Source: Phaeobacter sp. CECT 5382
GTDB taxonomy: Bacteria; Pseudomonadota; Alphaproteobacteria; Rhodobacterales; Rhodobacteraceae
Reading direction: 5' to 3'
Assembly (NCBI RefSeq): GCF_001457775.1
Contig: NZ_CYSG01000002.1
Location: 124,001 to 188,000, forward strand
DNA: 64,000 nucleotides
A model generated the notes under the pieces. It ran no database searches and was not told the origin of the DNA. It saw only the letters and a program-made list of their open reading frames with translations. A program made the translations under genes and the position numbers. Within the stretch, counting starts at the first letter, position 1. The number at the start of each line of letters is the position of its first letter. This document shows positions 1-64,000 of this stretch, piece after piece.

Positions 1-452
1 TGTACCTGAACCGGGGTGGCAAAGGCATCCGGCAGCAGCGCGCGTACGGCGGCGGCTTCTCCGGCGGAGACAATGATGCTCATGGGTTGGTTGGTCTGGA
101 ATTTGGCCATATCCGTCATCTGATCGACGATATGATGGCCAAATGTAGCAGACATGGCATCCGGCAGCACCGCGCTGGTCAGAACCTTGAACATCGGATC
201 CAGCGATTCGATCAGTTGTGACTGAGCTTCCTGATAGGTGAAATTCAGATCCTCAAGAGAACTGGCCAAGGAGGCTGAAATCTTGGTGACCTCCTGATCC
301 TTGGCGGTGACGGCGTCATCCCAGCCGGCACTATATCCGTTCTCGAAAGACACCAGTCGCGCCTCTTCCAGGACCTCTTCCGAGACCTCGGGAATGATTG
401 CTTCCACTTTGGTTGCTGAACCAAAATCTTCCAGAAGATGGGTTATGCTCAT
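1..452 (-). CDS. FliH-like flagellar export protein (partial, C-terminus outside window)
   Basis: The frame runs off the left edge; about 150 N-terminal residues are visible. It begins MSITHLLEDFG, is acidic and helical in its first 90 residues, then continues into a segment (VLPDAMSATFGHHIVDQM) resembling the FliH/HrpE C-terminal domain. FliH normally holds the FliI ATPase at the export gate. The ATG overlaps the fliF stop codon (ATGA), so it is translationally coupled to fliF. I saw no Walker motif. The family is poorly conserved, so the name rests largely on position after fliF and on predicted helicity. Confidence 0.7.
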   Translation of the reverse strand, partial: MSITHLLEDFGSATKVEAIIPEVSEEVLEEARLVSFENGYSAGWDDAVTAKDQEVTKISASLASSLEDLNFTYQEAQSQLIESLDPMFKVLTSAVLPDAMSATFGHHIVDQMTDMAKFQTNQPMSIIVSAGEAAAVRALLPDAFATPVQV

Positions 453-2140
453 CAGGCCCGCTCCTCGTTTTCTTCAAGCCAGCCCCGAAGGATCTGGACG
501 GTTTCTTCCTGACGTTCGCCGATCATTTCACGCAGGCGATCTACTGGGTTTTCGCCGCCACCGATGGCAGGCAAACCGCCACCCATACCGCCCATGTCGC
601 CGATACCACCCATGCCACCCATGGGTTCGAACTGACCGCCACCGCCATCCTGGATTTCACCATCCAGGGCGATATTGGCACCCAGGTCCGGGTTCATCAT
701 GAAATCCCCCATGCCCGGTGCCGTGCCCATGGCTGGCAGATCGGACAGACCACCACCCATGTCACCCATGTCAGGACCCGCAAGCGCCGGAACGCCGCTG
801 CCTGTCCCGGCGAGAATCGGGCGTACAACAAAGAGGCCAAGAACCAGACTGACAATGGCCAGAGCCGCCATTTGAATGATTGCCATGGCATCAATGTAGA
901 GATTGTCCATGAACGAGCTGGTGACGGCCGTGCCCTGAGGTTCGATATTGGGCATATCCATTGATTTCAGGGTAATGACATCGCCACGTGTTTCATCAAA
1001 TCCGACGGCAGCCGAAATCAATTCCCGCAGGGCGCCAAGCTCTTCTTCGGGGCGCGCCTCAAACACGGCCTCACCGGCTTCGTTGTTGACCGTGGTGCCA
1101 TTGATTAGAACCGCGACGGTCAGACGTTTGATCGCACCAGGACCACGAATGATCTCTTTTTCGGTTTCGGAGATCTCATAGTTCACCCGTTCACGCGTGG
1201 CACTGGTGTTATTTTTGGATCCCTGGCCCGCAGCGGCGTCGCCGTCGGGTATATTGGAGGCAACAGTGACTTCGCCGGATTGATTGCTAGAGACATCGGC
1301 GCGTTCTTCGACATCGGTGCTGATCGCAACACGGCTGGCCGGATCAACGCGTTTTTCGCGAATGGATTCGGTGTCGGTGACGGTATCGACACTGACCTCG
1401 ACCACGGCATTGCCATGACCAACGCGGGCTTCAACAAGTCGCAGGACCCGATCACGAATCGACTGTGAGCGGTCATCGGTCCCGGCGCCGGCAGCAGCGG
1501 CGGCTTCGTGGGATCCGATCAAAGCCCCATTGGCATCGATCACAGCAACATTTTCAACCGCCAGACCCGTGACAGCCGAAGCAATCAAGAAGCGAATCGC
1601 ATTGGCCTGGGCCGGTGTGATTGGGGATCCCAGGGGCACCACCGATACGGAGGCTGTTGGATCAACGGTGCGCTGAAAGGGATTGGCGCCGGTATTTGCA
1701 ATATGCACCCGGGCTTGACTGATATGGGGGCTGGCTACGATGGTCCGGGCCAGCTCGCCTTCTTTTGCACGCCAGTAGGCGGCATCGAACATTTGGGACG
1801 TGGTGCCAAAACCGGTGAGCGAGTCGAGCAACTCATAGCCTTTGCCGCCATTGGCGGGCAGGCCTTCGCTGGCCAGCGTCATGCGCAGCTCATCCCGGCG
1901 GCTAGATGGCACATAGATAGAGCCACCGCGTACTTCGTATTGGGTACCGGCCTGTTCCAGCGCCCGCACTACATCTCCGGCCGAGCCGCTTTCCAGCCCG
2001 GCATAAAGCAATCTCATGGTGGGCTTGGTCGCCACATGGGACATCGCGAGGACACCGGCAATCACGGCCACAGTGGCGCCGACCACTATGAGTCGCTTGC
2101 GCGTATCCAATCCAGTCCAGACATTCTTGATCTGCTGCAA
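452..2140 (-). CDS. fliF: Flagellar MS-ring protein FliF
   Basis: A 562-residue protein of normal FliF length. It has a membrane segment near residues 18-36, the YscJ/FliF ring-building domain (YAGLESGSAGDVVRAL and following), a variable periplasmic middle, a second membrane segment around 420-445 (MAALAIVSLVLGLFVV), and a Gly/Met-rich cytoplasmic tail ending in an acidic FliG-binding helix. It forms the inner-membrane MS ring housing the export gate. The start is TTG at 2138-2140, chosen because GGAGG lies 4 bases upstream and no ATG fits. It diverges from fliL; the intergenic gap carries a CtrA-like motif. The long GGMGG-type linker before the C-terminus is unusual but probably flexible spacer. 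Confidence 0.95.
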   Translation of the reverse strand: MQQIKNVWTGLDTRKRLIVVGATVAVIAGVLAMSHVATKPTMRLLYAGLESGSAGDVVRALEQAGTQYEVRGGSIYVPSSRRDELRMTLASEGLPANGGKGYELLDSLTGFGTTSQMFDAAYWRAKEGELARTIVASPHISQARVHIANTGANPFQRTVDPTASVSVVPLGSPITPAQANAIRFLIASAVTGLAVENVAVIDANGALIGSHEAAAAAGAGTDDRSQSIRDRVLRLVEARVGHGNAVVEVSVDTVTDTESIREKRVDPASRVAISTDVEERADVSSNQSGEVTVASNIPDGDAAAGQGSKNNTSATRERVNYEISETEKEIIRGPGAIKRLTVAVLINGTTVNNEAGEAVFEARPEEELGALRELISAAVGFDETRGDVITLKSMDMPNIEPQGTAVTSSFMDNLYIDAMAIIQMAALAIVSLVLGLFVVRPILAGTGSGVPALAGPDMGDMGGGLSDLPAMGTAPGMGDFMMNPDLGANIALDGEIQDGGGGQFEPMGGMGGIGDMGGMGGGLPAIGGGENPVDRLREMIGERQEETVQILRGWLEENEERA

Positions 2141-2198
2141 TTTAACCTCCGTCGCACCGGCATTCTGTCCGGCGTGATCCCTTTTTGACCGAGGGGCC

Positions 2199-2213
2199 TT
2201 AACATTCGGTTAG
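2199..2213 (+). promoter_or_regulatory. CtrA-like box between fliF and fliL
   Basis: TTAA, seven bases, TTAG: one base off the TTAA-N7-TTAA CtrA box. It lies in the short divergent gap between fliF and fliL. CtrA control of flagellar genes is established in Alphaproteobacteria; binding here is inference. Confidence 0.4.
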
Positions 2214-2259
2214 TTCCTCAGGGGTTATGAAGGCTTTGCACGACGTTTTAGGGAAAGCC

Positions 2260-2784
2260 ATGACAGACGCTGTAGTGAATGCGGAAGAAGACGCACCGGG
2301 TAAAAAAAGCAAACTGCCCCTCATCATTGGGGTCGTCCTTGCAATTGCAGGCGGCGGCGGCGGTTTCTTTGCAGTTTCGTCAGGGCTTCTTCCTTTTGGT
2401 CAACCCGCAGAGTCCGAAGAGACTCATGCGGCTGCAGAGGCGCCAGAAGGCGTAGATAGTGGTGAGACGGCGGAGGATATCGCCAAGCTTGCCTTCATCG
2501 AGATGGAACCAATTGTCATCACATTGCGCAAAGCCAGCGGTATCAAACACCTGCGGTTTAGCGCACAATTGGAGGTGGATCTGATTCACCAGGCTGAGGT
2601 TGAAAAAGTCCTCCCTCGCGTAGTCGATGTACTGAATAGCTATCTGCGAGCTTTGGAGCTGGAGGATCTTGAGGATCCGATGGCGCTGCCAAAACTGCGC
2701 GCACAGATGCTGCGGCGAATCAACATTGCTACCGGACAGGGGCGTGTACGCGATTTGCTGATTATGGAATTCGTACTGAACTAG
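2260..2784 (+). CDS. fliL: Flagellar basal-body protein FliL
   Basis: About 174 residues. It has a short cytoplasmic N-terminus, one membrane helix (LPLIIGVVLAIAGGGGGFFA), an acidic linker, and a periplasmic FliL domain (FIEMEPIVITLR... through LIMEFVLN). FliL surrounds or supports stators at the basal body. I prefer the ATG at 2260, which begins MTDAVVNAEED, over an in-frame ATG at 2227: the shorter form gives a typical N-terminus and has AGGGAAA upstream. It leads a plus-strand run with the two following genes. A second FliL-family gene lies at 12506-13027. Confidence 0.9.
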   Translation: MTDAVVNAEEDAPGKKSKLPLIIGVVLAIAGGGGGFFAVSSGLLPFGQPAESEETHAAAEAPEGVDSGETAEDIAKLAFIEMEPIVITLRKASGIKHLRFSAQLEVDLIHQAEVEKVLPRVVDVLNSYLRALELEDLEDPMALPKLRAQMLRRINIATGQGRVRDLLIMEFVLN

Positions 2785-2793
2785 GAGGATGGG

Positions 2794-3270
2794 ATGGACC
2801 TTATTGCTGATATCCTGCTTGCGGCCGGCGCTCTAGGGGCCGGATTTTACTGCTTGGTGCTCTCGCGCCGGCTGAAACGCTTCAATGACCTTGAAAAGGG
2901 CGTCGGCGGTGCTGTCGCTGTTCTTTCCTCGCAGGTCGAAGATCTGAACAAGTCCTTTGTCACTGCGCGGCAGATGACCGAAGGATCCAGCCAAGCGCTG
3001 GATCAGCTGACAGGGCGGGCCGAATCGGTGGCCCAGCGGCTGGAATTGATGATGGCCTCGATGCATGACATGCCAGAGGCAGCCCCACAGGCTCAGGTGC
3101 AGGCACCTGCTTCGACACCAGAACAGCCTGTCGCCGCTGCTGAAGAAAGCGATGCGCTGGCAGCAGCCTACGAATCGAATGCCGAGGCGGAAGCCTCTGC
3201 AGAAGAGCCTGCCAAATCGTCCGGCGTGATGTTCGTGCGCCATAGTCGCGACAAAAAGCGGGTGGCGTGA
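2794..3270 (+). CDS. Membrane-anchored coiled-coil protein of the flagellar cluster
   Basis: 158 residues. The N-terminal helix at about 4-24 (LIADILLAAGALGAGFYCLV) is a membrane anchor. A short coiled-coil region follows (RLKRFNDLEKGVGGAVAVL..., residues 28-85), and then an Ala/Pro/Glu-rich low-complexity tail. It starts 9 bases after fliL and overlaps the following motE-like start, so it belongs to the fliL-motE-motA block. It resembles the uncharacterised DUF6468-type proteins of alphaproteobacterial flagellar loci, a recollection I cannot check. Role unknown; position suggests motor or basal-body assembly. Confidence 0.75.
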   Translation: MDLIADILLAAGALGAGFYCLVLSRRLKRFNDLEKGVGGAVAVLSSQVEDLNKSFVTARQMTEGSSQALDQLTGRAESVAQRLELMMASMHDMPEAAPQAQVQAPASTPEQPVAAAEESDALAAAYESNAEAEASAEEPAKSSGVMFVRHSRDKKRVA

Positions 3271-3893
3271 TGAGCAAGAAAGTAAAAGTTAAAGCCAAAA
3301 AGCCGGGCCGCAGTCGCAGTGGAACCTTGATGCTGCTGGCTATCTTTCTGATGGGATCGGCTATCGTGCGTCTTGGTATGGAAGCCGGGCCGGCGATCGC
3401 CCGCGAGGTCGCCAATTTGCAGGATAGCAAGCATGAGGCCAATGAAGGCGGTGGCAAGCTAAACGTCGCCGGAATGCCCTCTTCGGCAGAATTGCAAGAG
3501 ATGCTGGCAGCGTTTCAGGAACGTGAGGCGGCCCTGGAAATCCGTGAATCCGAGATCGAAGACCGGATGAAGGCTTTGGATATTGCGGATCAGGCGATCG
3601 AGAAAAAACTGGCGGCACTTGAGCAGGCGGAAGAAGCGCTACGCTCGACGCTGGCACTGGCCGATGGGGCCACCGAATCCGATGTTGATCAGCTGACTAC
3701 GGTCTATGAGCAGATGAAGCCAAAAGAATCGGCGGCGCTCTTTGAAGAGATGGACCCGAATTTCGCTGCAGGTTTTCTGGCCCGCATGCGTCCGGAAGCG
3801 GCGGCAGGAATTATGGCCGGTCTCAGCCCTGAAGCGGCCTATACAATCAGCGTTGTCATGGCGGGTCGAAACGGTGGTGTGCCCAAGGAATAA
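3270..3893 (+). CDS. MotE-like flagellar protein (MgtE_N-type domain)
   Basis: 207 residues. It has a basic N-terminus, a membrane or signal-anchor helix (LMLLAIFLMGSAIV), a long coiled coil (residues about 70-130, EREAALEIRESEIEDRM), and a C-terminal MgtE_N-like helical unit (YEQMKPKESAALFEEMDPNFA, then LARMRPEAAAGIMAGLSPE). This layout matches MotE, the periplasmic chaperone of MotC in rhizobia. The ATG at 3270 overlaps the preceding stop; a GTG three bases earlier is an alternative. Its presence argues for a MotC-type partner, and the 841-residue protein two genes on is the candidate. Confidence 0.8.
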   Translation: MSKKVKVKAKKPGRSRSGTLMLLAIFLMGSAIVRLGMEAGPAIAREVANLQDSKHEANEGGGKLNVAGMPSSAELQEMLAAFQEREAALEIRESEIEDRMKALDIADQAIEKKLAALEQAEEALRSTLALADGATESDVDQLTTVYEQMKPKESAALFEEMDPNFAAGFLARMRPEAAAGIMAGLSPEAAYTISVVMAGRNGGVPKE

Positions 3894-4004
3894 TCTTGGG
3901 CCATGGTGATCATGGCTTGGGAGCACAACTTGCAGCCCTTGCTCAGCCTTTCTTAATCAGACTCACCTAAGCTTATATAAAGCAACGTAATTTGGAGTGA
4001 CCCT

Positions 4005-4874
4005 ATGGTCGGTATTGTAGGCATTCTGGTGATCTTTGTCATGGTTTTCGGCGGGTATCTCCTGGCCGGCGGCAAGATGGGGATTATCCTGAAATCACTG
4101 CCCTTTGAGATGATGATGATTGGTGGCGCGGCCGTTGGGGCCTTCCTGATCAGTAATGATATGGGCGGCATCAAGCACACACTCAAAGACCTTGGAAAAG
4201 TATTCAAGGGACCAAAGTGGAAGTCCGACGACTACCGGGATCTGCTCTGTCTTTTGTTTTCGTTGATCCGAATTGCCCGGGCCAACCCGGTCGAGGTAGA
4301 ACAACATATTGAGGACCCCGAAAATTCCTCGGTCTTCAACAAATACCCCAAAATCCTGGCCGACAATGAAGCGGTGAACCTGATTTGTGACACCATGCGC
4401 TCTGCCTCGATGAACTATGATGATCCGCATCAGGTCGAAGAAGTGCTGGAAAAGCGGATGGAGGCCAATCACCACCATGCTCTGCACTCCAGTCACGCCC
4501 TGCAAACCATGGCAGACGGTCTTCCGGCGCTTGGGATTGTTGCGGCTGTTTTGGGTGTTATCAAAACCATGGCTTCGATCGATCAGCCGCCAGAAGTTCT
4601 GGGTAAGATGATCGGTGGCGCGCTTGTCGGGACGTTCCTTGGGGTTTTTCTGGCCTATGGTCTGGTTGGTCCCTTTGCCGACAAGGTGAAAACCATCACC
4701 GAGGAAGATTCTCACTTCTACAAGTTGATCCGCGAAGTGCTGGTTGCGAACCTTCACAACCATGCCGCTGCCATCTGCATCGAGGTTGGTCGCCAGAACA
4801 CGCCTTCGCACATTCGCCCCGGTTTCTCTGAACTGGAAGAAGCCCTCAGATCGGTAAAACAGGACGCAGCATGA
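4005..4874 (+). CDS. motA: Flagellar stator protein MotA
   Basis: 289 residues with four membrane helices. The first two are at the N-terminus (MVGIVGILVIFVMVFGGYLL and a hydrophobic stretch around residues 25-50). The last two lie around 165-185 and 200-222 (ALGIVAAVLGVIKTM; GGALVGTFLGVFLAYGLVG), with the large cytoplasmic loop between. MotA is the proton-channel stator subunit that acts on FliG. The GGAG Shine-Dalgarno is 9 bases before the ATG. The stop overlaps the start of the next gene (ATGA). There is no motB beside it or elsewhere in the window, so its partner must be encoded elsewhere. Confidence 0.95.
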   Translation: MVGIVGILVIFVMVFGGYLLAGGKMGIILKSLPFEMMMIGGAAVGAFLISNDMGGIKHTLKDLGKVFKGPKWKSDDYRDLLCLLFSLIRIARANPVEVEQHIEDPENSSVFNKYPKILADNEAVNLICDTMRSASMNYDDPHQVEEVLEKRMEANHHHALHSSHALQTMADGLPALGIVAAVLGVIKTMASIDQPPEVLGKMIGGALVGTFLGVFLAYGLVGPFADKVKTITEEDSHFYKLIREVLVANLHNHAAAICIEVGRQNTPSHIRPGFSELEEALRSVKQDAA

Positions 4875-7396
4875 TTTGGCGCGCATTTGCGATAGCCGCC
4901 ACAGTGATGGCGGCGGGCTCTGCCCAGGCTGAGACCATTGTGACCCGCTCGGGTGAACACGATGGCTTCTCGCGCCTGGTCATGCGCCTGCCTGATGGGG
5001 TGAAATGGTCGCTCAATCAATCTGGGCGTACTGCAAGTCTAAAAATTGATTCGCCTTCGGCGGTATTTGACACCTCCCGTGTTTTTGATCTTATCCCGCG
5101 TGCACGATTGCAGCAGCTTTCGCAGGCTGGGCCAGGTCGCCCTTTGCAGCTACAGCTTGGTTGCGAATGCGACATTCGGACAAATTTGCAAAGTGATGGC
5201 TATTTGGTTGTCGATATTCGTGACAGCCGGTCCGGACCTACACAGGTCAATGCCGCCGATTTCCCACTTGGACAACCTGTCGAGGGGCAGTCACGGAGCG
5301 CACAGCCGCAGGTTTCAGGATATCGGTTCAATCTATCGCAGGATTCCATAGTGGATGCGCGCATGGCGTTAGGTCTGCAATCCGCCCTGAACAGCGAGCA
5401 ACGCGACAGTGCAACAGCTCATCGTCCACAAGCGGCGCACACAGCTGATGACGGAATAACGGCCGGGGCAAATGCGGATTACACGATGCCGGATCCCACC
5501 CCGGTGACGTCACGCGGGGCAGCGGTTCTGGCGCAGGGCCTGCGGGTCGATCTGAATTTGGATCCGCCACAGCCGGTTCAGGTCGCAAAACCCGAATCTG
5601 AAACTCCTGAAGAAGAGGTCGCAGCGGCGACCGAACTGCCTCAGGTCAATCTGCTGCTTGATATGGAAGAAACCGCGCGGGTGGCCACGGTCAATGCCTC
5701 GGAACAACGCCTACTGCAGCAGATTGGCCGTGCGGCCAATCAAGGTTTGCTTGATGTAGCGCTGTCCGAACTGCCAGACGGTGAAGGCAATCGTCCATTG
5801 GAGCTGTTGGGACGTTCTGACCGACCTTTGGATCCGCTCGCCAATGTTTCGGTGACCTCTGCAATTGATCGCGAAACCGGATTGATTGCGAGCATGTCGC
5901 CAGAAAAGACGACCCATGATCATTGCTTGCCAGATCGTAAGATCGCGATTCACAATTGGGGCAATGACAGCCCCTTTGCAGATCAGCTCGGCCCGCTTCG
6001 CGGGGCTTTGGTGCGAGAATTTGATGATGTGAACCCGGCCAGCGTGCGCGCGCTTGCCAAACTCTATCTATATTTTGGTTTCGGCGCAGAGGCCCGCGCC
6101 ATGTTGGCGATGCTTCCTGAGGGTCGCACGGATCCGAAACAGCGCGAAATCTACAATGCTATGGCCGCCATGCTGGATGGTCAGGCTCTGCCGATCAATC
6201 ACCCGTTTTCCGGCCAGCAGGGCTGCGAAGGTGAGACCGCATTCTGGTCTGCCCTGGCGGATGGGGTGATCAAGAAAAGCGCCAATACGGATGCCATTCA
6301 GCAGACCTTTTCCCGGCTGCCGGTTCATCTGCGTGTGAATCTCGGACCGCGGGTCAGCTCCCTGTTTGCCGAGGCCGGAAATCTGCATGTTGCCGAGGCG
6401 ATCCTGCGCTCTGTCAGCCGTACCGGAATGGAGTACATCCCGGAAATCAACATGGCAGAGGCGGCAATTGCTGAATTGGAAGGTGACACCGATCTGGTTG
6501 CGGAAAAGCTGACCGACGAGGTTGCTGAACGTACCGAGAGTGCTCCGACTGCTTTGATCGACTTGATTGATCTCAGCTATCAGGAGCGCAAGGCCCTGTC
6601 GCCGGATGTGCCCGAGCTTGCGGCCTCATACGAGTTGGAAAGCCGGGATGGGGAATTGGGTACGCGGCTTCGTAACGCCGAAGTTGTTGCTCTGGCCCTT
6701 ACTGGAAATTTCAACCTTGCCTTTGAAGAATTGCAGGAAGTAACCCGTCACGATGGCCCCGCTGCGCGTGCAGATGTGATGGAACCCTTGATGACACTGC
6801 TGACAGAACGGGCTGATGACGTCACCTTTTTGCAGCATAGTCTGGTTTTTGCGCGCCAATCCACCGCAACCGAAGCTGGACCAGTGGCAGAAATCATGGC
6901 GCGCCGTCTTTTGAACCTTGGCTTTGCAGAGCAGGCTCAGTCGCTGTTGCAGAAACTCGTTCTGGAGCCAGAAAACCAAGAACGCCGCCTGATGATGGCC
7001 GAAGCGGCCCTGGCCATGGACAAGCCGCACAATGCTCTGGTTGAACTGATGGGGCTTGAAGGATCGGAGGCAAACCGTTTGCGGGCTGAAGCTCTCTGGC
7101 GCAATGGCGAGTTTGGCCGGGCAGGTGAATACATGTTGGCTGAAGAAGACATGAACGCGGCGGCACGTGGGTTCTGGCATTCAGAAGATATGGAAGCGAT
7201 TGAAACCATGATCCCGTCGGATGAAGAACCATTTGGCCAAGTGGCGACTGTCACCAATCAGATCTCGGAGACCAGCAAGGATCCTGAAGGGCTGACGCCG
7301 CTGGCCCATGCCCGTGCTCTGGTTGAAAGCAGCATCGGCACGCGAGACAGTATTGCCGACCTGCTGGGCCGCGTTGGATCACAAGCCGACGAATAG
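4871..7396 (+). CDS. Secreted AMIN-like/TPR-like flagellar-locus protein (candidate MotC-type periplasmic motor protein)
   Basis: 841 residues. A clear Sec signal peptide (MIWRAFAIAATVMAAGSAQA) is followed by a beta-rich domain at about 21-115 that looks like an AMIN or PilQ-type domain (LVMRLPDGVKWSLNQ... YLVVDIRDSR). A low-complexity Pro/Glu linker lies at about 115-260, then TPR-like helical repeats run from about 380 to 800 (VRALAKLYLYFGFGAEARAM; LNLGFAEQAQSLLQKLV). There are no other membrane segments, so it is predicted periplasmic. Its start overlaps the motA stop, and a MotE-like gene sits upstream of motA. A function like rhizobial MotC is inference; I recognise no named family. Confidence 0.75.
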   Translation: MIWRAFAIAATVMAAGSAQAETIVTRSGEHDGFSRLVMRLPDGVKWSLNQSGRTASLKIDSPSAVFDTSRVFDLIPRARLQQLSQAGPGRPLQLQLGCECDIRTNLQSDGYLVVDIRDSRSGPTQVNAADFPLGQPVEGQSRSAQPQVSGYRFNLSQDSIVDARMALGLQSALNSEQRDSATAHRPQAAHTADDGITAGANADYTMPDPTPVTSRGAAVLAQGLRVDLNLDPPQPVQVAKPESETPEEEVAAATELPQVNLLLDMEETARVATVNASEQRLLQQIGRAANQGLLDVALSELPDGEGNRPLELLGRSDRPLDPLANVSVTSAIDRETGLIASMSPEKTTHDHCLPDRKIAIHNWGNDSPFADQLGPLRGALVREFDDVNPASVRALAKLYLYFGFGAEARAMLAMLPEGRTDPKQREIYNAMAAMLDGQALPINHPFSGQQGCEGETAFWSALADGVIKKSANTDAIQQTFSRLPVHLRVNLGPRVSSLFAEAGNLHVAEAILRSVSRTGMEYIPEINMAEAAIAELEGDTDLVAEKLTDEVAERTESAPTALIDLIDLSYQERKALSPDVPELAASYELESRDGELGTRLRNAEVVALALTGNFNLAFEELQEVTRHDGPAARADVMEPLMTLLTERADDVTFLQHSLVFARQSTATEAGPVAEIMARRLLNLGFAEQAQSLLQKLVLEPENQERRLMMAEAALAMDKPHNALVELMGLEGSEANRLRAEALWRNGEFGRAGEYMLAEEDMNAAARGFWHSEDMEAIETMIPSDEEPFGQVATVTNQISETSKDPEGLTPLAHARALVESSIGTRDSIADLLGRVGSQADE

Positions 7397-7904
7397 CAGA
7401 TCTGCGGTACAACGGCTGCGGTGCAGTCGTCGATACCAAAGAGTGGACAAATGCCATCATAAATCATTGAAAACCGACCACAAAGGCCACCCTGAAGAGG
7501 GCGGCCTTTGGCAATGGTGCTAACACTTTGTCAACCATCTCTGTCTACCTTGGGGCTTGGAAAAATCCGCAAGTGGACAGGCAGAATGCCGATGACTTTT
7601 AAACACCAAAGCCCGCATATGCGGTGGCTGACGCAATGCTGTCTGCGGCCCGGTTCGGCACGGAACGCTGTGATACTGCACGCTTTGGCTGGCCTTGCTA
7701 TCTCTCCAAAGAGGCAGAGCCCTGTTTCGAGCGATATTCCATGCGCGCCCTCTGTGGCGAAGCCCTCCCCTGACAAGATCCCCCCTGAGAATTTGGCATC
7801 AACCGGTCATGACACCGGTGGCCCGTTTTGCATTTTCCAGAGGTTTGCGACCCTTTTGCCTGTTTCCTGGCGTCTTTCGGTAACCCGCAGCCTGATTGCG
7901 CCCA
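7397..7904. other. Intergenic region upstream of flhA
   Basis: About 500 bases without a convincing gene. Frames here have atypical, cysteine- and proline-rich translations and poor starts. It holds a hairpin at 7482-7509 and presumably the flhA-fliR-flhB promoter; I could not identify a clear sigma-factor motif. Confidence 0.6.
7482..7509 (+). terminator. Hairpin terminator after the motA operon
   Basis: AAAGGCC and GGCCTTT form a perfect 7-bp stem around a 14-base loop, about 85 bases after the 841-residue gene. The downstream T run is short, so termination may be partial. Confidence 0.5.
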
Positions 7905-10013
7905 ATGAAGAGAAATATTGTGCCTAAACTGACAGCCCAACAGCTTTTCAGCCCGACCGTGCTTTTGGCCCTGGCTTTGATGGCAATCATCGTGATGATG
8001 ATTCTGCCCATGCCGGCCTGGGTACTGGATGTCGGGCTTGCCGCCTCCTTTGGCCTGGCGATCCTGATTTTCACCATCACGCTGTTCATCGAACGGCCAC
8101 TGGATTTCTCATCCTTTCCGACCATTCTGCTGGCCTCGCTGATGTTGCGCCTGTCGCTGAATATTTCGTCGACAAAACTGATCATCGGGCAGGGGCACAC
8201 CGGCACCGATGCTGCGGGGGATGTGATTCAGGGTTTTGCCCAGTTCGTGATGGGCGGCAGCGTCTTTCTCGGTCTGGTGACCTTTGGGGTTTTGCTGATC
8301 GTGAACTTCATGGTGATTACCAAAGGCGCGGCACGGATGGCCGAAGTTGGCGCCCGGTTTGCGCTTGATGGGATGCCCGGCAAACAGATGGCGATCGATG
8401 CCGACATGTCTGCCGGTGCCATTGATCACGCCACCGCCAAGGAACGGCGCGAGAACGATCAGAAAGAGACTACGTTTTTTGGCTCTCTGGATGGTGCGTC
8501 GAAATTCGTTAAAGGTGATGCGGTTGCGGGGCTGCTCATTACCCTGTTGAACTTGGTGATGGGCCTAGCAATGGGCGTTCTGGTGCATGGGATGCCAGTG
8601 GGTTTGGCCTTTGAAACCTACACAATCCTGACAGTCGGCGATGGCCTGGTGTCGCAAATCCCGTCGGTGATCATTTCTATCGCGGCTGCTTTGCTGCTGG
8701 CTCGTGGCGGAGCAACCGGAGCGACTGATATTGCGCTGATCGATCAGTTCGGCAAACACCCTGCGGCTCTCGTCACTGTGGCAGTCCTGATGGTTCTGTT
8801 TGCTTTGGTTCCGGGTCTGCCTTTTTTGCCTTTCATCATCGGCGGCGGGGTTCTGGGCTATGCGGCCTATCGTGTACAGACCAACCTCAAGGCCGCCGAA
8901 GAGGCCGAGGTCGAAGAGCAGATGGAGGAAACCGCCAACCCAACGCCGACCAAGGCGCTTGGCGATATTCTTGATCTGGACGATCTGCACCTGGAGTTTT
9001 CACCAGATCTGGTCAGCATGGTGCTGGACGCGGGCACGGGTCTCGATGCCCGGATTGCCAATATGCGAACCCATATCGCCACCAGTTTCGGGCTGATTCT
9101 GCCGGAAATTCGCCTGACCGATCAGGCGGATCTGGAGCGCGGCACCTATGTGGTCAAGGTACAGGGCGTGGAGCAAGTCCGTGGTACGCTGCATCCTGAT
9201 ATGGTTCTGGCCCTGATGCCGGACAATCATTCCGCGCTGCCACCGGGTACCGATGTGACAGAACCGGTCTATGGCGCTCCTGCCCGTTGGATCAACGCGG
9301 CGCAGCAGCAGGATGCAGCCCTTGCCGGGGCAACTGTGGTCACACCTCCGGAAATTTTGGCGACCCATCTGCTGGAAGTCATCAAACAGAACTTTGGGCG
9401 CCTGCTGACTTTCAAATCCTTGCGTCGTTTGCTCAACGAGATGACAGAACTGTCTGACCCCTTCCGGGCCGAAGCCAACCGCAAGCTGTTGGACGATCTG
9501 GTGCCGGACAAGGTGCCAATGGATACGCTGCATTCCGTATTGCGCCTGCTGTTGGAAGAACGTGTCTCGATCCGGAATATCCCGCTCATTCTGGAAGCTA
9601 TTGCCGAAGCACGCATCCACACCACGCAACCAGAAGCTATTTGTGAGCATGTTCGACAACGTCTCGGCTTCCAATTGGTCGCGGAAATGAAACGGGCCGA
9701 TGGGACCATTCCTCTGATCCAGCTTGCTCCGGAATGGGAGGATACGTTCTCGACCTATCAGGTTGATGTGAATGGCGGAAATCTTGATGTGGCGCTGCCA
9801 CCGGATATGTTCAACCGTCTGGCCGAAGGGCTGAGCGAGCGTCTGAATACCGTGACCGAACAGGGCGTGTTTGCAGCGGTTGTCACCTCGACCCGTCGTC
9901 GCCGCTACTTGCGCACGATTCTGAAATCGCGTGGCATCACCAATCCGGTTCTCTCCTTTGAGGAAATCGGCCTTGAGGCCCGTCCGGCCCTGGTGGGTAT
10001 GGTCGCGGCATGA
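7905..10013 (+). CDS. flhA: Flagellar export gate protein FlhA
   Basis: 702 residues, normal FlhA length. The N-terminal half has about eight membrane helices (VLLALALMAIIVMMILPMP onward) and the conserved FHIPEP-region motif with MPGKQMAIDADMSAG around residue 160. The C-terminal half is the cytosolic ring domain that docks chaperone-substrate complexes (LDLDDLHLEFSPDLVSMVLD onward; RRRYLRTILKSRG near the end). ATG at 7905 is preferred; TTG at 7896 is in frame. The stop overlaps the fliR start, making flhA-fliR-flhB-fliJ-like a coupled operon. Confidence 0.97.
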   Translation: MKRNIVPKLTAQQLFSPTVLLALALMAIIVMMILPMPAWVLDVGLAASFGLAILIFTITLFIERPLDFSSFPTILLASLMLRLSLNISSTKLIIGQGHTGTDAAGDVIQGFAQFVMGGSVFLGLVTFGVLLIVNFMVITKGAARMAEVGARFALDGMPGKQMAIDADMSAGAIDHATAKERRENDQKETTFFGSLDGASKFVKGDAVAGLLITLLNLVMGLAMGVLVHGMPVGLAFETYTILTVGDGLVSQIPSVIISIAAALLLARGGATGATDIALIDQFGKHPAALVTVAVLMVLFALVPGLPFLPFIIGGGVLGYAAYRVQTNLKAAEEAEVEEQMEETANPTPTKALGDILDLDDLHLEFSPDLVSMVLDAGTGLDARIANMRTHIATSFGLILPEIRLTDQADLERGTYVVKVQGVEQVRGTLHPDMVLALMPDNHSALPPGTDVTEPVYGAPARWINAAQQQDAALAGATVVTPPEILATHLLEVIKQNFGRLLTFKSLRRLLNEMTELSDPFRAEANRKLLDDLVPDKVPMDTLHSVLRLLLEERVSIRNIPLILEAIAEARIHTTQPEAICEHVRQRLGFQLVAEMKRADGTIPLIQLAPEWEDTFSTYQVDVNGGNLDVALPPDMFNRLAEGLSERLNTVTEQGVFAAVVTSTRRRRYLRTILKSRGITNPVLSFEEIGLEARPALVGMVAA

Positions 10014-10789
10014 CATTGCTGCCTCTCCCTCCTGAGCTTTTGGCGCTTCTGGGAGCCAGTTTCTGGCATTTCGCCATCGTCTTTTTGCGGGTCGCCGCCA
10101 TGAGCGCCCTGCTGCCGGCCTTTGGTGAGCAATACGTTCCGATGCATGTAAAACTGGGCATTGCGGTGGCTTTCACCTTTATTGTGGCACCGGCGCTGCC
10201 GCAGATCCCCAGCCCGTCGAACGCGATGCATTTCGCCAGCTATGCAGCGAGCGAGGCTATTATCGGTGCGGCACTGGGGGTGACTGTTCGAATGTTCATC
10301 ATGGGGTTGCAGACCGCAGGCACTATCGCCGCGCAAAGTACCTCGCTGTCGCAGGTTCTTGGTGGCATCGGGGCCGAAACCCTGCCGGCCATCGGGGCCG
10401 TTCTGATGCTGGCGGGGCTGGCACTGGCGGTGATGATGGGGCTGCACGTCCGCGTGGCAGAACTGCTGATCTATTCCTATCAAATTTTCCCGGTGGGTGA
10501 ATTTCCCGAGGCCGCAGGGTTTTCCAAATGGGGGGTCCATCGGTTTTCGCAGATCTTCTATATGGCCTTTACCCTTGCTGCGCCTTTCCTGATTACTGCT
10601 CTGATCTACAACATGACCCTGGGCGTGATTAACCGCGCCATGCCGCAGTTGATGGTCTTCTTTGTCGGTGCTCCTGTGATCACCTTTGGTGGTTTGTTCA
10701 TCTTGATGGTCGCCAGCCCGATGATTCTGGATGTCTGGTTGCGCGCAATGATGAGCTTTTTTGCGGATCCCGGAGCTGGTCTGCGATGA
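10010..10789 (+). CDS. fliR: Flagellar export gate protein FliR
   Basis: 259 residues, strongly hydrophobic with about six membrane helices (FWHFAIVFLRVAAMSALLPA near the N-terminus; ITALIYNMTLGVINRAMPQL in the C-terminal half), which is typical of FliR. It forms the export core with FliP and FliQ. Its ATG overlaps the flhA stop and its stop overlaps the flhB start, both ATGA junctions. fliQ lies on the other strand at 15.7 kb; fliP is not in the window. Confidence 0.95.
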   Translation: MTLLPLPPELLALLGASFWHFAIVFLRVAAMSALLPAFGEQYVPMHVKLGIAVAFTFIVAPALPQIPSPSNAMHFASYAASEAIIGAALGVTVRMFIMGLQTAGTIAAQSTSLSQVLGGIGAETLPAIGAVLMLAGLALAVMMGLHVRVAELLIYSYQIFPVGEFPEAAGFSKWGVHRFSQIFYMAFTLAAPFLITALIYNMTLGVINRAMPQLMVFFVGAPVITFGGLFILMVASPMILDVWLRAMMSFFADPGAGLR

Positions 10790-11871
10790 GCCAGGACGAC
10801 GATTCAGACAAGTCATTCGAGCCAACAGCAGAGAAACTGCGAAAGGCCCGAGAGAAGGGCGAAGTTGCAAAATCAACCGATCTTTCGGTTGCGGCGGCCT
10901 ATCTCGGGCTGGTGCTTGCGATCTACGGAGTTGGCGCCAGCGCGGTTGGCGGCACCGGCACGGTTTTGATGTCCTTCATTGATCAGGCAGACCGTTTGTC
11001 AGTGCAGCTGTTTTCTGGCAACGGAACACCGGTTGTTGGCGGCATGATTGGCGCAATCGTGCGACCCTTGATTCCGTTCTTTATGATTCCGGCGGCGCTG
11101 GTCCTGTTGTCTATTCTGGGACAAAAGGCGTTGGTCTTTGCCCCGACCAAGCTGGAACCAAAGCTGTCGCGCCTGTCGATCATTTCCAATGCAAAGAACA
11201 AGTTTGGGCGGGCCGGGATTTTTGAGTTCCTGAAAAGTACGTTCAAGCTGATCCTCTATTCCATCTGTCTTGGGGTGTACCTCAACTTGCGGTTGCCAAT
11301 GCTGGTGTCTTCGGCCGGATCCGATGCGTTTTCGGTGATCAAGATGATGTCAGTACTGGGGATGGAATTTCTGGTGCTTGCTGTGCTGATCTCGGTGCCC
11401 ATCGGGGTGGTGGATGCACTGTTTCAACATGCTGAACACAACCGCAAGAACATGATGTCGCGCAAGGAGATCCAGGATGAATCCAAGGATGCCGAGGGCG
11501 ACCCGCATATGAAAGCAAAGCGGCGCCAGAAGGCGCAGATGATTGCGCTGGGGCAGATGATGGGGGCTGTGCCCGAGGCCAGCGTCGTGATCGTCAACCC
11601 AACCCACTATGCGGTGGCGTTGAAATGGGAAGGCGGTGCAGGCACCGCGCCAATCTGTGTCGCCAAGGGTGTCGATGAAGTGGCCGCGCGCATCCGCGAA
11701 GTGGCCAATGAAAATGCCGTTCCAATTCACAGCGATCCTCCCACGGCCAGGGCGCTTTATGCCGCAATCGGTATCGGGGATGAGGTCGAGGAAGAATATT
11801 ATGCACCGGTCGCCGCGGCGATCCGGTTTGCAGAAGAAATGCGTCAACGCGCCAAGGGAGGAATTCGATGA
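10786..11871 (+). CDS. flhB: Flagellar export switch protein FlhB
   Basis: 361 residues. It has a charged N-terminus (EPTAEKLRKAREKGEVAKS), four membrane helices, and a cytosolic C-terminal domain with the autocleavage motif NPTH at residues 271-274. FlhB self-cleaves between Asn and Pro and switches export specificity from rod/hook to filament together with FliK, which is also present at 22.3 kb. Coupled to fliR upstream and to the FliJ-like gene downstream by ATGA overlaps. Confidence 0.97.
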   Translation: MSQDDDSDKSFEPTAEKLRKAREKGEVAKSTDLSVAAAYLGLVLAIYGVGASAVGGTGTVLMSFIDQADRLSVQLFSGNGTPVVGGMIGAIVRPLIPFFMIPAALVLLSILGQKALVFAPTKLEPKLSRLSIISNAKNKFGRAGIFEFLKSTFKLILYSICLGVYLNLRLPMLVSSAGSDAFSVIKMMSVLGMEFLVLAVLISVPIGVVDALFQHAEHNRKNMMSRKEIQDESKDAEGDPHMKAKRRQKAQMIALGQMMGAVPEASVVIVNPTHYAVALKWEGGAGTAPICVAKGVDEVAARIREVANENAVPIHSDPPTARALYAAIGIGDEVEEEYYAPVAAAIRFAEEMRQRAKGGIR

Positions 11872-12272
11872 AACAGAAGATGGCGATGCTGCAGCAGATG
11901 GCTGCCGTGACCGAGGCGCAGTATCTGAAAGAACACGCCAAAATTAAACCGGTTCTGGACCAAGAGGCCCGCCTGCGGGGGCAATTGTCGAAACTGGATG
12001 ATCAGGTGAAAACGGCCCGTGCCGACATCGATCAGGATCACGCCATGAAGGCGCTGGGGGCGGATCTTCTTTGGCAAGGTTGGCACGTGCGGACCCGTCG
12101 TACGCTCAATGTCGAACTGGCGCAGGTCACCGCCAAGAAACTGATGGCGATGGACCGGCTGCGCAAGACCTTTGGTCGCAAGACCGCTGTGTCAGATATG
12201 GCGGATGCAGAACAAAAACGTCTGAAGGTGGCGCGGGCCAAAGCGCTTGAAACCCGCCTGCTGGGGTTGTGA
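11868..12272 (+). CDS. FliJ-like coiled-coil protein
   Basis: 134 residues, almost wholly helical and charged, with coiled-coil heptads (YLKEHAKIKPVLDQEARLRG... LNVELAQVTAKKLMAMDRLR). A GGAGGAATTCG leader inside the flhB end and the ATGA overlap support expression. Size, helicity and position as last gene of an export operon suggest a FliJ-type export chaperone or stalk, but I see no diagnostic motif. Followed directly by a good terminator. Confidence 0.65.
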   Translation: MKQKMAMLQQMAAVTEAQYLKEHAKIKPVLDQEARLRGQLSKLDDQVKTARADIDQDHAMKALGADLLWQGWHVRTRRTLNVELAQVTAKKLMAMDRLRKTFGRKTAVSDMADAEQKRLKVARAKALETRLLGL

Positions 12273-12322
12273 GCGGATTACCTGTAGGCGCGACCGCACA
12301 CTTTAGATAGCTATACTCACTT

Positions 12323-12347
12323 GGGGCGGTTTATCCGCCCCTTTTTT
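12323..12347 (+). terminator. Rho-independent terminator of the flhA operon
   Basis: GGGGCGG and CCGCCCC form a perfect 7-bp stem with a 5-base loop, followed by six Ts. It lies about 50 bases after the FliJ-like gene. Confidence 0.9.
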
Positions 12348-12449
12348 GGCTTCTTTGTTCCGGTTCGCGGTCAAGATCCAAGGAACTCTTTCTAGACCGG
12401 GCGGAATGCCCTGCGCGCGGATGCCGGGCAGGATCCTCCAGACAAGTCA

Positions 12450-12476
12450 AAGGGGCCTGATTGCATCAGACCCCTT
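12450..12476 (-). terminator. Hairpin terminator of the flgB-fliL2 operon
   Basis: Two arms of 11 bases (AAGGGGCCTGA and TCAGACCCCTT) pair with one C/A mismatch. On the minus strand the arm ends in CCCCTTTG. It lies 30 bases beyond the stop of the second fliL-like gene, so it probably ends the flgB-to-fliL2 transcript. Confidence 0.6.
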
Positions 12477-12505
12477 CATTGTTCGGGTAGTTTTGATCTG
12501 GTCAA

Positions 12506-13027
12506 TCAGACATCCTGGCGCGAAATCTCGATGATCAAGACGTCATAGACCCCTTTGCCAAGCTCTTTTTGTGCCGCTTCACGCAGCGCTGTACGCAGTG
12601 GGTCGAGCACATCAGACCGGGTAAAGGCCCCACGAAAGCCGCCCATATTGGCGTGATCAAAAAGAACCTGCAGGAAGGCGTCGCGCAGTTTTGGCTCGTA
12701 GAGGTGGATCTTCTCGCTCATGCCTTTCTTGGCCTCAAGGCTAAGCGCAATCACCACCAGGGAAGACAGGTTGTCGCGTTCCACCACGGGGACCACAAAC
12801 TGGTTGGCGATCTTGACGTATTCACGTTCCTGATCAGGGCCCAGCTCATCGAGCGGAATATCTTCCTCTGCATGGTCCATATCATCAGCAGACGCCATTT
12901 CGTCGTCATTCATGGCATGTTCGGTTTCAGCTTTGGGTTCGGGGGCTGGCGCCAGCATGATACCCGCACCAATACCGGCAGCGGTGCCGACGATCAGCAG
13001 AATGACAGGGAGGAGTTTAGCGATCAT
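12506..13027 (-). CDS. Second FliL-family basal-body protein
   Basis: 173 residues. It has an N-terminal membrane helix (LLPVILLIVGTAAGIGAGIM), an acidic linker with many Asp, Glu and Met residues, and a FliL-type periplasmic domain (VKIANQFVVPVVERDNLSSL to VYDVLIIEISRQDV). It ends the flgBC-fliEQ-flgFGAH operon, 8 bases after flgH. It is divergent in sequence from the FliL at 2260-2784, so it is a distinct paralogue. Whether it acts at the stator or in another basal-body layer cannot be told. Confidence 0.85.
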   Translation of the reverse strand: MIAKLLPVILLIVGTAAGIGAGIMLAPAPEPKAETEHAMNDDEMASADDMDHAEEDIPLDELGPDQEREYVKIANQFVVPVVERDNLSSLVVIALSLEAKKGMSEKIHLYEPKLRDAFLQVLFDHANMGGFRGAFTRSDVLDPLRTALREAAQKELGKGVYDVLIIEISRQDV

Positions 13028-13035
13028 AATTTACC

Positions 13036-13776
13036 TCAGAATGGCAGGATCGCGTCCAGCACCTGCTGGCCGTATCGCGGTTGTTGCATGTCAGTGATCT
13101 GTCCACGGCCACCGTAGGAAACTCGGGCCGAGGCGATCTTGTCATAGGTGATTTCATTTTTCCGGCTGATGTCTTCGGCGCGCACATAACCCGAAACCAG
13201 CAATTCGCGCAGCTCGAAATTCACCCGCAATTCCTGCGAGCCGCTGATGGCAAGAACGCCGTTGGGCAATACGTCAACAATGGTGGCCGCAACCCGAAGT
13301 TCCAGTTTTTCGCTGCGTTTGACCGAACCATTCCCGTTGGATTTGCTGGCGCCGCCCAGTTCCACCGCATTGGCAGAGCTGGCACCTTCTGGCAGGTGTT
13401 CATCCAGGCGCTGGGGCAGGCCCAGCAACTGTGGAACCTCAAGGCTTTCGGAGCTGGAGCGCGACCGGCTGGTGTCGTTGGAGATTTCGGCTTCTTCGTC
13501 GATCTCGATAACGACGGTCAAAATATCACCCTTGTTCATCGCGCGCCGGTCACCCAGCAAGGAATTCTGCGACCCGCTCCACAACGAAGAGCCATCGACT
13601 GCGCGCTGATTCTGAACTTCGGTGGGCAGACCCTGCCACAGCATGGCAACGTGTTCCGAGGTTTCATTGGCCGGGGTAAAGCTGGGTGGTTTGCCCATAT
13701 GGTCCATGCGGCCACAGGCGCCAAGAAGGATCAGACCTGTAAGGGCGATTTTGGTGTGAAGAGATTTTTTGTTCAT
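13036..13776 (-). CDS. flgH: Flagellar L-ring lipoprotein FlgH
   Basis: 246 residues. It has a lipoprotein signal with lipobox LLGAC near residue 20 and the FlgH core (SLWSGSQNSLLGDRRAMNKG; ITVVIEIDEEAEISN-like segment; LELRVAATIVDVLPNGVLAI; GYVRAEDISRKNEI). It builds the outer-membrane ring around the rod. Its ATG overlaps the flgA stop (TAATG). Confidence 0.95.
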   Translation of the reverse strand: MNKKSLHTKIALTGLILLGACGRMDHMGKPPSFTPANETSEHVAMLWQGLPTEVQNQRAVDGSSLWSGSQNSLLGDRRAMNKGDILTVVIEIDEEAEISNDTSRSRSSSESLEVPQLLGLPQRLDEHLPEGASSANAVELGGASKSNGNGSVKRSEKLELRVAATIVDVLPNGVLAISGSQELRVNFELRELLVSGYVRAEDISRKNEITYDKIASARVSYGGRGQITDMQQPRYGQQVLDAILPF

Positions 13777-14192
13777 TACCTTACCTCTATTGACCCGTCG
13801 GCGTTGATGCGCCCGGTCACGGTGGTGCGTGATGCCAAGTTCATCACTTTGATCATTTCGCCTTCGGATCCACGTCCAAGGGCCCGGCCTTCTGCGCTGA
13901 TTGTCAGCCCACCCCGGTGGTATGACAGCGTGACAAGCTCGTTGCGGTCGACGATGGCTGGGGGGCCAACATCGCCAGGTCGCAGGGGACGTCCTGGATA
14001 CAGTGCGACACGGGCTTCCATCCCGACCACCTCGTTTGCATCCACCAAGGCACCCGCGATATCGACCGGTTTGAAGGTCAGATCGGTTGCAAGAATGATT
14101 TCCTTGGCACGAATTGTGCGCAGGGGAACCAGAATATCGGCCACGGCGGATTGCGCGGTCAGCGCAACGAGAAGAGCGAGAAGGTATTTCAT
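13776..14192 (-). CDS. flgA: P-ring assembly chaperone FlgA
   Basis: 138 residues, with a Sec signal peptide (MKYLLALLVALTAQSAVA) and a SAF-type C-terminal domain (VPLRTIRAKEIILATDL; GMEARVALYPGRPLRPGDV; TVTGRINADGSIEVR). It is shorter than enterobacterial FlgA, having one processed domain, as is usual in Alphaproteobacteria. It helps assemble FlgI, whose gene is not in this window. It overlaps flgG upstream by one base and flgH downstream. Confidence 0.92.
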   Translation of the reverse strand: MKYLLALLVALTAQSAVADILVPLRTIRAKEIILATDLTFKPVDIAGALVDANEVVGMEARVALYPGRPLRPGDVGPPAIVDRNELVTLSYHRGGLTISAEGRALGRGSEGEMIKVMNLASRTTVTGRINADGSIEVR

Positions 14193-14977
14193 CAGCGAAT
14201 CTGTGTGGTTGCAGACATCATCTGGTCGACAGCAGAGATGACTTTGGAGTTCATTTCATAGCCACGCTGGGCTTCGATCAGTTCAGTGACTTCGAGAACA
14301 GCATCGACGGAACTGCCTTCGAGATAGCCCTGGCGGAAGGAGCCGAGCCCGTCCTCACCTGGCGTAGACAAGTTAGGTGCGCCGGAGGCTTCGGTTTCTG
14401 TAAAGAGATTACCACCAATCGCTTCTAGTCCCTTGGGGTTGGTAAAGCCGGCCAGATTGAATTGGCCCAACAGCTGGCCTTCAGCCCCTTCGGTGAAATA
14501 GGCGTAGATTTCGCCGTCAGGGTTGATCGAGATGCTCAGCGCGTCGTCGGGAATGGTCACATCCGGCGACACGGCATACCCATCTGAGGTCACGATGAGA
14601 CCTTCGGCAGAACGTTTTAGCGAGCCATCTCGGGTAAAGGCACTTTGGCCCGAAGGCAGCGTGACTTCGAGATAGCCTTTGCCCTCGATTGCGACATCAA
14701 GGTCGCTGTTTGTCTGCTCCAAGGCGCCTTGTGCAAGGTGCACGGAAATCGCCGCAGGGCGCACACCAAGGCCGACCTGAACACCGGTTGGCAACACAGT
14801 CCCGTCCGAGGCATTGACGGTGCCGGCGCGGGTGACCTGCTGATAGTGCAGATCGGCAAATTCGGCGCGCCGCGGGTTGTAGGCCGTGGTGTTCATATTG
14901 GCGAGGTTGTTGGAAATGGTTTCAACACGCAGTTGCTGTGCGCTCATACCGGTGGCTGCAATTTTCAGGGCACGCAT
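14192..14977 (-). CDS. flgG: Distal rod protein FlgG
   Basis: 261 residues, the usual FlgG length. It has the N-terminal rod motif (AQQLRVETISNNLANMNTTA), the FlgG/FlgF middle domain, and the C-terminal motif (LEVTELIEAQRGYEMNSKV). It forms the distal rod. AGGAG precedes the ATG, which lies 10 bases after the flgF stop. Confidence 0.97.
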   Translation of the reverse strand: MRALKIAATGMSAQQLRVETISNNLANMNTTAYNPRRAEFADLHYQQVTRAGTVNASDGTVLPTGVQVGLGVRPAAISVHLAQGALEQTNSDLDVAIEGKGYLEVTLPSGQSAFTRDGSLKRSAEGLIVTSDGYAVSPDVTIPDDALSISINPDGEIYAYFTEGAEGQLLGQFNLAGFTNPKGLEAIGGNLFTETEASGAPNLSTPGEDGLGSFRQGYLEGSSVDAVLEVTELIEAQRGYEMNSKVISAVDQMMSATTQIR

Positions 14978-14987
14978 TTCAATACTC

Positions 14988-15704
14988 CTACGTTTTGATC
15001 AGGTTGCTGATGGCGCTGCGAATCCGCTGATCTTCTGTTTCCAGAAAACTCTGGCCCATTTCATAGGCACGCTGGATTTCGATCATGCGCGAGACTTCGA
15101 GGATGGCATTGACGTTGGAGCCTTCCTTGTAGCCCTGCACCATGGTGGCGGTCTCAGAATCTTCGATATCCCCGTCGACCCGGAACATGACGCCGTCTTC
15201 GCGGTTCATGGTGTGGGCTTCGACAGGTTTAAACAGGCCGATCTGGCCGATGGTATTGCCATCGGCGGTAATGGTCCCGTCGGCACCGACATTGATGATT
15301 TCGGCGGTGCCGGGCACAAAGACGGGCGCGCGACCTGCATCCAGAACCCGGTATCCATCCATGGTCACCAGATCACCAGCGGCATTGGGAGAAAACACCC
15401 CTGCGCGTGTCAGGCGTTCGCCCTGAGGGGTTTCGATCATGAAATAGCCATCACCTTCGATAGCGAAATCAAAGGTGCCACCGGTCTTGGTGAGCTGGCC
15501 TTGCTCCATCGAGGTGTTGAAGATGTTGGCCCGCGACATCGAAATCGATTCCTGCCCCGGCATAGTCTGCACGTATTCCGAAAAGATCAGCCCTTCGGAG
15601 CGATATCCCGAGGTTGCGGAGTTGGCGATATTGTTTGCCACCATACGCATTTCACGCATCAAACCGGTTTGACGGGACAGCGTTGCATACCCTGCGTTTT
15701 CCAT
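14988..15704 (-). CDS. flgF: Proximal rod protein FlgF
   Basis: 238 residues with the N-terminal MVANNIANSATSGYRSEG rod motif, middle domain (FDFAIEGDGYFMIETPQGER) and C-terminal ILEVSRMIEIQRAYEMGQS. It forms part of the rod just below FlgG. The ATG overlaps the fliQ stop (TAATG), with GGAGG upstream. Confidence 0.95.
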   Translation of the reverse strand: MENAGYATLSRQTGLMREMRMVANNIANSATSGYRSEGLIFSEYVQTMPGQESISMSRANIFNTSMEQGQLTKTGGTFDFAIEGDGYFMIETPQGERLTRAGVFSPNAAGDLVTMDGYRVLDAGRAPVFVPGTAEIINVGADGTITADGNTIGQIGLFKPVEAHTMNREDGVMFRVDGDIEDSETATMVQGYKEGSNVNAILEVSRMIEIQRAYEMGQSFLETEDQRIRSAISNLIKT

Positions 15705-15976
15705 TACGGACCTCCTGCAATCATAGGAATGATATGGCCATCAAAAAAGGCCACCAGTGTTTGGGTCATGAACCCCATGGTCATCCAGAAAACGACGATA
15801 ATGGCCGATAGCTTTGGCACAAAAGTCAGCGTCATTTCCTGAACCGAAGTCAGCGCCTGAAACAATCCGATCACCAGACCGACGGCCAGGGCAACAACTA
15901 GAATGGGCGTCGACATGGTGACGGCGGCCCACAGAGCCTGGCGCAGCGTGTCGTAGAATTGACCCTCAGTCATCAT
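15704..15976 (-). CDS. fliQ: Flagellar export gate protein FliQ
   Basis: 90 residues with two membrane helices (LVVALAVGLVIGLFQAL and IIVVFWMTMGFMTQTLVAFF) and the conserved VQEMTLTFVPK loop between them. It is part of the FliPQR export core. It sits between fliE and flgF, an order common in Alphaproteobacteria. Two adjacent in-frame ATGs at 15976 and 15973 are possible starts. Confidence 0.95.
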   Translation of the reverse strand: MMTEGQFYDTLRQALWAAVTMSTPILVVALAVGLVIGLFQALTSVQEMTLTFVPKLSAIIVVFWMTMGFMTQTLVAFFDGHIIPMIAGGP

Positions 15977-15979
15977 GGC

Positions 15980-16279
15980 TTAGACAGGCATCCTGAGGAT
16001 TTCCTGATAGGCTTCGACGACCTTGTTGCGCACGGTTACAGCTGTCTCGACAGCCAGTTCCGTCTGGGCTAGCGCCTGAACCAGCGCATGCGGGTCACCA
16101 CCCTGGGTCATCGACTGCACCGCAGTCTGTTCACCAACCTGCATGGTATTGGTGAATTCGGCAAAGCTGGCTTTCAGCTTTTCGGTGGCGCTGGCACCAG
16201 TGAACTCGGGGTCTACCTGAGTGGCAGGCCGGGCGGCGGAATAGCCACTGGCGGCGGAAGCGATTGAGCGAATATCCAT
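15980..16279 (-). CDS. fliE: Flagellar hook-basal body junction protein FliE
   Basis: 99 residues, the usual FliE length, helical, with the conserved C-terminal region (LVQALAQTELAVETAVTVR followed by VVEAYQEILRMPV). It connects the MS ring or export gate to the rod. Three bases separate it from fliQ. Confidence 0.93.
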   Translation of the reverse strand: MDIRSIASAASGYSAARPATQVDPEFTGASATEKLKASFAEFTNTMQVGEQTAVQSMTQGGDPHALVQALAQTELAVETAVTVRNKVVEAYQEILRMPV

Positions 16280-16328
16280 TCTGGATCTCCTGGAAGGTAA
16301 GCGTGTGAATATGTGTAGTGTGGGGCGG

Positions 16329-16721
16329 TTATCGTCTCAGCAGATCCATCAGCGAAGCTGACATCCCGCGGGTTTGTTCGAACATTTTCAGGTTGGCGTC
16401 GTAGCTGCGCTGGGCTTCGCGGGCGTCGGCGATCTCGATCATCAGGTCGACGTTGGAGCCCTCGTAGTGGCCGCTCTCGTCCGCCAATGGGTGCGAGGGG
16501 TCATAGATGCTGGCAAGATCGCTGCGGTCCAGTGTGACCCGGCCTGTGCGTACGCTTTCGACATCTGTTTCCAGATTACGCGTTGCCTCAAACGGAACCG
16601 ACTTACGGCGATAGCCGGGGGTGTCGGCGTTGGAGATGTTTTCCGAGACATGGCGCAGGCGGGTGGACTGTGCCTTTAGGCCGCTCGAGATTACGCTTAG
16701 GGAGTTTGCAAATTCACTCAT
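16329..16721 (-). CDS. flgC: Proximal rod protein FlgC
   Basis: 130 residues with the N-terminal motif LRHVSENISNADTPGYRRK and C-terminal VDLMIEIADAREAQRSYDAN, both diagnostic of FlgC. Part of the rod with FlgB, FlgF and FliE. It lies 18 bases after flgB. Confidence 0.96.
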   Translation of the reverse strand: MSEFANSLSVISSGLKAQSTRLRHVSENISNADTPGYRRKSVPFEATRNLETDVESVRTGRVTLDRSDLASIYDPSHPLADESGHYEGSNVDLMIEIADAREAQRSYDANLKMFEQTRGMSASLMDLLRR

Positions 16722-16739
16722 GGGTCAGACTCTCTTTTA

Positions 16740-17126
16740 CTAGCTGCCGAGGCTGGCGCGCAGGATTTTCATGGAAGACTTATAGATTGCCAGTGCCCGG
16801 TCGTGCTGGCGCTTGACCTCAACCCCGTTGAGCATCTCTGTCTCGATCGAAACCGAGTTGTCATTGGGATCGGCACCGGCCGCAGAAGTGGTGACGGCCC
16901 AATCCATGTTGGAGCCGGACACACCATTCAGATGCGACCCTCGTGAGGCCACCATGTCGCCAGGCCTTGCACCAGCGGCAAAGACCTCTTTGAAAGGTTT
17001 GATGTCCTTGGCGTGATAGCCAGGGGTATCCGCATTCGCCATGTTCTCAGACACGAGCGCCTGGCGCTTCCCTGCATGGGTGGCCATGGAATATGCGATT
17101 TTAAAAACGTTCAGTTCCGTAAACAC
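16740..17126 (-). CDS. flgB: Proximal rod protein FlgB
   Basis: About 128 residues with the rod motif LVSENMANADTPGYHAKD and a C-terminal helix (VEVKRQHDRALAIYKSSMKI). I chose GTG at 17126 because GGGAG lies about 9 bases upstream and the protein then begins VFTELNVFKIAYSMA, the usual FlgB N-terminus. An upstream TTG at 17153 is in frame but less likely. First gene of the long minus-strand rod operon, divergent from fliI. Confidence 0.92.
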   Translation of the reverse strand: MFTELNVFKIAYSMATHAGKRQALVSENMANADTPGYHAKDIKPFKEVFAAGARPGDMVASRGSHLNGVSGSNMDWAVTTSAAGADPNDNSVSIETEMLNGVEVKRQHDRALAIYKSSMKILRASLGS

Positions 17127-17149
17127 CGGGGCTTCTCCCTCGATCAATT

Positions 17150-17164
17150 TCAATCAAGGCTTAA
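17150..17164. promoter_or_regulatory. CtrA-like motif between flgB and fliI
   Basis: TCAA-N7-TTAA on the plus strand (TTAA-N7-TTGA on the minus) lies in the 88-base divergent gap. It is one base from the CtrA consensus. Low information on its own, but it parallels the motif at 2199-2213. Confidence 0.3.
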
Positions 17165-17214
17165 CCCTGATTCCTTTAGAAATTGTTTCAGGAACTAATT
17201 GGAGGCCTCAGGTC

Positions 17215-18543
17215 ATGAAGGCAGAGCTGAAAGCTTTGACGGAACAAATCGCCGGGAAGAAACTGGCAACACAGATGGGCCGTGTAACCGGAATTTCAGG
17301 TGGCGAGATAGAGATATCGGGCCTGGACCGAGAGGCGCGCATCGGTGACCGTCTGGTTTTGAAACGTGGACCAGGAGATGAGCTTCATGGCGAGGTTCTA
17401 AAGATAGGGTCTAATAAAATCAGTATGTTGCCGGATCGTGCGCCAGACCGTGTGGCGATGGAGGATCGGGTTTTTCTGCATCCTGCACCAGATTTTGCAC
17501 CTGGCGACAACTGGGTTGGCCGGGTTATTGATCCGTTTGGAGAGCCCCTGGACGGCAAGCCAATGCTGCGGGGCGCAGAGGCGCGCGACTTGATGGCGCC
17601 GCCGCCGAAAGCGGCCGGCAGGCGCCATATGGGCGCGCGTCTTGGCACCGGGCTTTCGGTGCTCAACACGATTCTCCCCATCGTTCAGGGCCAGCGTATC
17701 GGTCTTTTTGCGGGCTCGGGCGTTGGTAAATCGACATTGTTGGCAAAATTGGCGCAACACATGGAGGCTGATGTGGTGGTCATGGCGCTGATTGGTGAAC
17801 GGGGCCGCGAAGTGAATCACTTTGTCGAAGAGGTTCTGGGCCCGGAAGGCATGAGCCGTGCCATCGTTGTTGCTGCGACATCGGATCAGTCTGCACTGGT
17901 GCGACGGCGCTGCGCCTGGTCAGCCATGACCATTGCCGAACATTTCCGCGACCAGGGCAAAAATGTGCTGTTCATGGCCGATTCGGTGACACGATTTGCC
18001 GAAGCGCATCGTGAAATTTCTGCGGCCTCAGGGGAGGCCCCGGCACTGCGCGGTTTTCCACCCTCTGTAACGCCATTGATCACCGGGTTGTGCGAACGGG
18101 CGGGGCCAGGTTCTGACGGGCAGGGTGACATCACTGCGGTCTTCAGCGTTCTTGTTGCGGGCTCTGACATGGACGAGCCGATTGCCGACATTCTGCGCGG
18201 GGTTCTGGATGGGCATATCGTGCTCAACCGTGAAATCGCCGAACGCGGCCGGTTCCCGGCGATTGATGTCTCGAGATCCGTTTCGCGAAGCCTGCCCGCA
18301 GCGGCTACAGCCGAGGAAAATGCGATGATTCTCGAGGTGCGCAAATTCCTCGGGTCATATGAGCAGTCCGAAGTGATGATCCGTGCAGGTCTTTATTCCG
18401 AAGGAAATGACGCTGTTCTGGACCAGGCCGTGAAGCTCTGGCCTGAGCTGGACAAGTTTTTTGGGAAAGAAGATCCGCAGGGTGTGGAGAACAGTTTCAG
18501 CCGCTTGCAGCTGATGCTGCGCCGCGCCACCAAGGGCAGATAG
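17215..18543 (+). CDS. fliI: Flagellum-specific export ATPase FliI
   Basis: 442 residues from ATG 17215, which has a GGAGG Shine-Dalgarno 9 bases upstream; a longer frame reads into flgB and is rejected. Walker A is GSGVGKST (residues 167-174). A Walker-B-like LFMADSVTRFAEAHRE and the FliI/YscN C-terminus are present. It is related to F1 beta and energises unfolding and release of export substrates at FlhA/FlhB. It stands alone on the plus strand, divergent from flgB and convergent with the flbT operon. Confidence 0.97.
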   Translation: MKAELKALTEQIAGKKLATQMGRVTGISGGEIEISGLDREARIGDRLVLKRGPGDELHGEVLKIGSNKISMLPDRAPDRVAMEDRVFLHPAPDFAPGDNWVGRVIDPFGEPLDGKPMLRGAEARDLMAPPPKAAGRRHMGARLGTGLSVLNTILPIVQGQRIGLFAGSGVGKSTLLAKLAQHMEADVVVMALIGERGREVNHFVEEVLGPEGMSRAIVVAATSDQSALVRRRCAWSAMTIAEHFRDQGKNVLFMADSVTRFAEAHREISAASGEAPALRGFPPSVTPLITGLCERAGPGSDGQGDITAVFSVLVAGSDMDEPIADILRGVLDGHIVLNREIAERGRFPAIDVSRSVSRSLPAAATAEENAMILEVRKFLGSYEQSEVMIRAGLYSEGNDAVLDQAVKLWPELDKFFGKEDPQGVENSFSRLQLMLRRATKGR

Positions 18544-18644
18544 GGCGGAATTTTTGCCAACTTTTGACCACTGGGTTTCCCAACCGCGCGCTGGTTGCCG
18601 ACAGGAGTGACCAGCGTGCCAAAACAATCGTGTCAACGTAAACG

Positions 18645-18668
18645 TGCCCAGACAAATGCGTCTGGGCA
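18645..18668. terminator. Hairpin downstream of fliI
   Basis: TGCCCAGAC and GTCTGGGCA form a perfect 9-bp stem with a 6-base loop, without a T run. It may add to the terminator just downstream. Confidence 0.4.
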
Positions 18669-18694
18669 AATATCCGAAGCCGCGAAAGAAAAAA

Positions 18695-18729
18695 GGCGCT
18701 TGCCGGGGAAACCGGCAGCGCCTCATTTT
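18695..18729. terminator. Bidirectional terminator between fliI and the flbT operon
   Basis: A GC-rich stem (GGCGCTTGCCGG with CCGGCAGCGCC, one bulge) is flanked by an A run on the left and a T run on the right, so it can terminate both converging transcripts. Confidence 0.85.
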
Positions 18730-18747
18730 TTGGATGGCAAAGGGATG

Positions 18748-19557
18748 CTACGCGCGCAGCAATGACAGCGCAGTTGCATTCGACGAATAGCTATTGCCGA
18801 TTGCTGCGACTTCGGCGCGCGCCAGATAGGTGATCGCCAGCTTGTCCATCTGTTCGGGGGTGTTCAGCGAGGTGAGATCCGCTGTTCCCAAATAGCGCTG
18901 TGCCGCTTCCTTGTAGACTTCGACCTGTTGATCAACGTCGATCAGGTTGAGATCTTCAGGCAGATTGAGCGTTACCTGCATCATGCTGGCAAGCTGAGGC
19001 TGGCCGATAATGTTGTACCACTGCGCATTGAGTGTTGGCCCTTCTTCATCGGCGTCTTCCGGCAGGATCACCTCTTGAAGTTCACGAAGCGCGTAGAGCG
19101 CGATCCGCATGTTTTCGTCCTGGTTGCCGACGGCAACCTCAAAGGACTGCAGCTGATTGTCGGTCACGATCTGCGCCATGGCGACAGGATCAGAAACAGT
19201 TTTTGTTTCACCAGCGCCAAAACCAAAGGCCTTGGCAAAATCGACCCAACGACTGTCATCCAGGCGCGAAGCCAGATTGTCGTCGGCAGTGGTGCCGTCT
19301 TCAAGAACCTTTTGGATCAGGGCCTTGTTGTCGATCTGATCTTCCAGGCCAAAGGCCCCCAAAGCGACCTCCAGCAGGCGGCGATCCTTGACGAGATCTT
19401 CGGCGGTTTCCACCGACCCAATATTTTCCGCGAAATAGTCGTTTTCACGTTTCAGCTGAGGGTCCTTTTTGAAGACATCCAGCTGTTCATCATAGGTCGA
19501 CTGCAGAAAGGTCCAGCCCGTGATGCCCGAGGAAAGGAGGATCGGTTCAAAGCTCAT
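18748..19557 (-). CDS. DUF1217-type flagellar protein
   Basis: 269 residues from ATG 19557, which overlaps the flbT stop. It is helical and soluble, with an N-terminus MSFEPILLSSGITGWTFLQS and repeated blocks of the form KALIQKVLEDG and ASRLDDSRWVDFAKAFGFG. These match DUF1217 proteins found in rhizobial and roseobacter flagellar loci. It is last in the fliC-flaF-flbT line. The C-terminal SNATALSLLRA recalls rod/flagellin ends, so a secreted axial or chaperone role is conceivable but unproven. Confidence 0.75.
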   Translation of the reverse strand: MSFEPILLSSGITGWTFLQSTYDEQLDVFKKDPQLKRENDYFAENIGSVETAEDLVKDRRLLEVALGAFGLEDQIDNKALIQKVLEDGTTADDNLASRLDDSRWVDFAKAFGFGAGETKTVSDPVAMAQIVTDNQLQSFEVAVGNQDENMRIALYALRELQEVILPEDADEEGPTLNAQWYNIIGQPQLASMMQVTLNLPEDLNLIDVDQQVEVYKEAAQRYLGTADLTSLNTPEQMDKLAITYLARAEVAAIGNSYSSNATALSLLRA

Positions 19558-19958
19558 GACGGACGAATCGCCATAAGGCGCTCCTCTCTGGGCAGCAAGG
19601 TGCGCAGAGCCTTGAGACAACGATAATGATTGTCAGCGAGCAGCGCCTCGGTGGCCTCGGCCAGGCTGGCGCGGCTGTCAGGATCGACAAAGACCTGGCT
19701 CAGCTCTTCGATGCGACGCAGCATCGGCAGGCGGTCTTCGTCGGGATTGCTGTCACCGGTCAGGATAAGCTGCGCGGCATAGCAGACACGGCGTACGGGT
19801 GTATTTGCATCTTCGGGATGGATTGCATCACGAAGACGCAGGATATTGGCATCTGGGGTCACGATGGACAGTCGGCTGCGACGATCCCCGTTTTCAATGA
19901 CGGCGCCATTGACCAGGACACGCTCTTTTGGGGCAAGTTTCAGAACCAGTCCACTCAT
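19554..19958 (-). CDS. flbT: Flagellin synthesis repressor FlbT
   Basis: About 134 residues starting MSGLVLKLAPKERVLVNGAV, with the family block RSRLSIVTPDANILRLRDAI and a helical C-terminus. FlbT binds flagellin mRNA in Caulobacter and lowers its stability until hooks are complete. An in-frame GTG at 19964, overlapping the flaF stop, is an alternative start and would be translationally coupled. Confidence 0.93.
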   Translation of the reverse strand: MSGLVLKLAPKERVLVNGAVIENGDRRSRLSIVTPDANILRLRDAIHPEDANTPVRRVCYAAQLILTGDSNPDEDRLPMLRRIEELSQVFVDPDSRASLAEATEALLADNHYRCLKALRTLLPREERLMAIRPS

Positions 19959-19960
19959 AT

Positions 19961-20332
19961 TCACGATGCTCCGCTGCGAAGGCCACGCATGATGGCCGTG
20001 TTGATTTCGACCAGAGGTCTGATGTTTGCTTTGCGCGACATCACCTTGCTGGTGTGTTCTTTCGTGAATGCGGCGAGTGAAATGATGCTTTCTTTCAGAT
20101 CCATCGGCAGCTCATTGCTTTCGTTGGCAGCATCTGTAGCAAAGAGGATCCAGAGTTTTCGATTGTCGCTCAGGGCTTTGACCATCGTCTTAAAGTCATA
20201 GGGGCGCTGTTTAGCTGCAGCCAACATCTGGTGTGTAATACGGGCGACCGCTTCAAATTCCAGATCTTTATGGGTGCGTGTCGGGGCCTTTGCCGCCGAA
20301 TAGGCGCTCTTCGCCTTCAGAAGGGCATTCAC
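19961..20332 (-). CDS. flaF: Flagellin regulator FlaF
   Basis: 123 residues, helical, with the FlaF pattern (ARITHQMLAAAKQRPYDFKT and LWILFATDAANESNELPMDL). The start is GTG at 20332. FlaF promotes flagellin synthesis or secretion and opposes FlbT. It follows fliC after a strong hairpin, so part of its expression likely comes from read-through. Confidence 0.92.
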   Translation of the reverse strand: MNALLKAKSAYSAAKAPTRTHKDLEFEAVARITHQMLAAAKQRPYDFKTMVKALSDNRKLWILFATDAANESNELPMDLKESIISLAAFTKEHTSKVMSRKANIRPLVEINTAIMRGLRSGAS

Positions 20333-20381
20333 GTGTTTTCCTAACGTATTATTATTCTTCAGATTCTCTGAGGAGGCGATG

Positions 20382-20406
20382 CTGGGGCGCTACGAGAGCG
20401 CCCCAG
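20382..20406 (-). terminator. Hairpin between flagellin and flaF
   Basis: CTGGGGCGCT and AGCGCCCCAG form a perfect 10-bp stem with a 5-base loop, 10 bases after the flagellin stop. It lacks a T run, so it may act as 3' stabiliser or partial terminator for the abundant fliC mRNA. Confidence 0.7.
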
Positions 20407-20416
20407 ATCAAAGGTC

Positions 20417-21265
20417 TTAACGGAACAGCTGCTGCAGAGTTTCCGGCGCCGAGTTGGCGATGGAGAGCGACTGAACAGCAAGCTGCTGCTGAGTCTGCAG
20501 GGCTTTCAGTCGAGCAGATGCTTCTTCCATGTTGGCGTCGGTCATCGCAGAAACACCCAGTTTCATCGCATCGGTCAGTTTCGATACGAATTCACCCTGG
20601 TCTTCCAGACGCGAGGCGTCCGCACCCAGCTGAGCAGCACCGGCGATCGCGGTGGTCAGGAAGGCTTCGATGTCAGCCAGCGCGGAAGTCGCAGTTGCGG
20701 CGTCCGTGATGGTGGTCAGCGATGTGGCCAGGTCGATGTTGTCTTTGAAGTTGACAGTTGCGACGGTGATTTCGGACGCAGTTGGCGTGCCGGAAGGACC
20801 AACACGGTCAAGCGATGCAAGAACACCCAGGCTGGTCGCACCAGCGCCATCGACGTCATCTGTCAGCAGGTTCGCACCGTTAAACTGCGACGCAGAGATG
20901 ATGCTTTCGATCTGTTCTGCCTTCTTGGCCATATCGGCTTCGATGGTGTCGTGATCAACGTTTTCCGACTGAGCGGAAACCGCCAGCTGCTTCATTTCTT
21001 TCAGAACGTCAACGATTTGTTCCGCACCAGCAGAAGCAACAGCAACGGTCGCTTCACCAACGTCCAGGGCTTCCTGAATGGCGGTGAAACCGGCGATGTC
21101 GGATTCCATGGTTTTGGAAATCGCCCAAACAGCGGCGTTGTCTTTGGCGTTGCCGACTTTTTTACCGGTCGACACTTCGTTCTGGGTCATTTCCAGGTCG
21201 TTGTTCACCGAAGACAGAGTCTGGAGAGCAACCATTGCACCACTGTTAGTCAGAATACTGGTCAT
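20417..21265 (-). CDS. fliC: Flagellin
   Basis: 282 residues from ATG 21265, which has AAAGGAAT upstream. It has the conserved N-terminal D0/D1 helices (TLSSVNNDLEMTQNEVSTGK; NAAVWAISKTMESDIAGF) and C-terminal D1/D0 (QQLAVQSLSIANSAPETLQQ). The middle is short, so this is a compact filament protein without bulky surface domains, as in other Rhodobacterales. It heads a minus-strand line fliC-flaF-flbT-DUF1217. Confidence 0.96.
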   Translation of the reverse strand: MTSILTNSGAMVALQTLSSVNNDLEMTQNEVSTGKKVGNAKDNAAVWAISKTMESDIAGFTAIQEALDVGEATVAVASAGAEQIVDVLKEMKQLAVSAQSENVDHDTIEADMAKKAEQIESIISASQFNGANLLTDDVDGAGATSLGVLASLDRVGPSGTPTASEITVATVNFKDNIDLATSLTTITDAATATSALADIEAFLTTAIAGAAQLGADASRLEDQGEFVSKLTDAMKLGVSAMTDANMEEASARLKALQTQQQLAVQSLSIANSAPETLQQLFR

Positions 21266-21419
21266 AGCGTTTATTCCTTTAGCGTATGAGACACTTTGGT
21301 CTCTAGATTTTCCCTGCCCCGAAGGGCGATCCGTGGCGTCTTTCTGACAGTGCGTTCCACCTGTTGGCTTTCGCGCCACCTCATTGATGAGATGCAAGGA
21401 GACATTGCGGCTAAAGTTG

Positions 21420-21456
21420 CTAAGGGAATGCTAATGGTGGAGATTACATTCCTTAG
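21420..21456. promoter_or_regulatory. Inverted repeat upstream of flagellin
   Basis: CTAAGGGAATG and CATTCCTTAG face each other across 16 bases, about 155 bases before the flagellin start. Arms match except for one extra G. It could be an operator or upstream activator site. Confidence 0.45.
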
Positions 21457-21504
21457 AATTTTCGCTAAATCCTGATGGGCTTAGCGGTCAGCAAGCCAGG
21501 AGGC

Positions 21505-21864
21505 CTAGCTGCGCTTTTCCAGACGTTGACCCATGACGGTACCATAGCGGGATTTGCGACCGGACCGGTCATAGACATCAAGGCCCTTTTTTACGCGGCG
21601 CAGCTCGGCCATACGATTGGCGACACTGCGAATGCCTTCCATCGCACTGTTCAGCAGTTCCTGATTGCGTGAAACTTTGCTCTGCACCTGGTTGAGCGCA
21701 TCGCGTTCCAGTTCACCGATCGCGTTGAGCTTCTCCATGACGGCTTCTTTTCTGCCAAGGAGGGCGTCGATCTGTTTCAACTCTCCGCGTACCAGAGCGC
21801 TGCGTTCCAGGTCGAGGATCTCATCCAGTTCATCAATGAGGTGTTGTGGGGTCTGATTAGTCAT
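21505..21864 (-). CDS. FlgN-like flagellar chaperone
   Basis: 119 residues, almost all helical (LIDELDEILDLERSALVRGE; DALNQVQSKVSRNQELLNSA). Size and pattern fit FlgN-type chaperones for hook-filament junction proteins. Its start overlaps the end of the rod-binding-protein gene by 8 bases. FlgK and FlgL, its expected clients, are not encoded here. Confidence 0.65.
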   Translation of the reverse strand: MTNQTPQHLIDELDEILDLERSALVRGELKQIDALLGRKEAVMEKLNAIGELERDALNQVQSKVSRNQELLNSAMEGIRSVANRMAELRRVKKGLDVYDRSGRKSRYGTVMGQRLEKRS

Positions 21865-22153
21865 TTGGGGACTCCTTCAGGGCTTGATAGATTGATTCGG
21901 CGAGGCCAATGCCGCCTGCTTCGGTCATTTCTTCGGCCTGGGCGCGAATGAGAAAACTGCTGAATTGCTCTTCTCCGGCACCGCCGCCGCCAAGGCCTTC
22001 GCGGCTTTTGCCAAGGCCAGCAGATTTCAGCATTTCCGTTAGAAACGAGGCTTCTAATTGCTTTGCAGCATCGCGCAACGGATCAACCTCCACCGCCCGC
22101 AGGGGCGTCGTCGCGGAGAATGTCGCTGGTGAAACTGTCGTTAGATTGGGCAT
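21857..22153 (-). CDS. Rod-binding protein (FlgJ N-terminal type)
   Basis: 98 residues matching the FlgJ N-terminal rod-cap domain (LRDAAKQLEASFLTEMLKSA and GIGLAESIYQALK). The muramidase domain found in enterobacterial FlgJ is absent, as usual in Alphaproteobacteria. It probably caps the growing rod; a separate enzyme must open the peptidoglycan. Confidence 0.85.
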   Translation of the reverse strand: MPNLTTVSPATFSATTPLRAVEVDPLRDAAKQLEASFLTEMLKSAGLGKSREGLGGGGAGEEQFSSFLIRAQAEEMTEAGGIGLAESIYQALKESPND

Positions 22154-22215
22154 CCTGCACCTCTCTTCAGTTACATCTTCGATTTGCTTCTATTTTTTGG
22201 AGATTGCATCAGGAT

Positions 22216-22236
22216 CGGTTAAAATTACCGTAACCG
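22216..22236. promoter_or_regulatory. Palindrome in flgJ/fliK divergent promoter
   Basis: CGGTTA-N9-TAACCG, with an embedded TTAA-N7-GTAA that is one base off the CtrA pattern. It lies between the divergent rod-binding and fliK genes. Confidence 0.4.
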
Positions 22237-22283
22237 CTTTGCGCTAGAGCTGAGGGTATCGAGATAGAACGTCTGGAAACCTA

Positions 22284-24125
22284 ATGCTTACAAATGTACT
22301 TTTTGGTCAGGTGCTTTCCGTCACAAATGACCCGGCACCGTCAAAGGCTGCTGACAGCTCTACACGGCAGCATGGCAAAAGCTTTTCCGATCATTTGGAT
22401 GGGCAAAGAGACAGGGCCGATACCAGGGACAGGACCGATACAAAGGTCACAAGTCCAGAGTCGGCCAGTCAAAACACCAGTGATTCCAAGGCGTCCGAAG
22501 CGTCAGAAACTGATTCTCCTCAGGCTGCGGCCAAGGATAGTGAGTTGCACGAAAGTGGGTCCGCCGGGGGCCAGGAACGCGCCACCGATTCCAATCCAGC
22601 TGACGCGGGCAGCGAGGATGCCAATCCTGACCAGTCTGATGCATTGGCCGGAGATGTTGCAGATGATTCGGATACGCATGCAGACGATCTGACAGCAGAT
22701 ACCGTTGATTTGGCGGAACAGCCCGAAGCTACAGCAGTACAAGCACCTGATGCGAAGGTCGCGGAGAGTCGGCAGCGCGATGTCACCACGGTTTCTTCGA
22801 TCACTCCAAAAGCCTCCTCGTCTGTGGCTGCAGCGGGTGGCGGCACGGGTGATTCCGCAGCAAATGGAAATTCAATTGCCATCGACGCTGACACAAACAG
22901 CACGGTAGCCTCGTCAGAGACCAGTGGTGGGAGCCAGGCAGAACTGCCAAAGGGAACTGCTGGTGAAACGGCTGTCGTCGAGGCGCTGCGTCGTCAGGCC
23001 GAGACAGCCAAGGCAACGGTACCCCCACAGACGTCAGAGGTGAAAACCACAGGTCAGACCGCTGTTCCGCTGATGCAGCAGACTGAAACACAAAAACTAG
23101 CCGATGCACAAGAAACCGGCACACGTTTTGCCGGGCTACAGGACGGCGCAACACAGTCGGCGCCTGCCTCAGATACTCCTAAAACTGCCAGTACGCGCCC
23201 TTCGGGTGATATGCCCCCGCAGAAGCCGACCGGAGCTTTCTCCGCAGCATCGGCTGAGGTGGCAGAGACCGATCCTACGGCTCTGGGCGAAGGCGGAGCC
23301 GCAGTTGAAGAGGGTGAAATCACTCGCCTTGTCGGTGACGCCAGCCGGGGTGCCGGATCAGCATCCCAGGCCGCCGCGACCGTCGCGGGGCAAGCTGCTG
23401 GTGCCGCCGTGACCAATAGCAATGAGCCTGGACGACGTGCGCAAGCGCGCGCGGCTGAAAGCCGTGAGGCTTCTCTGACGGGTACTGCTGAGACTGAAAA
23501 TGCAACAACACGCACCACGACGCCCACGACGCCTCAGGTGAGTGCGGTACAGCAGGCATTTGCCGCTCAGGCGCTGGCTGGTGAACAGGCAGGATCGGGC
23601 GCCCAGAGTGATGCTTCTGTCCTGTCAGGAGAACCAGGCCCGGACATGCCAGGTCTGTCGCAATTGCTGACCGAGGCCGTTCTGCAGCCTGGCACAACGC
23701 ATCGTCCTGAAACGCCGCGCATGGTGGCCGTACAACTGGCCGGGGCCTTTGCGGCCAAAGGAGAGCGCAACGTGGATGTTGCCCTGAACCCCGAAGAACT
23801 GGGCCGGGTAAAAATGCGGGTGACAACCAGTGAGGCGGGAATCACCGTGGTCATCCAAACGGAACGCCCGGAAACGGGAGATCTGATGCGGCGTCATATC
23901 AATGAATTGGCGGATGAATTCCGCAAGATGGGTTTTGAAGATATCTCGTTTGAATTCAGCGGTGGTCAGACTTCTGGCGGCCAGAGTGAAGGCGACGGCG
24001 AGGCTGGATCCGGAAAGGATCGGGGTCTGTCCGGAAAATCAGATGACATGGCGGCCGCCGAGGTCGCAGATACGGCAATTCAGCATCTCCGGCTTGGCGC
24101 CTCGGGTGTGGACATGAGGGTTTAA
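22284..24125 (+). CDS. fliK: Flagellar hook-length control protein FliK
   Basis: 613 residues. Residues 1-480 are low-complexity and rich in Ala, Ser, Thr, Asp and Glu. The C-terminal domain is the FliK core (VDVALNPEELGRVKMRVTTS then VVIQTERPETGDLMRRHINE). FliK measures the hook and triggers the FlhB switch. The long disordered N-terminus is the ruler; its length sets hook length. flgD follows after 3 bases. Confidence 0.92.
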   Translation: MLTNVLFGQVLSVTNDPAPSKAADSSTRQHGKSFSDHLDGQRDRADTRDRTDTKVTSPESASQNTSDSKASEASETDSPQAAAKDSELHESGSAGGQERATDSNPADAGSEDANPDQSDALAGDVADDSDTHADDLTADTVDLAEQPEATAVQAPDAKVAESRQRDVTTVSSITPKASSSVAAAGGGTGDSAANGNSIAIDADTNSTVASSETSGGSQAELPKGTAGETAVVEALRRQAETAKATVPPQTSEVKTTGQTAVPLMQQTETQKLADAQETGTRFAGLQDGATQSAPASDTPKTASTRPSGDMPPQKPTGAFSAASAEVAETDPTALGEGGAAVEEGEITRLVGDASRGAGSASQAAATVAGQAAGAAVTNSNEPGRRAQARAAESREASLTGTAETENATTRTTTPTTPQVSAVQQAFAAQALAGEQAGSGAQSDASVLSGEPGPDMPGLSQLLTEAVLQPGTTHRPETPRMVAVQLAGAFAAKGERNVDVALNPEELGRVKMRVTTSEAGITVVIQTERPETGDLMRRHINELADEFRKMGFEDISFEFSGGQTSGGQSEGDGEAGSGKDRGLSGKSDDMAAAEVADTAIQHLRLGASGVDMRV

Positions 24126-24128
24126 AAC

Positions 24129-24806
24129 ATGACGACCGAAGTATCCCAATTCAGCAATGCTGGTGCCGCGTCGAGTTCCGGCTCCTCGGGGAGTACCAAC
24201 CTGACCTCGGACTTTGATACCTTTATCCAGCTACTGACAGCCCAGGCAAAGTATCAAGACCCGACCGAGCCGATGGACAACACGGAATACGCCTCTCAGC
24301 TGGCGGAATTCTCGATGGTGGAACAGCAGGTGCTGACCAATGACAACCTGAGTGTCGTGCATCAGCAACTGGGGCTGGGTAACATGGCATCGCTCACAGG
24401 CTGGGTCGGTATGGAAGTCCGCGCGGCAGCTGCAGCGCAGTTTGATGGCACCAATCCTGTTAATGTGGCACCTAACCCTGCGGCAGCGGCGGATGATGTC
24501 ACGCTTGTTGTCAAAGATGACGACGGAAAAGAGGTGAACCGCATCACGCTGCCTGTTTCTGCAGAACCCTATGATTGGGATGGCACCGATTTCTCTGGTG
24601 ATACTGTAGCGGCCGGGGCGTATAGTTTTGTGGTTGAAAGCAAGAAAGACGGAGAGGTCATTCTGTCTGAAACCGCTGAAGTCTACACCGAGGTTCGCGA
24701 AACTCAGATGCAGGGTAGCGATGTGGTCTTGATCACCGAGACCGGCACTGCGATCTTGGCGACCAGCGTGACGGCGCTGCGCGATCCCAACGAAGAGGTG
24801 GTTTGA
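24129..24806 (+). CDS. flgD: Hook cap protein FlgD
   Basis: 225 residues. N-terminal motif DFDTFIQLLTAQAKYQDPTE plus ASQLAEFSMVEQQV is diagnostic of FlgD; a FlgD Ig-like/tudor region follows (VVKDDDGKEVNRITLPVS). It caps the growing hook and is exported without cleavage. Its stop lies within the start region of the following kinase-like gene. Confidence 0.96.
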   Translation: MTTEVSQFSNAGAASSSGSSGSTNLTSDFDTFIQLLTAQAKYQDPTEPMDNTEYASQLAEFSMVEQQVLTNDNLSVVHQQLGLGNMASLTGWVGMEVRAAAAAQFDGTNPVNVAPNPAAAADDVTLVVKDDDGKEVNRITLPVSAEPYDWDGTDFSGDTVAAGAYSFVVESKKDGEVILSETAEVYTEVRETQMQGSDVVLITETGTAILATSVTALRDPNEEVV

Positions 24807-25783
24807 TCGCAGCAGGGCCTGTCGCGTGTTTTGACCGGGTCTCTTTTCGGGGGCCCGTGATCCAAACCGGAGGACGTGCCCTGCAAGGCCAGACTGCAGA
24901 ATTTGATCAGCGGTTTTTCAAATCGCTTGCGGCGCAGGGACTGGATGTCTCTGCGCCATTGCCATTGCAGGGCGGGCGCTCCAACCGGGTCTGGCGAACG
25001 GGTTACCTGGCTGATGGCCCGATGTCAGAGGGGTTGGTGGTAAAGCTCTATCTGGCGCGCGGGAAAAATCCCTTGTTTGCCAATGATCCCCAGCGCGAGA
25101 GTGCAGCGCTGGAGGCTTTGTCTGGAACAGGGATGGTGCCGCCACTTGTGGCCTCGGGTCAGTTCGAAGGGCAGCATTGGCTGGCCTATGCCCATATCAC
25201 AGGGGCACCCTGGCAGCGCGATACCGCGCATGTCGCCCAGCTTTTGGGGCGGCTGCATGATCAGCCGGAATTCTCAGGACTGCCCAAAGGGGTCAACGGC
25301 AGCGTCGATTTGGAGCGTCAGACCCGGCGTATTCTGGGCTGTTGTTCCGGGGATCTGAATGCGGTGACCGAAGTTCTGTCTTTGCGCCCCATCGGCCAGG
25401 TCCCGCCTTTGGAGTCTTTGGCATTGATTCACGGTGATCCGGTGCCCGGGAATTTGCTGGCTCATGATGGCACTTTAACCCTGATTGATTGGCAATGTCC
25501 GCAGATGGGCGACCCGAGCGAGGATCTGGCCCTGTTTCTGTCACCGGCGATGCAGGCGCTTTATCGGGGCAAGCCGCTGTCAGTGGGTGAAGAAGATGGA
25601 TTTCTTGCGGCCTATCCCGATCCCCGCATGGTGGGGCGCTATCTTGCACTGAAGCCCTGGTTTCACTGGCGTATGGCGGCATACTGCCTGTGGCGCAGCG
25701 CAGCCGGAGAGCCGCGCGACCGCGCCGCACTGGGTCTTGAACTTGCGGCTTTGCGTCAGTCCATCAATCCCAAAAGAGCATAG
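24803..25783 (+). CDS. APH-family phosphotransferase (choline/aminoglycoside kinase-like)
   Basis: 326 residues if read from TTG 24803, which overlaps the flgD stop; GTG at 24857 is an alternative. Kinase motifs are clear: HGDPVPGNLL (Brenner-like catalytic loop) and IDWQCPQMGDPSEDLALFLS (Mg-binding DxD-like segment). Such proteins phosphorylate small amines, sugars or antibiotics. Translational coupling to flgD is odd, since no flagellar role is known; it may simply mark the end of the locus. Its last 28 bases overlap the convergent oxidase gene. Confidence 0.8.
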   Translation: MIAAGPVACFDRVSFRGPVIQTGGRALQGQTAEFDQRFFKSLAAQGLDVSAPLPLQGGRSNRVWRTGYLADGPMSEGLVVKLYLARGKNPLFANDPQRESAALEALSGTGMVPPLVASGQFEGQHWLAYAHITGAPWQRDTAHVAQLLGRLHDQPEFSGLPKGVNGSVDLERQTRRILGCCSGDLNAVTEVLSLRPIGQVPPLESLALIHGDPVPGNLLAHDGTLTLIDWQCPQMGDPSEDLALFLSPAMQALYRGKPLSVGEEDGFLAAYPDPRMVGRYLALKPWFHWRMAAYCLWRSAAGEPRDRAALGLELAALRQSINPKRA

Positions 25784-27075
25784 GCGGGTGGCATCACCAT
25801 CCGGCGCGCTGGGCCAAAGGGAAAGCGGCGCAGGCGTTGCAGAACGGGTGAATAGGGCAGATCAGGCGTTTTTCCTTGCGCCAAATCCGCCAGCAGTCGA
25901 CCCGCATAGCTGCCCATGGCGACACCATTGCCGTGGTAGCACAGTCCGGCAAATAGCCCGGGATGTTTGGGAACCTCGCCGACAAAGGGTACAAGGTCGC
26001 GTGAAAGGCAGACCATGCCAGACCAGGTATGGGTGGCCTCGACATTGCGCCACTGCGGAAACAGTGTGTCAAAATTCGCCCGTAGCTTCTTGCGAATCCC
26101 GGCCTCGACCCGAGGGGAAGCCATGAGCCCGCCGCGCATGCCGAAAAGGAAGCGCCGATCCGGCATCAGGCGGAAATAGTGCAGCATATTGCGGCTGTCA
26201 TAGGCCATCTGGTCGCTGAACCAGCCCTGCGCCTGCAGCTCTTCATCGCGCAAGGGGCGTGTCACCATGGCGGTCGATTGCGTCGGCATATAGCGCGCTG
26301 CCAGCCATTTGGGCAGATCGTCGGAAGAATACCCATTGGTGGCGATCACCACCTGAGAGCTGCGCACCGTTCCCTTTGGCGTGGTGACAAGATGTCCCTT
26401 GCCGGTTGCGGTGATCTTGGTGGCAGGGCTTTGCTGAAACAGTTGCGTGCCAGCCTGTTTTGCGGCACGGGCCAGTCCAAACAGATATTTCCGCGGGTTG
26501 AGGCCAAAACCCACTGGCGTGGTAAGCGCGCCATAGAATGCGCCGTTCAATCCGACAGAGGCAAGCTGGCCTTTGGTTTGAAAGTTCGGAACCCCGCCGC
26601 TGGCAGCGATCTCTTCTGCCTCGCGCATCATTTTATCCAGCGCGCGCGGGCTGTGGGCCAGACGGGTTTCGCCCTGGGAGTGGGTATCGGCCTCGATCCC
26701 ATGTTTGCGCAGTAGATCCGCCACCAGAGCCACAGCCGCCTCTTCGCCGGCCTCATAGGTCTCGGTGGCTTTTGCGCCGTAGCGCCGCTGCATTGCCTTG
26801 GTCGACAGTTTTGATCCACCCAGACAACAAAAGCCGCCATTGCGCCCTGATGCGCCCCAGCCGGGGCTTTCGGCCTCTAGGACCACGACCGAGGCACCAG
26901 CCTCTGCCAGATGCAAAGCGGCTGACAGTCCGGTAAAACCGCCGCCGATAACCGTTACATCTGCGCTTATGTCACCTGTCTGGCAGGGCCAGTCAGGCGC
27001 ATCTATGGTCTCGTCCCACCAACAATTGTCGCGCGGGCCGGGACCATAGGCGTAGCTGGAAAAGATCCTGCGCAT
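25756..27075 (-). CDS. FAD-dependent amine oxidoreductase (gamma-glutamylputrescine oxidase-like)
   Basis: 439 residues. It has an N-terminal FAD-binding Rossmann motif (VTVIGGGFTGLSAALHLAEAG) and a DAO-family body with SGRNGGFCCLGG and the C-terminal FAUGLCYHGNGVAMGSY-like region (read as LFAGLCYHGNGVAMGSYAGR). It resembles PuuB-type oxidases and other glycine-oxidase relatives. As last gene of the potFGHI operon it probably oxidises putrescine derivatives after uptake. ATG overlaps the upstream permease stop. Specific substrate is inference. Confidence 0.8.
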   Translation of the reverse strand: MRRIFSSYAYGPGPRDNCWWDETIDAPDWPCQTGDISADVTVIGGGFTGLSAALHLAEAGASVVVLEAESPGWGASGRNGGFCCLGGSKLSTKAMQRRYGAKATETYEAGEEAAVALVADLLRKHGIEADTHSQGETRLAHSPRALDKMMREAEEIAASGGVPNFQTKGQLASVGLNGAFYGALTTPVGFGLNPRKYLFGLARAAKQAGTQLFQQSPATKITATGKGHLVTTPKGTVRSSQVVIATNGYSSDDLPKWLAARYMPTQSTAMVTRPLRDEELQAQGWFSDQMAYDSRNMLHYFRLMPDRRFLFGMRGGLMASPRVEAGIRKKLRANFDTLFPQWRNVEATHTWSGMVCLSRDLVPFVGEVPKHPGLFAGLCYHGNGVAMGSYAGRLLADLAQGKTPDLPYSPVLQRLRRFPFGPARRMVMPPAYALLGLMD

Positions 27076-27890
27076 CAGCTGCGCTCTGCCGCCTGTTCGT
27101 CACGCTTCTGGCGCACCATCTGGCGTTTGTTCACCAGCGAAGCCGTGATCACGCCCACCGTTACAATGGCGATCATGATGGTCGATAGCGCGTTGATTTC
27201 AGGCGAGACCCCCAGTCGCACCGCCGAATAGATCTTGATCGGTAGGGTGGTGGCCGCCGGCCCCGAGGTGAAAGAGGCAATCACCAGATCGTCCAGCGAT
27301 AGGGTAAAGGCCAAGAGCCAGCCAGAGATCACCGCAGGGGCAATGATCGGCAGTGTCACCAGACGAAAGGCCTCGGACGGAGAACAGCCTAGATCAAGGG
27401 CCGCCTCTTCCAGAGAGCGATCAAATGTGACCAGTCGGGAAGAGACCACCACCGAGACATAGCACATGGAAAACGTAGTATGCGCCAGCACGATGGTCAT
27501 GACACCACGATCCAGGCCAAGACCGATGAACAGCAGCAGCAGCGACAGGCCAGTGATGACTTCGGGCATCACCAAAGGCGCGTAGATCATGCCGGAGAAC
27601 AGTGTTCGCCCCATGAAACGCCCGCCGCGCACCAGAACATAGGCTGCCATGGTGCCCAGAACGGTCGCGATGGTCGATGAAATCACCGCCACCTTGATGG
27701 TCACCCAGGCCGCGTTAAGAAAGGCCTCGTTCTGGATCAGCTCACCATACCATTTGGTCGAAAACCCGGCCCAAACGGTGACCAGTTTGCTTTCATTGAA
27801 GCTGTAGATCACCAGGATCAGCATCGGCACATAGAGGAAGGCAAAGCCAAGGGTCAGCGATACGGTATTGAACCAACTCATACGTCTCAT
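27075..27890 (-). CDS. potI: Putrescine-type ABC transporter permease (PotI/PotC-like)
   Basis: 271 residues with six membrane helices and the EAA loop (EEAALDLGCSPSEAFRLVTL). The start (MRRMSWFNTVSLTLGFAFLY) and end match PotC/PotI. It overlaps both neighbours by 4 bases. It partners the PotH-like permease; PotG supplies energy. Confidence 0.9.
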   Translation of the reverse strand: MRRMSWFNTVSLTLGFAFLYVPMLILVIYSFNESKLVTVWAGFSTKWYGELIQNEAFLNAAWVTIKVAVISSTIATVLGTMAAYVLVRGGRFMGRTLFSGMIYAPLVMPEVITGLSLLLLFIGLGLDRGVMTIVLAHTTFSMCYVSVVVSSRLVTFDRSLEEAALDLGCSPSEAFRLVTLPIIAPAVISGWLLAFTLSLDDLVIASFTSGPAATTLPIKIYSAVRLGVSPEINALSTIMIAIVTVGVITASLVNKRQMVRQKRDEQAAERS

Positions 27891-28768
27891 TGTTCTGCCT
27901 CCTGCTGTTTTTGCTGATTGCGCTGAAACAGCACGATGGGAATGATCAGGATCAGCAAGAGAACAACCGCCACTGCTGACGCCACGGGCCAGTCGCGGTT
28001 AGAGAAGAACTCTTCCCACAGGACCTTGCCGATCATCAGCGTGTCGGACCCGCCCAGCAGCGACGGAATGACGAATTCGCCCAATACCGGAATGAAGACA
28101 AGGAACGACCCGGCAACGATGCCGGTTTTCGACAGCGGAATTGTCACCAGCCAAAAGGCGGTAAAGCGCGAACAGCCCAGATCCTCGGCGGCCTCGATCA
28201 GCGATTCATCCAGCCGTTCAAGCGCCGCATAGATCGGCAGGATCATGAAGGGCAGATAGGTATAGACGATGCCGATATAGACAGCAGCGTTGGTGTTGAG
28301 GATGGTGAGTGGTTCGGAAATCATCCCGGTCCACATCAGGAACTGGTTCAAGAAACCCTCGTTCGACAGGATGCCCATCCAAGCATAGACTCGGATCAGG
28401 AAGCTGGTCCAGAAGGGCAAAATAACCAGCATCATCAGGGTTGCGCGCCATTCTTGCGGTGCGCGCGCCATGGCATAGGCCATCGGATAGCCCACCAGCA
28501 ATGTCAGCACGGTGGACACAAAAGCGATCTTCAAAGAGCTGAGATAGGCCTTCCAGTACAGGTCATCCTCGGTGAGCCAGGTGAAGTTTTCAAAATCCAG
28601 CTCAGACAGGAAGGCCCAGATGCCGGTGGCCCAGTCAAAATGCGGGGCATAGGGCGGCCGGGCCACGGCGACGTCCGACAGCGAGATTTTCAAGACGATG
28701 ACAAAAGGCACCAGAAACAACGCCAGGAGCCACAGATAAGGGACAGCGATCAGGGTAAAGCGGCGCAT
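27887..28768 (-). CDS. potH: Putrescine-type ABC transporter permease (PotH/PotB-like)
   Basis: 293 residues from ATG 28768, which overlaps the potG stop; a longer frame starts inside potG and is rejected. Six membrane helices (LIAVPYLWLLALFLVPFVIV first) and an EAA loop (IEAAEDLGCSRFTAFWLVTI) are present. Confidence 0.9.
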   Translation of the reverse strand: MRRFTLIAVPYLWLLALFLVPFVIVLKISLSDVAVARPPYAPHFDWATGIWAFLSELDFENFTWLTEDDLYWKAYLSSLKIAFVSTVLTLLVGYPMAYAMARAPQEWRATLMMLVILPFWTSFLIRVYAWMGILSNEGFLNQFLMWTGMISEPLTILNTNAAVYIGIVYTYLPFMILPIYAALERLDESLIEAAEDLGCSRFTAFWLVTIPLSKTGIVAGSFLVFIPVLGEFVIPSLLGGSDTLMIGKVLWEEFFSNRDWPVASAVAVVLLLILIIPIVLFQRNQQKQQEAEQ

Positions 28769-29895
28769 CAGTCTGCCAAGAGAACGCCTGCCGTGGCGGT
28801 CCAGGACAGCCAGACAGTGTCTTCCCAAGTGAAAGCACGACGTGAGATACGGCGGGTATTGGCGGCCTGCGCCTTGATCACCACACCTGAAGGCAGCTCA
28901 ACGTGATAGGTAGAAATATTGCCGAGATAGGCAATGTCGAGGATCTTGCCCTCGACGACATTATCAACGCCTGTTGGTTTTTCAGCATTGATGGTGACTT
29001 TTTCGGGCCGGATCGCCAGATGGCATTTCTGCCCATCTGAAAATTTATTGGGGGATTTCACATTGAGCGGTGCCTGTCCGTCTTTCCAGGCGATGGCATA
29101 GCTGTCTTCGCCATTGGGGGTGGCCAAACCATCGATGATGTTCACCTCACCGATAAAGTCGGCGACATAGACTGAATTTGGCGTCTCATAGATGCGATCC
29201 GGGGTGGCGACCTGGATGATCTTGCCATGGTCCATCACTGCGACGCGGCTGGCGACGGTCATGGCCTCTTCCTGATCGTGGGTCACGATGACAAAGGTGG
29301 TTCCGGTCTTTTCCTGAATATCCATCAGTTCGAACTGGGTGTCCTGACGCAGCTTTTTATCAAGTGCGCCAAGAGGTTCATCCAGCAGCAGCAGTTTGGG
29401 ATGTTTGGCGAGAGAGCGCGCCAGCGCAACCCGCTGACGCTGGCCACCGGAAATCTGATGCGGTTTGCGGCGGGCAAATTTGTCCAGCCGGGTCAGGCGT
29501 AGCATCTCTTCAACGCGGTCGTTGATTTCGTTCTTGGGCATGCCCTCGCGTTTCAACCCAAATGCGATGTTTTCCCAGATGCTGAGGTGCGGAAACAGCG
29601 CGTAAGACTGAAACATCATATTGGTGGCACGTTTGTTTGGCGGCACCGGTGCCATGTCTTGTCCGGCAAGGTAGATGCTGCCTTTGGTGGGGGTTTCAAA
29701 CCCGGCCAGCATCCGCATCATGGTGGTCTTGCCGCAGCCTGACGGACCCAGCAGCGCAAAGAACTCTTTCTCGTAGATACCGATGGTCAGATCGTCGATC
29801 GCCGTGAACTCACCAAATCGTTTGGTGACGTTCTGGAATTGGATCAGAGGCTTGGCCTCGGGATCGTTCCAGGGTTCGAATACAGGAATGGTCAA
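28768..29895 (-). CDS. potG: Polyamine ABC transporter ATP-binding protein (PotG/PotA-like)
   Basis: 375 residues. Walker A GPSGCGKTT, Q-loop, signature SGGQRQRVALARSL, Walker B LLLLDEPLGALDKK, switch His in VTHDQEEAM, and a C-terminal TOBE-type domain. The start is TTG at 29895 with GGGGGAAG upstream. It powers the PotH/PotI permease for putrescine uptake. Confidence 0.93.
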   Translation of the reverse strand: MTIPVFEPWNDPEAKPLIQFQNVTKRFGEFTAIDDLTIGIYEKEFFALLGPSGCGKTTMMRMLAGFETPTKGSIYLAGQDMAPVPPNKRATNMMFQSYALFPHLSIWENIAFGLKREGMPKNEINDRVEEMLRLTRLDKFARRKPHQISGGQRQRVALARSLAKHPKLLLLDEPLGALDKKLRQDTQFELMDIQEKTGTTFVIVTHDQEEAMTVASRVAVMDHGKIIQVATPDRIYETPNSVYVADFIGEVNIIDGLATPNGEDSYAIAWKDGQAPLNVKSPNKFSDGQKCHLAIRPEKVTINAEKPTGVDNVVEGKILDIAYLGNISTYHVELPSGVVIKAQAANTRRISRRAFTWEDTVWLSWTATAGVLLAD

Positions 29896-29974
29896 GCTGC
29901 TTCCCCCGCAGGTTCTGAAGACGCAGGCCGCAGGGGCCGCGCGCGATCAGAGAGTTTGGTGCAAATAGGCAATG

Positions 29975-29999
29975 GGCAGGGCGTCGGTTACGCCCTGCC
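29975..29999 (-). terminator. Hairpin between potF and potG
   Basis: GGCAGGGCG and CGCCCTGCC form a perfect 9-bp stem with a 7-base loop, 18 bases after the potF stop. It lacks a T run; it likely stabilises potF mRNA or reduces read-through into potG. Confidence 0.65.
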
Positions 30000-30016
30000 G
30001 GATCAGGTCCCGACGA

Positions 30017-31102
30017 TCAGGTGCCCGATTTGATTTTGGTCCACATACGGGTGGCTTTGCGTTGAACTTTGATCGGATAACCTTCTTTGATATAGAGGTT
30101 TTTGACCGTTTCCGCATTGGGGTAGATGGCGGGATCGCCAATCACATCCTCTTCCAGGAACTCCTGGCTCGCCTCGTTACCATTGGCATAGTAGACGTAG
30201 TTGGAGGCGGCTGCCATGTTGTTGGCATCCATGATGAAGTTCAGGAACTTATGCGCACCTTCAGGGTTGGGCGCATCCACCGGAATGGTCATCTGGTCAA
30301 ACCACATCAGCGCACCTTCCTTGGGTGCGTTGTATTCGATTTCAACGCCGTTTTCGGCCTCGGCGGCACGGTCACGGGCCTGCAGGATGTCGCCGGACCA
30401 GCCAAAGGCCACGCAGATGTCGCCATTGGCAAGTGCGTTGATATATTCAGAACTGTGGAATTTCTTGATGTAGGGGCGCACGGCGGCCAGCACCGGTTCC
30501 GCCTTGGCAACCACATCCGCGTCCATGCTGTTGGGGTCTTCACCGATGTACTTCAGCGCCGCCGGGATCATCTCGTCGGGGGCATCCAGGAAATAAACGC
30601 CACAGGCGGCAAGTTTTTCCATATTGGCAGGGTTGAAGACGAGATCGAGCGAGTCAACGGGGGCATCTTCGCCGAGGGCCTCGGTGACTTTGGCAACATT
30701 GATGCCAAGGCCGGTGGTGCCCCACATGTAGTTGATCGAGTATTCGTTGCCGGGATCATACAGGCTGGTGCGCGCCTCAATGGCATCCCACATGTTGGAA
30801 AGATTGGGCAGCGCGTCCTTGTTCAGCTTCTGGAACGAACCCGCCTGGATCTGGCGCGCCATGAAGGAGCCGGTCGGAACAACAACATCATAGCCCGAGC
30901 CACCAGCCAGCATTTTGGTTTCCAAAACCTCGTTGCTGTCAAAGACATCGTAGATCAGTTTGATGCCTGTTTCCGTTTCGAACTTTGCCAAAAGCTCTTC
31001 ATCGATATAGTCGGACCAGTTGTAGACGCGCACTTCTTCTGCCATGGCAGCGGTGCCGAGCAAGGCGACAATGGCTGTCGTTGTCATCATTTTGAGTGTC
31101 AT
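30017..31102 (-). CDS. potF: Periplasmic putrescine-binding protein (PotF-like)
   Basis: 361 residues from ATG 31102 with AGGGAGA upstream. It has a signal peptide (LKMMTTTAIVALLGTAAMA) and mature start EEVRVYNWSDYIDEELLAKF, which matches the PotD/PotF family. Binding-pocket residues of the family occur (YNWSDYI; SGYDVVVPTGSF; YMWGTTGLGIN). First gene of the operon; divergent from the GntR regulator. Confidence 0.93.
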   Translation of the reverse strand: MTLKMMTTTAIVALLGTAAMAEEVRVYNWSDYIDEELLAKFETETGIKLIYDVFDSNEVLETKMLAGGSGYDVVVPTGSFMARQIQAGSFQKLNKDALPNLSNMWDAIEARTSLYDPGNEYSINYMWGTTGLGINVAKVTEALGEDAPVDSLDLVFNPANMEKLAACGVYFLDAPDEMIPAALKYIGEDPNSMDADVVAKAEPVLAAVRPYIKKFHSSEYINALANGDICVAFGWSGDILQARDRAAEAENGVEIEYNAPKEGALMWFDQMTIPVDAPNPEGAHKFLNFIMDANNMAAASNYVYYANGNEASQEFLEEDVIGDPAIYPNAETVKNLYIKEGYPIKVQRKATRMWTKIKSGT

Positions 31103-31158
31103 GAATATCTCCCTGTGGGTACCGGTGTTGGCCCGGCTGTCCTGGATTTGATCAAGTT

Positions 31159-31174
31159 TTGCCTCGTTCGGCAA
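31159..31174. promoter_or_regulatory. Inverted repeat in potF/gntR divergent promoter
   Basis: TTGCC-N6-GGCAA, perfect arms of 5 bases, 57 bases before potF. Candidate operator for the adjacent GntR regulator. Confidence 0.35.
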
Positions 31175-31193
31175 TACTGTTTATGTTTCCACC

Positions 31194-31218
31194 GGGCAGA
31201 ACTTCGTGCAAGCTGCCC
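31194..31218. promoter_or_regulatory. Second inverted repeat in potF/gntR divergent promoter
   Basis: GGGCAG-N13-CTGCCC, perfect 6-base arms, just upstream of the AGGAGG of the regulator gene. Possible autoregulatory operator or 5' hairpin. Confidence 0.35.
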
Positions 31219-31241
31219 AAAATTTAGGAGGAAAAACCCAA

Positions 31242-31928
31242 GTGTCGGTGACCAATTCAGCAGTTCAGGCAGCCCCCGCAGAGGGGGTAAAATTGCCGGC
31301 CCACGAGACCGTCTATCAAAAGCTGCGCGCGCAGATTCTCTTTGGAGAACTGGCACCGGGGCAGGCGGTCACCATCCAGGGGCTGACCGAGTCTTTGGGG
31401 GCGGGCATGACACCTGTACGCGAGGCCATTCGTCGCTTGATTTCGGATGGCGCCCTGATGTTTCAGGGCAATCGCCGGGTGTCGGTGCCACTGCTGCGTT
31501 CCGAAGACATTGATGAGCTGAGTTATGTAAGAAAATCAATAGAGTCAGAGCTGGCAAGGCGTGCAGCGCTACGGATCAATCCAGATCAGATAGCCCGTTT
31601 AGAGGCCATTGATGTCGCCCTGGATCAGGCCATCAATACAGGCGATGTGGCCGGCTATTTGGTGCAGAACTATAGCTTCCATTCTGAGCTCTACGGCTAT
31701 GCAGACGCGCCCATCATGGCGGATCTCGCGGATCGGCTTTGGTTGCGCTTTGGCCCCTCTCTCCGCGTGGTCTGTGGTCGCTTTGGAACCCAGAGCTTTC
31801 CGGACCGCCACAAAGACATCATCGATGCTATGCGACGCAATGAACCAGAAAAAGTGGCCCATGCGATGGAAAAAGATGTCGAACAGGGCATGGAGCAGGT
31901 CAGCCAGGGGCTGGGGGCCTCCAACTGA
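31242..31928 (+). CDS. GntR-family regulator (FCD type), polyamine locus
   Basis: 228 residues from GTG 31242, chosen for the AGGAGG 10 bases upstream. The N-terminal winged helix (YQKLRAQILFGELAPGQAVT; GAGMTPVREAIRRLISDGAL) is followed by an FCD ligand domain (ARLEAIDVALDQAINTGDVA). It lies between divergent potF and a same-strand aminotransferase, so it probably represses both in the absence of a polyamine-derived ligand. Confidence 0.88.
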   Translation: MSVTNSAVQAAPAEGVKLPAHETVYQKLRAQILFGELAPGQAVTIQGLTESLGAGMTPVREAIRRLISDGALMFQGNRRVSVPLLRSEDIDELSYVRKSIESELARRAALRINPDQIARLEAIDVALDQAINTGDVAGYLVQNYSFHSELYGYADAPIMADLADRLWLRFGPSLRVVCGRFGTQSFPDRHKDIIDAMRRNEPEKVAHAMEKDVEQGMEQVSQGLGASN

Positions 31929-31993
31929 TTCGATTGACAAGGTGAAATTTGATCATATTCTGGGGGCAATCTCTTACCACTGGAGTCAGCCCT

Positions 31994-33388
31994 ATGAATG
32001 CGATCACCAATCACATGCCCACGGCCGAATTGCAGGCCCTGGATGCCGCCCACCATATGCACCCTTTCACCGCCAACGGTGAGTTGAGCGAAAAGGGAGC
32101 CCGGATTATCACCCGCGCCACTGGCGTCACCCTGACCGATAGCGAAGGCAACGAGATTCTCGATGCCATGGCCGGGTTGTGGTGTGTCAATATCGGCTAC
32201 GGCCGGGATGAGCTGGCAGATGTTGCCGCGCGCCAGATGCGCGAACTGCCCTATTACAACACCTTCTTTCAGACCACGCATGTTCCGGCCATCGCGCTGG
32301 CCGCCAAAATTGCCGAACTGGCACCGGGGGACTTGAACCATGTGTTCTTTGCCGGGTCAGGTTCCGAGGCGAACGACACCAATATCCGTATGGTGCGTCA
32401 CTACTGGGCCCTGAAGGGAAAGCCGACGAAATCCATTATTATCAGTCGTAAAAACGCCTATCACGGCTCTTCAGTGGGCAGTGGTTCGCTGGGCGGTATG
32501 AGCGCAATGCACGAACAGGGCGGCCTGCCGATTCCCGATGTGCATCATATCAACCAGCCGCACTGGTGGGCCGAAGGCGGGGATACCCCCGAAGACGACT
32601 TTGGTCTGGCCCGTGCGCAAGAGCTCGAAGCGGCCATTCTGGAGCTGGGTGAAGACCGGGTTGCCGCCTTTATCGCTGAACCCGTGCAGGGCGCTGGCGG
32701 TGTCATCGTGCCACCGGCGACCTACTGGCCGGAAATCCAGCGCATCTGTGACAAATACGAGATCCTGTTGATCGCCGACGAGGTGATCTGTGGCTTTGGT
32801 CGTACCGGCAACTGGTTTGGCAGTGAAACAATGGGCATTCGCCCTGATATCATGACTATCGCCAAGGGGCTCAGCTCTGGCTATGCGCCGATTGGCGGCT
32901 CGATCGTGACCGATGAAATCGCCGCGGTGATTGGCTCGGATGAGTTCAACCACGGCTATACCTATTCGGGGCATCCCGTGGCCTCGGCTGTGGCGTTGGA
33001 AAACCTGCGTATCCTTGAAGAGGAAGACGTTATTGGGCATGTCCAGAATACTGCGGGGCCCTACCTAAAAGAGAAGTGGGAATCGCTGGCCGATCATCCT
33101 CTGGTCGGTGAGGCCAGAATTATCGGCATGATGGGCTCAATCGCTTTGACGCCAAACAAGGCCACCCGTGCGGAATTCAAGGCAGCCGGAGGCACTGTTG
33201 GCTATATCTGCCGCGAGCGCTGTTTTGCCAACAACCTGATCATGCGCCACGTTGGTGATCGGATGATTATTTCGCCGCCTCTGGTGCTGTCGACAGATGA
33301 TATTGATGTTCTGATCGAGCGAGCCCGTAAATCGCTGGATGAATGCTATGCGATCCTTCAGGAGCAGGACCTGTTGCACAGCGCTTGA
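31994..33388 (+). CDS. Class-III aminotransferase, putrescine-pyruvate aminotransferase-like
   Basis: 464 residues from ATG 31994 (GGAG upstream). PLP Lys is K291 in TIAKGLSSGYAPIG; ADEVICGFGRTGNW and GSGSEANDTNIRMVRHYW are class-III hallmarks. The sequence resembles SpuC, which transaminates putrescine to 4-aminobutanal. Its place beside putrescine uptake and the GntR gene supports this. Taurine- or beta-alanine-pyruvate transaminases are relatives, so the substrate remains an inference. Confidence 0.88.
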   Translation: MNAITNHMPTAELQALDAAHHMHPFTANGELSEKGARIITRATGVTLTDSEGNEILDAMAGLWCVNIGYGRDELADVAARQMRELPYYNTFFQTTHVPAIALAAKIAELAPGDLNHVFFAGSGSEANDTNIRMVRHYWALKGKPTKSIIISRKNAYHGSSVGSGSLGGMSAMHEQGGLPIPDVHHINQPHWWAEGGDTPEDDFGLARAQELEAAILELGEDRVAAFIAEPVQGAGGVIVPPATYWPEIQRICDKYEILLIADEVICGFGRTGNWFGSETMGIRPDIMTIAKGLSSGYAPIGGSIVTDEIAAVIGSDEFNHGYTYSGHPVASAVALENLRILEEEDVIGHVQNTAGPYLKEKWESLADHPLVGEARIIGMMGSIALTPNKATRAEFKAAGGTVGYICRERCFANNLIMRHVGDRMIISPPLVLSTDDIDVLIERARKSLDECYAILQEQDLLHSA

Positions 33389-33432
33389 GCGGGGCGATCA
33401 GCGCCCTCTGTTTGAGTTGTGTTGAAATTGGG

Positions 33433-33455
33433 CCTCGCATCGATAGGATGCGGGG
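33433..33455 (+). terminator. Hairpin after the aminotransferase gene
   Basis: CCTCGCATC and GATGCGGGG pair over 9 positions with one T-G wobble; loop of 5. The following GTCCTTTG is only a weak T run. Confidence 0.5.
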
Positions 33456-33562
33456 TCCTTTGACATTTGCATTTGCCTAATGTGCCCGGTTCCTGACCGC
33501 CCTGCCCCTAGGGAAGGAAATTCAGCGTAAACATGTCGCAAATTTAATCAGGGGAGTCGCAG

Positions 33563-33576
33563 GCAGTCTAAACTGC
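33563..33576. promoter_or_regulatory. Palindrome upstream of potA (1)
   Basis: GCAGT-CTAA-ACTGC, perfect 5-base arms. Candidate operator. Confidence 0.3.
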
Positions 33577-33594
33577 TGGCAACATGCCCCTAAG

Positions 33595-33616
33595 CTGATT
33601 TAACATCTCTAATCAG
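33595..33616. promoter_or_regulatory. Palindrome upstream of potA (2)
   Basis: CTGATT-N10-AATCAG, perfect 6-base arms, about 90 bases before the potA start. Candidate operator. Confidence 0.35.
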
Positions 33617-33707
33617 ATGATGCGGTTGCATCCCCTACCTTGGGTATGCTTACATCGCGACAGAAGCGCAGAACCAATCTGCCGATTATACAAACGGGGA
33701 GCCTGCT

Positions 33708-34808
33708 TTGGCTGATGCGTCAAATAACGACGCGTTCGTGGAATTCGAACGCGTGCAGAAGAGTTACGACGGCGAAAACCTAGTCGTAAAAGATTTGAAC
33801 CTCATTATGCCCAAGGGTGAATTTCTCACCATGTTGGGCCCCTCAGGTTCCGGTAAAACCACCTGTCTGATGATGTTGGCCGGTTTTGAGACGGCAACCC
33901 ATGGCGATATTCGCCTTGGTGGCACCTCGATCAACAACATCCCGCCGCACAAACGCGGCATCGGCATGGTGTTTCAGAACTACGCACTGTTTCCGCACAT
34001 GACCATTGCTGAAAACCTCTCCTTCCCGCTGGAAGTCCGCAAGATGGGCAAGTCCGAGCGTGAGGCAAAGGTCAAACGCGCCCTGGATATGGTAGAGATG
34101 GGGGCCTTTGGTGGCCGTCGCCCGTCGCAACTGTCCGGTGGTCAACAGCAGCGGATCGCCTTGGCCCGCGCGCTGGTGTTTGAACCCGAGCTGGTTTTGA
34201 TGGATGAGCCTCTTGGCGCGCTGGACAAGCAGTTGCGCGAAAAGATGCAGTTCGAGATCACCCACCTGGCGCACCGTCTGGGCATCACCGTGGTCTATGT
34301 GACCCATGACCAGACCGAAGCCCTGACCATGTCAGACCGGGTTGCCGTGTTCGAAGATGGCCGCATTCAGCAATTGGCACCACCAGACAAGCTGTATGAA
34401 GAGCCTCAAAACAGCTTCGTGGCGCAGTTCATTGGTGAGAACAACACCCTCGAAGGTGTGGTCAAAGAGATCAACAACGGTGTTGCCCTGGTCCAGCTGG
34501 ATGATGGTGAGCTGATCGACTGTAAGCCAGTCAATGTCAGTAAACCCGGCGAACGCACGCGCGTATCGATTCGCCCGGAGCGCGTCGAATACAACAAGGA
34601 CCGCCTCAGCGAGGGGGCGCATACCCTCAAGGCTGAAGTGCTCGAATTCATTTACATGGGCGACATTTTCCGCACCCGTTTGCGGGTGGCTGGGAATGAT
34701 GAATTCGTCATCAAGACCCGGAACGCGCCCGATCAGGTGCGTCTGAAGCCCGGCCAGCAGATCGAAATCGGCTGGCTCCCTGAAGATTGCCGCGCGCTGG
34801 ATGCCTGA
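33708..34808 (+). CDS. Spermidine/putrescine-type ABC transporter ATP-binding protein
   Basis: 366 residues. Walker A GPSGSGKTT, signature LSGGQQQRIALARAL, Walker B VLMDEPLGALDKQL, VTHDQTEALTMSD, and a C-terminal TOBE domain. The start is TTG at 33708 with GGGGAG upstream; there is no early ATG. Heads a four-gene operon distinct from potFGHI. The substrate could be a polyamine or another small cation. Confidence 0.92.
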   Translation: MADASNNDAFVEFERVQKSYDGENLVVKDLNLIMPKGEFLTMLGPSGSGKTTCLMMLAGFETATHGDIRLGGTSINNIPPHKRGIGMVFQNYALFPHMTIAENLSFPLEVRKMGKSEREAKVKRALDMVEMGAFGGRRPSQLSGGQQQRIALARALVFEPELVLMDEPLGALDKQLREKMQFEITHLAHRLGITVVYVTHDQTEALTMSDRVAVFEDGRIQQLAPPDKLYEEPQNSFVAQFIGENNTLEGVVKEINNGVALVQLDDGELIDCKPVNVSKPGERTRVSIRPERVEYNKDRLSEGAHTLKAEVLEFIYMGDIFRTRLRVAGNDEFVIKTRNAPDQVRLKPGQQIEIGWLPEDCRALDA

Positions 34809-34862
34809 TCTATTCGGGCGTTTCTAGCAGAGGGCCCGGTCATTTGATCTGGGCGCGCTCAA

Positions 34863-34885
34863 CCCCCGGCACTGATGACCGGGGG
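34863..34885 (+). terminator. Hairpin between ATPase and binding-protein genes
   Basis: CCCCCGG-N9-CCGGGGG, a perfect 7-bp stem without a T run. It precedes the AAGGAGAG ribosome site of the binding-protein gene, so it may mark a processing site protecting the downstream mRNA. Confidence 0.45.
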
Positions 34886-34926
34886 AGCAAAGTGAACAAA
34901 AGAATTTCAACAAGGAGAGATATCTC

Positions 34927-36033
34927 ATGAAGATGACAAAACTGTCAGCACTGGCGATGACCACAGCGCTTATTGCGCCTGCGGCCTTTGCCGAAGACAT
35001 GGCAAACGAACTGACCCTGGTTTCCTGGGGCGGCTCCTATCAAGCCAGCCAGACCAAAGCCTACACTGAGCCCTATATGGCGGCAAACCCAGGCGTCAAA
35101 ATCATCTGGGACGAAAGCTCGGCCGAAGCGGTTGCAAAACTGCGCGCCATGAACGAAGCCGGCAACGTGACCTGGGATCTGGTTGACGCGGTTGCCTCCG
35201 ACTCCATGCGCCTGTGCGACGAAGGCCTGGCCGAAGAGCTGGACCACGACGCTGATCTGGCCGCGGCTCCCGATGGCACCCCTGCTTCCGAAGACTTTGG
35301 CGACCTGCTGGTTTCTGACTGCTTCGTGCCACAGATCGTTTACTCGACCACATTTGGCTACCGCACCGACCTGGTTGGCGCAGAAGCACCAACCACCGTC
35401 TGCGACGTGTTTGATCTGGCGAAATTCCCAGGCAAACGTGCGCTTCAAAAGCGCCCAATCGATAACATGGAGTGGGCTCTGTATTGCGACGGCGTTGCCA
35501 AGGACGACATCTATGACGTTCTGGGCACCGACGAAGGTGTTGCACGTGGTCTGGCCAAACTCGACACCATCAAAGACAGCGTTGTCTGGTGGTCTGCTGG
35601 CGCAGAAACACCTCAGCTGCTCGCCGATGGCGAAGTTGTGATGGGTTCGACCTTCAACGGACGTCTGTTCTCGGCCATTGCCGAGCAGAACCAGCCGATT
35701 GGCATGCTCTGGGACATGCAGTCCTTTGACCTGGATGGCAGGATCGTTCCTGCCGGCTTGCCTGCGGACCGTAAAGCCCGCGTCATGCACTTCCTGAAGT
35801 TCGCAACTGACACCCAGCGTCTGGCTGATCAGGCTGCCTATATCTCTTATGGTCCTGCACGTGCCTCTTCGGCACCGCTGGTTGGTAAGCACGCTGAGCT
35901 GGGCATCGACATGGCGCCTCACATGCCAACCGATCCTGCAAACGCCGGTAACGTGCACACCTATGACTACGAATGGTGGGCAGACAACCGCGACGATCTG
36001 GATGCGAAATTCCAGGCGTGGCTGGTCAAGTAA
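34927..36033 (+). CDS. Periplasmic spermidine/putrescine-type binding protein
   Basis: 368 residues with a signal peptide (MKMTKLSALAMTTALIAPAAFA) and mature region LTLVSWGGSYQASQTKAYTE. It belongs to the extracellular solute-binding family that includes PotD-like proteins, but differs clearly from the PotF-like protein at 30-31 kb; the WGGSYQ start recalls a subgroup with broader substrates. Two cysteines (residues about 95 and 138) could form a disulfide. Good AAGGAGA ribosome site. Confidence 0.88.
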   Translation: MKMTKLSALAMTTALIAPAAFAEDMANELTLVSWGGSYQASQTKAYTEPYMAANPGVKIIWDESSAEAVAKLRAMNEAGNVTWDLVDAVASDSMRLCDEGLAEELDHDADLAAAPDGTPASEDFGDLLVSDCFVPQIVYSTTFGYRTDLVGAEAPTTVCDVFDLAKFPGKRALQKRPIDNMEWALYCDGVAKDDIYDVLGTDEGVARGLAKLDTIKDSVVWWSAGAETPQLLADGEVVMGSTFNGRLFSAIAEQNQPIGMLWDMQSFDLDGRIVPAGLPADRKARVMHFLKFATDTQRLADQAAYISYGPARASSAPLVGKHAELGIDMAPHMPTDPANAGNVHTYDYEWWADNRDDLDAKFQAWLVK

Positions 36034-36055
36034 TCTGACCTCGTTGTGAGAACGG

Positions 36056-36087
36056 GAAAGGGCCCACCCGCGATGCTGGGCCCTTTC
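36056..36087 (+). terminator. Hairpin after the second binding-protein gene
   Basis: GAAAGGGCCCA and TGGGCCCTTTC form a perfect 11-bp stem with a 10-base loop, followed by TCC. It sits between the binding-protein and permease genes, where partial termination commonly raises binding-protein dosage. Confidence 0.75.
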
Positions 36088-36121
36088 TCCACCAACAAAA
36101 GACCCGACGGGGACCCCCACC

Positions 36122-37393
36122 ATGAGTGATACCACCCAAAACGGCCCAGTGCTGGCCGCTGATGGCACGCCTCTGAAGCGTAGCCTCGCAAAGGCACTGC
36201 GGATGCAGAAAATCCGGGCCTTGATGCTGATTGCACCACTGCTCCTGTTTATCCTTGTGACCTTCATCCTGCCAGTTGGCGACATGCTGTTCCGGTCGGT
36301 GGACAACCGTATCGTTCAGGAGGTGCTGCCTACAACGGTTAGCGCACTTGAAACTTGGGATCCCGCGTCATCGGAGCTGCCTGGCGAAGCGGTCTTTGCC
36401 GCGCTGGCAGTCGACATGAAGGCTGCCGCCGAGGCCAAGGTCCACACAAAAGTAGCTAAACGCCTGAACTACGAAAACCCCGGCCTTTCTTCGGTGTTTC
36501 GTAAATCGGGTCGTAAGATCAAAAAATGGGATGTCGAAAACGAAGGTCCCTACAAAGAACGCCTGATCGAACTGAATGATGGCTGGGCCGATATCGAACT
36601 TTGGCGCACCCTCAAGACCTATTCCGGCAAGCGTACCATGGGCTATTTCCTGAATGCCGTGGACATGAAGCTGGGTGCAGAGGGTGTCACGGTGCGCCCC
36701 GAGGATGAGCGCATTTACAACACGATGCTGATCCGAACCATGCGTATGTCGCTGATCATCACGTTCAGCTGTATTATGCTTGGCTATCCGGTGGCTTGGC
36801 TGCTGGCCAACCTGTCGACGCGCTCAGCCAATATGTTGATGATCCTGGTTCTTCTGCCGTTCTGGACGTCACTGCTGGTCCGAACATCTTCGTGGAAAAT
36901 CCTCCTGCAGCAACAGGGCGTGATCAACGATGTACTGGTCTGGATAGGCATCGTTGGCGATGACAACCGACTGGTCCTGATCAACAACGAGCTGGGTACG
37001 ATCATTGCAATGACCCATATCCTGCTGCCCTTTATGATCCTGCCGATGTATTCGGTGATGCAGACGATCCAGCCGACCTATCTGCGCGCGGCCAAATCAC
37101 TGGGCGCGACCAACTGGACAGCCTTCTGGCGGGTCTACTTCCCGCAGTCGGTTCCGGGTATTGGCGCGGGGTCGATCCTCGTCTTCATCCTGGCGGTTGG
37201 CTACTACATCACACCTGCCCTGGTGGGCGGTACCAAGGGGACATTCATCTCCAACCTGATCGCCTATCATATCTCGACATCGGGTAACTGGGGTCTGGGT
37301 GCGGCACTGGGTGCAATCCTTCTCGCAGTGGTGCTGGTGCTCTACTGGGTCTATGACAAGATTGTCGGCATCGACAACGTGAAGCTGGGGTAA
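36122..37393 (+). CDS. ABC transporter permease (PotB-like) with large periplasmic insertion
   Basis: 423 residues, about 130 more than usual for PotB. The first helix (IRALMLIAPLLLFILVTFIL, about residues 35-55) is followed by a hydrophilic block at about 60-200 (PGLSSVFRKSGRKIKKWDVE; GKRTMGYFLNAVDMKLGAEG) before the remaining five helices and the EAA-like loop (LRAAKSLGATNWTAFWRVYF). No frameshift is visible. The insertion lies in the periplasm by topology and may contact the binding protein. Confidence 0.88.
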   Translation: MSDTTQNGPVLAADGTPLKRSLAKALRMQKIRALMLIAPLLLFILVTFILPVGDMLFRSVDNRIVQEVLPTTVSALETWDPASSELPGEAVFAALAVDMKAAAEAKVHTKVAKRLNYENPGLSSVFRKSGRKIKKWDVENEGPYKERLIELNDGWADIELWRTLKTYSGKRTMGYFLNAVDMKLGAEGVTVRPEDERIYNTMLIRTMRMSLIITFSCIMLGYPVAWLLANLSTRSANMLMILVLLPFWTSLLVRTSSWKILLQQQGVINDVLVWIGIVGDDNRLVLINNELGTIIAMTHILLPFMILPMYSVMQTIQPTYLRAAKSLGATNWTAFWRVYFPQSVPGIGAGSILVFILAVGYYITPALVGGTKGTFISNLIAYHISTSGNWGLGAALGAILLAVVLVLYWVYDKIVGIDNVKLG

Positions 37394-37399
37394 CCGACA

Positions 37400-38254
37400 A
37401 TGAGTGCACTTCCTCCATATGCGACAACGGGCCAACGGGTTTGGTTCTACTCCTTCCGGGTGATCTGTGGGTTGATCTTCTTCTTCCTGATCGCGCCGAT
37501 TGTAGTGATCATCCCTTTGAGCTTTAATGCGCAGGATTTCTTCACCTTCACGCCAGAGATGCTGCGGCTAGATCCCGAAGGCTTCTCGTTGAAGCACTAT
37601 CGAGACTTCTTCAACAACGACTCCTGGCAGAGCTCGATGTGGAACTCACTGAAGATTGCCCCGATGGCGACGATTGTCTCTGTGACTTTCGGGACCTTGG
37701 CTGCGATTGGCCTCAGTCAGCCACATGTGCCCTTCCGTCGGGCGATCATGGCGATCCTGATTTCACCAATGATCGTTCCGCTGATCATCTCGGCGGCCGG
37801 TATGTATTTCTTCTACAGCCGGATTGGCCTGCAGGGGACGTATTTTGGTGTGGTTCTGGCCCACGCGGCCCTGGGTATTCCTTTTGTGATCATCACCGTG
37901 ACGGCAACGCTTGTGGGCTTTGATCGCTCACTGACCCGCGCGGCGGCCAATATGGGCGCTGATCCTGTCACCACCTTCTTCCGCATCCAGATGCCTCTGA
38001 TCCTGCCTGGCGTGATCTCTGGCGGCCTGTTTGCCTTCATCACGTCGTTTGATGAAGTTGTGGTGGTGCTGTTTGTGGGTTCGGCTGGCCAGAAGACGCT
38101 GCCCTGGCAGATGTTCATTGGTTTGCGTGAACAGATCTCCCCGACCATTCTGGCGGTGGCAACGCTTCTGGTTGCGATTTCGATCATGCTGCTGGCAACC
38201 GTTGAGATGCTGCGTCGTCGCTCTGAACGCCTGCGCGGTATGAGCCCGAGCTAA
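37400..38254 (+). CDS. ABC transporter permease (PotC-like)
   Basis: 284 residues, six membrane helices (VICGLIFFFLIAPIVVIIPL first) and the EAA loop (TRAAANMGADPVTTFFRIQM). Second permease of the operon, 6 bases after its partner. Confidence 0.9.
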   Translation: MSALPPYATTGQRVWFYSFRVICGLIFFFLIAPIVVIIPLSFNAQDFFTFTPEMLRLDPEGFSLKHYRDFFNNDSWQSSMWNSLKIAPMATIVSVTFGTLAAIGLSQPHVPFRRAIMAILISPMIVPLIISAAGMYFFYSRIGLQGTYFGVVLAHAALGIPFVIITVTATLVGFDRSLTRAAANMGADPVTTFFRIQMPLILPGVISGGLFAFITSFDEVVVVLFVGSAGQKTLPWQMFIGLREQISPTILAVATLLVAISIMLLATVEMLRRRSERLRGMSPS

Positions 38255-38290
38255 GGCTAAGGCTGACCACAAACAGTTCCCAATGATTGA

Positions 38291-38320
38291 GAGGCCTCGG
38301 AATTTCCGAGGCCTCTTTTT
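38291..38320 (+). terminator. Rho-independent terminator of the second transporter operon
   Basis: GAGGCCTCGGA and TCCGAGGCCTC form a perfect 11-bp stem with a 3-base loop, followed by five Ts. Confidence 0.93.
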
Positions 38321-38349
38321 GTGTCTGCCGATCTATTTAGTCAGGGTGT

Positions 38350-39033
38350 TTAGTGCCCGGAAATATGGGCGAGGGCTTCGCGTAGGAGCGGCACTCTGTT
38401 GGGACGAAAACTTGTGTCAGTGACTTCCAGCTCCGTCATTCTATCAAGCCGAAAGACCCTGAAATCCGCCCGTGTCAGACACCAGGCGACCAGCACATTT
38501 GACTGTTCAAAGTAGACGACACCAAGGGGTTTGGCCTGTCTGTTGGTTGTCGCACCTTTGGCGTCAACATAGGCAAAACGCACCTCGACCTCATCCCAAG
38601 TGGCCTGTCTGAGCTGAGGCATTTCGATAGCGAGGATCTGTGGTCGCTCAAAACGATGAGCGCTCAACACGGCGTGCCGCAGGCGGTGTGACTGGCGTGG
38701 CGGCAGCCGTCCCTGCAGTTTGCGCAAAGCCTCTCCGGCGGCAGCGGCGAGCTGAGGGTCGCCAATCTGTTCAACCTCGCGCAGCCCCAGAACCAAGGCC
38801 TCCAATTCGGTGTCGCCAAACCCCATTGGTGGCAGGGCATTGTCTTCAATGAGGGTGAAGCCATAGCCAGCCGCACCATCGATGATGGCCCCCATCTCGC
38901 GCAAAGTCGCGATGTCGCGGTGAATGCTGCGGGCAGACACGTCAAATTCAGCCCCCAGATCGGCAGCTGTCTTGGGGCCGGTGCCCTGTCGCAGGGCCTG
39001 CATCAGTTGGAAAAGCCTGTGTGTTCTGGACAT
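38350..39033 (-). CDS. YafY-type HTH/WYL transcriptional regulator
   Basis: 227 residues from ATG 39033. An N-terminal winged helix of DeoR/YafY type (LGAEFDVSARSIHRDIATLR) is followed by a C-terminal WYL domain (KPLGVVYFEQSNVLVAWCLT; FRVFRLDRMTELEV). It diverges from a GST-like gene, and the shared promoter has palindromes. It likely controls that gene and itself. Confidence 0.88.
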   Translation of the reverse strand: MSRTHRLFQLMQALRQGTGPKTAADLGAEFDVSARSIHRDIATLREMGAIIDGAAGYGFTLIEDNALPPMGFGDTELEALVLGLREVEQIGDPQLAAAAGEALRKLQGRLPPRQSHRLRHAVLSAHRFERPQILAIEMPQLRQATWDEVEVRFAYVDAKGATTNRQAKPLGVVYFEQSNVLVAWCLTRADFRVFRLDRMTELEVTDTSFRPNRVPLLREALAHISGH

Positions 39034-39054
39034 GATCAGCAAGAGCTACCACTC

Positions 39055-39071
39055 ATGACAGAAACTGTCAT
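39055..39071. promoter_or_regulatory. Palindromic operator of WYL regulator
   Basis: ATGACAG-AAA-CTGTCAT, perfect 7-base arms, in the 83-base divergent gap and 22 bases before the regulator start. Typical size and position for an operator. Confidence 0.65.
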
Positions 39072-39082
39072 TGGGCTTTTGT

Positions 39083-39096
39083 AGTCTGTGTAGACT
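39083..39096. promoter_or_regulatory. Second short palindrome, WYL/GST divergent promoter
   Basis: AGTCT-GTGT-AGACT, perfect 5-base arms, 20 bases before the GST-like start. May be a second site. Confidence 0.35.
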
Positions 39097-39116
39097 TCAG
39101 AACACAGGATACTCCG

Positions 39117-39818
39117 ATGCTGACTCTTATGACCTATCCCCGAAACGGCGCTGTTTTCAGTCTGAGCCCCTTTTGCGTCAAGGCGGCCTTGTTGCTGTCC
39201 TTTGCAAAAGTACCCTGGCAGCGCGAGGATCTGAATGATCCGCGAAAGATGCCGCACCGCAAATTGCCGGTTCTGCGCACAGCCAACCGACTGATTGCCG
39301 ACAGTTCTGAAATCCGCCGCTATCTGGAAGAACAGGGAACGGATTTCGACCCCGAACTATCGGCGCGTGAAAAAGCCCAGGCCCAGGCACTGACCAGTAT
39401 GGCCGAAGACTCGCTGTATTTTTACGTGGTGCGCGACAGATGGGACAATGACCAAGTCTGGCCTACTATCCGGGACAATTACTTCAGTGAGATACCCGCG
39501 CTGATCCGTCGGCCCATCACCGGTGCTATCCGTCGGTCGGTCCATCAGGGGTTGCAGTTTCAGGGGCTGGGACGGTTCAGCGACAGCGACCGGATGCAAC
39601 GGCTGGACACCCAGCTTCTGGCTATTTCGAGCCTGCTTAAAGAGCATCCGTTCCTGATGGGGAATCACCTCACCAGTGCAGATCTCAGTGTTGCTGCCAT
39701 GCTGCAGGCGCTGCGCTCAACAATGGTGCAGACCCCGACGGTGGATCGTATCAGCGGGGACGTGGTGTTGAGCGGCTATGTCGACCGCATTTTTCACGAG
39801 GCTGTCCCACTCCCCTAG
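39117..39818 (+). CDS. Glutathione S-transferase-like protein
   Basis: 233 residues. The N-terminal thioredoxin-like half (VFSLSPFCVKAALLLSFAKV; RKLPVLRTANRLIADSSEIR) has the cis-Pro region and Ser-67-type loop of GSTs, and the C-terminal half is helical (TSADLSVAAMLQALRSTMVQ). It resembles Fax/metaxin-like GSTs. Substrate unknown; the paired WYL regulator suggests an inducible stress or detoxification role. Confidence 0.8.
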   Translation: MLTLMTYPRNGAVFSLSPFCVKAALLLSFAKVPWQREDLNDPRKMPHRKLPVLRTANRLIADSSEIRRYLEEQGTDFDPELSAREKAQAQALTSMAEDSLYFYVVRDRWDNDQVWPTIRDNYFSEIPALIRRPITGAIRRSVHQGLQFQGLGRFSDSDRMQRLDTQLLAISSLLKEHPFLMGNHLTSADLSVAAMLQALRSTMVQTPTVDRISGDVVLSGYVDRIFHEAVPLP

Positions 39819-39882
39819 GTCGGAACAGTCCGTGCAAGGCAGCGGTCACAAAACTACGATCTTTGCGGTTTTTACAAAATGC

Positions 39883-39905
39883 GGCGGGCCAATCTTAGGT
39901 CCGCC
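39883..39905. terminator. Hairpin overlapping the rnr 3' end
   Basis: GGCGGGCC and GGTCCGCC pair over 8 positions with one wobble; the 7-base loop contains the rnr stop codon. On the minus strand it is followed by CATTTTG. It may terminate both converging genes. Confidence 0.5.
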
Positions 39906-42180
39906 GTTTGCGTTCCACCTTGCGTTTGACCTTGGCCGCCTTGTGCTTGGATTTGCCTGCCTTACGTTTAACATTGCGCCCAGCTGGGCTGCGTCGGTTG
40001 CCACCGCGGCCTGGTCCACCACCGCCCTTGGGGAGTTGTTCGTCCTCTATCGTCAGCAGCTCCAGCTCCAGCCCGCCGGTCACTGGGGCCGCCTGTGTCA
40101 GGCGCACAGTGACCCGTTGCCCAATAGAGATCATCAACCCGGTGTCAGCCCCCATCAGGGTACCGGCCTCGGCATCGAAGTGAAAGAATTCGCGTCCAAT
40201 GGTGCGCACCGGAACCAGCCCGTCTGCGCCGGTTTCGTCCATCTTCACAAAGGCCCCGAACCGGGCGATGCCGCTGATGCGACCGGAAAATTCATTGCCG
40301 ACGCGTTCCGAAAGATAGGCCGCCAGATAGCGGTCCGTGGTGTCGCGTTCTGCGATCATCGACCGGCGTTCTGTATCCGAGATATGCGTGGCCGTTTCGT
40401 CCAGACCTTCGATTTCCTGCGCGGATAGGCCGTCGTCGCCCCAGCCATGGGCCGAGATCAGCGAGCGGTGCACGATCAGGTCCGCATAGCGACGGATGGG
40501 CGAGGTGAAATGTGCATAGTTGCGCAGGGCAAGACCAAAATGACCAAAGTTTTCAGGCGAGTAATAGGCCTGCTGCATGGACCGCAGAGTGGAGATATTG
40601 ATCAGCTCAGCGTCATCGGTTCCTGCAGCGCCATTCAACAGCGCATTGAGGTGCCGGGTCTGCAGGACTTGGCCTTTGGCCAGCGGAAAGCCAGCTGCCA
40701 TGGCGGTTTCGCGCAGGGATTCGAGTTTCTCCGGCGCGGGTTCTTCGTGCACACGAAACAGCAGCGGTGAGCGTTTCTTGATCAGGGTTTCAGCCGCGGC
40801 GACATTGGCCAGGATCATGAACTCTTCAATCAGACGATGCGCATCCAGCCGGTCACGGAAGGCCACGGAGGTGACTTCGCCAGTGTCGCTGAGGATAATC
40901 TTGCGTTCCGGCAGGTCCAGATCCAGCGGCTCACGCACAGCGCGCGCTTTCTTGAGGGCCTCATAGGCGGCATAAAGCGGTTTGATGACCGGCTCGACAA
41001 AGCTTTCGGTACGCTCTGTCACGCGCCCTTCCATGGCATCCTGTACTTCGACGTAGTTGAGCGAGGCAGCCGAGCGCATCAACCCGCGCACAAAGCGATG
41101 GCTGATCTTGTTGCCAGTTGCGTCAACCTGCATGCGCACCGCCAGACAGGCGCGGGCAACGCCCTCGTGCAGCGAGCAAAGATCACCCGACAAGCGATCT
41201 GGCAGCATCGGGACCACGCGGTCCGGAAAATAGGAGGAGTTGCCGCGTTTGCGGGCCTCACGGTCCAGCGCGCTGCCGGTTTTCACATAGGCGGCGACAT
41301 CGGCAATAGCGACCCAGACGATATGGCCGCCGGGGTTTTTGGGGTCTGTGTCGGCTTCGGCGTAGCAGGCATCATCGTGGTCGCGGGCATCCGCCGGATC
41401 AATGGTGATCAAAGGCAACTCGCGCAGGTCTTCGCGCCCGGACAGGCCCATGGGTTTGGCGGCATCGGCTTCGGCTACGACCTTGTCGGGGAATTCATCT
41501 GGGATGCCATGCTGGTGTATGGCGATCAGTGACACGGCTTTGGGCGCCGAAGGATCGCCCAGACGAGTGATGATACGGGCGCGGGGCAGACCCATGCGGC
41601 CTTTGGGTCCGGCCTGTTCGGCTTCGACCAGTTCCCCATCGCGAGCACCCTGCATGGCGTCATCCATGACGATCCACTCGTTGGATGATGACTTTTCAAT
41701 TGGCACGATGCGACCGCCTTCGGTGCCCTTGCGGAAAATGCCGATGACGCGTTTGGGATTGATCCCGATGCGGCGGATCAGGCGGGCCTCGTAATGGTGG
41801 GCGCCGCCCTCGACTTTGCTGAGCCGGGCCAGAATGCGATCCCCCTGACCCAGGGCCGGACCGGAGGCGCTGGTCACCATCAGAACGATGGGCTCCACCC
41901 CTTCGCCGTGCCACTCCAGCGGCTGGGCGTAAAGATCGCCATTGTCATCTGGCGCCTTGACCAGCAGCACCGTCACCGGCGGCAGTTGGTCGGGGTCGCG
42001 ATAGGTCTTGTTGCGTTTCTGCAGATGACCCTCAGCCTCCAGCTCCTTGAGCATGCGCTTGAGATCGATGCGGTCAGCCCCCTTGATGCCAAAAGCTTTG
42101 GCAATGTCACGTTTCGAGGTCTGGGTCGGGTGGGCGCTGATCCAATCGAGAATCTCTGCCTTTGAGGGAATACGGGTCAT
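39895..42180 (-). CDS. rnr: Ribonuclease R
   Basis: 761 residues. It has an N-terminal winged helix (AFGIKGADRIDLKRMLKELE), cold-shock domains, and an RNB catalytic domain with the Asp-rich motif ITIDPADARDHDDACYAEAD. An S1 domain (GNEFSGRISGIARFGAFVKM) and a Lys/Arg-rich tail end the protein. It is a 3'-5' exonuclease for structured RNA. It stands alone between convergent GST and the dapE operon. Confidence 0.95.
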   Translation of the reverse strand: MTRIPSKAEILDWISAHPTQTSKRDIAKAFGIKGADRIDLKRMLKELEAEGHLQKRNKTYRDPDQLPPVTVLLVKAPDDNGDLYAQPLEWHGEGVEPIVLMVTSASGPALGQGDRILARLSKVEGGAHHYEARLIRRIGINPKRVIGIFRKGTEGGRIVPIEKSSSNEWIVMDDAMQGARDGELVEAEQAGPKGRMGLPRARIITRLGDPSAPKAVSLIAIHQHGIPDEFPDKVVAEADAAKPMGLSGREDLRELPLITIDPADARDHDDACYAEADTDPKNPGGHIVWVAIADVAAYVKTGSALDREARKRGNSSYFPDRVVPMLPDRLSGDLCSLHEGVARACLAVRMQVDATGNKISHRFVRGLMRSAASLNYVEVQDAMEGRVTERTESFVEPVIKPLYAAYEALKKARAVREPLDLDLPERKIILSDTGEVTSVAFRDRLDAHRLIEEFMILANVAAAETLIKKRSPLLFRVHEEPAPEKLESLRETAMAAGFPLAKGQVLQTRHLNALLNGAAGTDDAELINISTLRSMQQAYYSPENFGHFGLALRNYAHFTSPIRRYADLIVHRSLISAHGWGDDGLSAQEIEGLDETATHISDTERRSMIAERDTTDRYLAAYLSERVGNEFSGRISGIARFGAFVKMDETGADGLVPVRTIGREFFHFDAEAGTLMGADTGLMISIGQRVTVRLTQAAPVTGGLELELLTIEDEQLPKGGGGPGRGGNRRSPAGRNVKRKAGKSKHKAAKVKRKVERKRRT

Positions 42181-42237
42181 ATACCCCGCCTAGCATGGCA
42201 GCGACGAGAGGTCATTGCGAAAAACACCGAGATCCGG

Positions 42238-42813
42238 TCAGAGCTTTTTCAGATCGGCTCCGGTATCCACGTCTTGCAATGTGTCAGTCAAAGCGACGCG
42301 ATGATCTGGTAACCCGTGCAAGGTATCGGCTAGGGCGTGTTCGCTGGACCAGCGGACATCTTCGAATACCGCAGTCGGCAGACGTTTGGGATGTTTAGCG
42401 CCGACCAGCCAGTAGCCACCATCCAGTGCTGGGCCAAACACCGCGTCATGATTGCCTAGGGCGGCAAAGGCGCGGGCGATATGGGCGCGGGTGATGCCGG
42501 GGATATCGGCCCCGATCAGGCAGGCGGGGCGGTGCTGGACCGATTTCAGCATGCGTAGCATCCGTTGCCCCAGATCGCCGCCGCCCTGTGCCAGTCGTGG
42601 CAGATCAGCGGGCCAGACGCGCGAGGTTAGTGCCCGATCCGGGGCCACCGCCAACAGGATTTGCCAGCGCGGATCGCGCAGGCGATGGATCAGGCGCTTG
42701 CTTTGCTGGCGAAACCACCAGGTGGCTGGGATCTGGCCAATGTCGCGCCCCAATCGGGTTTTGACACGGCCCGGGCGGGGCTCTTTGATCAAGATGATCA
42801 GAACCGGCTTCAT
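42238..42813 (-). CDS. DUF2064/glycosyltransferase-A-like protein
   Basis: 191 residues. It starts VLIILIKEPRPGRVKTRLGR and has LIGADIPGITRAHIARAF and VFGPALDGGYWLVGAKH, signatures of DUF2064 (TIGR04282-type) nucleotide-sugar transferase-like proteins. Exact substrate unknown. ATG overlaps the upstream acetyltransferase stop. Confidence 0.8.
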   Translation of the reverse strand: MKPVLIILIKEPRPGRVKTRLGRDIGQIPATWWFRQQSKRLIHRLRDPRWQILLAVAPDRALTSRVWPADLPRLAQGGGDLGQRMLRMLKSVQHRPACLIGADIPGITRAHIARAFAALGNHDAVFGPALDGGYWLVGAKHPKRLPTAVFEDVRWSSEHALADTLHGLPDHRVALTDTLQDVDTGADLKKL

Positions 42814-43235
42814 TGCAGGTTCAGCACCATGTCGCGATGGTCGATACCGGCATCGTCGTAGACAGGGCCAAAGGCTTGAAAGCCGAGTTTTTCGTAAAAG
42901 CCAATGGCATGGAGCTGTGATCCTAGTTTGGCCCTGGTGATGCCGGGTGTTTCGCGTGCGATGGAAACAGCGGCCTCGATCAAATCAGCCCCTAGCCCGG
43001 TGCCACGGGCAGGTTTCAGCACGCAGACGCGGCCAATTTTGGCGGTATCATCAAGAAAGACGATACGTGCCGCACCAACTGGCTGTTCTGCATCGGTTGC
43101 CAAAAGATGGGTGGCCTGCGCGTCCAGCGCATCGCGTTCCTCGGCAAGTGGCACGCCCTGTTCCAGCACAAAAACCTCATGGCGCAGGGCAAAGCAGGCG
43201 TCATGATCCTGCGTGACAGTGATCATTCGGTTCAT
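42810..43235 (-). CDS. GNAT-family N-acetyltransferase
   Basis: 141 residues. GNAT acetyl-CoA loop is [20 protein letters not shown], preceded by beta strands ([20 protein letters not shown]) and followed by [19 protein letters not shown]. It resembles ElaA/YjcF-type acetyltransferases. Overlaps dapE upstream and DUF2064 downstream by 4 bases each. Confidence 0.85.
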
Positions 43236-44377
43236 GCGAAATAGTCTTTCAGGATGCGGACATAGATCGATTTAAGCTGGTGGATTTGCGCAACTGGCAC
43301 GTTTTCATCAACCTGATGCATGGTCTTGCCGACCAACCCGAATTCCACCACGGGGCAATGGTTTTTGACAAACCGCGCGTCCGAGGTGCCGCCGGTGGTC
43401 GACAGCTCGGGCTTTAGGCCGGTTTCAGCCTCTACTGCGGTTGAGACTAGATCCGAAAGCGCGCCGGGTGGGGTGATGAAGCTTTCGCCAGAGATTTTGA
43501 TTTTCATCTCAATGCCAACGCTGAACTCCTCGACCACCTTGTCGACCTCTGCCTGCAGCCAACCCGACAGGCTGGCACCAGTATGGCTGTCGTTGAAGCG
43601 AATGTTCACCGTGGCGCGTGACTGGGCCGGAATCACATTGGTTGCCGGATTGCCGGTATCGATGGTGACCACGGCCAAAGTGGAGGCATCAAAATGGGCG
43701 GTGCCCTGATCCAGCTCGTGGCTCGCCAGGCGGTCCATCAGCCGTGCCATGGCGTTCAGCGGATTGTTGGCGCGATGCGGATAGGCAGAATGCCCCTGTT
43801 TGCCGGTCACGGTAAACCAGGCAGTCATGGATCCGCGCCGCCCGATCTTGATCATCTCGCCCATGGTATTGGGGCAGGTGGGCTCTCCAACCAGACAGAC
43901 GTCCATTTTTTCGCCGCTTTGATCCATGTAGTCCAGCAGGGCGGTGGTGCCATCAACAGCATCGCCTTCTTCGTCGCCTGTAATGGTCAGAATGACAGCG
44001 CCGTCGGGTGGTGTTTCGGTGACGAAATCAATCGCGGCGGCGGCAAAGGCGGCAACGCCGGACTTCATATCCGTGGCGCCGCGCCCATACATGATTCCGT
44101 CTTTCACTTCGGCGCCAAAGGGCGGCATGGTCCAGGCGACCTCGTCCCCTAATGGGACCACATCGGTATGACCGTTGAAACCAAAGCTGCGGGCATGGCC
44201 CTTGTCACCCCAACGGGCAAAGAGATTACAGATGCCGTTGCGATCCACGCGAGTGCAGCTGAACCCCGCCTTGCTCAGCAGGCTGTCCAGCAATTGCAGC
44301 GCGCCGCCCTCTGCCGGGGTGACTGACGGGCAGCGGATAAGATCGGCGGTCAGGCGGGCGGGATCGATAGGGGACAT
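43232..44377 (-). CDS. dapE: Succinyl-diaminopimelate desuccinylase
   Basis: 381 residues from ATG 44377. Metal-site motifs are present: [52 protein letters not shown], and a C-terminal HQVDENVP. It removes succinate from succinyl-diaminopimelate in lysine and peptidoglycan synthesis. dapD, the enzyme two steps earlier, is separate at 51.6 kb. Confidence 0.95.
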
Positions 44378-44517
44378 AAAAGCTCCGGTTTTGCGTGCTG
44401 CTCTTGGGTTCTGTGACAGCACCTTTGCTGTGTGATCGCTACTGACTTAACGGCCTTTGCAGGCTGACGCAAACTTCTGTCGGGGGGTGTTTCAACCTGC
44501 TGCCTTGTGGCGGAAAT

Positions 44518-44534
44518 GCTGCGCAGAGCGCAGC
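44518..44534. promoter_or_regulatory. Palindrome between dapE and the Hint gene
   Basis: GCTGCGC-AGA-GCGCAGC, perfect 7-base arms. May be an operator or a hairpin; function unknown. Confidence 0.4.
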
Positions 44535-44651
44535 TGCTAACTTCACAGATGACTCTGGGCAAAATCTCATGTTAAGAAATTATTAATAAATAAGACCAGA
44601 GGCAGGTCACCCAACGAGCAGAACCACCAAAGCGTGGATTTTGTCATGTAT

Positions 44652-44671
44652 AAAAAGGACCGCAAAGGTCC
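44652..44671 (-). terminator. Terminator-like hairpin in minus orientation
   Basis: GGACC-N5-GGTCC; on the minus strand it is followed by TTTTTA. No minus-strand gene ends here, so it may end a short antisense or leader transcript, or fold in the 5' leader of the plus gene. Short stem, so weak. Confidence 0.35.
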
Positions 44672-44758
44672 AGGCGGCGCATTCGGTTTTCCGGGGGCGT
44701 GGCTTTGCGGGTGAGCCGTCTCTCCAATTGAGGCCAATTGAGGATTGGGGCGAGGCAA

Positions 44759-46327
44759 ATGGCGACAGGTTCAGAGCTGGGTTATGATACCGGTGCATCC
44801 GCAACCGAGATGGCGCAGGAAATCTTTGGAGATGGGGTCACGGTGGTTGGCGCCAGCTACAATGGTGACAGCCGGTCGTCCGCGATCTATTCGGACGGGG
44901 ACAATACCTCGCCTGGGACGACACCCGGAGATACCGGCGTCATTCTGTCAACCGGCCGGGCAACGCGCTATACCAATTCCAGTGGCGACCCCAACCGCAG
45001 CACCGGCACCACGACCAACACTTCGGGGCAGAACAACAACTCCGATTTCAACGAGGCCGCCGGTGCCCGGACCTATGATGCTTCCTTTCTGGATGTGAGC
45101 TTCATTCCCGATAGCGACGTTCTGACGATGCAGTTCACCTTCGCTTCGGAGGAGTTCCCGGAATACCAGAATTCGGTCTATCAGGATGTGGTCTCGGTCT
45201 GGGTAAACGGATCTCTTGTCGAGATGGAGGTCGGCGGTGCCGCCAATCCGGGCAATATCAGCGCCTCGTTGAACGAGAACCTTTATGTCGACAACGCTGG
45301 GGACGACTACAATACCGAAATGGACGGCTTTACTGTCACCATGACGCTGACCATGTATGTCAATCCCGGTGAGGTGAACGATATCCGCATCGGGATCGCG
45401 GATGTCGGCGACAGCAGCTACGACAGTAACGTGCTGATCGCCGGGGATTCGGTGCAGACCGATCTGGTTGCGATGACGGACAGCGCCCGGGTGGCTCCGG
45501 ATGGCAGCAAGACCATCGATGTGCTGGCCAATGATGTGAACACCTCGGGCGGGGTGATGACCATCACCCATGTCAACGGCGTTGCCGTCAGCGCCGGTTC
45601 GGTGGTGACGCTGAATACCGGCCAGCAGATTCAGGTGAACGGCGATGGCACGCTGACGCTGAATGGTGATGGCGATGTCGAGGATTTCAACTTTACCTAT
45701 TCGGTGTCCAACGGGACCAACACCGACACCGGATTTGTCAACGCCAGCTCCATTCCCTGTTTCGTTGCAGGTACCTTGATTGAAACCCCCACTGGCGAAG
45801 TCCCGGTCGAGGCGCTGATGCCCGGAGATCTGGTGCTGACGCGCGATGACGGGCCACAGCCGCTGCGCTGGATTGGGGCGCGTACTGTGGTGGCTCAGGG
45901 CGATTTTGCTCCGATTCTGATTCACGCGGGCAGCTATGGCAGTCACCGCGATCTGATGGTGTCGCCGCAACATCGCATTTTGCTGCGCGATGCCTATGCC
46001 GAGCTGCTGTTCGGTGAGGGCGAAGTGCTGGTGGCGGCTAAGGATCTGGTCAACGACACGTCGGTCCAGCGCCATCCTGGCGGCGATGTCACCTATGTGC
46101 ATCTGCTGTTTGATCGCCATCAGGTGATCTATTCCGAAGGCCTCGCGACCGAAAGTTTCCTGCCCGGCCCGCAGACGACTCATCTGTTTGAACAACCTGT
46201 CATGCAGGAGATCTGCGCCTTGTTCCCGGAACTCGACCCGGAAACCGGGCTCGGCTATGGCCCGGCGGCGCGCCCCAGTCTCAAGGCCTTTGAGGGGCAG
46301 CTTCTGGCCGCCGTTCAGGCTGCTTGA
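44759..46327 (+). CDS. Choice-of-anchor-L/Hint-domain protein A
   Basis: 522 residues. Residues about 1-230 are a choice-of-anchor-L domain (GVILSTGRATRYTNSSGDPN; LTMQFTFASEEFPEYQNSVY). Residues about 238-325 are a cadherin-like/RTX-adjacent region (VLANDVNTSGGVMTITHVNG). The C-terminal 190 are a Hint domain beginning PCFVAGTLIETPTGEVPVE with Cys334, and SPQHRIL with His405. Hint domains self-cleave proteins; in Rhodobacterales they often sit at the C-terminus of secreted proteins. No signal peptide, so type I export is plausible. ATG 44759 is preferred. Paralogue of the gene at 49257-50849. Confidence 0.88.
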   Translation: MATGSELGYDTGASATEMAQEIFGDGVTVVGASYNGDSRSSAIYSDGDNTSPGTTPGDTGVILSTGRATRYTNSSGDPNRSTGTTTNTSGQNNNSDFNEAAGARTYDASFLDVSFIPDSDVLTMQFTFASEEFPEYQNSVYQDVVSVWVNGSLVEMEVGGAANPGNISASLNENLYVDNAGDDYNTEMDGFTVTMTLTMYVNPGEVNDIRIGIADVGDSSYDSNVLIAGDSVQTDLVAMTDSARVAPDGSKTIDVLANDVNTSGGVMTITHVNGVAVSAGSVVTLNTGQQIQVNGDGTLTLNGDGDVEDFNFTYSVSNGTNTDTGFVNASSIPCFVAGTLIETPTGEVPVEALMPGDLVLTRDDGPQPLRWIGARTVVAQGDFAPILIHAGSYGSHRDLMVSPQHRILLRDAYAELLFGEGEVLVAAKDLVNDTSVQRHPGGDVTYVHLLFDRHQVIYSEGLATESFLPGPQTTHLFEQPVMQEICALFPELDPETGLGYGPAARPSLKAFEGQLLAAVQAA

Positions 46328-46331
46328 CCAG

Positions 46332-47426
46332 ATGGGCTGGCTGGCCATTGTTGATCCCGGACAAGATGGGGGCAGAAAACCGGATCTGCGCGAGCTCGAG
46401 GCGGCTCAAATGCAGGCCGGTGGCGGCGATGCGCTGTTGCTGTGCGGGACTTTGGTGGTCGAGATGTCGATCCCCGATAGTGCCCGCCCGGAACCTTTGC
46501 TGTTGTTTGCCCAGGATGGTGACTGGCCGCTGCAACTGGGGCTTCAATCGGTGCCCGGCGGCGGCATAAATCTGGTGCTGGCACAGTCCGAAGCACTGTC
46601 CCATGCCACGCTGAACGCAACAGGGCAGGGTCGCACCGGGCAGCTGCGGCTGACCTATGTCTGGGACTGTCGGGCAGGCCGTTCGCTAGTCACACTGGAA
46701 CAAGCGGACACGGACCGGGTCCAGATCACCGAATTTCAAACCGCGCGCCCCTGGAGATATCAGGATCTGCGCATGCTGCTGGCGCCGGGCCCTCTGCGGG
46801 TTCTGTCGCCGTCGGTGTCTTATCTTGCTCTGTCCGATCAGGCTGAACCTGTTGGTCTGGTGCCGGGTTTTGATCCTGACACACCCGTTGCAACGCCACA
46901 GGGCTATCGTCACATCAAAGACTTGCAGCGGGGCGATCTGGTGATCAGCGAGGAGGGCAATCTGCTGCCGGTCCTGCATGTGCTGCATCGAGAGGTCCCG
47001 GCCCGGGGGCTGTTTCGCCCGGTGCGGCTACGCGCGCCTTTCTTTGATTTGCAGCAGGATATCCAAGTGGCTGCTTCGCAGCGTCTGGTTCTGCGCGGCA
47101 GCGAGGTGGAATACATGTTTGGCAAACCCGCAGTTCTGGTCCCGGCCCGCCACCTGCTGGGGACTTCGGTGGCGCTGCCGGGCAAGGAGGTGGACCGCCG
47201 TGCCAGCTACACGCAGGTCGTCTTGCCGGAACATGCGCCGCTTATGGTGGCCGGTGCGGCCCTGGAAAGCCTCTATCTGGGCAGCCTGCGCCGTGACCCT
47301 ATACGGCTGCGTGCCAGCCAGTTGGCGACAGCCGAGCGCGGCCTGCTGCCAGAGCATGGCGCACCGCGTTATCCGGCCCTGGGTGCTTTTGACGCCGCAG
47401 TTCTTGCGGAACGCCGGGTCGCCTGA
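46332..47426 (+). CDS. Hint-like protein lacking catalytic residues
   Basis: 364 residues from ATG 46332, 4 bases after the Hint A stop, so co-transcribed. Residues 1-170 look like a beta-sandwich (lectin/LamG-like) region. The remainder aligns with the Hint domain of its neighbour, but the position of the nucleophilic Cys is Gly179 (VPGFDPDTPVATPQGY) and the position of the His is Gln250 (AASQRLVL). Later blocks (EYMFGKPAVLVPARHLLGTS) match. Hence the fold is kept but self-cleavage is probably lost. Confidence 0.75.
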   Translation: MGWLAIVDPGQDGGRKPDLRELEAAQMQAGGGDALLLCGTLVVEMSIPDSARPEPLLLFAQDGDWPLQLGLQSVPGGGINLVLAQSEALSHATLNATGQGRTGQLRLTYVWDCRAGRSLVTLEQADTDRVQITEFQTARPWRYQDLRMLLAPGPLRVLSPSVSYLALSDQAEPVGLVPGFDPDTPVATPQGYRHIKDLQRGDLVISEEGNLLPVLHVLHREVPARGLFRPVRLRAPFFDLQQDIQVAASQRLVLRGSEVEYMFGKPAVLVPARHLLGTSVALPGKEVDRRASYTQVVLPEHAPLMVAGAALESLYLGSLRRDPIRLRASQLATAERGLLPEHGAPRYPALGAFDAAVLAERRVA

Positions 47427-47479
47427 GGTGATCACACTTGCGTGCGCATCTTGAACCTCCTAAGACGGATGCTGAAATC

Positions 47480-48559
47480 ATGTATTTGGGCCTGAGCATA
47501 CCGGTGCGAATTCTTCAGCTCTCACTCTCGATTCTCTACCTCTTTTGGGGGGCTGCGCTTGCGGCTGAGACGCTGACGGTCAACACGGTGACACGCCCAC
47601 CATTTTCAATGATTGAAAACGGCAAGGAGAGCGGTTTTTCCCTCGACCTGCTGGGCGAGATTGCCCGACGTCTGGATTGGTCGCTTGAAATCAACCGCAC
47701 CGATAGCTTTGCAGCGATGCTGGATGGGGTGCGTCTGGGCGAGGCCGATCTGGCGGCTGCCAATATCTCGATCACCGCATCGCGCGAGGCTGCGATGGAT
47801 TTCAGCCAACCGGTTTTCGAGAGCGGTCTGCAGATCATGGTGCAGGCAGATGATATCCGTGAACCCTCGCTGCTGCGCGCCATCATGTCCTGGGATTTGG
47901 CAGCAGCCATTGGCTTGGCTTTTTTGCTTTTGCTGGTCGGTGGCATGTTCATGTGGACACTTGAACGGCGCGCACAGCCGTATTTTGATCGCCCGTTGAA
48001 AGAGGCCTGGTTTCCCTCCTTCTGGTGGGCGCTGAATCTGGTGGTCAATGGCGGCTTTGAGGAACGGGTGCCGCGCACACCGATCGGTCGGATGTTTGGC
48101 GTGGTTCTGGTGCTCTCGTCGCTCTTTATTGTTTCGATTTTCGTGGCCAAGATTACCGCCGTAATGACGGTCGAAGCCATCAGCGGATCGGTCAGTTCGG
48201 TGAATGATCTCTATGGCAGGCGCACTGGCACCATCGAAGGCTCAACCGCGGCCGGTTTTTTGCAGCGCCGGGATATCGACTACTACGGATATCATGACCT
48301 GGACGAAATGCTTGCCGCATTTGAAGCTGGGAGCATACGGGCCGTTGTTTTTGACGCACCGGTGTTGAACTATTATGTGCAACATGGTGGTCAGACATAC
48401 GGGCGCACCATCGGGTCGATCTTTTTGCGTGAATACTACGGCTTTGTCTTTCCCGAGGATTCACCCCGGGTTGAAATGCTCAACCGGACCCTGCTGGAGC
48501 TGCAGGAAGACGGAACCTACGAGGAAATATACCGCACCTGGTTTGGTCGCCTGAACTGA
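47480..48559 (+). CDS. Prokaryotic ionotropic-glutamate-receptor-like channel
   Basis: 359 residues from ATG 47480. A signal peptide ends near residue 29. The S1 half of a periplasmic ligand-binding domain (residues 30-130; NTVTRPPFSMIENGKESGFS) is followed by TM1 (140-160), a pore loop (176-195), TM2 (203-225) and the S2 half (227-359). This is the GluR0 layout. The filter position reads NGGFEE (190-195) in place of TVGYGD. It therefore is unlikely to be a standard K+ channel. Ligand-binding Arg/Asp residues of the amino-acid-binding family are partly recognisable (AANISITASREAAMDFSQPV). A start at TTG 47438 is possible but less likely. Confidence 0.82.
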   Translation: MYLGLSIPVRILQLSLSILYLFWGAALAAETLTVNTVTRPPFSMIENGKESGFSLDLLGEIARRLDWSLEINRTDSFAAMLDGVRLGEADLAAANISITASREAAMDFSQPVFESGLQIMVQADDIREPSLLRAIMSWDLAAAIGLAFLLLLVGGMFMWTLERRAQPYFDRPLKEAWFPSFWWALNLVVNGGFEERVPRTPIGRMFGVVLVLSSLFIVSIFVAKITAVMTVEAISGSVSSVNDLYGRRTGTIEGSTAAGFLQRRDIDYYGYHDLDEMLAAFEAGSIRAVVFDAPVLNYYVQHGGQTYGRTIGSIFLREYYGFVFPEDSPRVEMLNRTLLELQEDGTYEEIYRTWFGRLN

Positions 48560-48606
48560 GCACTGACGTGCGCGCCGACCTGTGAGGTGACGCAAGGCGC
48601 TTAACC

Positions 48607-48636
48607 GGGAGCGGATCCCTCAAAGCGCCCGCTCCC
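48607..48636. terminator. Hairpin between convergent channel and 115-aa genes
   Basis: GGGAGCG-N16-CGCTCCC, perfect 7-base arms in the 113-base convergent gap. No T run. Confidence 0.45.
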
Positions 48637-48672
48637 TCTGCCATCAAAGAATGGCCAGATGAATCTCGGCCT

Positions 48673-49020
48673 TTAGTGAATAGTTGGTTCTTCGCCGTCA
48701 AAGAACGGGGTCATCTGCGCGACGATCACGGAGTTCTCCTCCAGTGCACGCTGCATCAGACCACGCTCTTCGTCACCAATTTCATGACCTTCTTCTTCGC
48801 GTTCCTGCAGGGTGCCATAGCCGGTGACATCCAGCGGGGCGGTGTCAGCCTGCTTGAGGATCGCAACGGTCTCGCGCACCGCTTCGGCCTCATCCACACC
48901 GGAGGCATAGATCATCAGCGCCGCACCTGTGGCGCCCTCGGGCAGGCCATCGCCATCCTTGCGTCCGATCTGGACCAAAAGGGTGTAGACCTGCTGGCGG
49001 GATATCTTCTTTTTTTCCAT
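48673..49020 (-). CDS. Conserved small acidic protein of unknown function
   Basis: 115 residues, soluble, Glu-rich (about 20 acidic residues in the second half). It starts MEKKKISRQQVYTLLVQIGR, resembling a helical, possibly ligand-sensing fold (EAEAVRETVAILKQADTAPL). I recognise no family. A perfect 9-bp hairpin ends 6 bases before its ATG. Confidence 0.7.
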   Translation of the reverse strand: MEKKKISRQQVYTLLVQIGRKDGDGLPEGATGAALMIYASGVDEAEAVRETVAILKQADTAPLDVTGYGTLQEREEEGHEIGDEERGLMQRALEENSVIVAQMTPFFDGEEPTIH

Positions 49021-49026
49021 ATCGTG

Positions 49027-49051
49027 CCCATAGCGCTGTGGCCGCTATGGG
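49027..49051 (-). promoter_or_regulatory. Hairpin at the 5' end of the 115-aa gene
   Basis: CCCATAGCG-N7-CGCTATGGG: a perfect 9-bp stem 6 bases before the ATG at 49020 on the minus strand. No separate Shine-Dalgarno is visible outside it, so it may hide the ribosome site or be an operator. Confidence 0.55.
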
Positions 49052-49256
49052 GTCAATCGAATTTGAGGTCGATTTGGGCTGGATTAACCCAGTTGCAGAC
49101 ATCATTTTGACGTCATTATCTTTCAATACTACGCTCGGCCTGTTGAAGTCTCAGCGCGCGCCAGCGAGATTCGTTAACATGATCTTGCAATTTCCGGTGG
49201 CACCATAGGGTGTGGCCGCCCAAATGTTTTGAATGATCCTTTGCGAGGAAACCCCG

Positions 49257-50849
49257 ATGCCTACCGCCTCTGAACTCCCAATTGATACCTCTGCAACCGC
49301 AGATCAAATGGCTGAGGCCATGTTCGGCAATGGCATCCAGATCCAGAGCGCCAGCTATACCGGGGCGCAGGTTGCCTCGGGGATCTATACCAATGGTGAT
49401 ACGGTTGCGCCTGGTGTGACCCCATCCGACACTGGCGTCATCCTGTCGACCGGTCAGGCGCAGAGCATCACCAATAGCAGCGGTGATGTGAATGTCTCGA
49501 ACAGTACCAGCACCAATCTGGGCACCAGTGGAGATGTCGATCTCAGTGCGATCTCGGGCGGGCAGACCTTTGACGCCGCCGTTTTTGAGGCCGAGTTCAT
49601 TCCGGACGGCTCGACCCTGACGATGCAGTTTACCTTCTCCTCCGAAGAATACCTGGAATATGTCAATCAGGGCTTCAATGATGCGGTTGGGGTTTGGGTC
49701 AATGGCGTCAAGGCAGAGCTAACCGTTGGTGATGGTGATATCTCCATCGACAACATCAACACCGGATCAAACGAAAATCTCTACGTAGACAATGCGCGTA
49801 GCGACGACACCTATAATACCGAAATGGACGGTTTTACCGTCACTCTGACCCTGACCGCGCCGGTCAATCCAGGGGTGGTGAACTCGATCAAGATCGGCAT
49901 CGCGGATTCCGGTGACAGCTCCCTCGATTCCAACCTGTTGATTGCGGGTGATTCCATTCAGACCGCTCTGGTGGCCGAAGATGACGAATTGACGGTCACC
50001 GAAGGTACTAGCGACACCCTTGATGTGCTTGCCAATGACAGCCACGGTGCCGGCACTACCCTGACAATTACCCATATCAACAACCAACCGGTTGTTGCGG
50101 GATCAACCGTGATATTGGCCAGCGGCGAAGAAATCACTCTGAACGCGGATGGCACCATGACCATCGCAGGTCAGGATGATGTCGACACCGATGAGGAATC
50201 GACCTTCTCCTATACCGTGGAAGATGATGCCGGAAATACCGACACTGCTTTTGTCGAGGTCACCACAGTTCCCTGCTTTGTGGCCGGGACATTGATCGAC
50301 ACAGGGGAAGGCCCAGTCGCGGTTGAGGACCTAGAGGTCGGCGCGATGGTGCAGACCCGTGATCACGGCGCGCAACCACTGCGCTGGATCGGCTCCAGCC
50401 TGCGCCGGGCCGAAGGAGCAGAGGCGCCGGTGCATTTTGCAGCTGACGCACTTGGCACCCATGCCGATCTGGAACTGTCGCCGTGTCACCGTGTCTTGCT
50501 GACCAATGAGTGGGCCGAGGTGCTGTTTGGCGCCAACGAGGTGCTGGTCAAGGCCCGGGATCTGGTCAACGGGCACAGCATTCGCCGCCGCGAAGATGGT
50601 GCCGAGGTGCGTTATTTCCATCTGCTGTTTGATCAGCACGAAATCATCCGTGGCAATGGCCTGGAAAGTGAAAGCTACCATCCCGGGGCGGAAACGCTGG
50701 ATAGTTTTGATGCCGAAACCCGTGCAGAACTGCTCGAGTTGATGGGGGGGGATCCATCCCAGTATGGTGCCAGCGTCCGCCGGTCGTTGAAACCTTTTGA
50801 GGCACGTGCGTTGCTTACTGGGGTGACTTTGCAAGGTGCTGCGCTGTAA
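49257..50849 (+). CDS. Choice-of-anchor-L/Hint-domain protein B
   Basis: 530 residues from ATG 49257 with GAGGAA upstream. Same architecture as protein A at 44759: choice-of-anchor-L domain (GVILSTGQAQSITNSSGDVN; LTMQFTFSSEEYLEYVNQGF), cadherin-like segment (DTLDVLANDSHGAGTTLTIT), and Hint domain with Cys340 (VPCFVAGTLIDTGEGP) and His411 (SPCHRVLL). Extra Cys410 precedes the His. The pair are paralogues, separated by about 4.5 kb in the same direction. Confidence 0.88.
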   Translation: MPTASELPIDTSATADQMAEAMFGNGIQIQSASYTGAQVASGIYTNGDTVAPGVTPSDTGVILSTGQAQSITNSSGDVNVSNSTSTNLGTSGDVDLSAISGGQTFDAAVFEAEFIPDGSTLTMQFTFSSEEYLEYVNQGFNDAVGVWVNGVKAELTVGDGDISIDNINTGSNENLYVDNARSDDTYNTEMDGFTVTLTLTAPVNPGVVNSIKIGIADSGDSSLDSNLLIAGDSIQTALVAEDDELTVTEGTSDTLDVLANDSHGAGTTLTITHINNQPVVAGSTVILASGEEITLNADGTMTIAGQDDVDTDEESTFSYTVEDDAGNTDTAFVEVTTVPCFVAGTLIDTGEGPVAVEDLEVGAMVQTRDHGAQPLRWIGSSLRRAEGAEAPVHFAADALGTHADLELSPCHRVLLTNEWAEVLFGANEVLVKARDLVNGHSIRRREDGAEVRYFHLLFDQHEIIRGNGLESESYHPGAETLDSFDAETRAELLELMGGDPSQYGASVRRSLKPFEARALLTGVTLQGAAL

Positions 50850-50981
50850 TCCCCGACTGCGGATAAAACGATCCGGTTGCCTTTACAGTGATAGCCCCTT
50901 TTTGACGGGGGCTTCGCCAGCCTTGAGATCCGGCTGAAACCCATTCATTCATGTCTGCACAAAACAGATATGGAGTTTCGG

Positions 50982-51548
50982 ATGCGGTTTTCTTTGGCGG
51001 ATATCCCGCAGCAGGCCTGGAAAAATGGCGGCGGCTCCACGCAGGAGTTGGCCATGAAGACAGACGCACAGGGTGCGATGCTCTGGCGGGTCAGTCTGGC
51101 TGAAATTTCCAGCGATGGGGCTTTTTCCACGTTTCCTGGGTTTGCGTGCATTCACTGTATCGTTTCCGGCGCTGGGCTGACCCTGTCGGGTGCGAAACGG
51201 CTGGAAGGCAAACCTTTGCAGCCGCTTCACTTTGACGGCGGGCTGGAGCTCTTTGCTCGGCTGAATGGCGGGGCCAGTACAGCCTTCAATCTGATTTATG
51301 ATCCAACCGCTGTCAGTGCCGAAATGCAGATCTGGACTGCAGGATCTCATGTCGTTCCACAGGGCTGCATTTTGCTTTTCGTGCTCTCTGGCTCAGCGAT
51401 TCTGCAAACTGAGGGCCGAACAGAGCAACTAGAGGCGGGGCAAGGTTTTCACGGCGAAGCGGAGGCCAGGGTCACCCTATCAGATGGGGGACAAATGGTT
51501 CTTTTGACGCTGGACCCTTTGCTAGCAGACATCGACGGGGCTGAATGA
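50982..51548 (+). CDS. HutD/Ves-family protein
   Basis: 188 residues from ATG 50982 (GGAG 6-9 bases upstream); ATG 50970 gives a slightly longer protein. Family motifs include QQAWKNGGGSTQELAM, LWRVSLAEISSDGAFSTFPG and the cupin-like body. HutD proteins are often near histidine degradation genes; none are here. Function is unclear; a histidine- or small-molecule sensor has been suggested for the family. Confidence 0.8.
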   Translation: MRFSLADIPQQAWKNGGGSTQELAMKTDAQGAMLWRVSLAEISSDGAFSTFPGFACIHCIVSGAGLTLSGAKRLEGKPLQPLHFDGGLELFARLNGGASTAFNLIYDPTAVSAEMQIWTAGSHVVPQGCILLFVLSGSAILQTEGRTEQLEAGQGFHGEAEARVTLSDGGQMVLLTLDPLLADIDGAE

Positions 51549-51552
51549 TAAA

Positions 51553-51581
51553 CGCGCGCCCCTCAAGCAGAGAAGCGCGCG
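51553..51581. terminator. Hairpin between hutD-like and dapD
   Basis: CGCGCGC-N15-GCGCGCG, perfect 7-base arms in the convergent gap, no T run. Confidence 0.4.
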
Positions 51582-51609
51582 CGATAGCTTTCAGCAATGC
51601 GGGGTGCGC

Positions 51610-52437
51610 TTAGTCGCGCAGCAGCTCGTTGATGCCGGTCTTGGAGCGGGTCTGCGCATCAACGCGTTTGACGATCACCGCACAATACAGGCTGACGTTG
51701 TTCTTTGAGGGCATGGAGCCCGAAACAACAACCGAATAGGGCGGTACTTCGCCATACATGACTTCGCCGGTTTCACGGTCGACGATCTTGGTGGACTTGC
51801 CGATATAGACGCCCATGCCCAGAACCGAACCTTCACGTACGATGCAGCCTTCGACCACCTCGGAGCGCGCGCCGATAAAGCAGTTGTCTTCGATGATGGT
51901 CGGGCCGGCCTGCATGGGCTCCAGCACGCCGCCGATGCCAACGCCGCCTGAAAGGTGCACGTTTTTGCCGATCTGCGCACAGGAACCGACGGTGGCCCAG
52001 GTATCAACCATGGTGCCTTCGTCGACATAGGCGCCGAGGTTCACAAAAGAGGGCATCAGCACAACGCCAGGGGCGACATAGGCGCTTTTGCGTACGATGC
52101 AGTTTGGCACGGCGCGGAAACCGGCCTCTTTCCAGTCTGCTTCGCCCCAGCCCATGAATTTGCTGTCGACCTTGTCCCACCAGCTGGAGCCTTGCGGGCC
52201 ACCGGACTGCATTTCCATATCCTTGATACGGAACCCCAGCAGAACGGCCTTTTTGGCCCACTGGTTCACGTGCCAATCGCCGCTGTTCATTTTTTCTGCA
52301 ACGCGCAGGCTGCCAGAATCGAGCGCCTGCAGGGTGGCTTCGATGGCATCGCGCTGTTCACCTTTGGTGGCGGGGGTGATGCTGTCACGGGCCTCCCAGG
52401 CGGCTTCGATCGCGGTTTCCAGCTGTGCGTTGGACAT
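51610..52437 (-). CDS. dapD: Tetrahydrodipicolinate N-succinyltransferase
   Basis: 275 residues from ATG 52437. The left-handed beta-helix hexapeptide region is evident ([35 protein letters not shown]-like block). N-terminal [20 protein letters not shown] matches DapD. It makes N-succinyl-amino-ketopimelate in lysine/DAP synthesis, the pathway that DapE completes. Confidence 0.95.
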
Positions 52438-52518
52438 GGGGTGTACTCCGGCGTGATAAATTAGGATTCGCAGCTTTCTAACGGCAATCTGCGCGCAGGT
52501 CATGCCCGGATTGCGGCC

Positions 52519-52543
52519 AAAATGACGCCCCACCCGTCGTTTT
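52519..52543 (-). terminator. Terminator of the dehydratase-gntR operon
   Basis: AAAATGACG and CGTCGTTTT pair with one wobble around a 7-base loop; on the minus strand it ends in TTTT. It lies 20 bases after the GntR stop. Confidence 0.7.
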
Positions 52544-52562
52544 GCATGTCGTTATGCCGATC

Positions 52563-53162
52563 CTAGCGAACCCGGCGCAGGTGGCGGCGCAGAATTTCGC
52601 AGGCTGCCGCGGCATCGCGGCGGGTCATGGCCTGCACAATTGCGGCGTGATCCTGGTCGATCCGGGGGCGCCACTGGTGCTGCCAATTGGCAAACAGATG
52701 CCGTGCCGAGGCAATGTGGAGGTCGTCAATGGCAGCCAGCAGGCGCGGCATGTCGCAAGGCGTCAGGATAACCCGATGAAACGCGCGGTTGAGCTGTTCC
52801 CACTGGACCATATCTTGCGCCTCGTCGCAGGCAATCCGAGCCTCTTCGGCTGCTTTCAGATGCGCAGGTTCATACCGGGCAAAAGCATGGGTGAGCGCCA
52901 GAACCTCAAGCGAGACCCGCATTTCGATCACTTCGCGGATTTCGGCCGGGTCCAGCGCGCTGACGCGAGTGCCGCGCCTGGGTTCGGAAATCGCCAGCCC
53001 ATGCGCCTCTAGCCGCAGCAAGGCTTCGCGTACGGGCACATGGCTGGTGTCGAATTCGCGGGCAATATGATCCTGGCGCAGCTTTTCACCGGCCTGCAAG
53101 GTGCCGGCAACGATCTGCTCGCTCAGGGCTCGGTAGATGCTATCTGCAATGGTTACGCTCAT
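52563..53162 (-). CDS. GntR-family regulator (FCD type)
   Basis: 199 residues from ATG 53162. The N-terminal wHTH (LSEQIVAGTLQAGEKLRQDH; REFDTSHVPVREALLRLEAH) is followed by an FCD domain with metal-binding-like His residues. It is 38 bases after the dehydratase gene in an operon, so it likely regulates that gene. Confidence 0.88.
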   Translation of the reverse strand: MSVTIADSIYRALSEQIVAGTLQAGEKLRQDHIAREFDTSHVPVREALLRLEAHGLAISEPRRGTRVSALDPAEIREVIEMRVSLEVLALTHAFARYEPAHLKAAEEARIACDEAQDMVQWEQLNRAFHRVILTPCDMPRLLAAIDDLHIASARHLFANWQHQWRPRIDQDHAAIVQAMTRRDAAAACEILRRHLRRVR

Positions 53163-53200
53163 ATCAGGTCGATAGGGGGCGGCTGCCATTGGCGCAAGTG

Positions 53201-54121
53201 TCAGGCCAGCGGGTCGGGGGCGATATTGCCGCCGCATAGCAGAACGGCCACTTTTTCGCCCGGTGCCGGGCGATATGCGCCCGACATCAGGGCCGCAAGG
53301 GCAGTAGCGCCGGCGGGTTCAACCAGCAGGCGGCGTTCGCGCCAGAGCGCTGTCTGGGCGGCGGTGATGGCAGCATCTGTGACGGTGACCGATGCCACAT
53401 CCTGCTGGCGGGCCAAATCAAAACATATCGAGCCGATACGCCGTGCACCCAGCGCATTGGCGGCAACGCCGGAAACCTCGACATCCACTGGGGCGTCTGC
53501 TTTCAGGGCGGCATGTAGCGCACAGGAGGTTTCCGGCTCTACCGCGACGACCTTGCGACTGCCGCCGAACCAGGCCAATGCCCCCGCGACGAGACCGCCG
53601 CCTCCGACGGCAATGATCACTGTGTCGGCCGCGAGCCCCTGATCTTGCCATTCGGCGAAGCAGCTGCCCTGCCCGGCAACGGTGCCCGGGGCATCATAGG
53701 CATGCACCTGCATCGCGCCGGTCTCACGCTCATAGGTCTGGGCCTGTTCCAGGGCATTGGCATAGGCACCGGGCACTACCTGAAGATCGGCCCCTGCATC
53801 ACGGATCAAGGCGATTTTGGCAGGGCCTGCCATTTCAGGCACATAGATTCGCGCCTTGTGGCCTAGGCAATGTGCGGCATAGGCCACCGCTGCGCCATGA
53901 TTGCCGCCTGAGGCTGCAACCAGACCGGCGGTGGGAACATCCTGGCTCAGCAAGGTGTTGAAAGCCCCGCGGGCCTTGAAGCTGCCGGTGTGTTGCAGCT
54001 GTTCCAGCTTCATCTCGATAGGATAGCTGAGGCCAAAACCCCGACTTTGCATCACCGGAGTGCGTTGCACATGGTCTGATGTGCGCGCAGTAGCAGCTTT
54101 GATTTCAGTGGTCCAATCCAT
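53201..54121 (-). CDS. Serine/threonine dehydratase-like PLP enzyme
   Basis: 306 residues from ATG 54121. PLP Lys K49 in the motif LQHTGSFKARGAF; glycine-rich SGGNHGAAVAYAAHCLG; C-terminal GGGGLVAG phosphate loop. It is of the tryptophan-synthase-beta/threonine-dehydratase fold, without the ACT regulatory domain of biosynthetic IlvA. Catabolic threonine, serine or hydroxyaspartate dehydratase is likely. Confidence 0.85.
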   Translation of the reverse strand: MDWTTEIKAATARTSDHVQRTPVMQSRGFGLSYPIEMKLEQLQHTGSFKARGAFNTLLSQDVPTAGLVAASGGNHGAAVAYAAHCLGHKARIYVPEMAGPAKIALIRDAGADLQVVPGAYANALEQAQTYERETGAMQVHAYDAPGTVAGQGSCFAEWQDQGLAADTVIIAVGGGGLVAGALAWFGGSRKVVAVEPETSCALHAALKADAPVDVEVSGVAANALGARRIGSICFDLARQQDVASVTVTDAAITAAQTALWRERRLLVEPAGATALAALMSGAYRPAPGEKVAVLLCGGNIAPDPLA

Positions 54122-54306
54122 GTGTCGCGCGCCCCTGGTGTTGTAGCGGGTTGTAGCGGCCAAACATGGTCGATTGGCGCGGATGGCACAAGTGCCTTCG
54201 AGGTGCTTCAAAACTGTTCAAAGCATGGTCAGCGGGGCTGGTGTGTTCTGGCCTAAGCGGTCTAAGCTGAGCCTCCTGAAATACAGATAGGACTGTCAGA
54301 GACGCC

Positions 54307-55155
54307 ATGATTGATGATCGCCACAGCCGCTTTACGGATGCTCATGCCGACAAGAGCCGCGCCGAACATGTGCCGCAGACCCCGCAATCTGCGTCTCCGG
54401 CTTATCGGCTGGCTTTTGCGGATGATGAGTTCCTTATCCGTGACGAACTCCGCCCGGTCCGGCTGCAGCTGGAGCTGCTGAAGGCAGAACTGATGCTGAA
54501 CGAAAACGGGATCGACAGCACCATTGTGATGTTTGGCGGTGCCCGCATTCCGAGCCCGGCCGACAAGGACAATGCGCGGACCCAGACCCTAGCCGATCTG
54601 TCCCATTTCTATGAAGAAGCGCGCAGTTTTGCCCGTGTGATGACGGAACAATCCAAAGCCAAAGGTGGACGAGACAATGTGATTGTCACCGGCGGCGGGC
54701 CGGGCGTGATGGAGGCGGGCAATCGCGGTGCTGCGGATGCAGGCGGACATTCTGTCGGGCTCAGCATTGTGTTGCCGCATGAGCAGGCGCCCAATGGCTA
54801 TGTCACACCCGAGCTGAGCTTCAACTTCCACTACTTTGCCATCCGCAAGATGCATTTCCTGATGCGCGCGGCGGCGATCTGCGTCTTTCCTGGTGGCTTT
54901 GGCACGTTGGATGAGATGTTCGAGAGTCTTACTCTGATCCAGACGGGCCGCATGCAGCGGGTGCCCTTTATCCTGTTCGGGCGTGCCTTTTGGGAAAAGA
55001 TCATCAACTGGGAGGCGCTGGCCGATGCCGGCACCATTTCAGATCAGGATCTGGATCTGTTCAGATTTGTCGAGACCGCTGAAGAAGCGGCAGAAATCAT
55101 CAATAACTGGTCTCCTGCACCGGCCCGCGATACCCTGCCGGGCCGCGAGCGATAG
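54307..55155 (+). CDS. LOG-family nucleotide phosphoribohydrolase-like protein
   Basis: 282 residues. It contains the LOG motifs GGPGVMEAGNRGA and PGGFGTLDE near residues 139-155 and 197-205. The family hydrolyses nucleoside monophosphates, including cytokinin ribotides. Residues 1-75 are an N-terminal extension not usual in small LOG enzymes, as in larger bacterial types. Cytokinin relevance is speculative. Confidence 0.85.
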   Translation: MIDDRHSRFTDAHADKSRAEHVPQTPQSASPAYRLAFADDEFLIRDELRPVRLQLELLKAELMLNENGIDSTIVMFGGARIPSPADKDNARTQTLADLSHFYEEARSFARVMTEQSKAKGGRDNVIVTGGGPGVMEAGNRGAADAGGHSVGLSIVLPHEQAPNGYVTPELSFNFHYFAIRKMHFLMRAAAICVFPGGFGTLDEMFESLTLIQTGRMQRVPFILFGRAFWEKIINWEALADAGTISDQDLDLFRFVETAEEAAEIINNWSPAPARDTLPGRER

Positions 55156-55183
55156 ACCGCAAGAGGCATAAGGTGATGATGAC

Positions 55184-55209
55184 GACGTCCCCTGAATAAA
55201 GGGGGCGTC
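55184..55209. terminator. Hairpin between LOG gene and small minus gene
   Basis: GACGTCCCC and GGGGGCGTC pair with one wobble around an 8-base loop, in the 57-base convergent gap. Confidence 0.5.
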
Positions 55210-55212
55210 AGA

Positions 55213-55434
55213 TCACACAAATTCCGGGGGTAGGATACCAATTTCGGTGCCCTTAGGCAGGCGGGTCAGGATCTGCGCGCCTTCGACGTTTTTGATCGCA
55301 TAGCCATAGCCACGCAGGCGGAACTGCCATTCACGTGGGCTCAGGGCTTTTTCACGCTCATCGCGGATCAGATCCAGAACGCTGGGCTCTACCTGGTTGA
55401 TTGCTTCGGGGAGGTCGTGGGTTTGCGTTGTCAT
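55213..55434 (-). CDS. Small conserved protein of unknown function
   Basis: 73 residues from ATG 55434, with GAAAGGAAAG upstream. It has a helical N-terminus and basic, aromatic middle (REWQFRLRGYGYAIKNVEGA) and a C-terminal LPKGTEIGILPPEFV. I do not recognise it. Codon use and ribosome site support a real gene. Confidence 0.65.
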   Translation of the reverse strand: MTTQTHDLPEAINQVEPSVLDLIRDEREKALSPREWQFRLRGYGYAIKNVEGAQILTRLPKGTEIGILPPEFV

Positions 55435-55849
55435 GGTCTTTCCTTTCAGATTCGCTTTATTGTCCATGAGATCGAAACTGTTGGCGCCCTGTGGCGGGAT
55501 TATATCTGCTTTGAGGAAAGAATGTGGCAGCCGGGACGTGATGCGATGATTTGGGACGGGGGCTGCTCACCGCAGCTGGGGGCGAATGTTAACAAATTTA
55601 TCGAGAGGTCACTTTTTGGCCATAGTCCTTTGGACCGCCTTTTCGGGTATTAATGAGCTCGAAATGGAAGGAAAATATTGTTCTAACGCCTTGTGTATAA
55701 ACATATAAATTGAAAGATTCTACTGGAGCTTTGTTCTTTTTAATTGTTGGCGCTCTCGAACCAATCCGTTTCCAAAACGGGGGCGATTTTCCGTCATCAA
55801 GCCACAATCCTTTAGGAAAGTTACCGAGTGGTGATTGGAGTGGTGAAAC
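55435..55849. other. AT-rich intergenic region upstream of the metalloprotease
   Basis: About 415 bases without a convincing gene. From 55610 to 55760 it is much richer in A/T than the surroundings, with tracts such as TATAAACATATAAATTG. It probably holds the promoter of the metalloprotease and may bind a regulator or nucleoid protein. Confidence 0.6.
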
Positions 55850-57163
55850 ATGGAAGTTGCAGATTATACGGCCTTGCTGGGCTATTTGGAATCAGATGCC
55901 TATCGTTGGAATGCGATTGCAGATCTCGGCACGCAAACGGTTGTGACCTATTCTTTCTATGAACCAGACACTCTGCCGATGGTCTCGGGCAGTGATGCTG
56001 GTCGGACAAGTTACTGGTCCTTCGATCAGGCGCAGCGCGAAAGCTTTCGTACAGCACTGGAGGAGTTCGAAGAGGCCGCAGGTCTGGTTTTTGTAGAGGT
56101 CGAAGGCCCAGCAATGATCAATGCCTATGGCTATGACATGTACAATTCAACTGTGGGATATGCTTATTATCCCTATGTAACTGATACTTATACCTCCTCC
56201 AGTGACCTGGCGATCGCAGCTGGTAATTTCAGTGTCGGTGGATACCAATACGACACCATCCTGCATGAAATCGGTCATGCGCTTGGGTTGGAACACCCCC
56301 ATGAAGGTGAGCACGTCCTGGCCGATAGTGTCGATACCCGCGACAATACGGTGATGACCTATTCGCCGGGTCTGGGCACCGAACTGGGTGTGTTTGACCT
56401 GCAGGCGCTAGAGCATATTTACGGCAGTGCAGATGCTTTTGATGGCTGGAACATCTCTGGTGGCGGTGAAAATGCCGTGCGCATTAGGGCCACCAGCAGT
56501 GCGGATACAATCTTGGCTGCTGATGTCGACACAATCATTCTCAGCCGGGGTGGCGCAGACACGGCTCAGGGGCGGAACGGCGATGATCGGATCTTTGGCG
56601 GCGGCGGCAAGGACGTGCTGAGTGGCGGCGGCGGCAACGATTTGATCAAGGGTGGCAGAGGTGCTGATCAGCTGTTTGGAGAAGCTGGCAACGACCGAAT
56701 CTTTGGTGACCGTGGTAGGGACATTCTGGATGGCGGCGACGGCAACGACAAGGTTATTGGCGGCGGCGGTAAGGATGTTCTGAAAGGTGGCGGCGGTGAC
56801 GACAAGATCAAGGGCGGCAAGGGCGCAGATCAGTTGTTTGGAGGCGATGGTGACGACCGTCTGATCGGCAACCGGGGCCGTGATGTTTTGACTGGCGGTG
56901 ACGGAGACGACGTGATGACCGGCGGTGGCGGCGCGGACGTTTTTGTCTTTACCACAGAGGACTACTACGACAGCAACACCATTACCGATTTCAAATCTGG
57001 TGTTGATCATATCGATGTTTCAGAAATCGGCCTGAACAATATTGGCGATTTGCAGATCACCACGACCGATAGTGGCACTACCGTAAACTACTACAGCTGG
57101 TTCGAGATTGAACTGACAGGTTTTACCGGCACGTTGACGACGGATGACATTCTGTTCAGCTAA
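55850..57163 (+). CDS. Serralysin-like M10 metalloprotease with RTX repeats
   Basis: 437 residues. Zinc site HEIGHALGLEH has His139, Glu140, His143 and His149; a Met-turn-like VMTYSPG follows. An RTX calcium-binding array of nonapeptides spans about residues 232-365. The C-terminus (FKSGVDHIDVSEIGLNNIGD) matches the M10 C-terminal domain. There is no signal peptide, as expected for type I secretion; the exporter genes are not in the window. It is shorter than classic serralysins and lacks an obvious propeptide. The start has only a weak ribosome site. Confidence 0.88.
   Translation: MEVADYTALLGYLESDAYRWNAIADLGTQTVVTYSFYEPDTLPMVSGSDAGRTSYWSFDQAQRESFRTALEEFEEAAGLVFVEVEGPAMINAYGYDMYNSTVGYAYYPYVTDTYTSSSDLAIAAGNFSVGGYQYDTILHEIGHALGLEHPHEGEHVLADSVDTRDNTVMTYSPGLGTELGVFDLQALEHIYGSADAFDGWNISGGGENAVRIRATSSADTILAADVDTIILSRGGADTAQGRNGDDRIFGGGGKDVLSGGGGNDLIKGGRGADQLFGEAGNDRIFGDRGRDILDGGDGNDKVIGGGGKDVLKGGGGDDKIKGGKGADQLFGGDGDDRLIGNRGRDVLTGGDGDDVMTGGGGADVFVFTTEDYYDSNTITDFKSGVDHIDVSEIGLNNIGDLQITTTDSGTTVNYYSWFEIELTGFTGTLTTDDILFS
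56597..56920 (+). repeat. Tandem duplication of a six-nonapeptide RTX block
   Basis: Residues 250-303 (56597-56758) and 304-357 (56759-56920) are two 54-residue units of six nonapeptides each. They match at 38 of 54 positions, so a 162-base segment was duplicated in frame. Confidence 0.9.
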
Positions 57164-57201
57164 GACCTGGTGCGAGTTGGGCAGATTGGGTACGTGCAGT
57201 G

Positions 57202-57237
57202 AAAAAACCTCCGACTCATATGAGGCGGAGGTTTTTT
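57202..57237. terminator. Bidirectional terminator between metalloprotease and rlmN
   Basis: AAAAAACCTCCG and CGGAGGTTTTTT flank an inner CTCAT/ATGAG stem. It has A and T runs on both sides and serves both converging genes. Confidence 0.93.
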
Positions 57238-57262
57238 GTTTTCACAGGGCGAGGTTTGACAA

Positions 57263-58450
<1,188 letters not shown>

Positions 58451-58610
58451 GGCAGCTCGACTCGAATTTTGGAGGGTGGATGCAGCTCTATATAGGAGAT
58501 TGCACAAAGATCAAAAGAATTCCTCGTCAGGTTTTCCGCCAAGGGCGGCCACAGGAAGGGGTGCAGCAGTGGGAGGTAGCGGCTGATGTTGCGAAGAGGC
58601 ATAGCAAAAA

Positions 58611-58637
58611 GCAAAACCCCGACCGATTGGCCGGGGT
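58611..58637 (-). terminator. Terminator of the IalB-like gene
   Basis: CCCCGACC and GGCCGGGG pair around GATT with one mismatch; on the minus strand it is followed by TTTTG. It lies 38 bases after the stop. Confidence 0.7.
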
Positions 58638-58674
58638 AAATAATCGCTCTCAGGTGCTGCAAACTGTTGGGTGA

Positions 58675-59208
58675 TCAACCGCCGCAGCGTTTTTCGGCGT
58701 CTTCGATGGCGGCAGTGAAGCCAAGCAGTGAAAAGGCATCTTTGGTCTGGGTGCCCCGTGCTGAGCGTGCTGTCAGCACAGCACTTGATCCACGCTTCAT
58801 CGCGGTGATGATCTTGGCATCGTCAGCAGCCGTGGCAGGCCAGGCCCATTCGCCCTCGGTGAAGAGTTCGAATTCTGCCTCACCGATGGTCATATTGACG
58901 GTGGATCCGGGTGCAAAGGGATAGCCCCCGGTAAAGGTCACCTGACCTTTGGCGCCATTGTCCGGGCGATAAAATACAAAGAGCTGAATCTCGCTGCGGC
59001 GCACGGCGACGACGCGGCCATCCCGCGTGTTGACGCTTTCCTTGGGTGCAGAAACGCCCCAACATTCTTTCGGGCTTTCACCCTGAAAGACGCTCCAATC
59101 CACATTGGCACCGACGCGGTTGTCGGTTGTGGTTTGTTGCGCGGTTGCAGATGTGGCCATAGCGGCCAGACACAGGCCCGCGACCATGCGGACAAGTTTC
59201 GATGCCAT
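58675..59208 (-). CDS. IalB-family periplasmic protein
   Basis: 177 residues from ATG 59208. It has a signal peptide (MASKLVRMVAGLCLAAMATSATA) and the invasion-associated locus B fold (ECWGVSAPKESVNTRDG; SEIQLFVFYRPDNGAKGQVT). IalB is linked to host-cell entry in Bartonella but widespread in Alphaproteobacteria; here a stress or envelope role is likely. Confidence 0.88.
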   Translation of the reverse strand: MASKLVRMVAGLCLAAMATSATAQQTTTDNRVGANVDWSVFQGESPKECWGVSAPKESVNTRDGRVVAVRRSEIQLFVFYRPDNGAKGQVTFTGGYPFAPGSTVNMTIGEAEFELFTEGEWAWPATAADDAKIITAMKRGSSAVLTARSARGTQTKDAFSLLGFTAAIEDAEKRCGG

Positions 59209-59379
59209 TTGTCCCGACTCCAAGACTGTCTTTACCTCAATTTCCAGAGAGCGGGCGGCGTTTAGACCGCCGTCTGTGCCTGATGCTCTCGCTTGCCTTA
59301 CACAAGCACACTAACGTATCAAGCGCTACGGGCGAAAGTGCGTTTTGGCAGGATTTCGCCACTAAAAGAGGCTGAAACT

Positions 59380-60378
59380 ATGACGAAACCGGTTCCAATG
59401 GCTGAGATCTGGCGTGGCGCCCTGCTGGAAAGCCTGCATCTGGGGCATGCTGTCATCTGTGATGACACAGGTCAGATCATCCGAAGCTGGGGTGATCCGG
59501 AGGCCCTGATCTATCCGCGCAGCTCTGCCAAAATGATCCAGGCCTTGCCGCTTTTGACCTCTGGTGCGGCGGCCAAATACGGTCTCACATCCGAACAGCT
59601 GGCACTGGCCTGTGCATCGCATAACGGTGCGCATATCCACACGGATCGCGTCAACGACTGGCTGGGGCAACTGGGGCTGGCGGACGATGATTTCCGCTGT
59701 GGCCCGCAGGAGCCTGCGGATATTCCGGCGCGCAATGAGCTGATCAAGACCGATGCGAGCCCCTGTCAGGTGCATAACAATTGCTCTGGTAAACACGCAG
59801 GGTTTCTAACTCTGGCGCAGCATCTGGGTGCCGGGCCGGAATATGTCGAGATGGACCATCCGGTGCAGCAGGCCTGCCTTACGGCTTTTGAGGAGGTCAC
59901 GGGCATGGATAGCCCGGGCTACGGTATTGATGGTTGTTCGGCGCCGAATTTTTCCACCACAGTGCACGGGTTGGCGCGGGCGATGGCCTGGTTTGCCTCG
60001 GCCGGGGATCGCGCGGATCGGGCATCGGATGCGGCTGCACAGCTGGTCTCAGCGATGGCGACACATCCTGAACTGGTGGCGGGCGAAACCCGTGCCTGTA
60101 CAAATCTGATGCGTGCCATGGGCGGCAAGGTCGCGGTGAAAACCGGGGCCGAAGCAGTCTTTATCGCCATTATCCCAGAGAAAAAGCTGGGTGTGGCGCT
60201 GAAAATCACCGATGGGGCCACCCGCGCCAGCGAATGTGCCATCGCGGCAATTCTGGTGGGCTTGGGCGTTTTGGATGCGGACCACCCTGAGACACGTAAG
60301 TATTTTAACGCGCCTCTGATCAATCGCCGGGGCATTGATTGCGGATCCCTGCGTCCAAGCGCCGAGATGCTGTTCTGA
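59380..60378 (+). CDS. L-asparaginase II family (rhizobial type)
   Basis: 332 residues from ATG 59380. Motifs YPRSSAKMIQALPLLTSG, CASHNGAHIHTDRVNDWL and NNCSGKHAGFL are typical of the thermolabile asparaginase PF06089 family. It probably hydrolyses asparagine to aspartate and ammonia. Standalone gene. Confidence 0.88.
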   Translation: MTKPVPMAEIWRGALLESLHLGHAVICDDTGQIIRSWGDPEALIYPRSSAKMIQALPLLTSGAAAKYGLTSEQLALACASHNGAHIHTDRVNDWLGQLGLADDDFRCGPQEPADIPARNELIKTDASPCQVHNNCSGKHAGFLTLAQHLGAGPEYVEMDHPVQQACLTAFEEVTGMDSPGYGIDGCSAPNFSTTVHGLARAMAWFASAGDRADRASDAAAQLVSAMATHPELVAGETRACTNLMRAMGGKVAVKTGAEAVFIAIIPEKKLGVALKITDGATRASECAIAAILVGLGVLDADHPETRKYFNAPLINRRGIDCGSLRPSAEMLF

Positions 60379-60401
60379 TCGGTTCCGATCAATGTAGGAT
60401 C

Positions 60402-60438
60402 AAAACGCCCGCGCTCTGAACAGAGGCAGGCGTTTTTT
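60402..60438 (+). terminator. Rho-independent terminator of the asparaginase gene
   Basis: AAAACGCC pairs with GGCGTTTT, with an inner CTCTG/CAGAG stem; it ends with a T run. Confidence 0.85.
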
Positions 60439-60460
60439 CGTTCTGGATTGCGTCGCGCTG

Positions 60461-60775
60461 CTACATTGCGACCAGTTCTGCGACCTCGACGGTGCCATGG
60501 CCGCTGACCACCATGGGGCAGCCCGTGGCCATCTTGCAGGCTGCGGCCTGATCGCTGGCCTCTACCACCGAATATCCCGACAGCGGGTTGGCGCCGCCAT
60601 CATCCGTGATGCCGCCTGTGCTGACCGTTTTGGACAGGCCAACGGGGTTGCCTGGCACTACTAGCGCGTCTCCCATGGAGCCCAGCCAGGATTTCCAGGC
60701 TTCCATGACGGCCGCGCCGTCTTCGGCGTTCTCGGGGGTCTTGCCGCCATGATAGGCAAAAATGAACTGTGGCAT
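60461..60775 (-). CDS. YCII-related (DGPF-type) protein
   Basis: 104 residues, MPQFIFAYHGGKTPENAEDG. The ferredoxin-like YCII fold often accompanies ArsR and SRPBCC genes, as here. GGAGATCG precedes the ATG. Last of a three-gene operon; function unknown. Confidence 0.82.
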   Translation of the reverse strand: MPQFIFAYHGGKTPENAEDGAAVMEAWKSWLGSMGDALVVPGNPVGLSKTVSTGGITDDGGANPLSGYSVVEASDQAAACKMATGCPMVVSGHGTVEVAELVAM

Positions 60776-60803
60776 CTCGATCTCCTTGCTGGTGGTTGGG
60801 TTT

Positions 60804-61244
60804 TCAGTCGATCTTGCTGGCTAGTTTGTTGAGCGTGGAGGTCCAGCCTTTAGCGTGGCTTTCGGCCAGTTCTGGCGTCGGCAGATCCTGGTGATTGATC
60901 CGCAGCCTGGCCCCGGTCCCGTCGGGTTCGATGGTAAAGTTGACATGGCTTTCTGGGCCGCGAGCGCCGCTTTCGTCGTGCCAGGCCCAGGTGAAGCCGA
61001 CCGAGCGCGGCGGGGTCACATGGGTGACATGACCAGACACATGGTATTGTTGCCCTTCTGCGCCGCGCATCTTGGCGAAATAGGCGCCGGTGCGGGTAAG
61101 ATCGAGCGCATGGTCATAGACATCGATGCCTTCGGGGCCCCACCATTGCAGCAGCTTGTCAGCCTGGGTGATCCAGGCGAACAGACGTTCGGGGCTGACT
61201 GGAAAGACGCGGTCCAATTGCACAGCAGTCAAAACATCGCTCAT
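60804..61244 (-). CDS. SRPBCC (AHSA1-like) protein
   Basis: 146 residues with the START-like core (RVFPVSPERLFAWITQADKL; VHFTWAWHDESG-like region). ATG overlaps the arsR stop. AHSA1-like SRPBCC proteins commonly pair with ArsR regulators; ligand unknown. Confidence 0.88.
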   Translation of the reverse strand: MSDVLTAVQLDRVFPVSPERLFAWITQADKLLQWWGPEGIDVYDHALDLTRTGAYFAKMRGAEGQQYHVSGHVTHVTPPRSVGFTWAWHDESGARGPESHVNFTIEPDGTGARLRINHQDLPTPELAESHAKGWTSTLNKLASKID

Positions 61245-61576
61245 TTAAAATCCTCCGGGTTCATATCTTCACGTAGCGCGACCTCAAGCCGATCCAAGCT
61301 GCTGTCCCAGAAGGCGCGCCGCGACTGGGTCCAGTCGGCAATCAGTTGCAGGCTCTCGGGGCGGGCAGAATAAAGGCGTTTGGTGCCCTCGGCCCGCTGA
61401 GTAATGAGCCCGGCCTCGCGCAGGACTTTGAGGTGACGTGAAATCGCCGGGGCGGTGATGCTGGCCCCAGGCACCAGATCCCCAGCGGCAAGTTCGCCGT
61501 GGTCTATCAGTTGTTCAACGATGGCCATTCGGGTGCCGTCAGCGAGTGCGGAAAGCGTTTTTAACAGGGGTTTCAT
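61241..61576 (-). CDS. ArsR-family transcriptional regulator
   Basis: 111 residues. Winged helix: LADGTRMAIVEQLIDHGELA and GASITAPAISRHLKVLREAG. No Cys-rich metal box (ELCVCDL type) is present, so metal sensing is unlikely. First gene of the operon; an 8-bp palindrome sits just upstream. Confidence 0.9.
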   Translation of the reverse strand: MKPLLKTLSALADGTRMAIVEQLIDHGELAAGDLVPGASITAPAISRHLKVLREAGLITQRAEGTKRLYSARPESLQLIADWTQSRRAFWDSSLDRLEVALREDMNPEDFK

Positions 61577-61583
61577 GGGCTAA

Positions 61584-61605
61584 TAATTAACTCATGGGTT
61601 AATTA
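61584..61605. promoter_or_regulatory. ArsR operator palindrome
   Basis: TAATTAAC-N6-GTTAATTA, perfect 8-base arms, 8 bases before the arsR start. AT-rich, typical of ArsR sites. Confidence 0.75.
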
Positions 61606-61832
61606 ATGAAAGTGTTAAATTGGGAAATGTGCAAATTATCTAGTTAAGGCATTGGATTGGCAGCAAATTGTTATGGATTTCACGTACGTGTCAAAGCAAT
61701 CAGAGGTACCTCTCTTCCCGCGTTGATCTTCCCGAGCTGAGCCGACACTGCGCTGATGTCCCCGCACAAGGTCCAGCACTGGACCGGCGATTCGGAAGTG
61801 GGGGGGGGCTAAAAAGGGTCTGGCCAAATAGC

Positions 61833-62591
61833 CTAGACCAGATCCCAGATCAGCTTTAGCGCCAGAATGAGCGAGGTCAGCACCAGCAGAGGCTTGATCA
61901 GGCGTGCGCCTTTGTTCAGGGCGAGCGTTGCCCCAACACGTGCGCCGGCAATCTGCGCTACACCCATCGCGAGCCCAGTGAACCACCAGGGGGTGGCGAC
62001 CAGGGCAAAGGCACAGAGGGCTCCGGCATTGGAGGCAAAGTTTAGCAGTTTGGTATGGGCGGTGGCCCTGAGCACGCCGTATCCGGCAAGCGAAACGAAG
62101 GCGAGCATGTAAAAGCTGCCCGCTCCCGGCCCCAGTAGGCCATCATAGACGCCGCAAAGTGGCACCATGGTGGCGGCAAACAGTGCTGGTGACAGCCTGC
62201 GTGCCCGATCCAGATCCCCCAACCCTTTTTTGGTGGCAAAAAAGATCGCGATGCCGATCAGCAGCACCGGGAGGAATACCCGGATCCAATCGGTCGGCAA
62301 CACGGTGATCAGCAGCGCACCAACAATCGAGGCAGCAAAGGCGATCAAAGCAGACCCCGCCTGCGCACGCAGATCGACATGGCCGCCTTTGGCATAGGCA
62401 TGGGCCGCAGTGGCAGCACCAAACAGGCCCTGGATCTTGTTAGTGGCCAGTGCTGTGACCGGATTGGCCCCAGCCAGTAATAGAACCGGCACGGTGATCA
62501 AGCCACCGCCACCGGCCAGGGCATCGATGAACCCGGCGGCAAACCCTGCTGCCATCAACAGCAGCAGAGTCTCGATACCCACTTCGAGCAT
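61833..62591 (-). CDS. TSUP-family (TauE/SafE-like) membrane transporter
   Basis: 252 residues from ATG 62591 with about eight membrane helices. Motif AGFIDALAGGGGLITVPVLL near residue 20 and LGPGAGSFYM in the second half are typical of TSUP anion exporters. Lies 5 bases after serB, in one operon. Substrate (sulfite, taurine degradation product or other) unknown. Downstream is a nine-G tract at 61800-61808. Confidence 0.88.
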   Translation of the reverse strand: MLEVGIETLLLLMAAGFAAGFIDALAGGGGLITVPVLLLAGANPVTALATNKIQGLFGAATAAHAYAKGGHVDLRAQAGSALIAFAASIVGALLITVLPTDWIRVFLPVLLIGIAIFFATKKGLGDLDRARRLSPALFAATMVPLCGVYDGLLGPGAGSFYMLAFVSLAGYGVLRATAHTKLLNFASNAGALCAFALVATPWWFTGLAMGVAQIAGARVGATLALNKGARLIKPLLVLTSLILALKLIWDLV

Positions 62592-62596
62592 GCGGA

Positions 62597-63487
62597 TTAA
62601 TCCTTGGAATTGTTTTGAGAGAAATCGTCCTGGGCATAGCCCTGAATATAGAGCAGCGCAGTCAGGTCGCCGTGATTGATACGGATCTCGCATTGTGCTG
62701 CGACCGCAGGTTTTGCATGTAGCGCCACGCCTGCCCCCGCCCGCAGCAGCATGCCAAGATCATTTGCACCATCACCCACGGCAATCACGTCCGCCTCAGA
62801 GATGCCGAGACGGGCGCTGATCTGTTCCAGTGCTTCGACCTTGGCCTCGCGGCCCAGAATTGGGCGGGCGGCTTCGCCCGTCAGCTTGCCATCTGCCACC
62901 AGAAGCGTGTTGGCCCGGTTTTCGTCAAAGCCAAGCGTTGCGGCAACGCGGGCGGTAAAGGCGGTGAAGCCACCAGAAACCAGCGCCGCATAGGCGCCAT
63001 CTGCCTTCATTGTGGAAAGCAGTGCAGGGCCACCAGGCATCAGGGTGATACGGTTGTCCAACACATCGCCGATGACAGTTTCCGGCAGGCCCTTCAACAG
63101 GCTCACGCGTTCGGTCAGGGCGCCGTTGAAGTCCAGCTCACCATTCATGGCGCGCGCAGTAATATCCTTGACCCGGGCGCCGACTCCAGCTTCTTCGGCC
63201 AGCTCGTCGATACATTCCTGCTGGATCATGGTGCTGTCCATATCAGCCAGAAGCATCTTTTTGCGCCGGTTGGCAGCGGGCTGCAGGACCAGATCCACGC
63301 CCAGCCCCTGCAGATCCTCCCAGACCTGCCACTGGTTTTCTGGCATGGCTGTCACCGAAAATTCTGCCGCCACATCCGGGGCCAACCAAAGGGCCTCGCT
63401 GCCACCCCAGGCATTGCGCAGGGATTCGACCAGAGCAGGTTCGACACAGGGTTTGGCAGGGTTGCAAAGCAGCGTGGCAATATACAT
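62597..63487 (-). CDS. serB: Phosphoserine phosphatase
   Basis: 296 residues. HAD motif I is DMDST with Asp82 and Asp84; motif II LVSGGFTAF; motif III/IV VIAVGDGANDLGML. An N-terminal ACT-like domain (residues 1-75) is present. It makes serine. TSUP gene follows directly. Confidence 0.95.
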   Translation of the reverse strand: MYIATLLCNPAKPCVEPALVESLRNAWGGSEALWLAPDVAAEFSVTAMPENQWQVWEDLQGLGVDLVLQPAANRRKKMLLADMDSTMIQQECIDELAEEAGVGARVKDITARAMNGELDFNGALTERVSLLKGLPETVIGDVLDNRITLMPGGPALLSTMKADGAYAALVSGGFTAFTARVAATLGFDENRANTLLVADGKLTGEAARPILGREAKVEALEQISARLGISEADVIAVGDGANDLGMLLRAGAGVALHAKPAVAAQCEIRINHGDLTALLYIQGYAQDDFSQNNSKD

Positions 63488-63581
63488 CGGGGCAGGTCCA
63501 TCTGGTGCTTGAGTTGCGCCCTCTTAGCGTTCTGACGGCGCAGGAGCCAGCCCCGATGGGCAGGTTGGTCCCGGATTGCGA

Positions 63582-64000
63582 CTAGAGGTCGCCTTTTTCC
63601 GACATAAGCACCGCGATCCAGCGGGTGTTGGGAATTTCCGCCAAGATGATCATCACCATCGCAGTCAGCGGAACCGCCAGGATGGCACCGGTCATGCCCC
63701 AAAGCGTGCTCCAGACTGCAAGAGCAAGAAGGACGGTAAAGGGGCTGAGGTTGACGGAGCGGCCAAGGAATTTTGGTTCGATATAGTAGCCGACCGCCAG
63801 TTGCGGGATCATTAGCAATACCAGTGCCAATCCGGCCTGCAGAAAGGAGGTGAACTGAATGAGGCTCATGGTGACGGGAAAGATCACCGCAATGATTGAG
63901 CCGATATAGGGAATGTAGTTCAGCAGCCCGATGATGATGGCCCAGAACGCTGGGTGAGCAATGCCGAGGATCTTCAGAATGGCAAAGGAGACCAGCGCCA
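63582..64000 (-). CDS. AI-2E-family transporter (partial, N-terminus outside window)
   Basis: Only the C-terminal ~139 residues are visible, ending ILAEIPNTRWIAVLMSEKGDL. The GLLNYIPYIGSIIAVIFPV segment and PLTAMVMIILAEI are typical of the AI-2E/PerM family. Despite the name, most members have other or unknown roles such as ion or small-molecule export. Confidence 0.85.
   Translation of the reverse strand, partial: ALVSFAILKILGIAHPAFWAIIIGLLNYIPYIGSIIAVIFPVTMSLIQFTSFLQAGLALVLLMIPQLAVGYYIEPKFLGRSVNLSPFTVLLALAVWSTLWGMTGAILAVPLTAMVMIILAEIPNTRWIAVLMSEKGDL

Follow-up and report, generated by a model that had tools for sequence, protein, structure and literature searches.

Results

Gene Organization

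The DNA analysed here, referred to as the window, is a 64,000-nucleotide stretch of the genome of Phaeobacter sp. CECT 5382. The gene at its centre of interest, P0001 (46332..47426, + strand), is an open frame for a protein of 364 amino acids, the start of which is backed by an invariant Trp (W3) in a 79-row alignment, A2; this alignment holds 79 of 81 full-length relatives, L063 (C-terminally extended) and L094 (early stop) being left out. The protein begins with an N-terminal domain (residues 1-170; 46332..46841, +) predicted to fold as a LamG/CBM40-like (ConA-type) beta-sandwich. It continues with a Hint_2 domain (residues 178-317; 46863..47282, +), assigned by Pfam profile and fold match, in which the catalytic residues are replaced, and closes with a C-terminal tail (residues 318-364; 47283..47423, +), modelled with a terminal helix, that resembles and can be aligned to the tails of live Hint proteins. 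We call Hint domains live or dead according to whether they keep these residues.

Directly upstream, and ending 4 nt before the ATG of P0001, lies P0002 (44759..46327, +), which combines choice-of-anchor L, bacterial Ig and live Hint_2 domains. The name "choice-of-anchor" is an NCBI one, and such domains accompany varied surface anchors. Further downstream, P0003 (49233..50849, +) is a paralogue of P0002 with the same make-up and a live-type Hint, and no dead Hint gene stands behind it. Both flanking paralogues retain Cys and His (C334 and H405 in P0002, C348 and H419 in P0003), as the preliminary description of this DNA had stated. The divergent flanking gene upstream of P0002 is P0005 (43232..44422, - strand), an M20 peptidase (DapE-like). 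Downstream of P0001, P0004 (47480..48559, +) gives a profile match to a solute-binding/ligand-gated-channel-like protein; its solute-binding part is split by a ligand-gated/ion-channel domain, and we presume it to be akin to bacterial glutamate-receptor-type channels. At L021, L057, L060 and L075, too, a relative of P0004 stands behind the dead gene.

Catalytic Residues and Predicted Structure of P0001

The Pfam profile Hint_2 (PF13403) matches residues 178-317 of P0001 with 99.1 bits (cut-off 28.4, E 4e-28), and all 79 members of alignment A2 match it at E 0.01 or better. BLASTP aligns P0001 with P0002 from residue 177 onward (30% identity, E 6e-15). In a three-way alignment, P178-G179-F180 of P0001 falls on P-C-F of P0002 and P0003 and Q250-R251 on H-R, both gap-free nearby, and a profile-profile alignment of the P0001 and P0002 families (E 4.7e-39) returned the same residue equivalences. 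The earlier claim that Gly179 (codon GGT, 46866..46868, +) takes the place of the nucleophilic Cys and Gln250 (codon CAG, 47079..47081, +) that of the block-B His is borne out by both alignments. The block-B His sits in a motif of the form T/SxxH. In P0001 this site reads A247-A-S-Q250, the live Ser being replaced by Ala247 and the His by Gln250. The second conserved His (H448 of P0002) is Gln295 (47214..47216, +), and the third (H454 of P0002) is retained as His301. The preliminary description had left room for another Cys at the catalytic site, and we searched for one: the Cys residues of P0001 are solely at positions 38 and 113, so its Hint domain is Cys-free and a shifted catalytic Cys was ruled out. 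P0001 possesses neither the Cys (or Ser) at position 1 nor the block-B His called for in self-processing and is in this sense dead by residue. Because the nucleophile, the SxxH pair and the second conserved His are all missing, the protein should stay whole.

An AlphaFold2 model of P0001, computed with 79 family members, had a mean pLDDT of 95.0 and a pTM of 0.92 and predicts a rigid two-domain protein. Foldseek matched the Hint part to the gp41-1 intein (6qaz, TM 0.68 by target length, rmsd 3.7) and to a BIL domain (2lwy, TM 0.65). The model of P0002 is poorer (pLDDT 74.5), and its Hint part matched the same inteins (6qaz, TM 0.65). The structural comparison called for earlier was made for P0001 and P0002, both Hint parts matching the same inteins; the residue equivalences are taken from the sequence and profile alignments. 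For the front part of P0001, Foldseek returned laminin LG, neurexin LG, the thrombospondin N-domain and CBM40, with modest TM scores of up to 0.51 by target length (CBM40), and there was a weak profile match to CBM40 6er2-4 (E 0.0014, profile positions 25-100). By these predictions the N-terminal domain is a LamG/CBM40-like sandwich of the ConA type, with putative carbohydrate binding. Judged by the hydrophobicity of the first 60 residues, no clear export signal was found in P0001 or P0002: the top hydrophobic 15-mer scored 0.87 in P0002 and 1.82 in P0001, where it starts at residue 34, inside a predicted strand.

Conservation of the Residue Loss

A search with P0001 over 198 genomes of the same family gave a match at E 1e-10 in 140, and among the matches listed many weaker ones span the Hint domain only. 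The 81 full-length relatives were drawn from this search, a search of the genus and a collection scan. Their Cys column holds C in 3 and another residue in 78, and their His column Q in 62 and H in 11; in live-type choice-of-anchor rows C is present in 60 of 61 (one Tyr) and H in 61 of 61, a contrast beyond what chance would give. The partner ORF of L028 is a live-type neighbour with Tyr for Cys and possibly a second dead partner. We then consider an enlarged set, of which 201 of 214 rows were kept after identical rows and Hint matches with a score below 40 or fewer than 110 positions had been dropped. Among its 100 distinct relatives of P0001, 86 lack both residues, 10 lack Cys only, 2 lack His only and 2 have both, and 85 of the 86 choice-of-anchor rows have Cys and His together.

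A check set from an order-level draw gave a similar picture, with 42 of 45 scored relatives (L183, cut short, left out) lacking Cys, 42 lacking His and 3 having both, while the choice-of-anchor neighbours were intact at Cys and His in 31 of 31. One check-set member, L163, has the same sequence as alignment row L046, and L184 and L210 are more than 90% alike to alignment rows; with L163 removed, 41 of 44 are dead. The 32 other Hints of this set were all intact, these being best-scoring matches that hence lean to live. Pooling gave 148 distinct members, namely hits of the N-domain profile plus L097, L108 and L110, which were added by hand from the Hint-only tree. Both residues are absent in 131, Cys only in 10, His only in 2 and neither in 5, so that Cys is missing from 141 and His from 133, and 17 retain one or both; as relatives were picked by likeness to P0001, the dead share may be overstated. 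Death does not define the clade, since both residues survive in five members and His alone in another ten. Trp for Cys combined with Gln for His was seen in L095, L096, L097, L101, L103 and L116, and also in L118, L119, L121, L122 and L217. Tyr at position 261 is found in 142 of the 148 members, with Leu at that place in 21 of 23 outgroup rows. G256 is found in 145 and is less telling, because 5 of the 23 outgroup rows have it too.

These columns bear on whether some chemistry survives, with P0001 self-processing through another nucleophile (Ser or Thr in some members) or acting on other proteins. T or S occupies position 179 in 64 of the 148 members, which makes a weak nucleophile possible in some of them, and His301 is retained in 107. 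Inteins tolerate many active-site substitutions and some splice without the block-B His, according to one article (PMC7664689). Against this, 77 members have G, W, A, L or N at position 179, and P0001 itself has lost the Cys, both the Ser and the His of SxxH and the second His from a domain devoid of Cys. We therefore consider residual or altered chemistry improbable.

In a tree of the Hint domain only, which is free of front-domain bias but has few columns, the P0001 relatives are set apart by a branch with an SH-aLRT of 100 (104 tips, 100 of them profile-defined). A full-length tree of 171 rows gave a clade of 148 tips (SH-aLRT 97), a grouping that could be favoured by the outgroup rows, which have no front domain. 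Within it, all 81 tips of the subclade holding P0001 (SH-aLRT 100) are double-dead. Among 289 genomes drawn class-wide, three matched the profile at E 1e-40, all from the window's own family. On these trees and searches P0001 belongs to one clade, seen solely in its own bacterial family among the genomes searched. Unrooted parsimony counted 4 Cys and 7 His changes on the 171-row tree and 8 of each on the Hint-only tree. The residues may have been lost once early and later regained, or lost several times; both histories are possible because inner support is often low and five members with Cys and His are nested in the clade. These five (L078, L081, L207, L208 and L210) stand beside dead members and offer a place to study loss or regain.

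Selection on the Dead Domain

We estimated dN/dS by NG86 in eight genomes of the genus, using those of the 28 pairs with dS below 1.5 and leaving out L094. The mean was 0.106 for the dead Hint domain (22 pairs), 0.106 for the tail of the same protein (18 pairs), 0.181 for its N-terminal domain (25 pairs) and 0.076 for the live Hint of the neighbour (22 pairs). The dead Hint is under purifying selection. P0001 thereby combines the two marks of a conserved pseudoenzyme, clade-wide loss of the active site and purifying selection. This selection, together with the near-invariant residues of the clade, indicates that the dead fold has a use.

A decaying gene or an alignment artefact would be another account of the missing residues, and a few relatives do look broken (G207 with an early TGA, G009 with a split frame and G018 with a match containing TAG). 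A stop was also flagged in the order-level matches G266, G285 and G299, but the frames of all three (L181, L187 and L192) are intact. The open frame, the dN/dS of 0.106, the 131 double-dead members and the check set are all contrary to this account, which we hold to be highly improbable; decay in particular was rejected on the grounds of purifying selection and clade-wide conservation, and the original statement that this is not simple decay stands.

The same values speak to the possibility that the Hint domain merely caps the lectin-like domain as a passive aid to folding, with no partner. The rigid two-domain prediction (pTM 0.92) would suit such a cap, as would the persistence of the gene where the live neighbour is missing. 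However, constraint is stronger on the dead Hint than on the domain that it is supposed to cap (0.106 versus 0.181), and the strong adjacency to a live Hint gene also argues against a passive cap, which appears unlikely to us.

Association with the Live Neighbour

A choice-of-anchor Hint gene lies directly upstream in 59 of the 81 relatives, a count that omits the repeats L003, L010 and L043, and in 31 of 46 members of the check set, in which some stretches are cut short. Across 99 distinct pairs the median gap was 4 nt (range -4 to 123), 80 pairs lay within 15 nt, and 22 showed a 4-nt stop/start overlap. Such short gaps fit translational coupling of P0002 and P0001. Viewed from the live gene, a strong P0002 match was found in 76 genomes, 65 of which we classed as P0002-type by score and tree position, a matter of our own judgement; the remaining 11 had a match like P0003 or another paralogue only. 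A clade member follows directly downstream in 59 of the 65 (54 without Cys, 4 with Cys and 1 cut by a contig end), and none stands behind the P0002-type gene in the other 6. In one of these six, L098, the live-type gene is directly followed by a gene with 54% identity to P0004. Within the genus, P0001 is present in 9 of 12 genomes. The eight besides the source have a P0002-type gene of 79-82% identity; of the three without P0001, two have paralogue-type matches (53-54%) and one has none, so that in all 12 genomes P0001 and the P0002-type gene either occur together or are both missing.

The search of related genomes proposed in the preliminary description thus found the dead form conserved, its losses clade-wide and its gene usually directly behind a live one. 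The consistency of the pair, also raised there, holds in 59 of the 65 genomes and fails in 6.

No Hint gene stands just upstream in 22 of the 81 relatives, from 21 genomes. At E 1e-100, a P0002 match was absent from 18 of these genomes and of the paralogue type in 3, by our own classing. A relative of the DapE-like P0005 was nevertheless present at all 22 loci, in 20 of them divergent and 68-304 nt upstream, which indicates that the locus is the same and that the dead gene is retained there despite the absence of the live one. Each of these 21 genomes has 5 to 25 Hint_2 matches, the dead one included, which makes another partner possible there.

The usual adjacency is what one would expect if P0001 were an escort, inhibitor or docking subunit dedicated to P0002 and in need of it; the 59 downstream clade members, the very short gaps and the 12 of 12 co-presence in the genus all favour this view. 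Obligate partners would always occur together, yet the dead member is alone in 21 genomes and the live-type gene in 6. From this it follows that neither gene strictly needs the other, and a strict two-subunit dependence was ruled out. No P0002-type gene was found in the genomes of the 22 loci lacking an upstream Hint gene, the locus is otherwise the same as judged by the P0005 relative, and a substitute could come from among the other Hint_2 proteins. A subunit dedicated to P0002 is thus a possibility that we rate as rather unlikely. Of the partner-subunit role suggested earlier, the usual position next to a live gene holds, but the necessity of the partner does not; the chaperone and decoy functions proposed with it are putative.

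Discussion

We propose that P0001 is a pseudo-Hint, a lectin-like protein bearing a Hint domain that is not cleaved and acts in structure or docking; it is often accompanied by a live Hint protein without depending on it, and we assign this reading a probability of about 0.5. P0001 would join a lectin-like beta-sandwich to a Hint_2 domain that keeps its fold and tail and is presumably unable to start the N-S acyl shift. With cleavage presumably lost, fold, surface and tail are what selection can still act on, which suggests that the dead Hint and its tail act as a permanently attached module for structure or docking. Where the live choice-of-anchor L neighbour is present, the two proteins would be made together and would probably share a place of work. 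P0002, being live, would begin the N-S acyl shift at C334. The dead and live Hint modules may perhaps touch each other, and where the live neighbour is missing the dead protein would work on its own. It is tempting to speculate further that there is mutual recognition between live and dead Hints, which would bring the lectin-like protein to the site where the live one is cut and attached or keep it there, and that the dead protein can switch partners among the cell's many Hint proteins; this extension is tentative and, in our estimate, not likely.

By profile and fold P0001 has the same domain as other Hint_2 (PF13403) proteins, in the same C-terminal position and with a similar tail, but its nucleophile and block-B His are replaced and its N-terminal domain is LamG/CBM40-like, where those proteins have choice-of-anchor L or other domains. 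It also shares the HINT fold of Hedgehog Hog and BIL domains. Hog domains start by an N-S acyl shift, as stated in PMC7664689, and the same step is expected of the live neighbour, whereas P0001 is without the residue that starts the reaction. A non-functional HINT domain has been described in the Arthrobacter FB24 Arth_1007 intein, which the title of the source terms a pseudogene (PMC3196547); in contrast, the dead form seen in P0001 is maintained across a clade by purifying selection. Pairs in which a dead paralogue is encoded with a live enzyme are familiar among pseudoenzymes. The dead Hint gene differs from them in that it occurs alone too, and any dependence on a partner is putative.

The source genome contains 12 Hint_2 matches, and 5 of these 12 genes depart from Cys/His. 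Two short Hint_2 proteins, L011 and L012 (G000:C1, about 171591-171986 and 243200-243568), likewise carry Gly and Gln in the two catalytic positions and group together in the tree as a supported pair of their own; a search with L012 gave matches in 7 of 120 genomes, the source included. L008 (G000:C1) has Ser and His at these places and L009 (G000:C18) neither Cys nor His.

The HINT fold and the Hint_2 family are known, but the literature we searched, which left most subscription papers outside, did not show a bacterial Hint clade that is conserved in the dead state, nor such a form next to a live one, and we found nothing in it on what Rhodobacteraceae Hint_2 proteins do. In the main text of two exoproteome papers neither "Hint" nor "intein" occurs (PMC3933643, PMC5489592). 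A 2025 study lists Hint_2 as over-represented in strongly responding Rhodobacteraceae (PMC12487129).

Since the cutting residues are lost and the domain is kept intact by selection, the fold of the dead Hint seems to be reused for something besides cutting. A Hint_2 annotation alone is consequently no proof of self-processing. Hint_2 proteins are abundant in this family, and a conserved dead relative provides a natural control among them. It suggests a use of the fold apart from cutting, one that becomes testable where the dead and the live gene share one operon.
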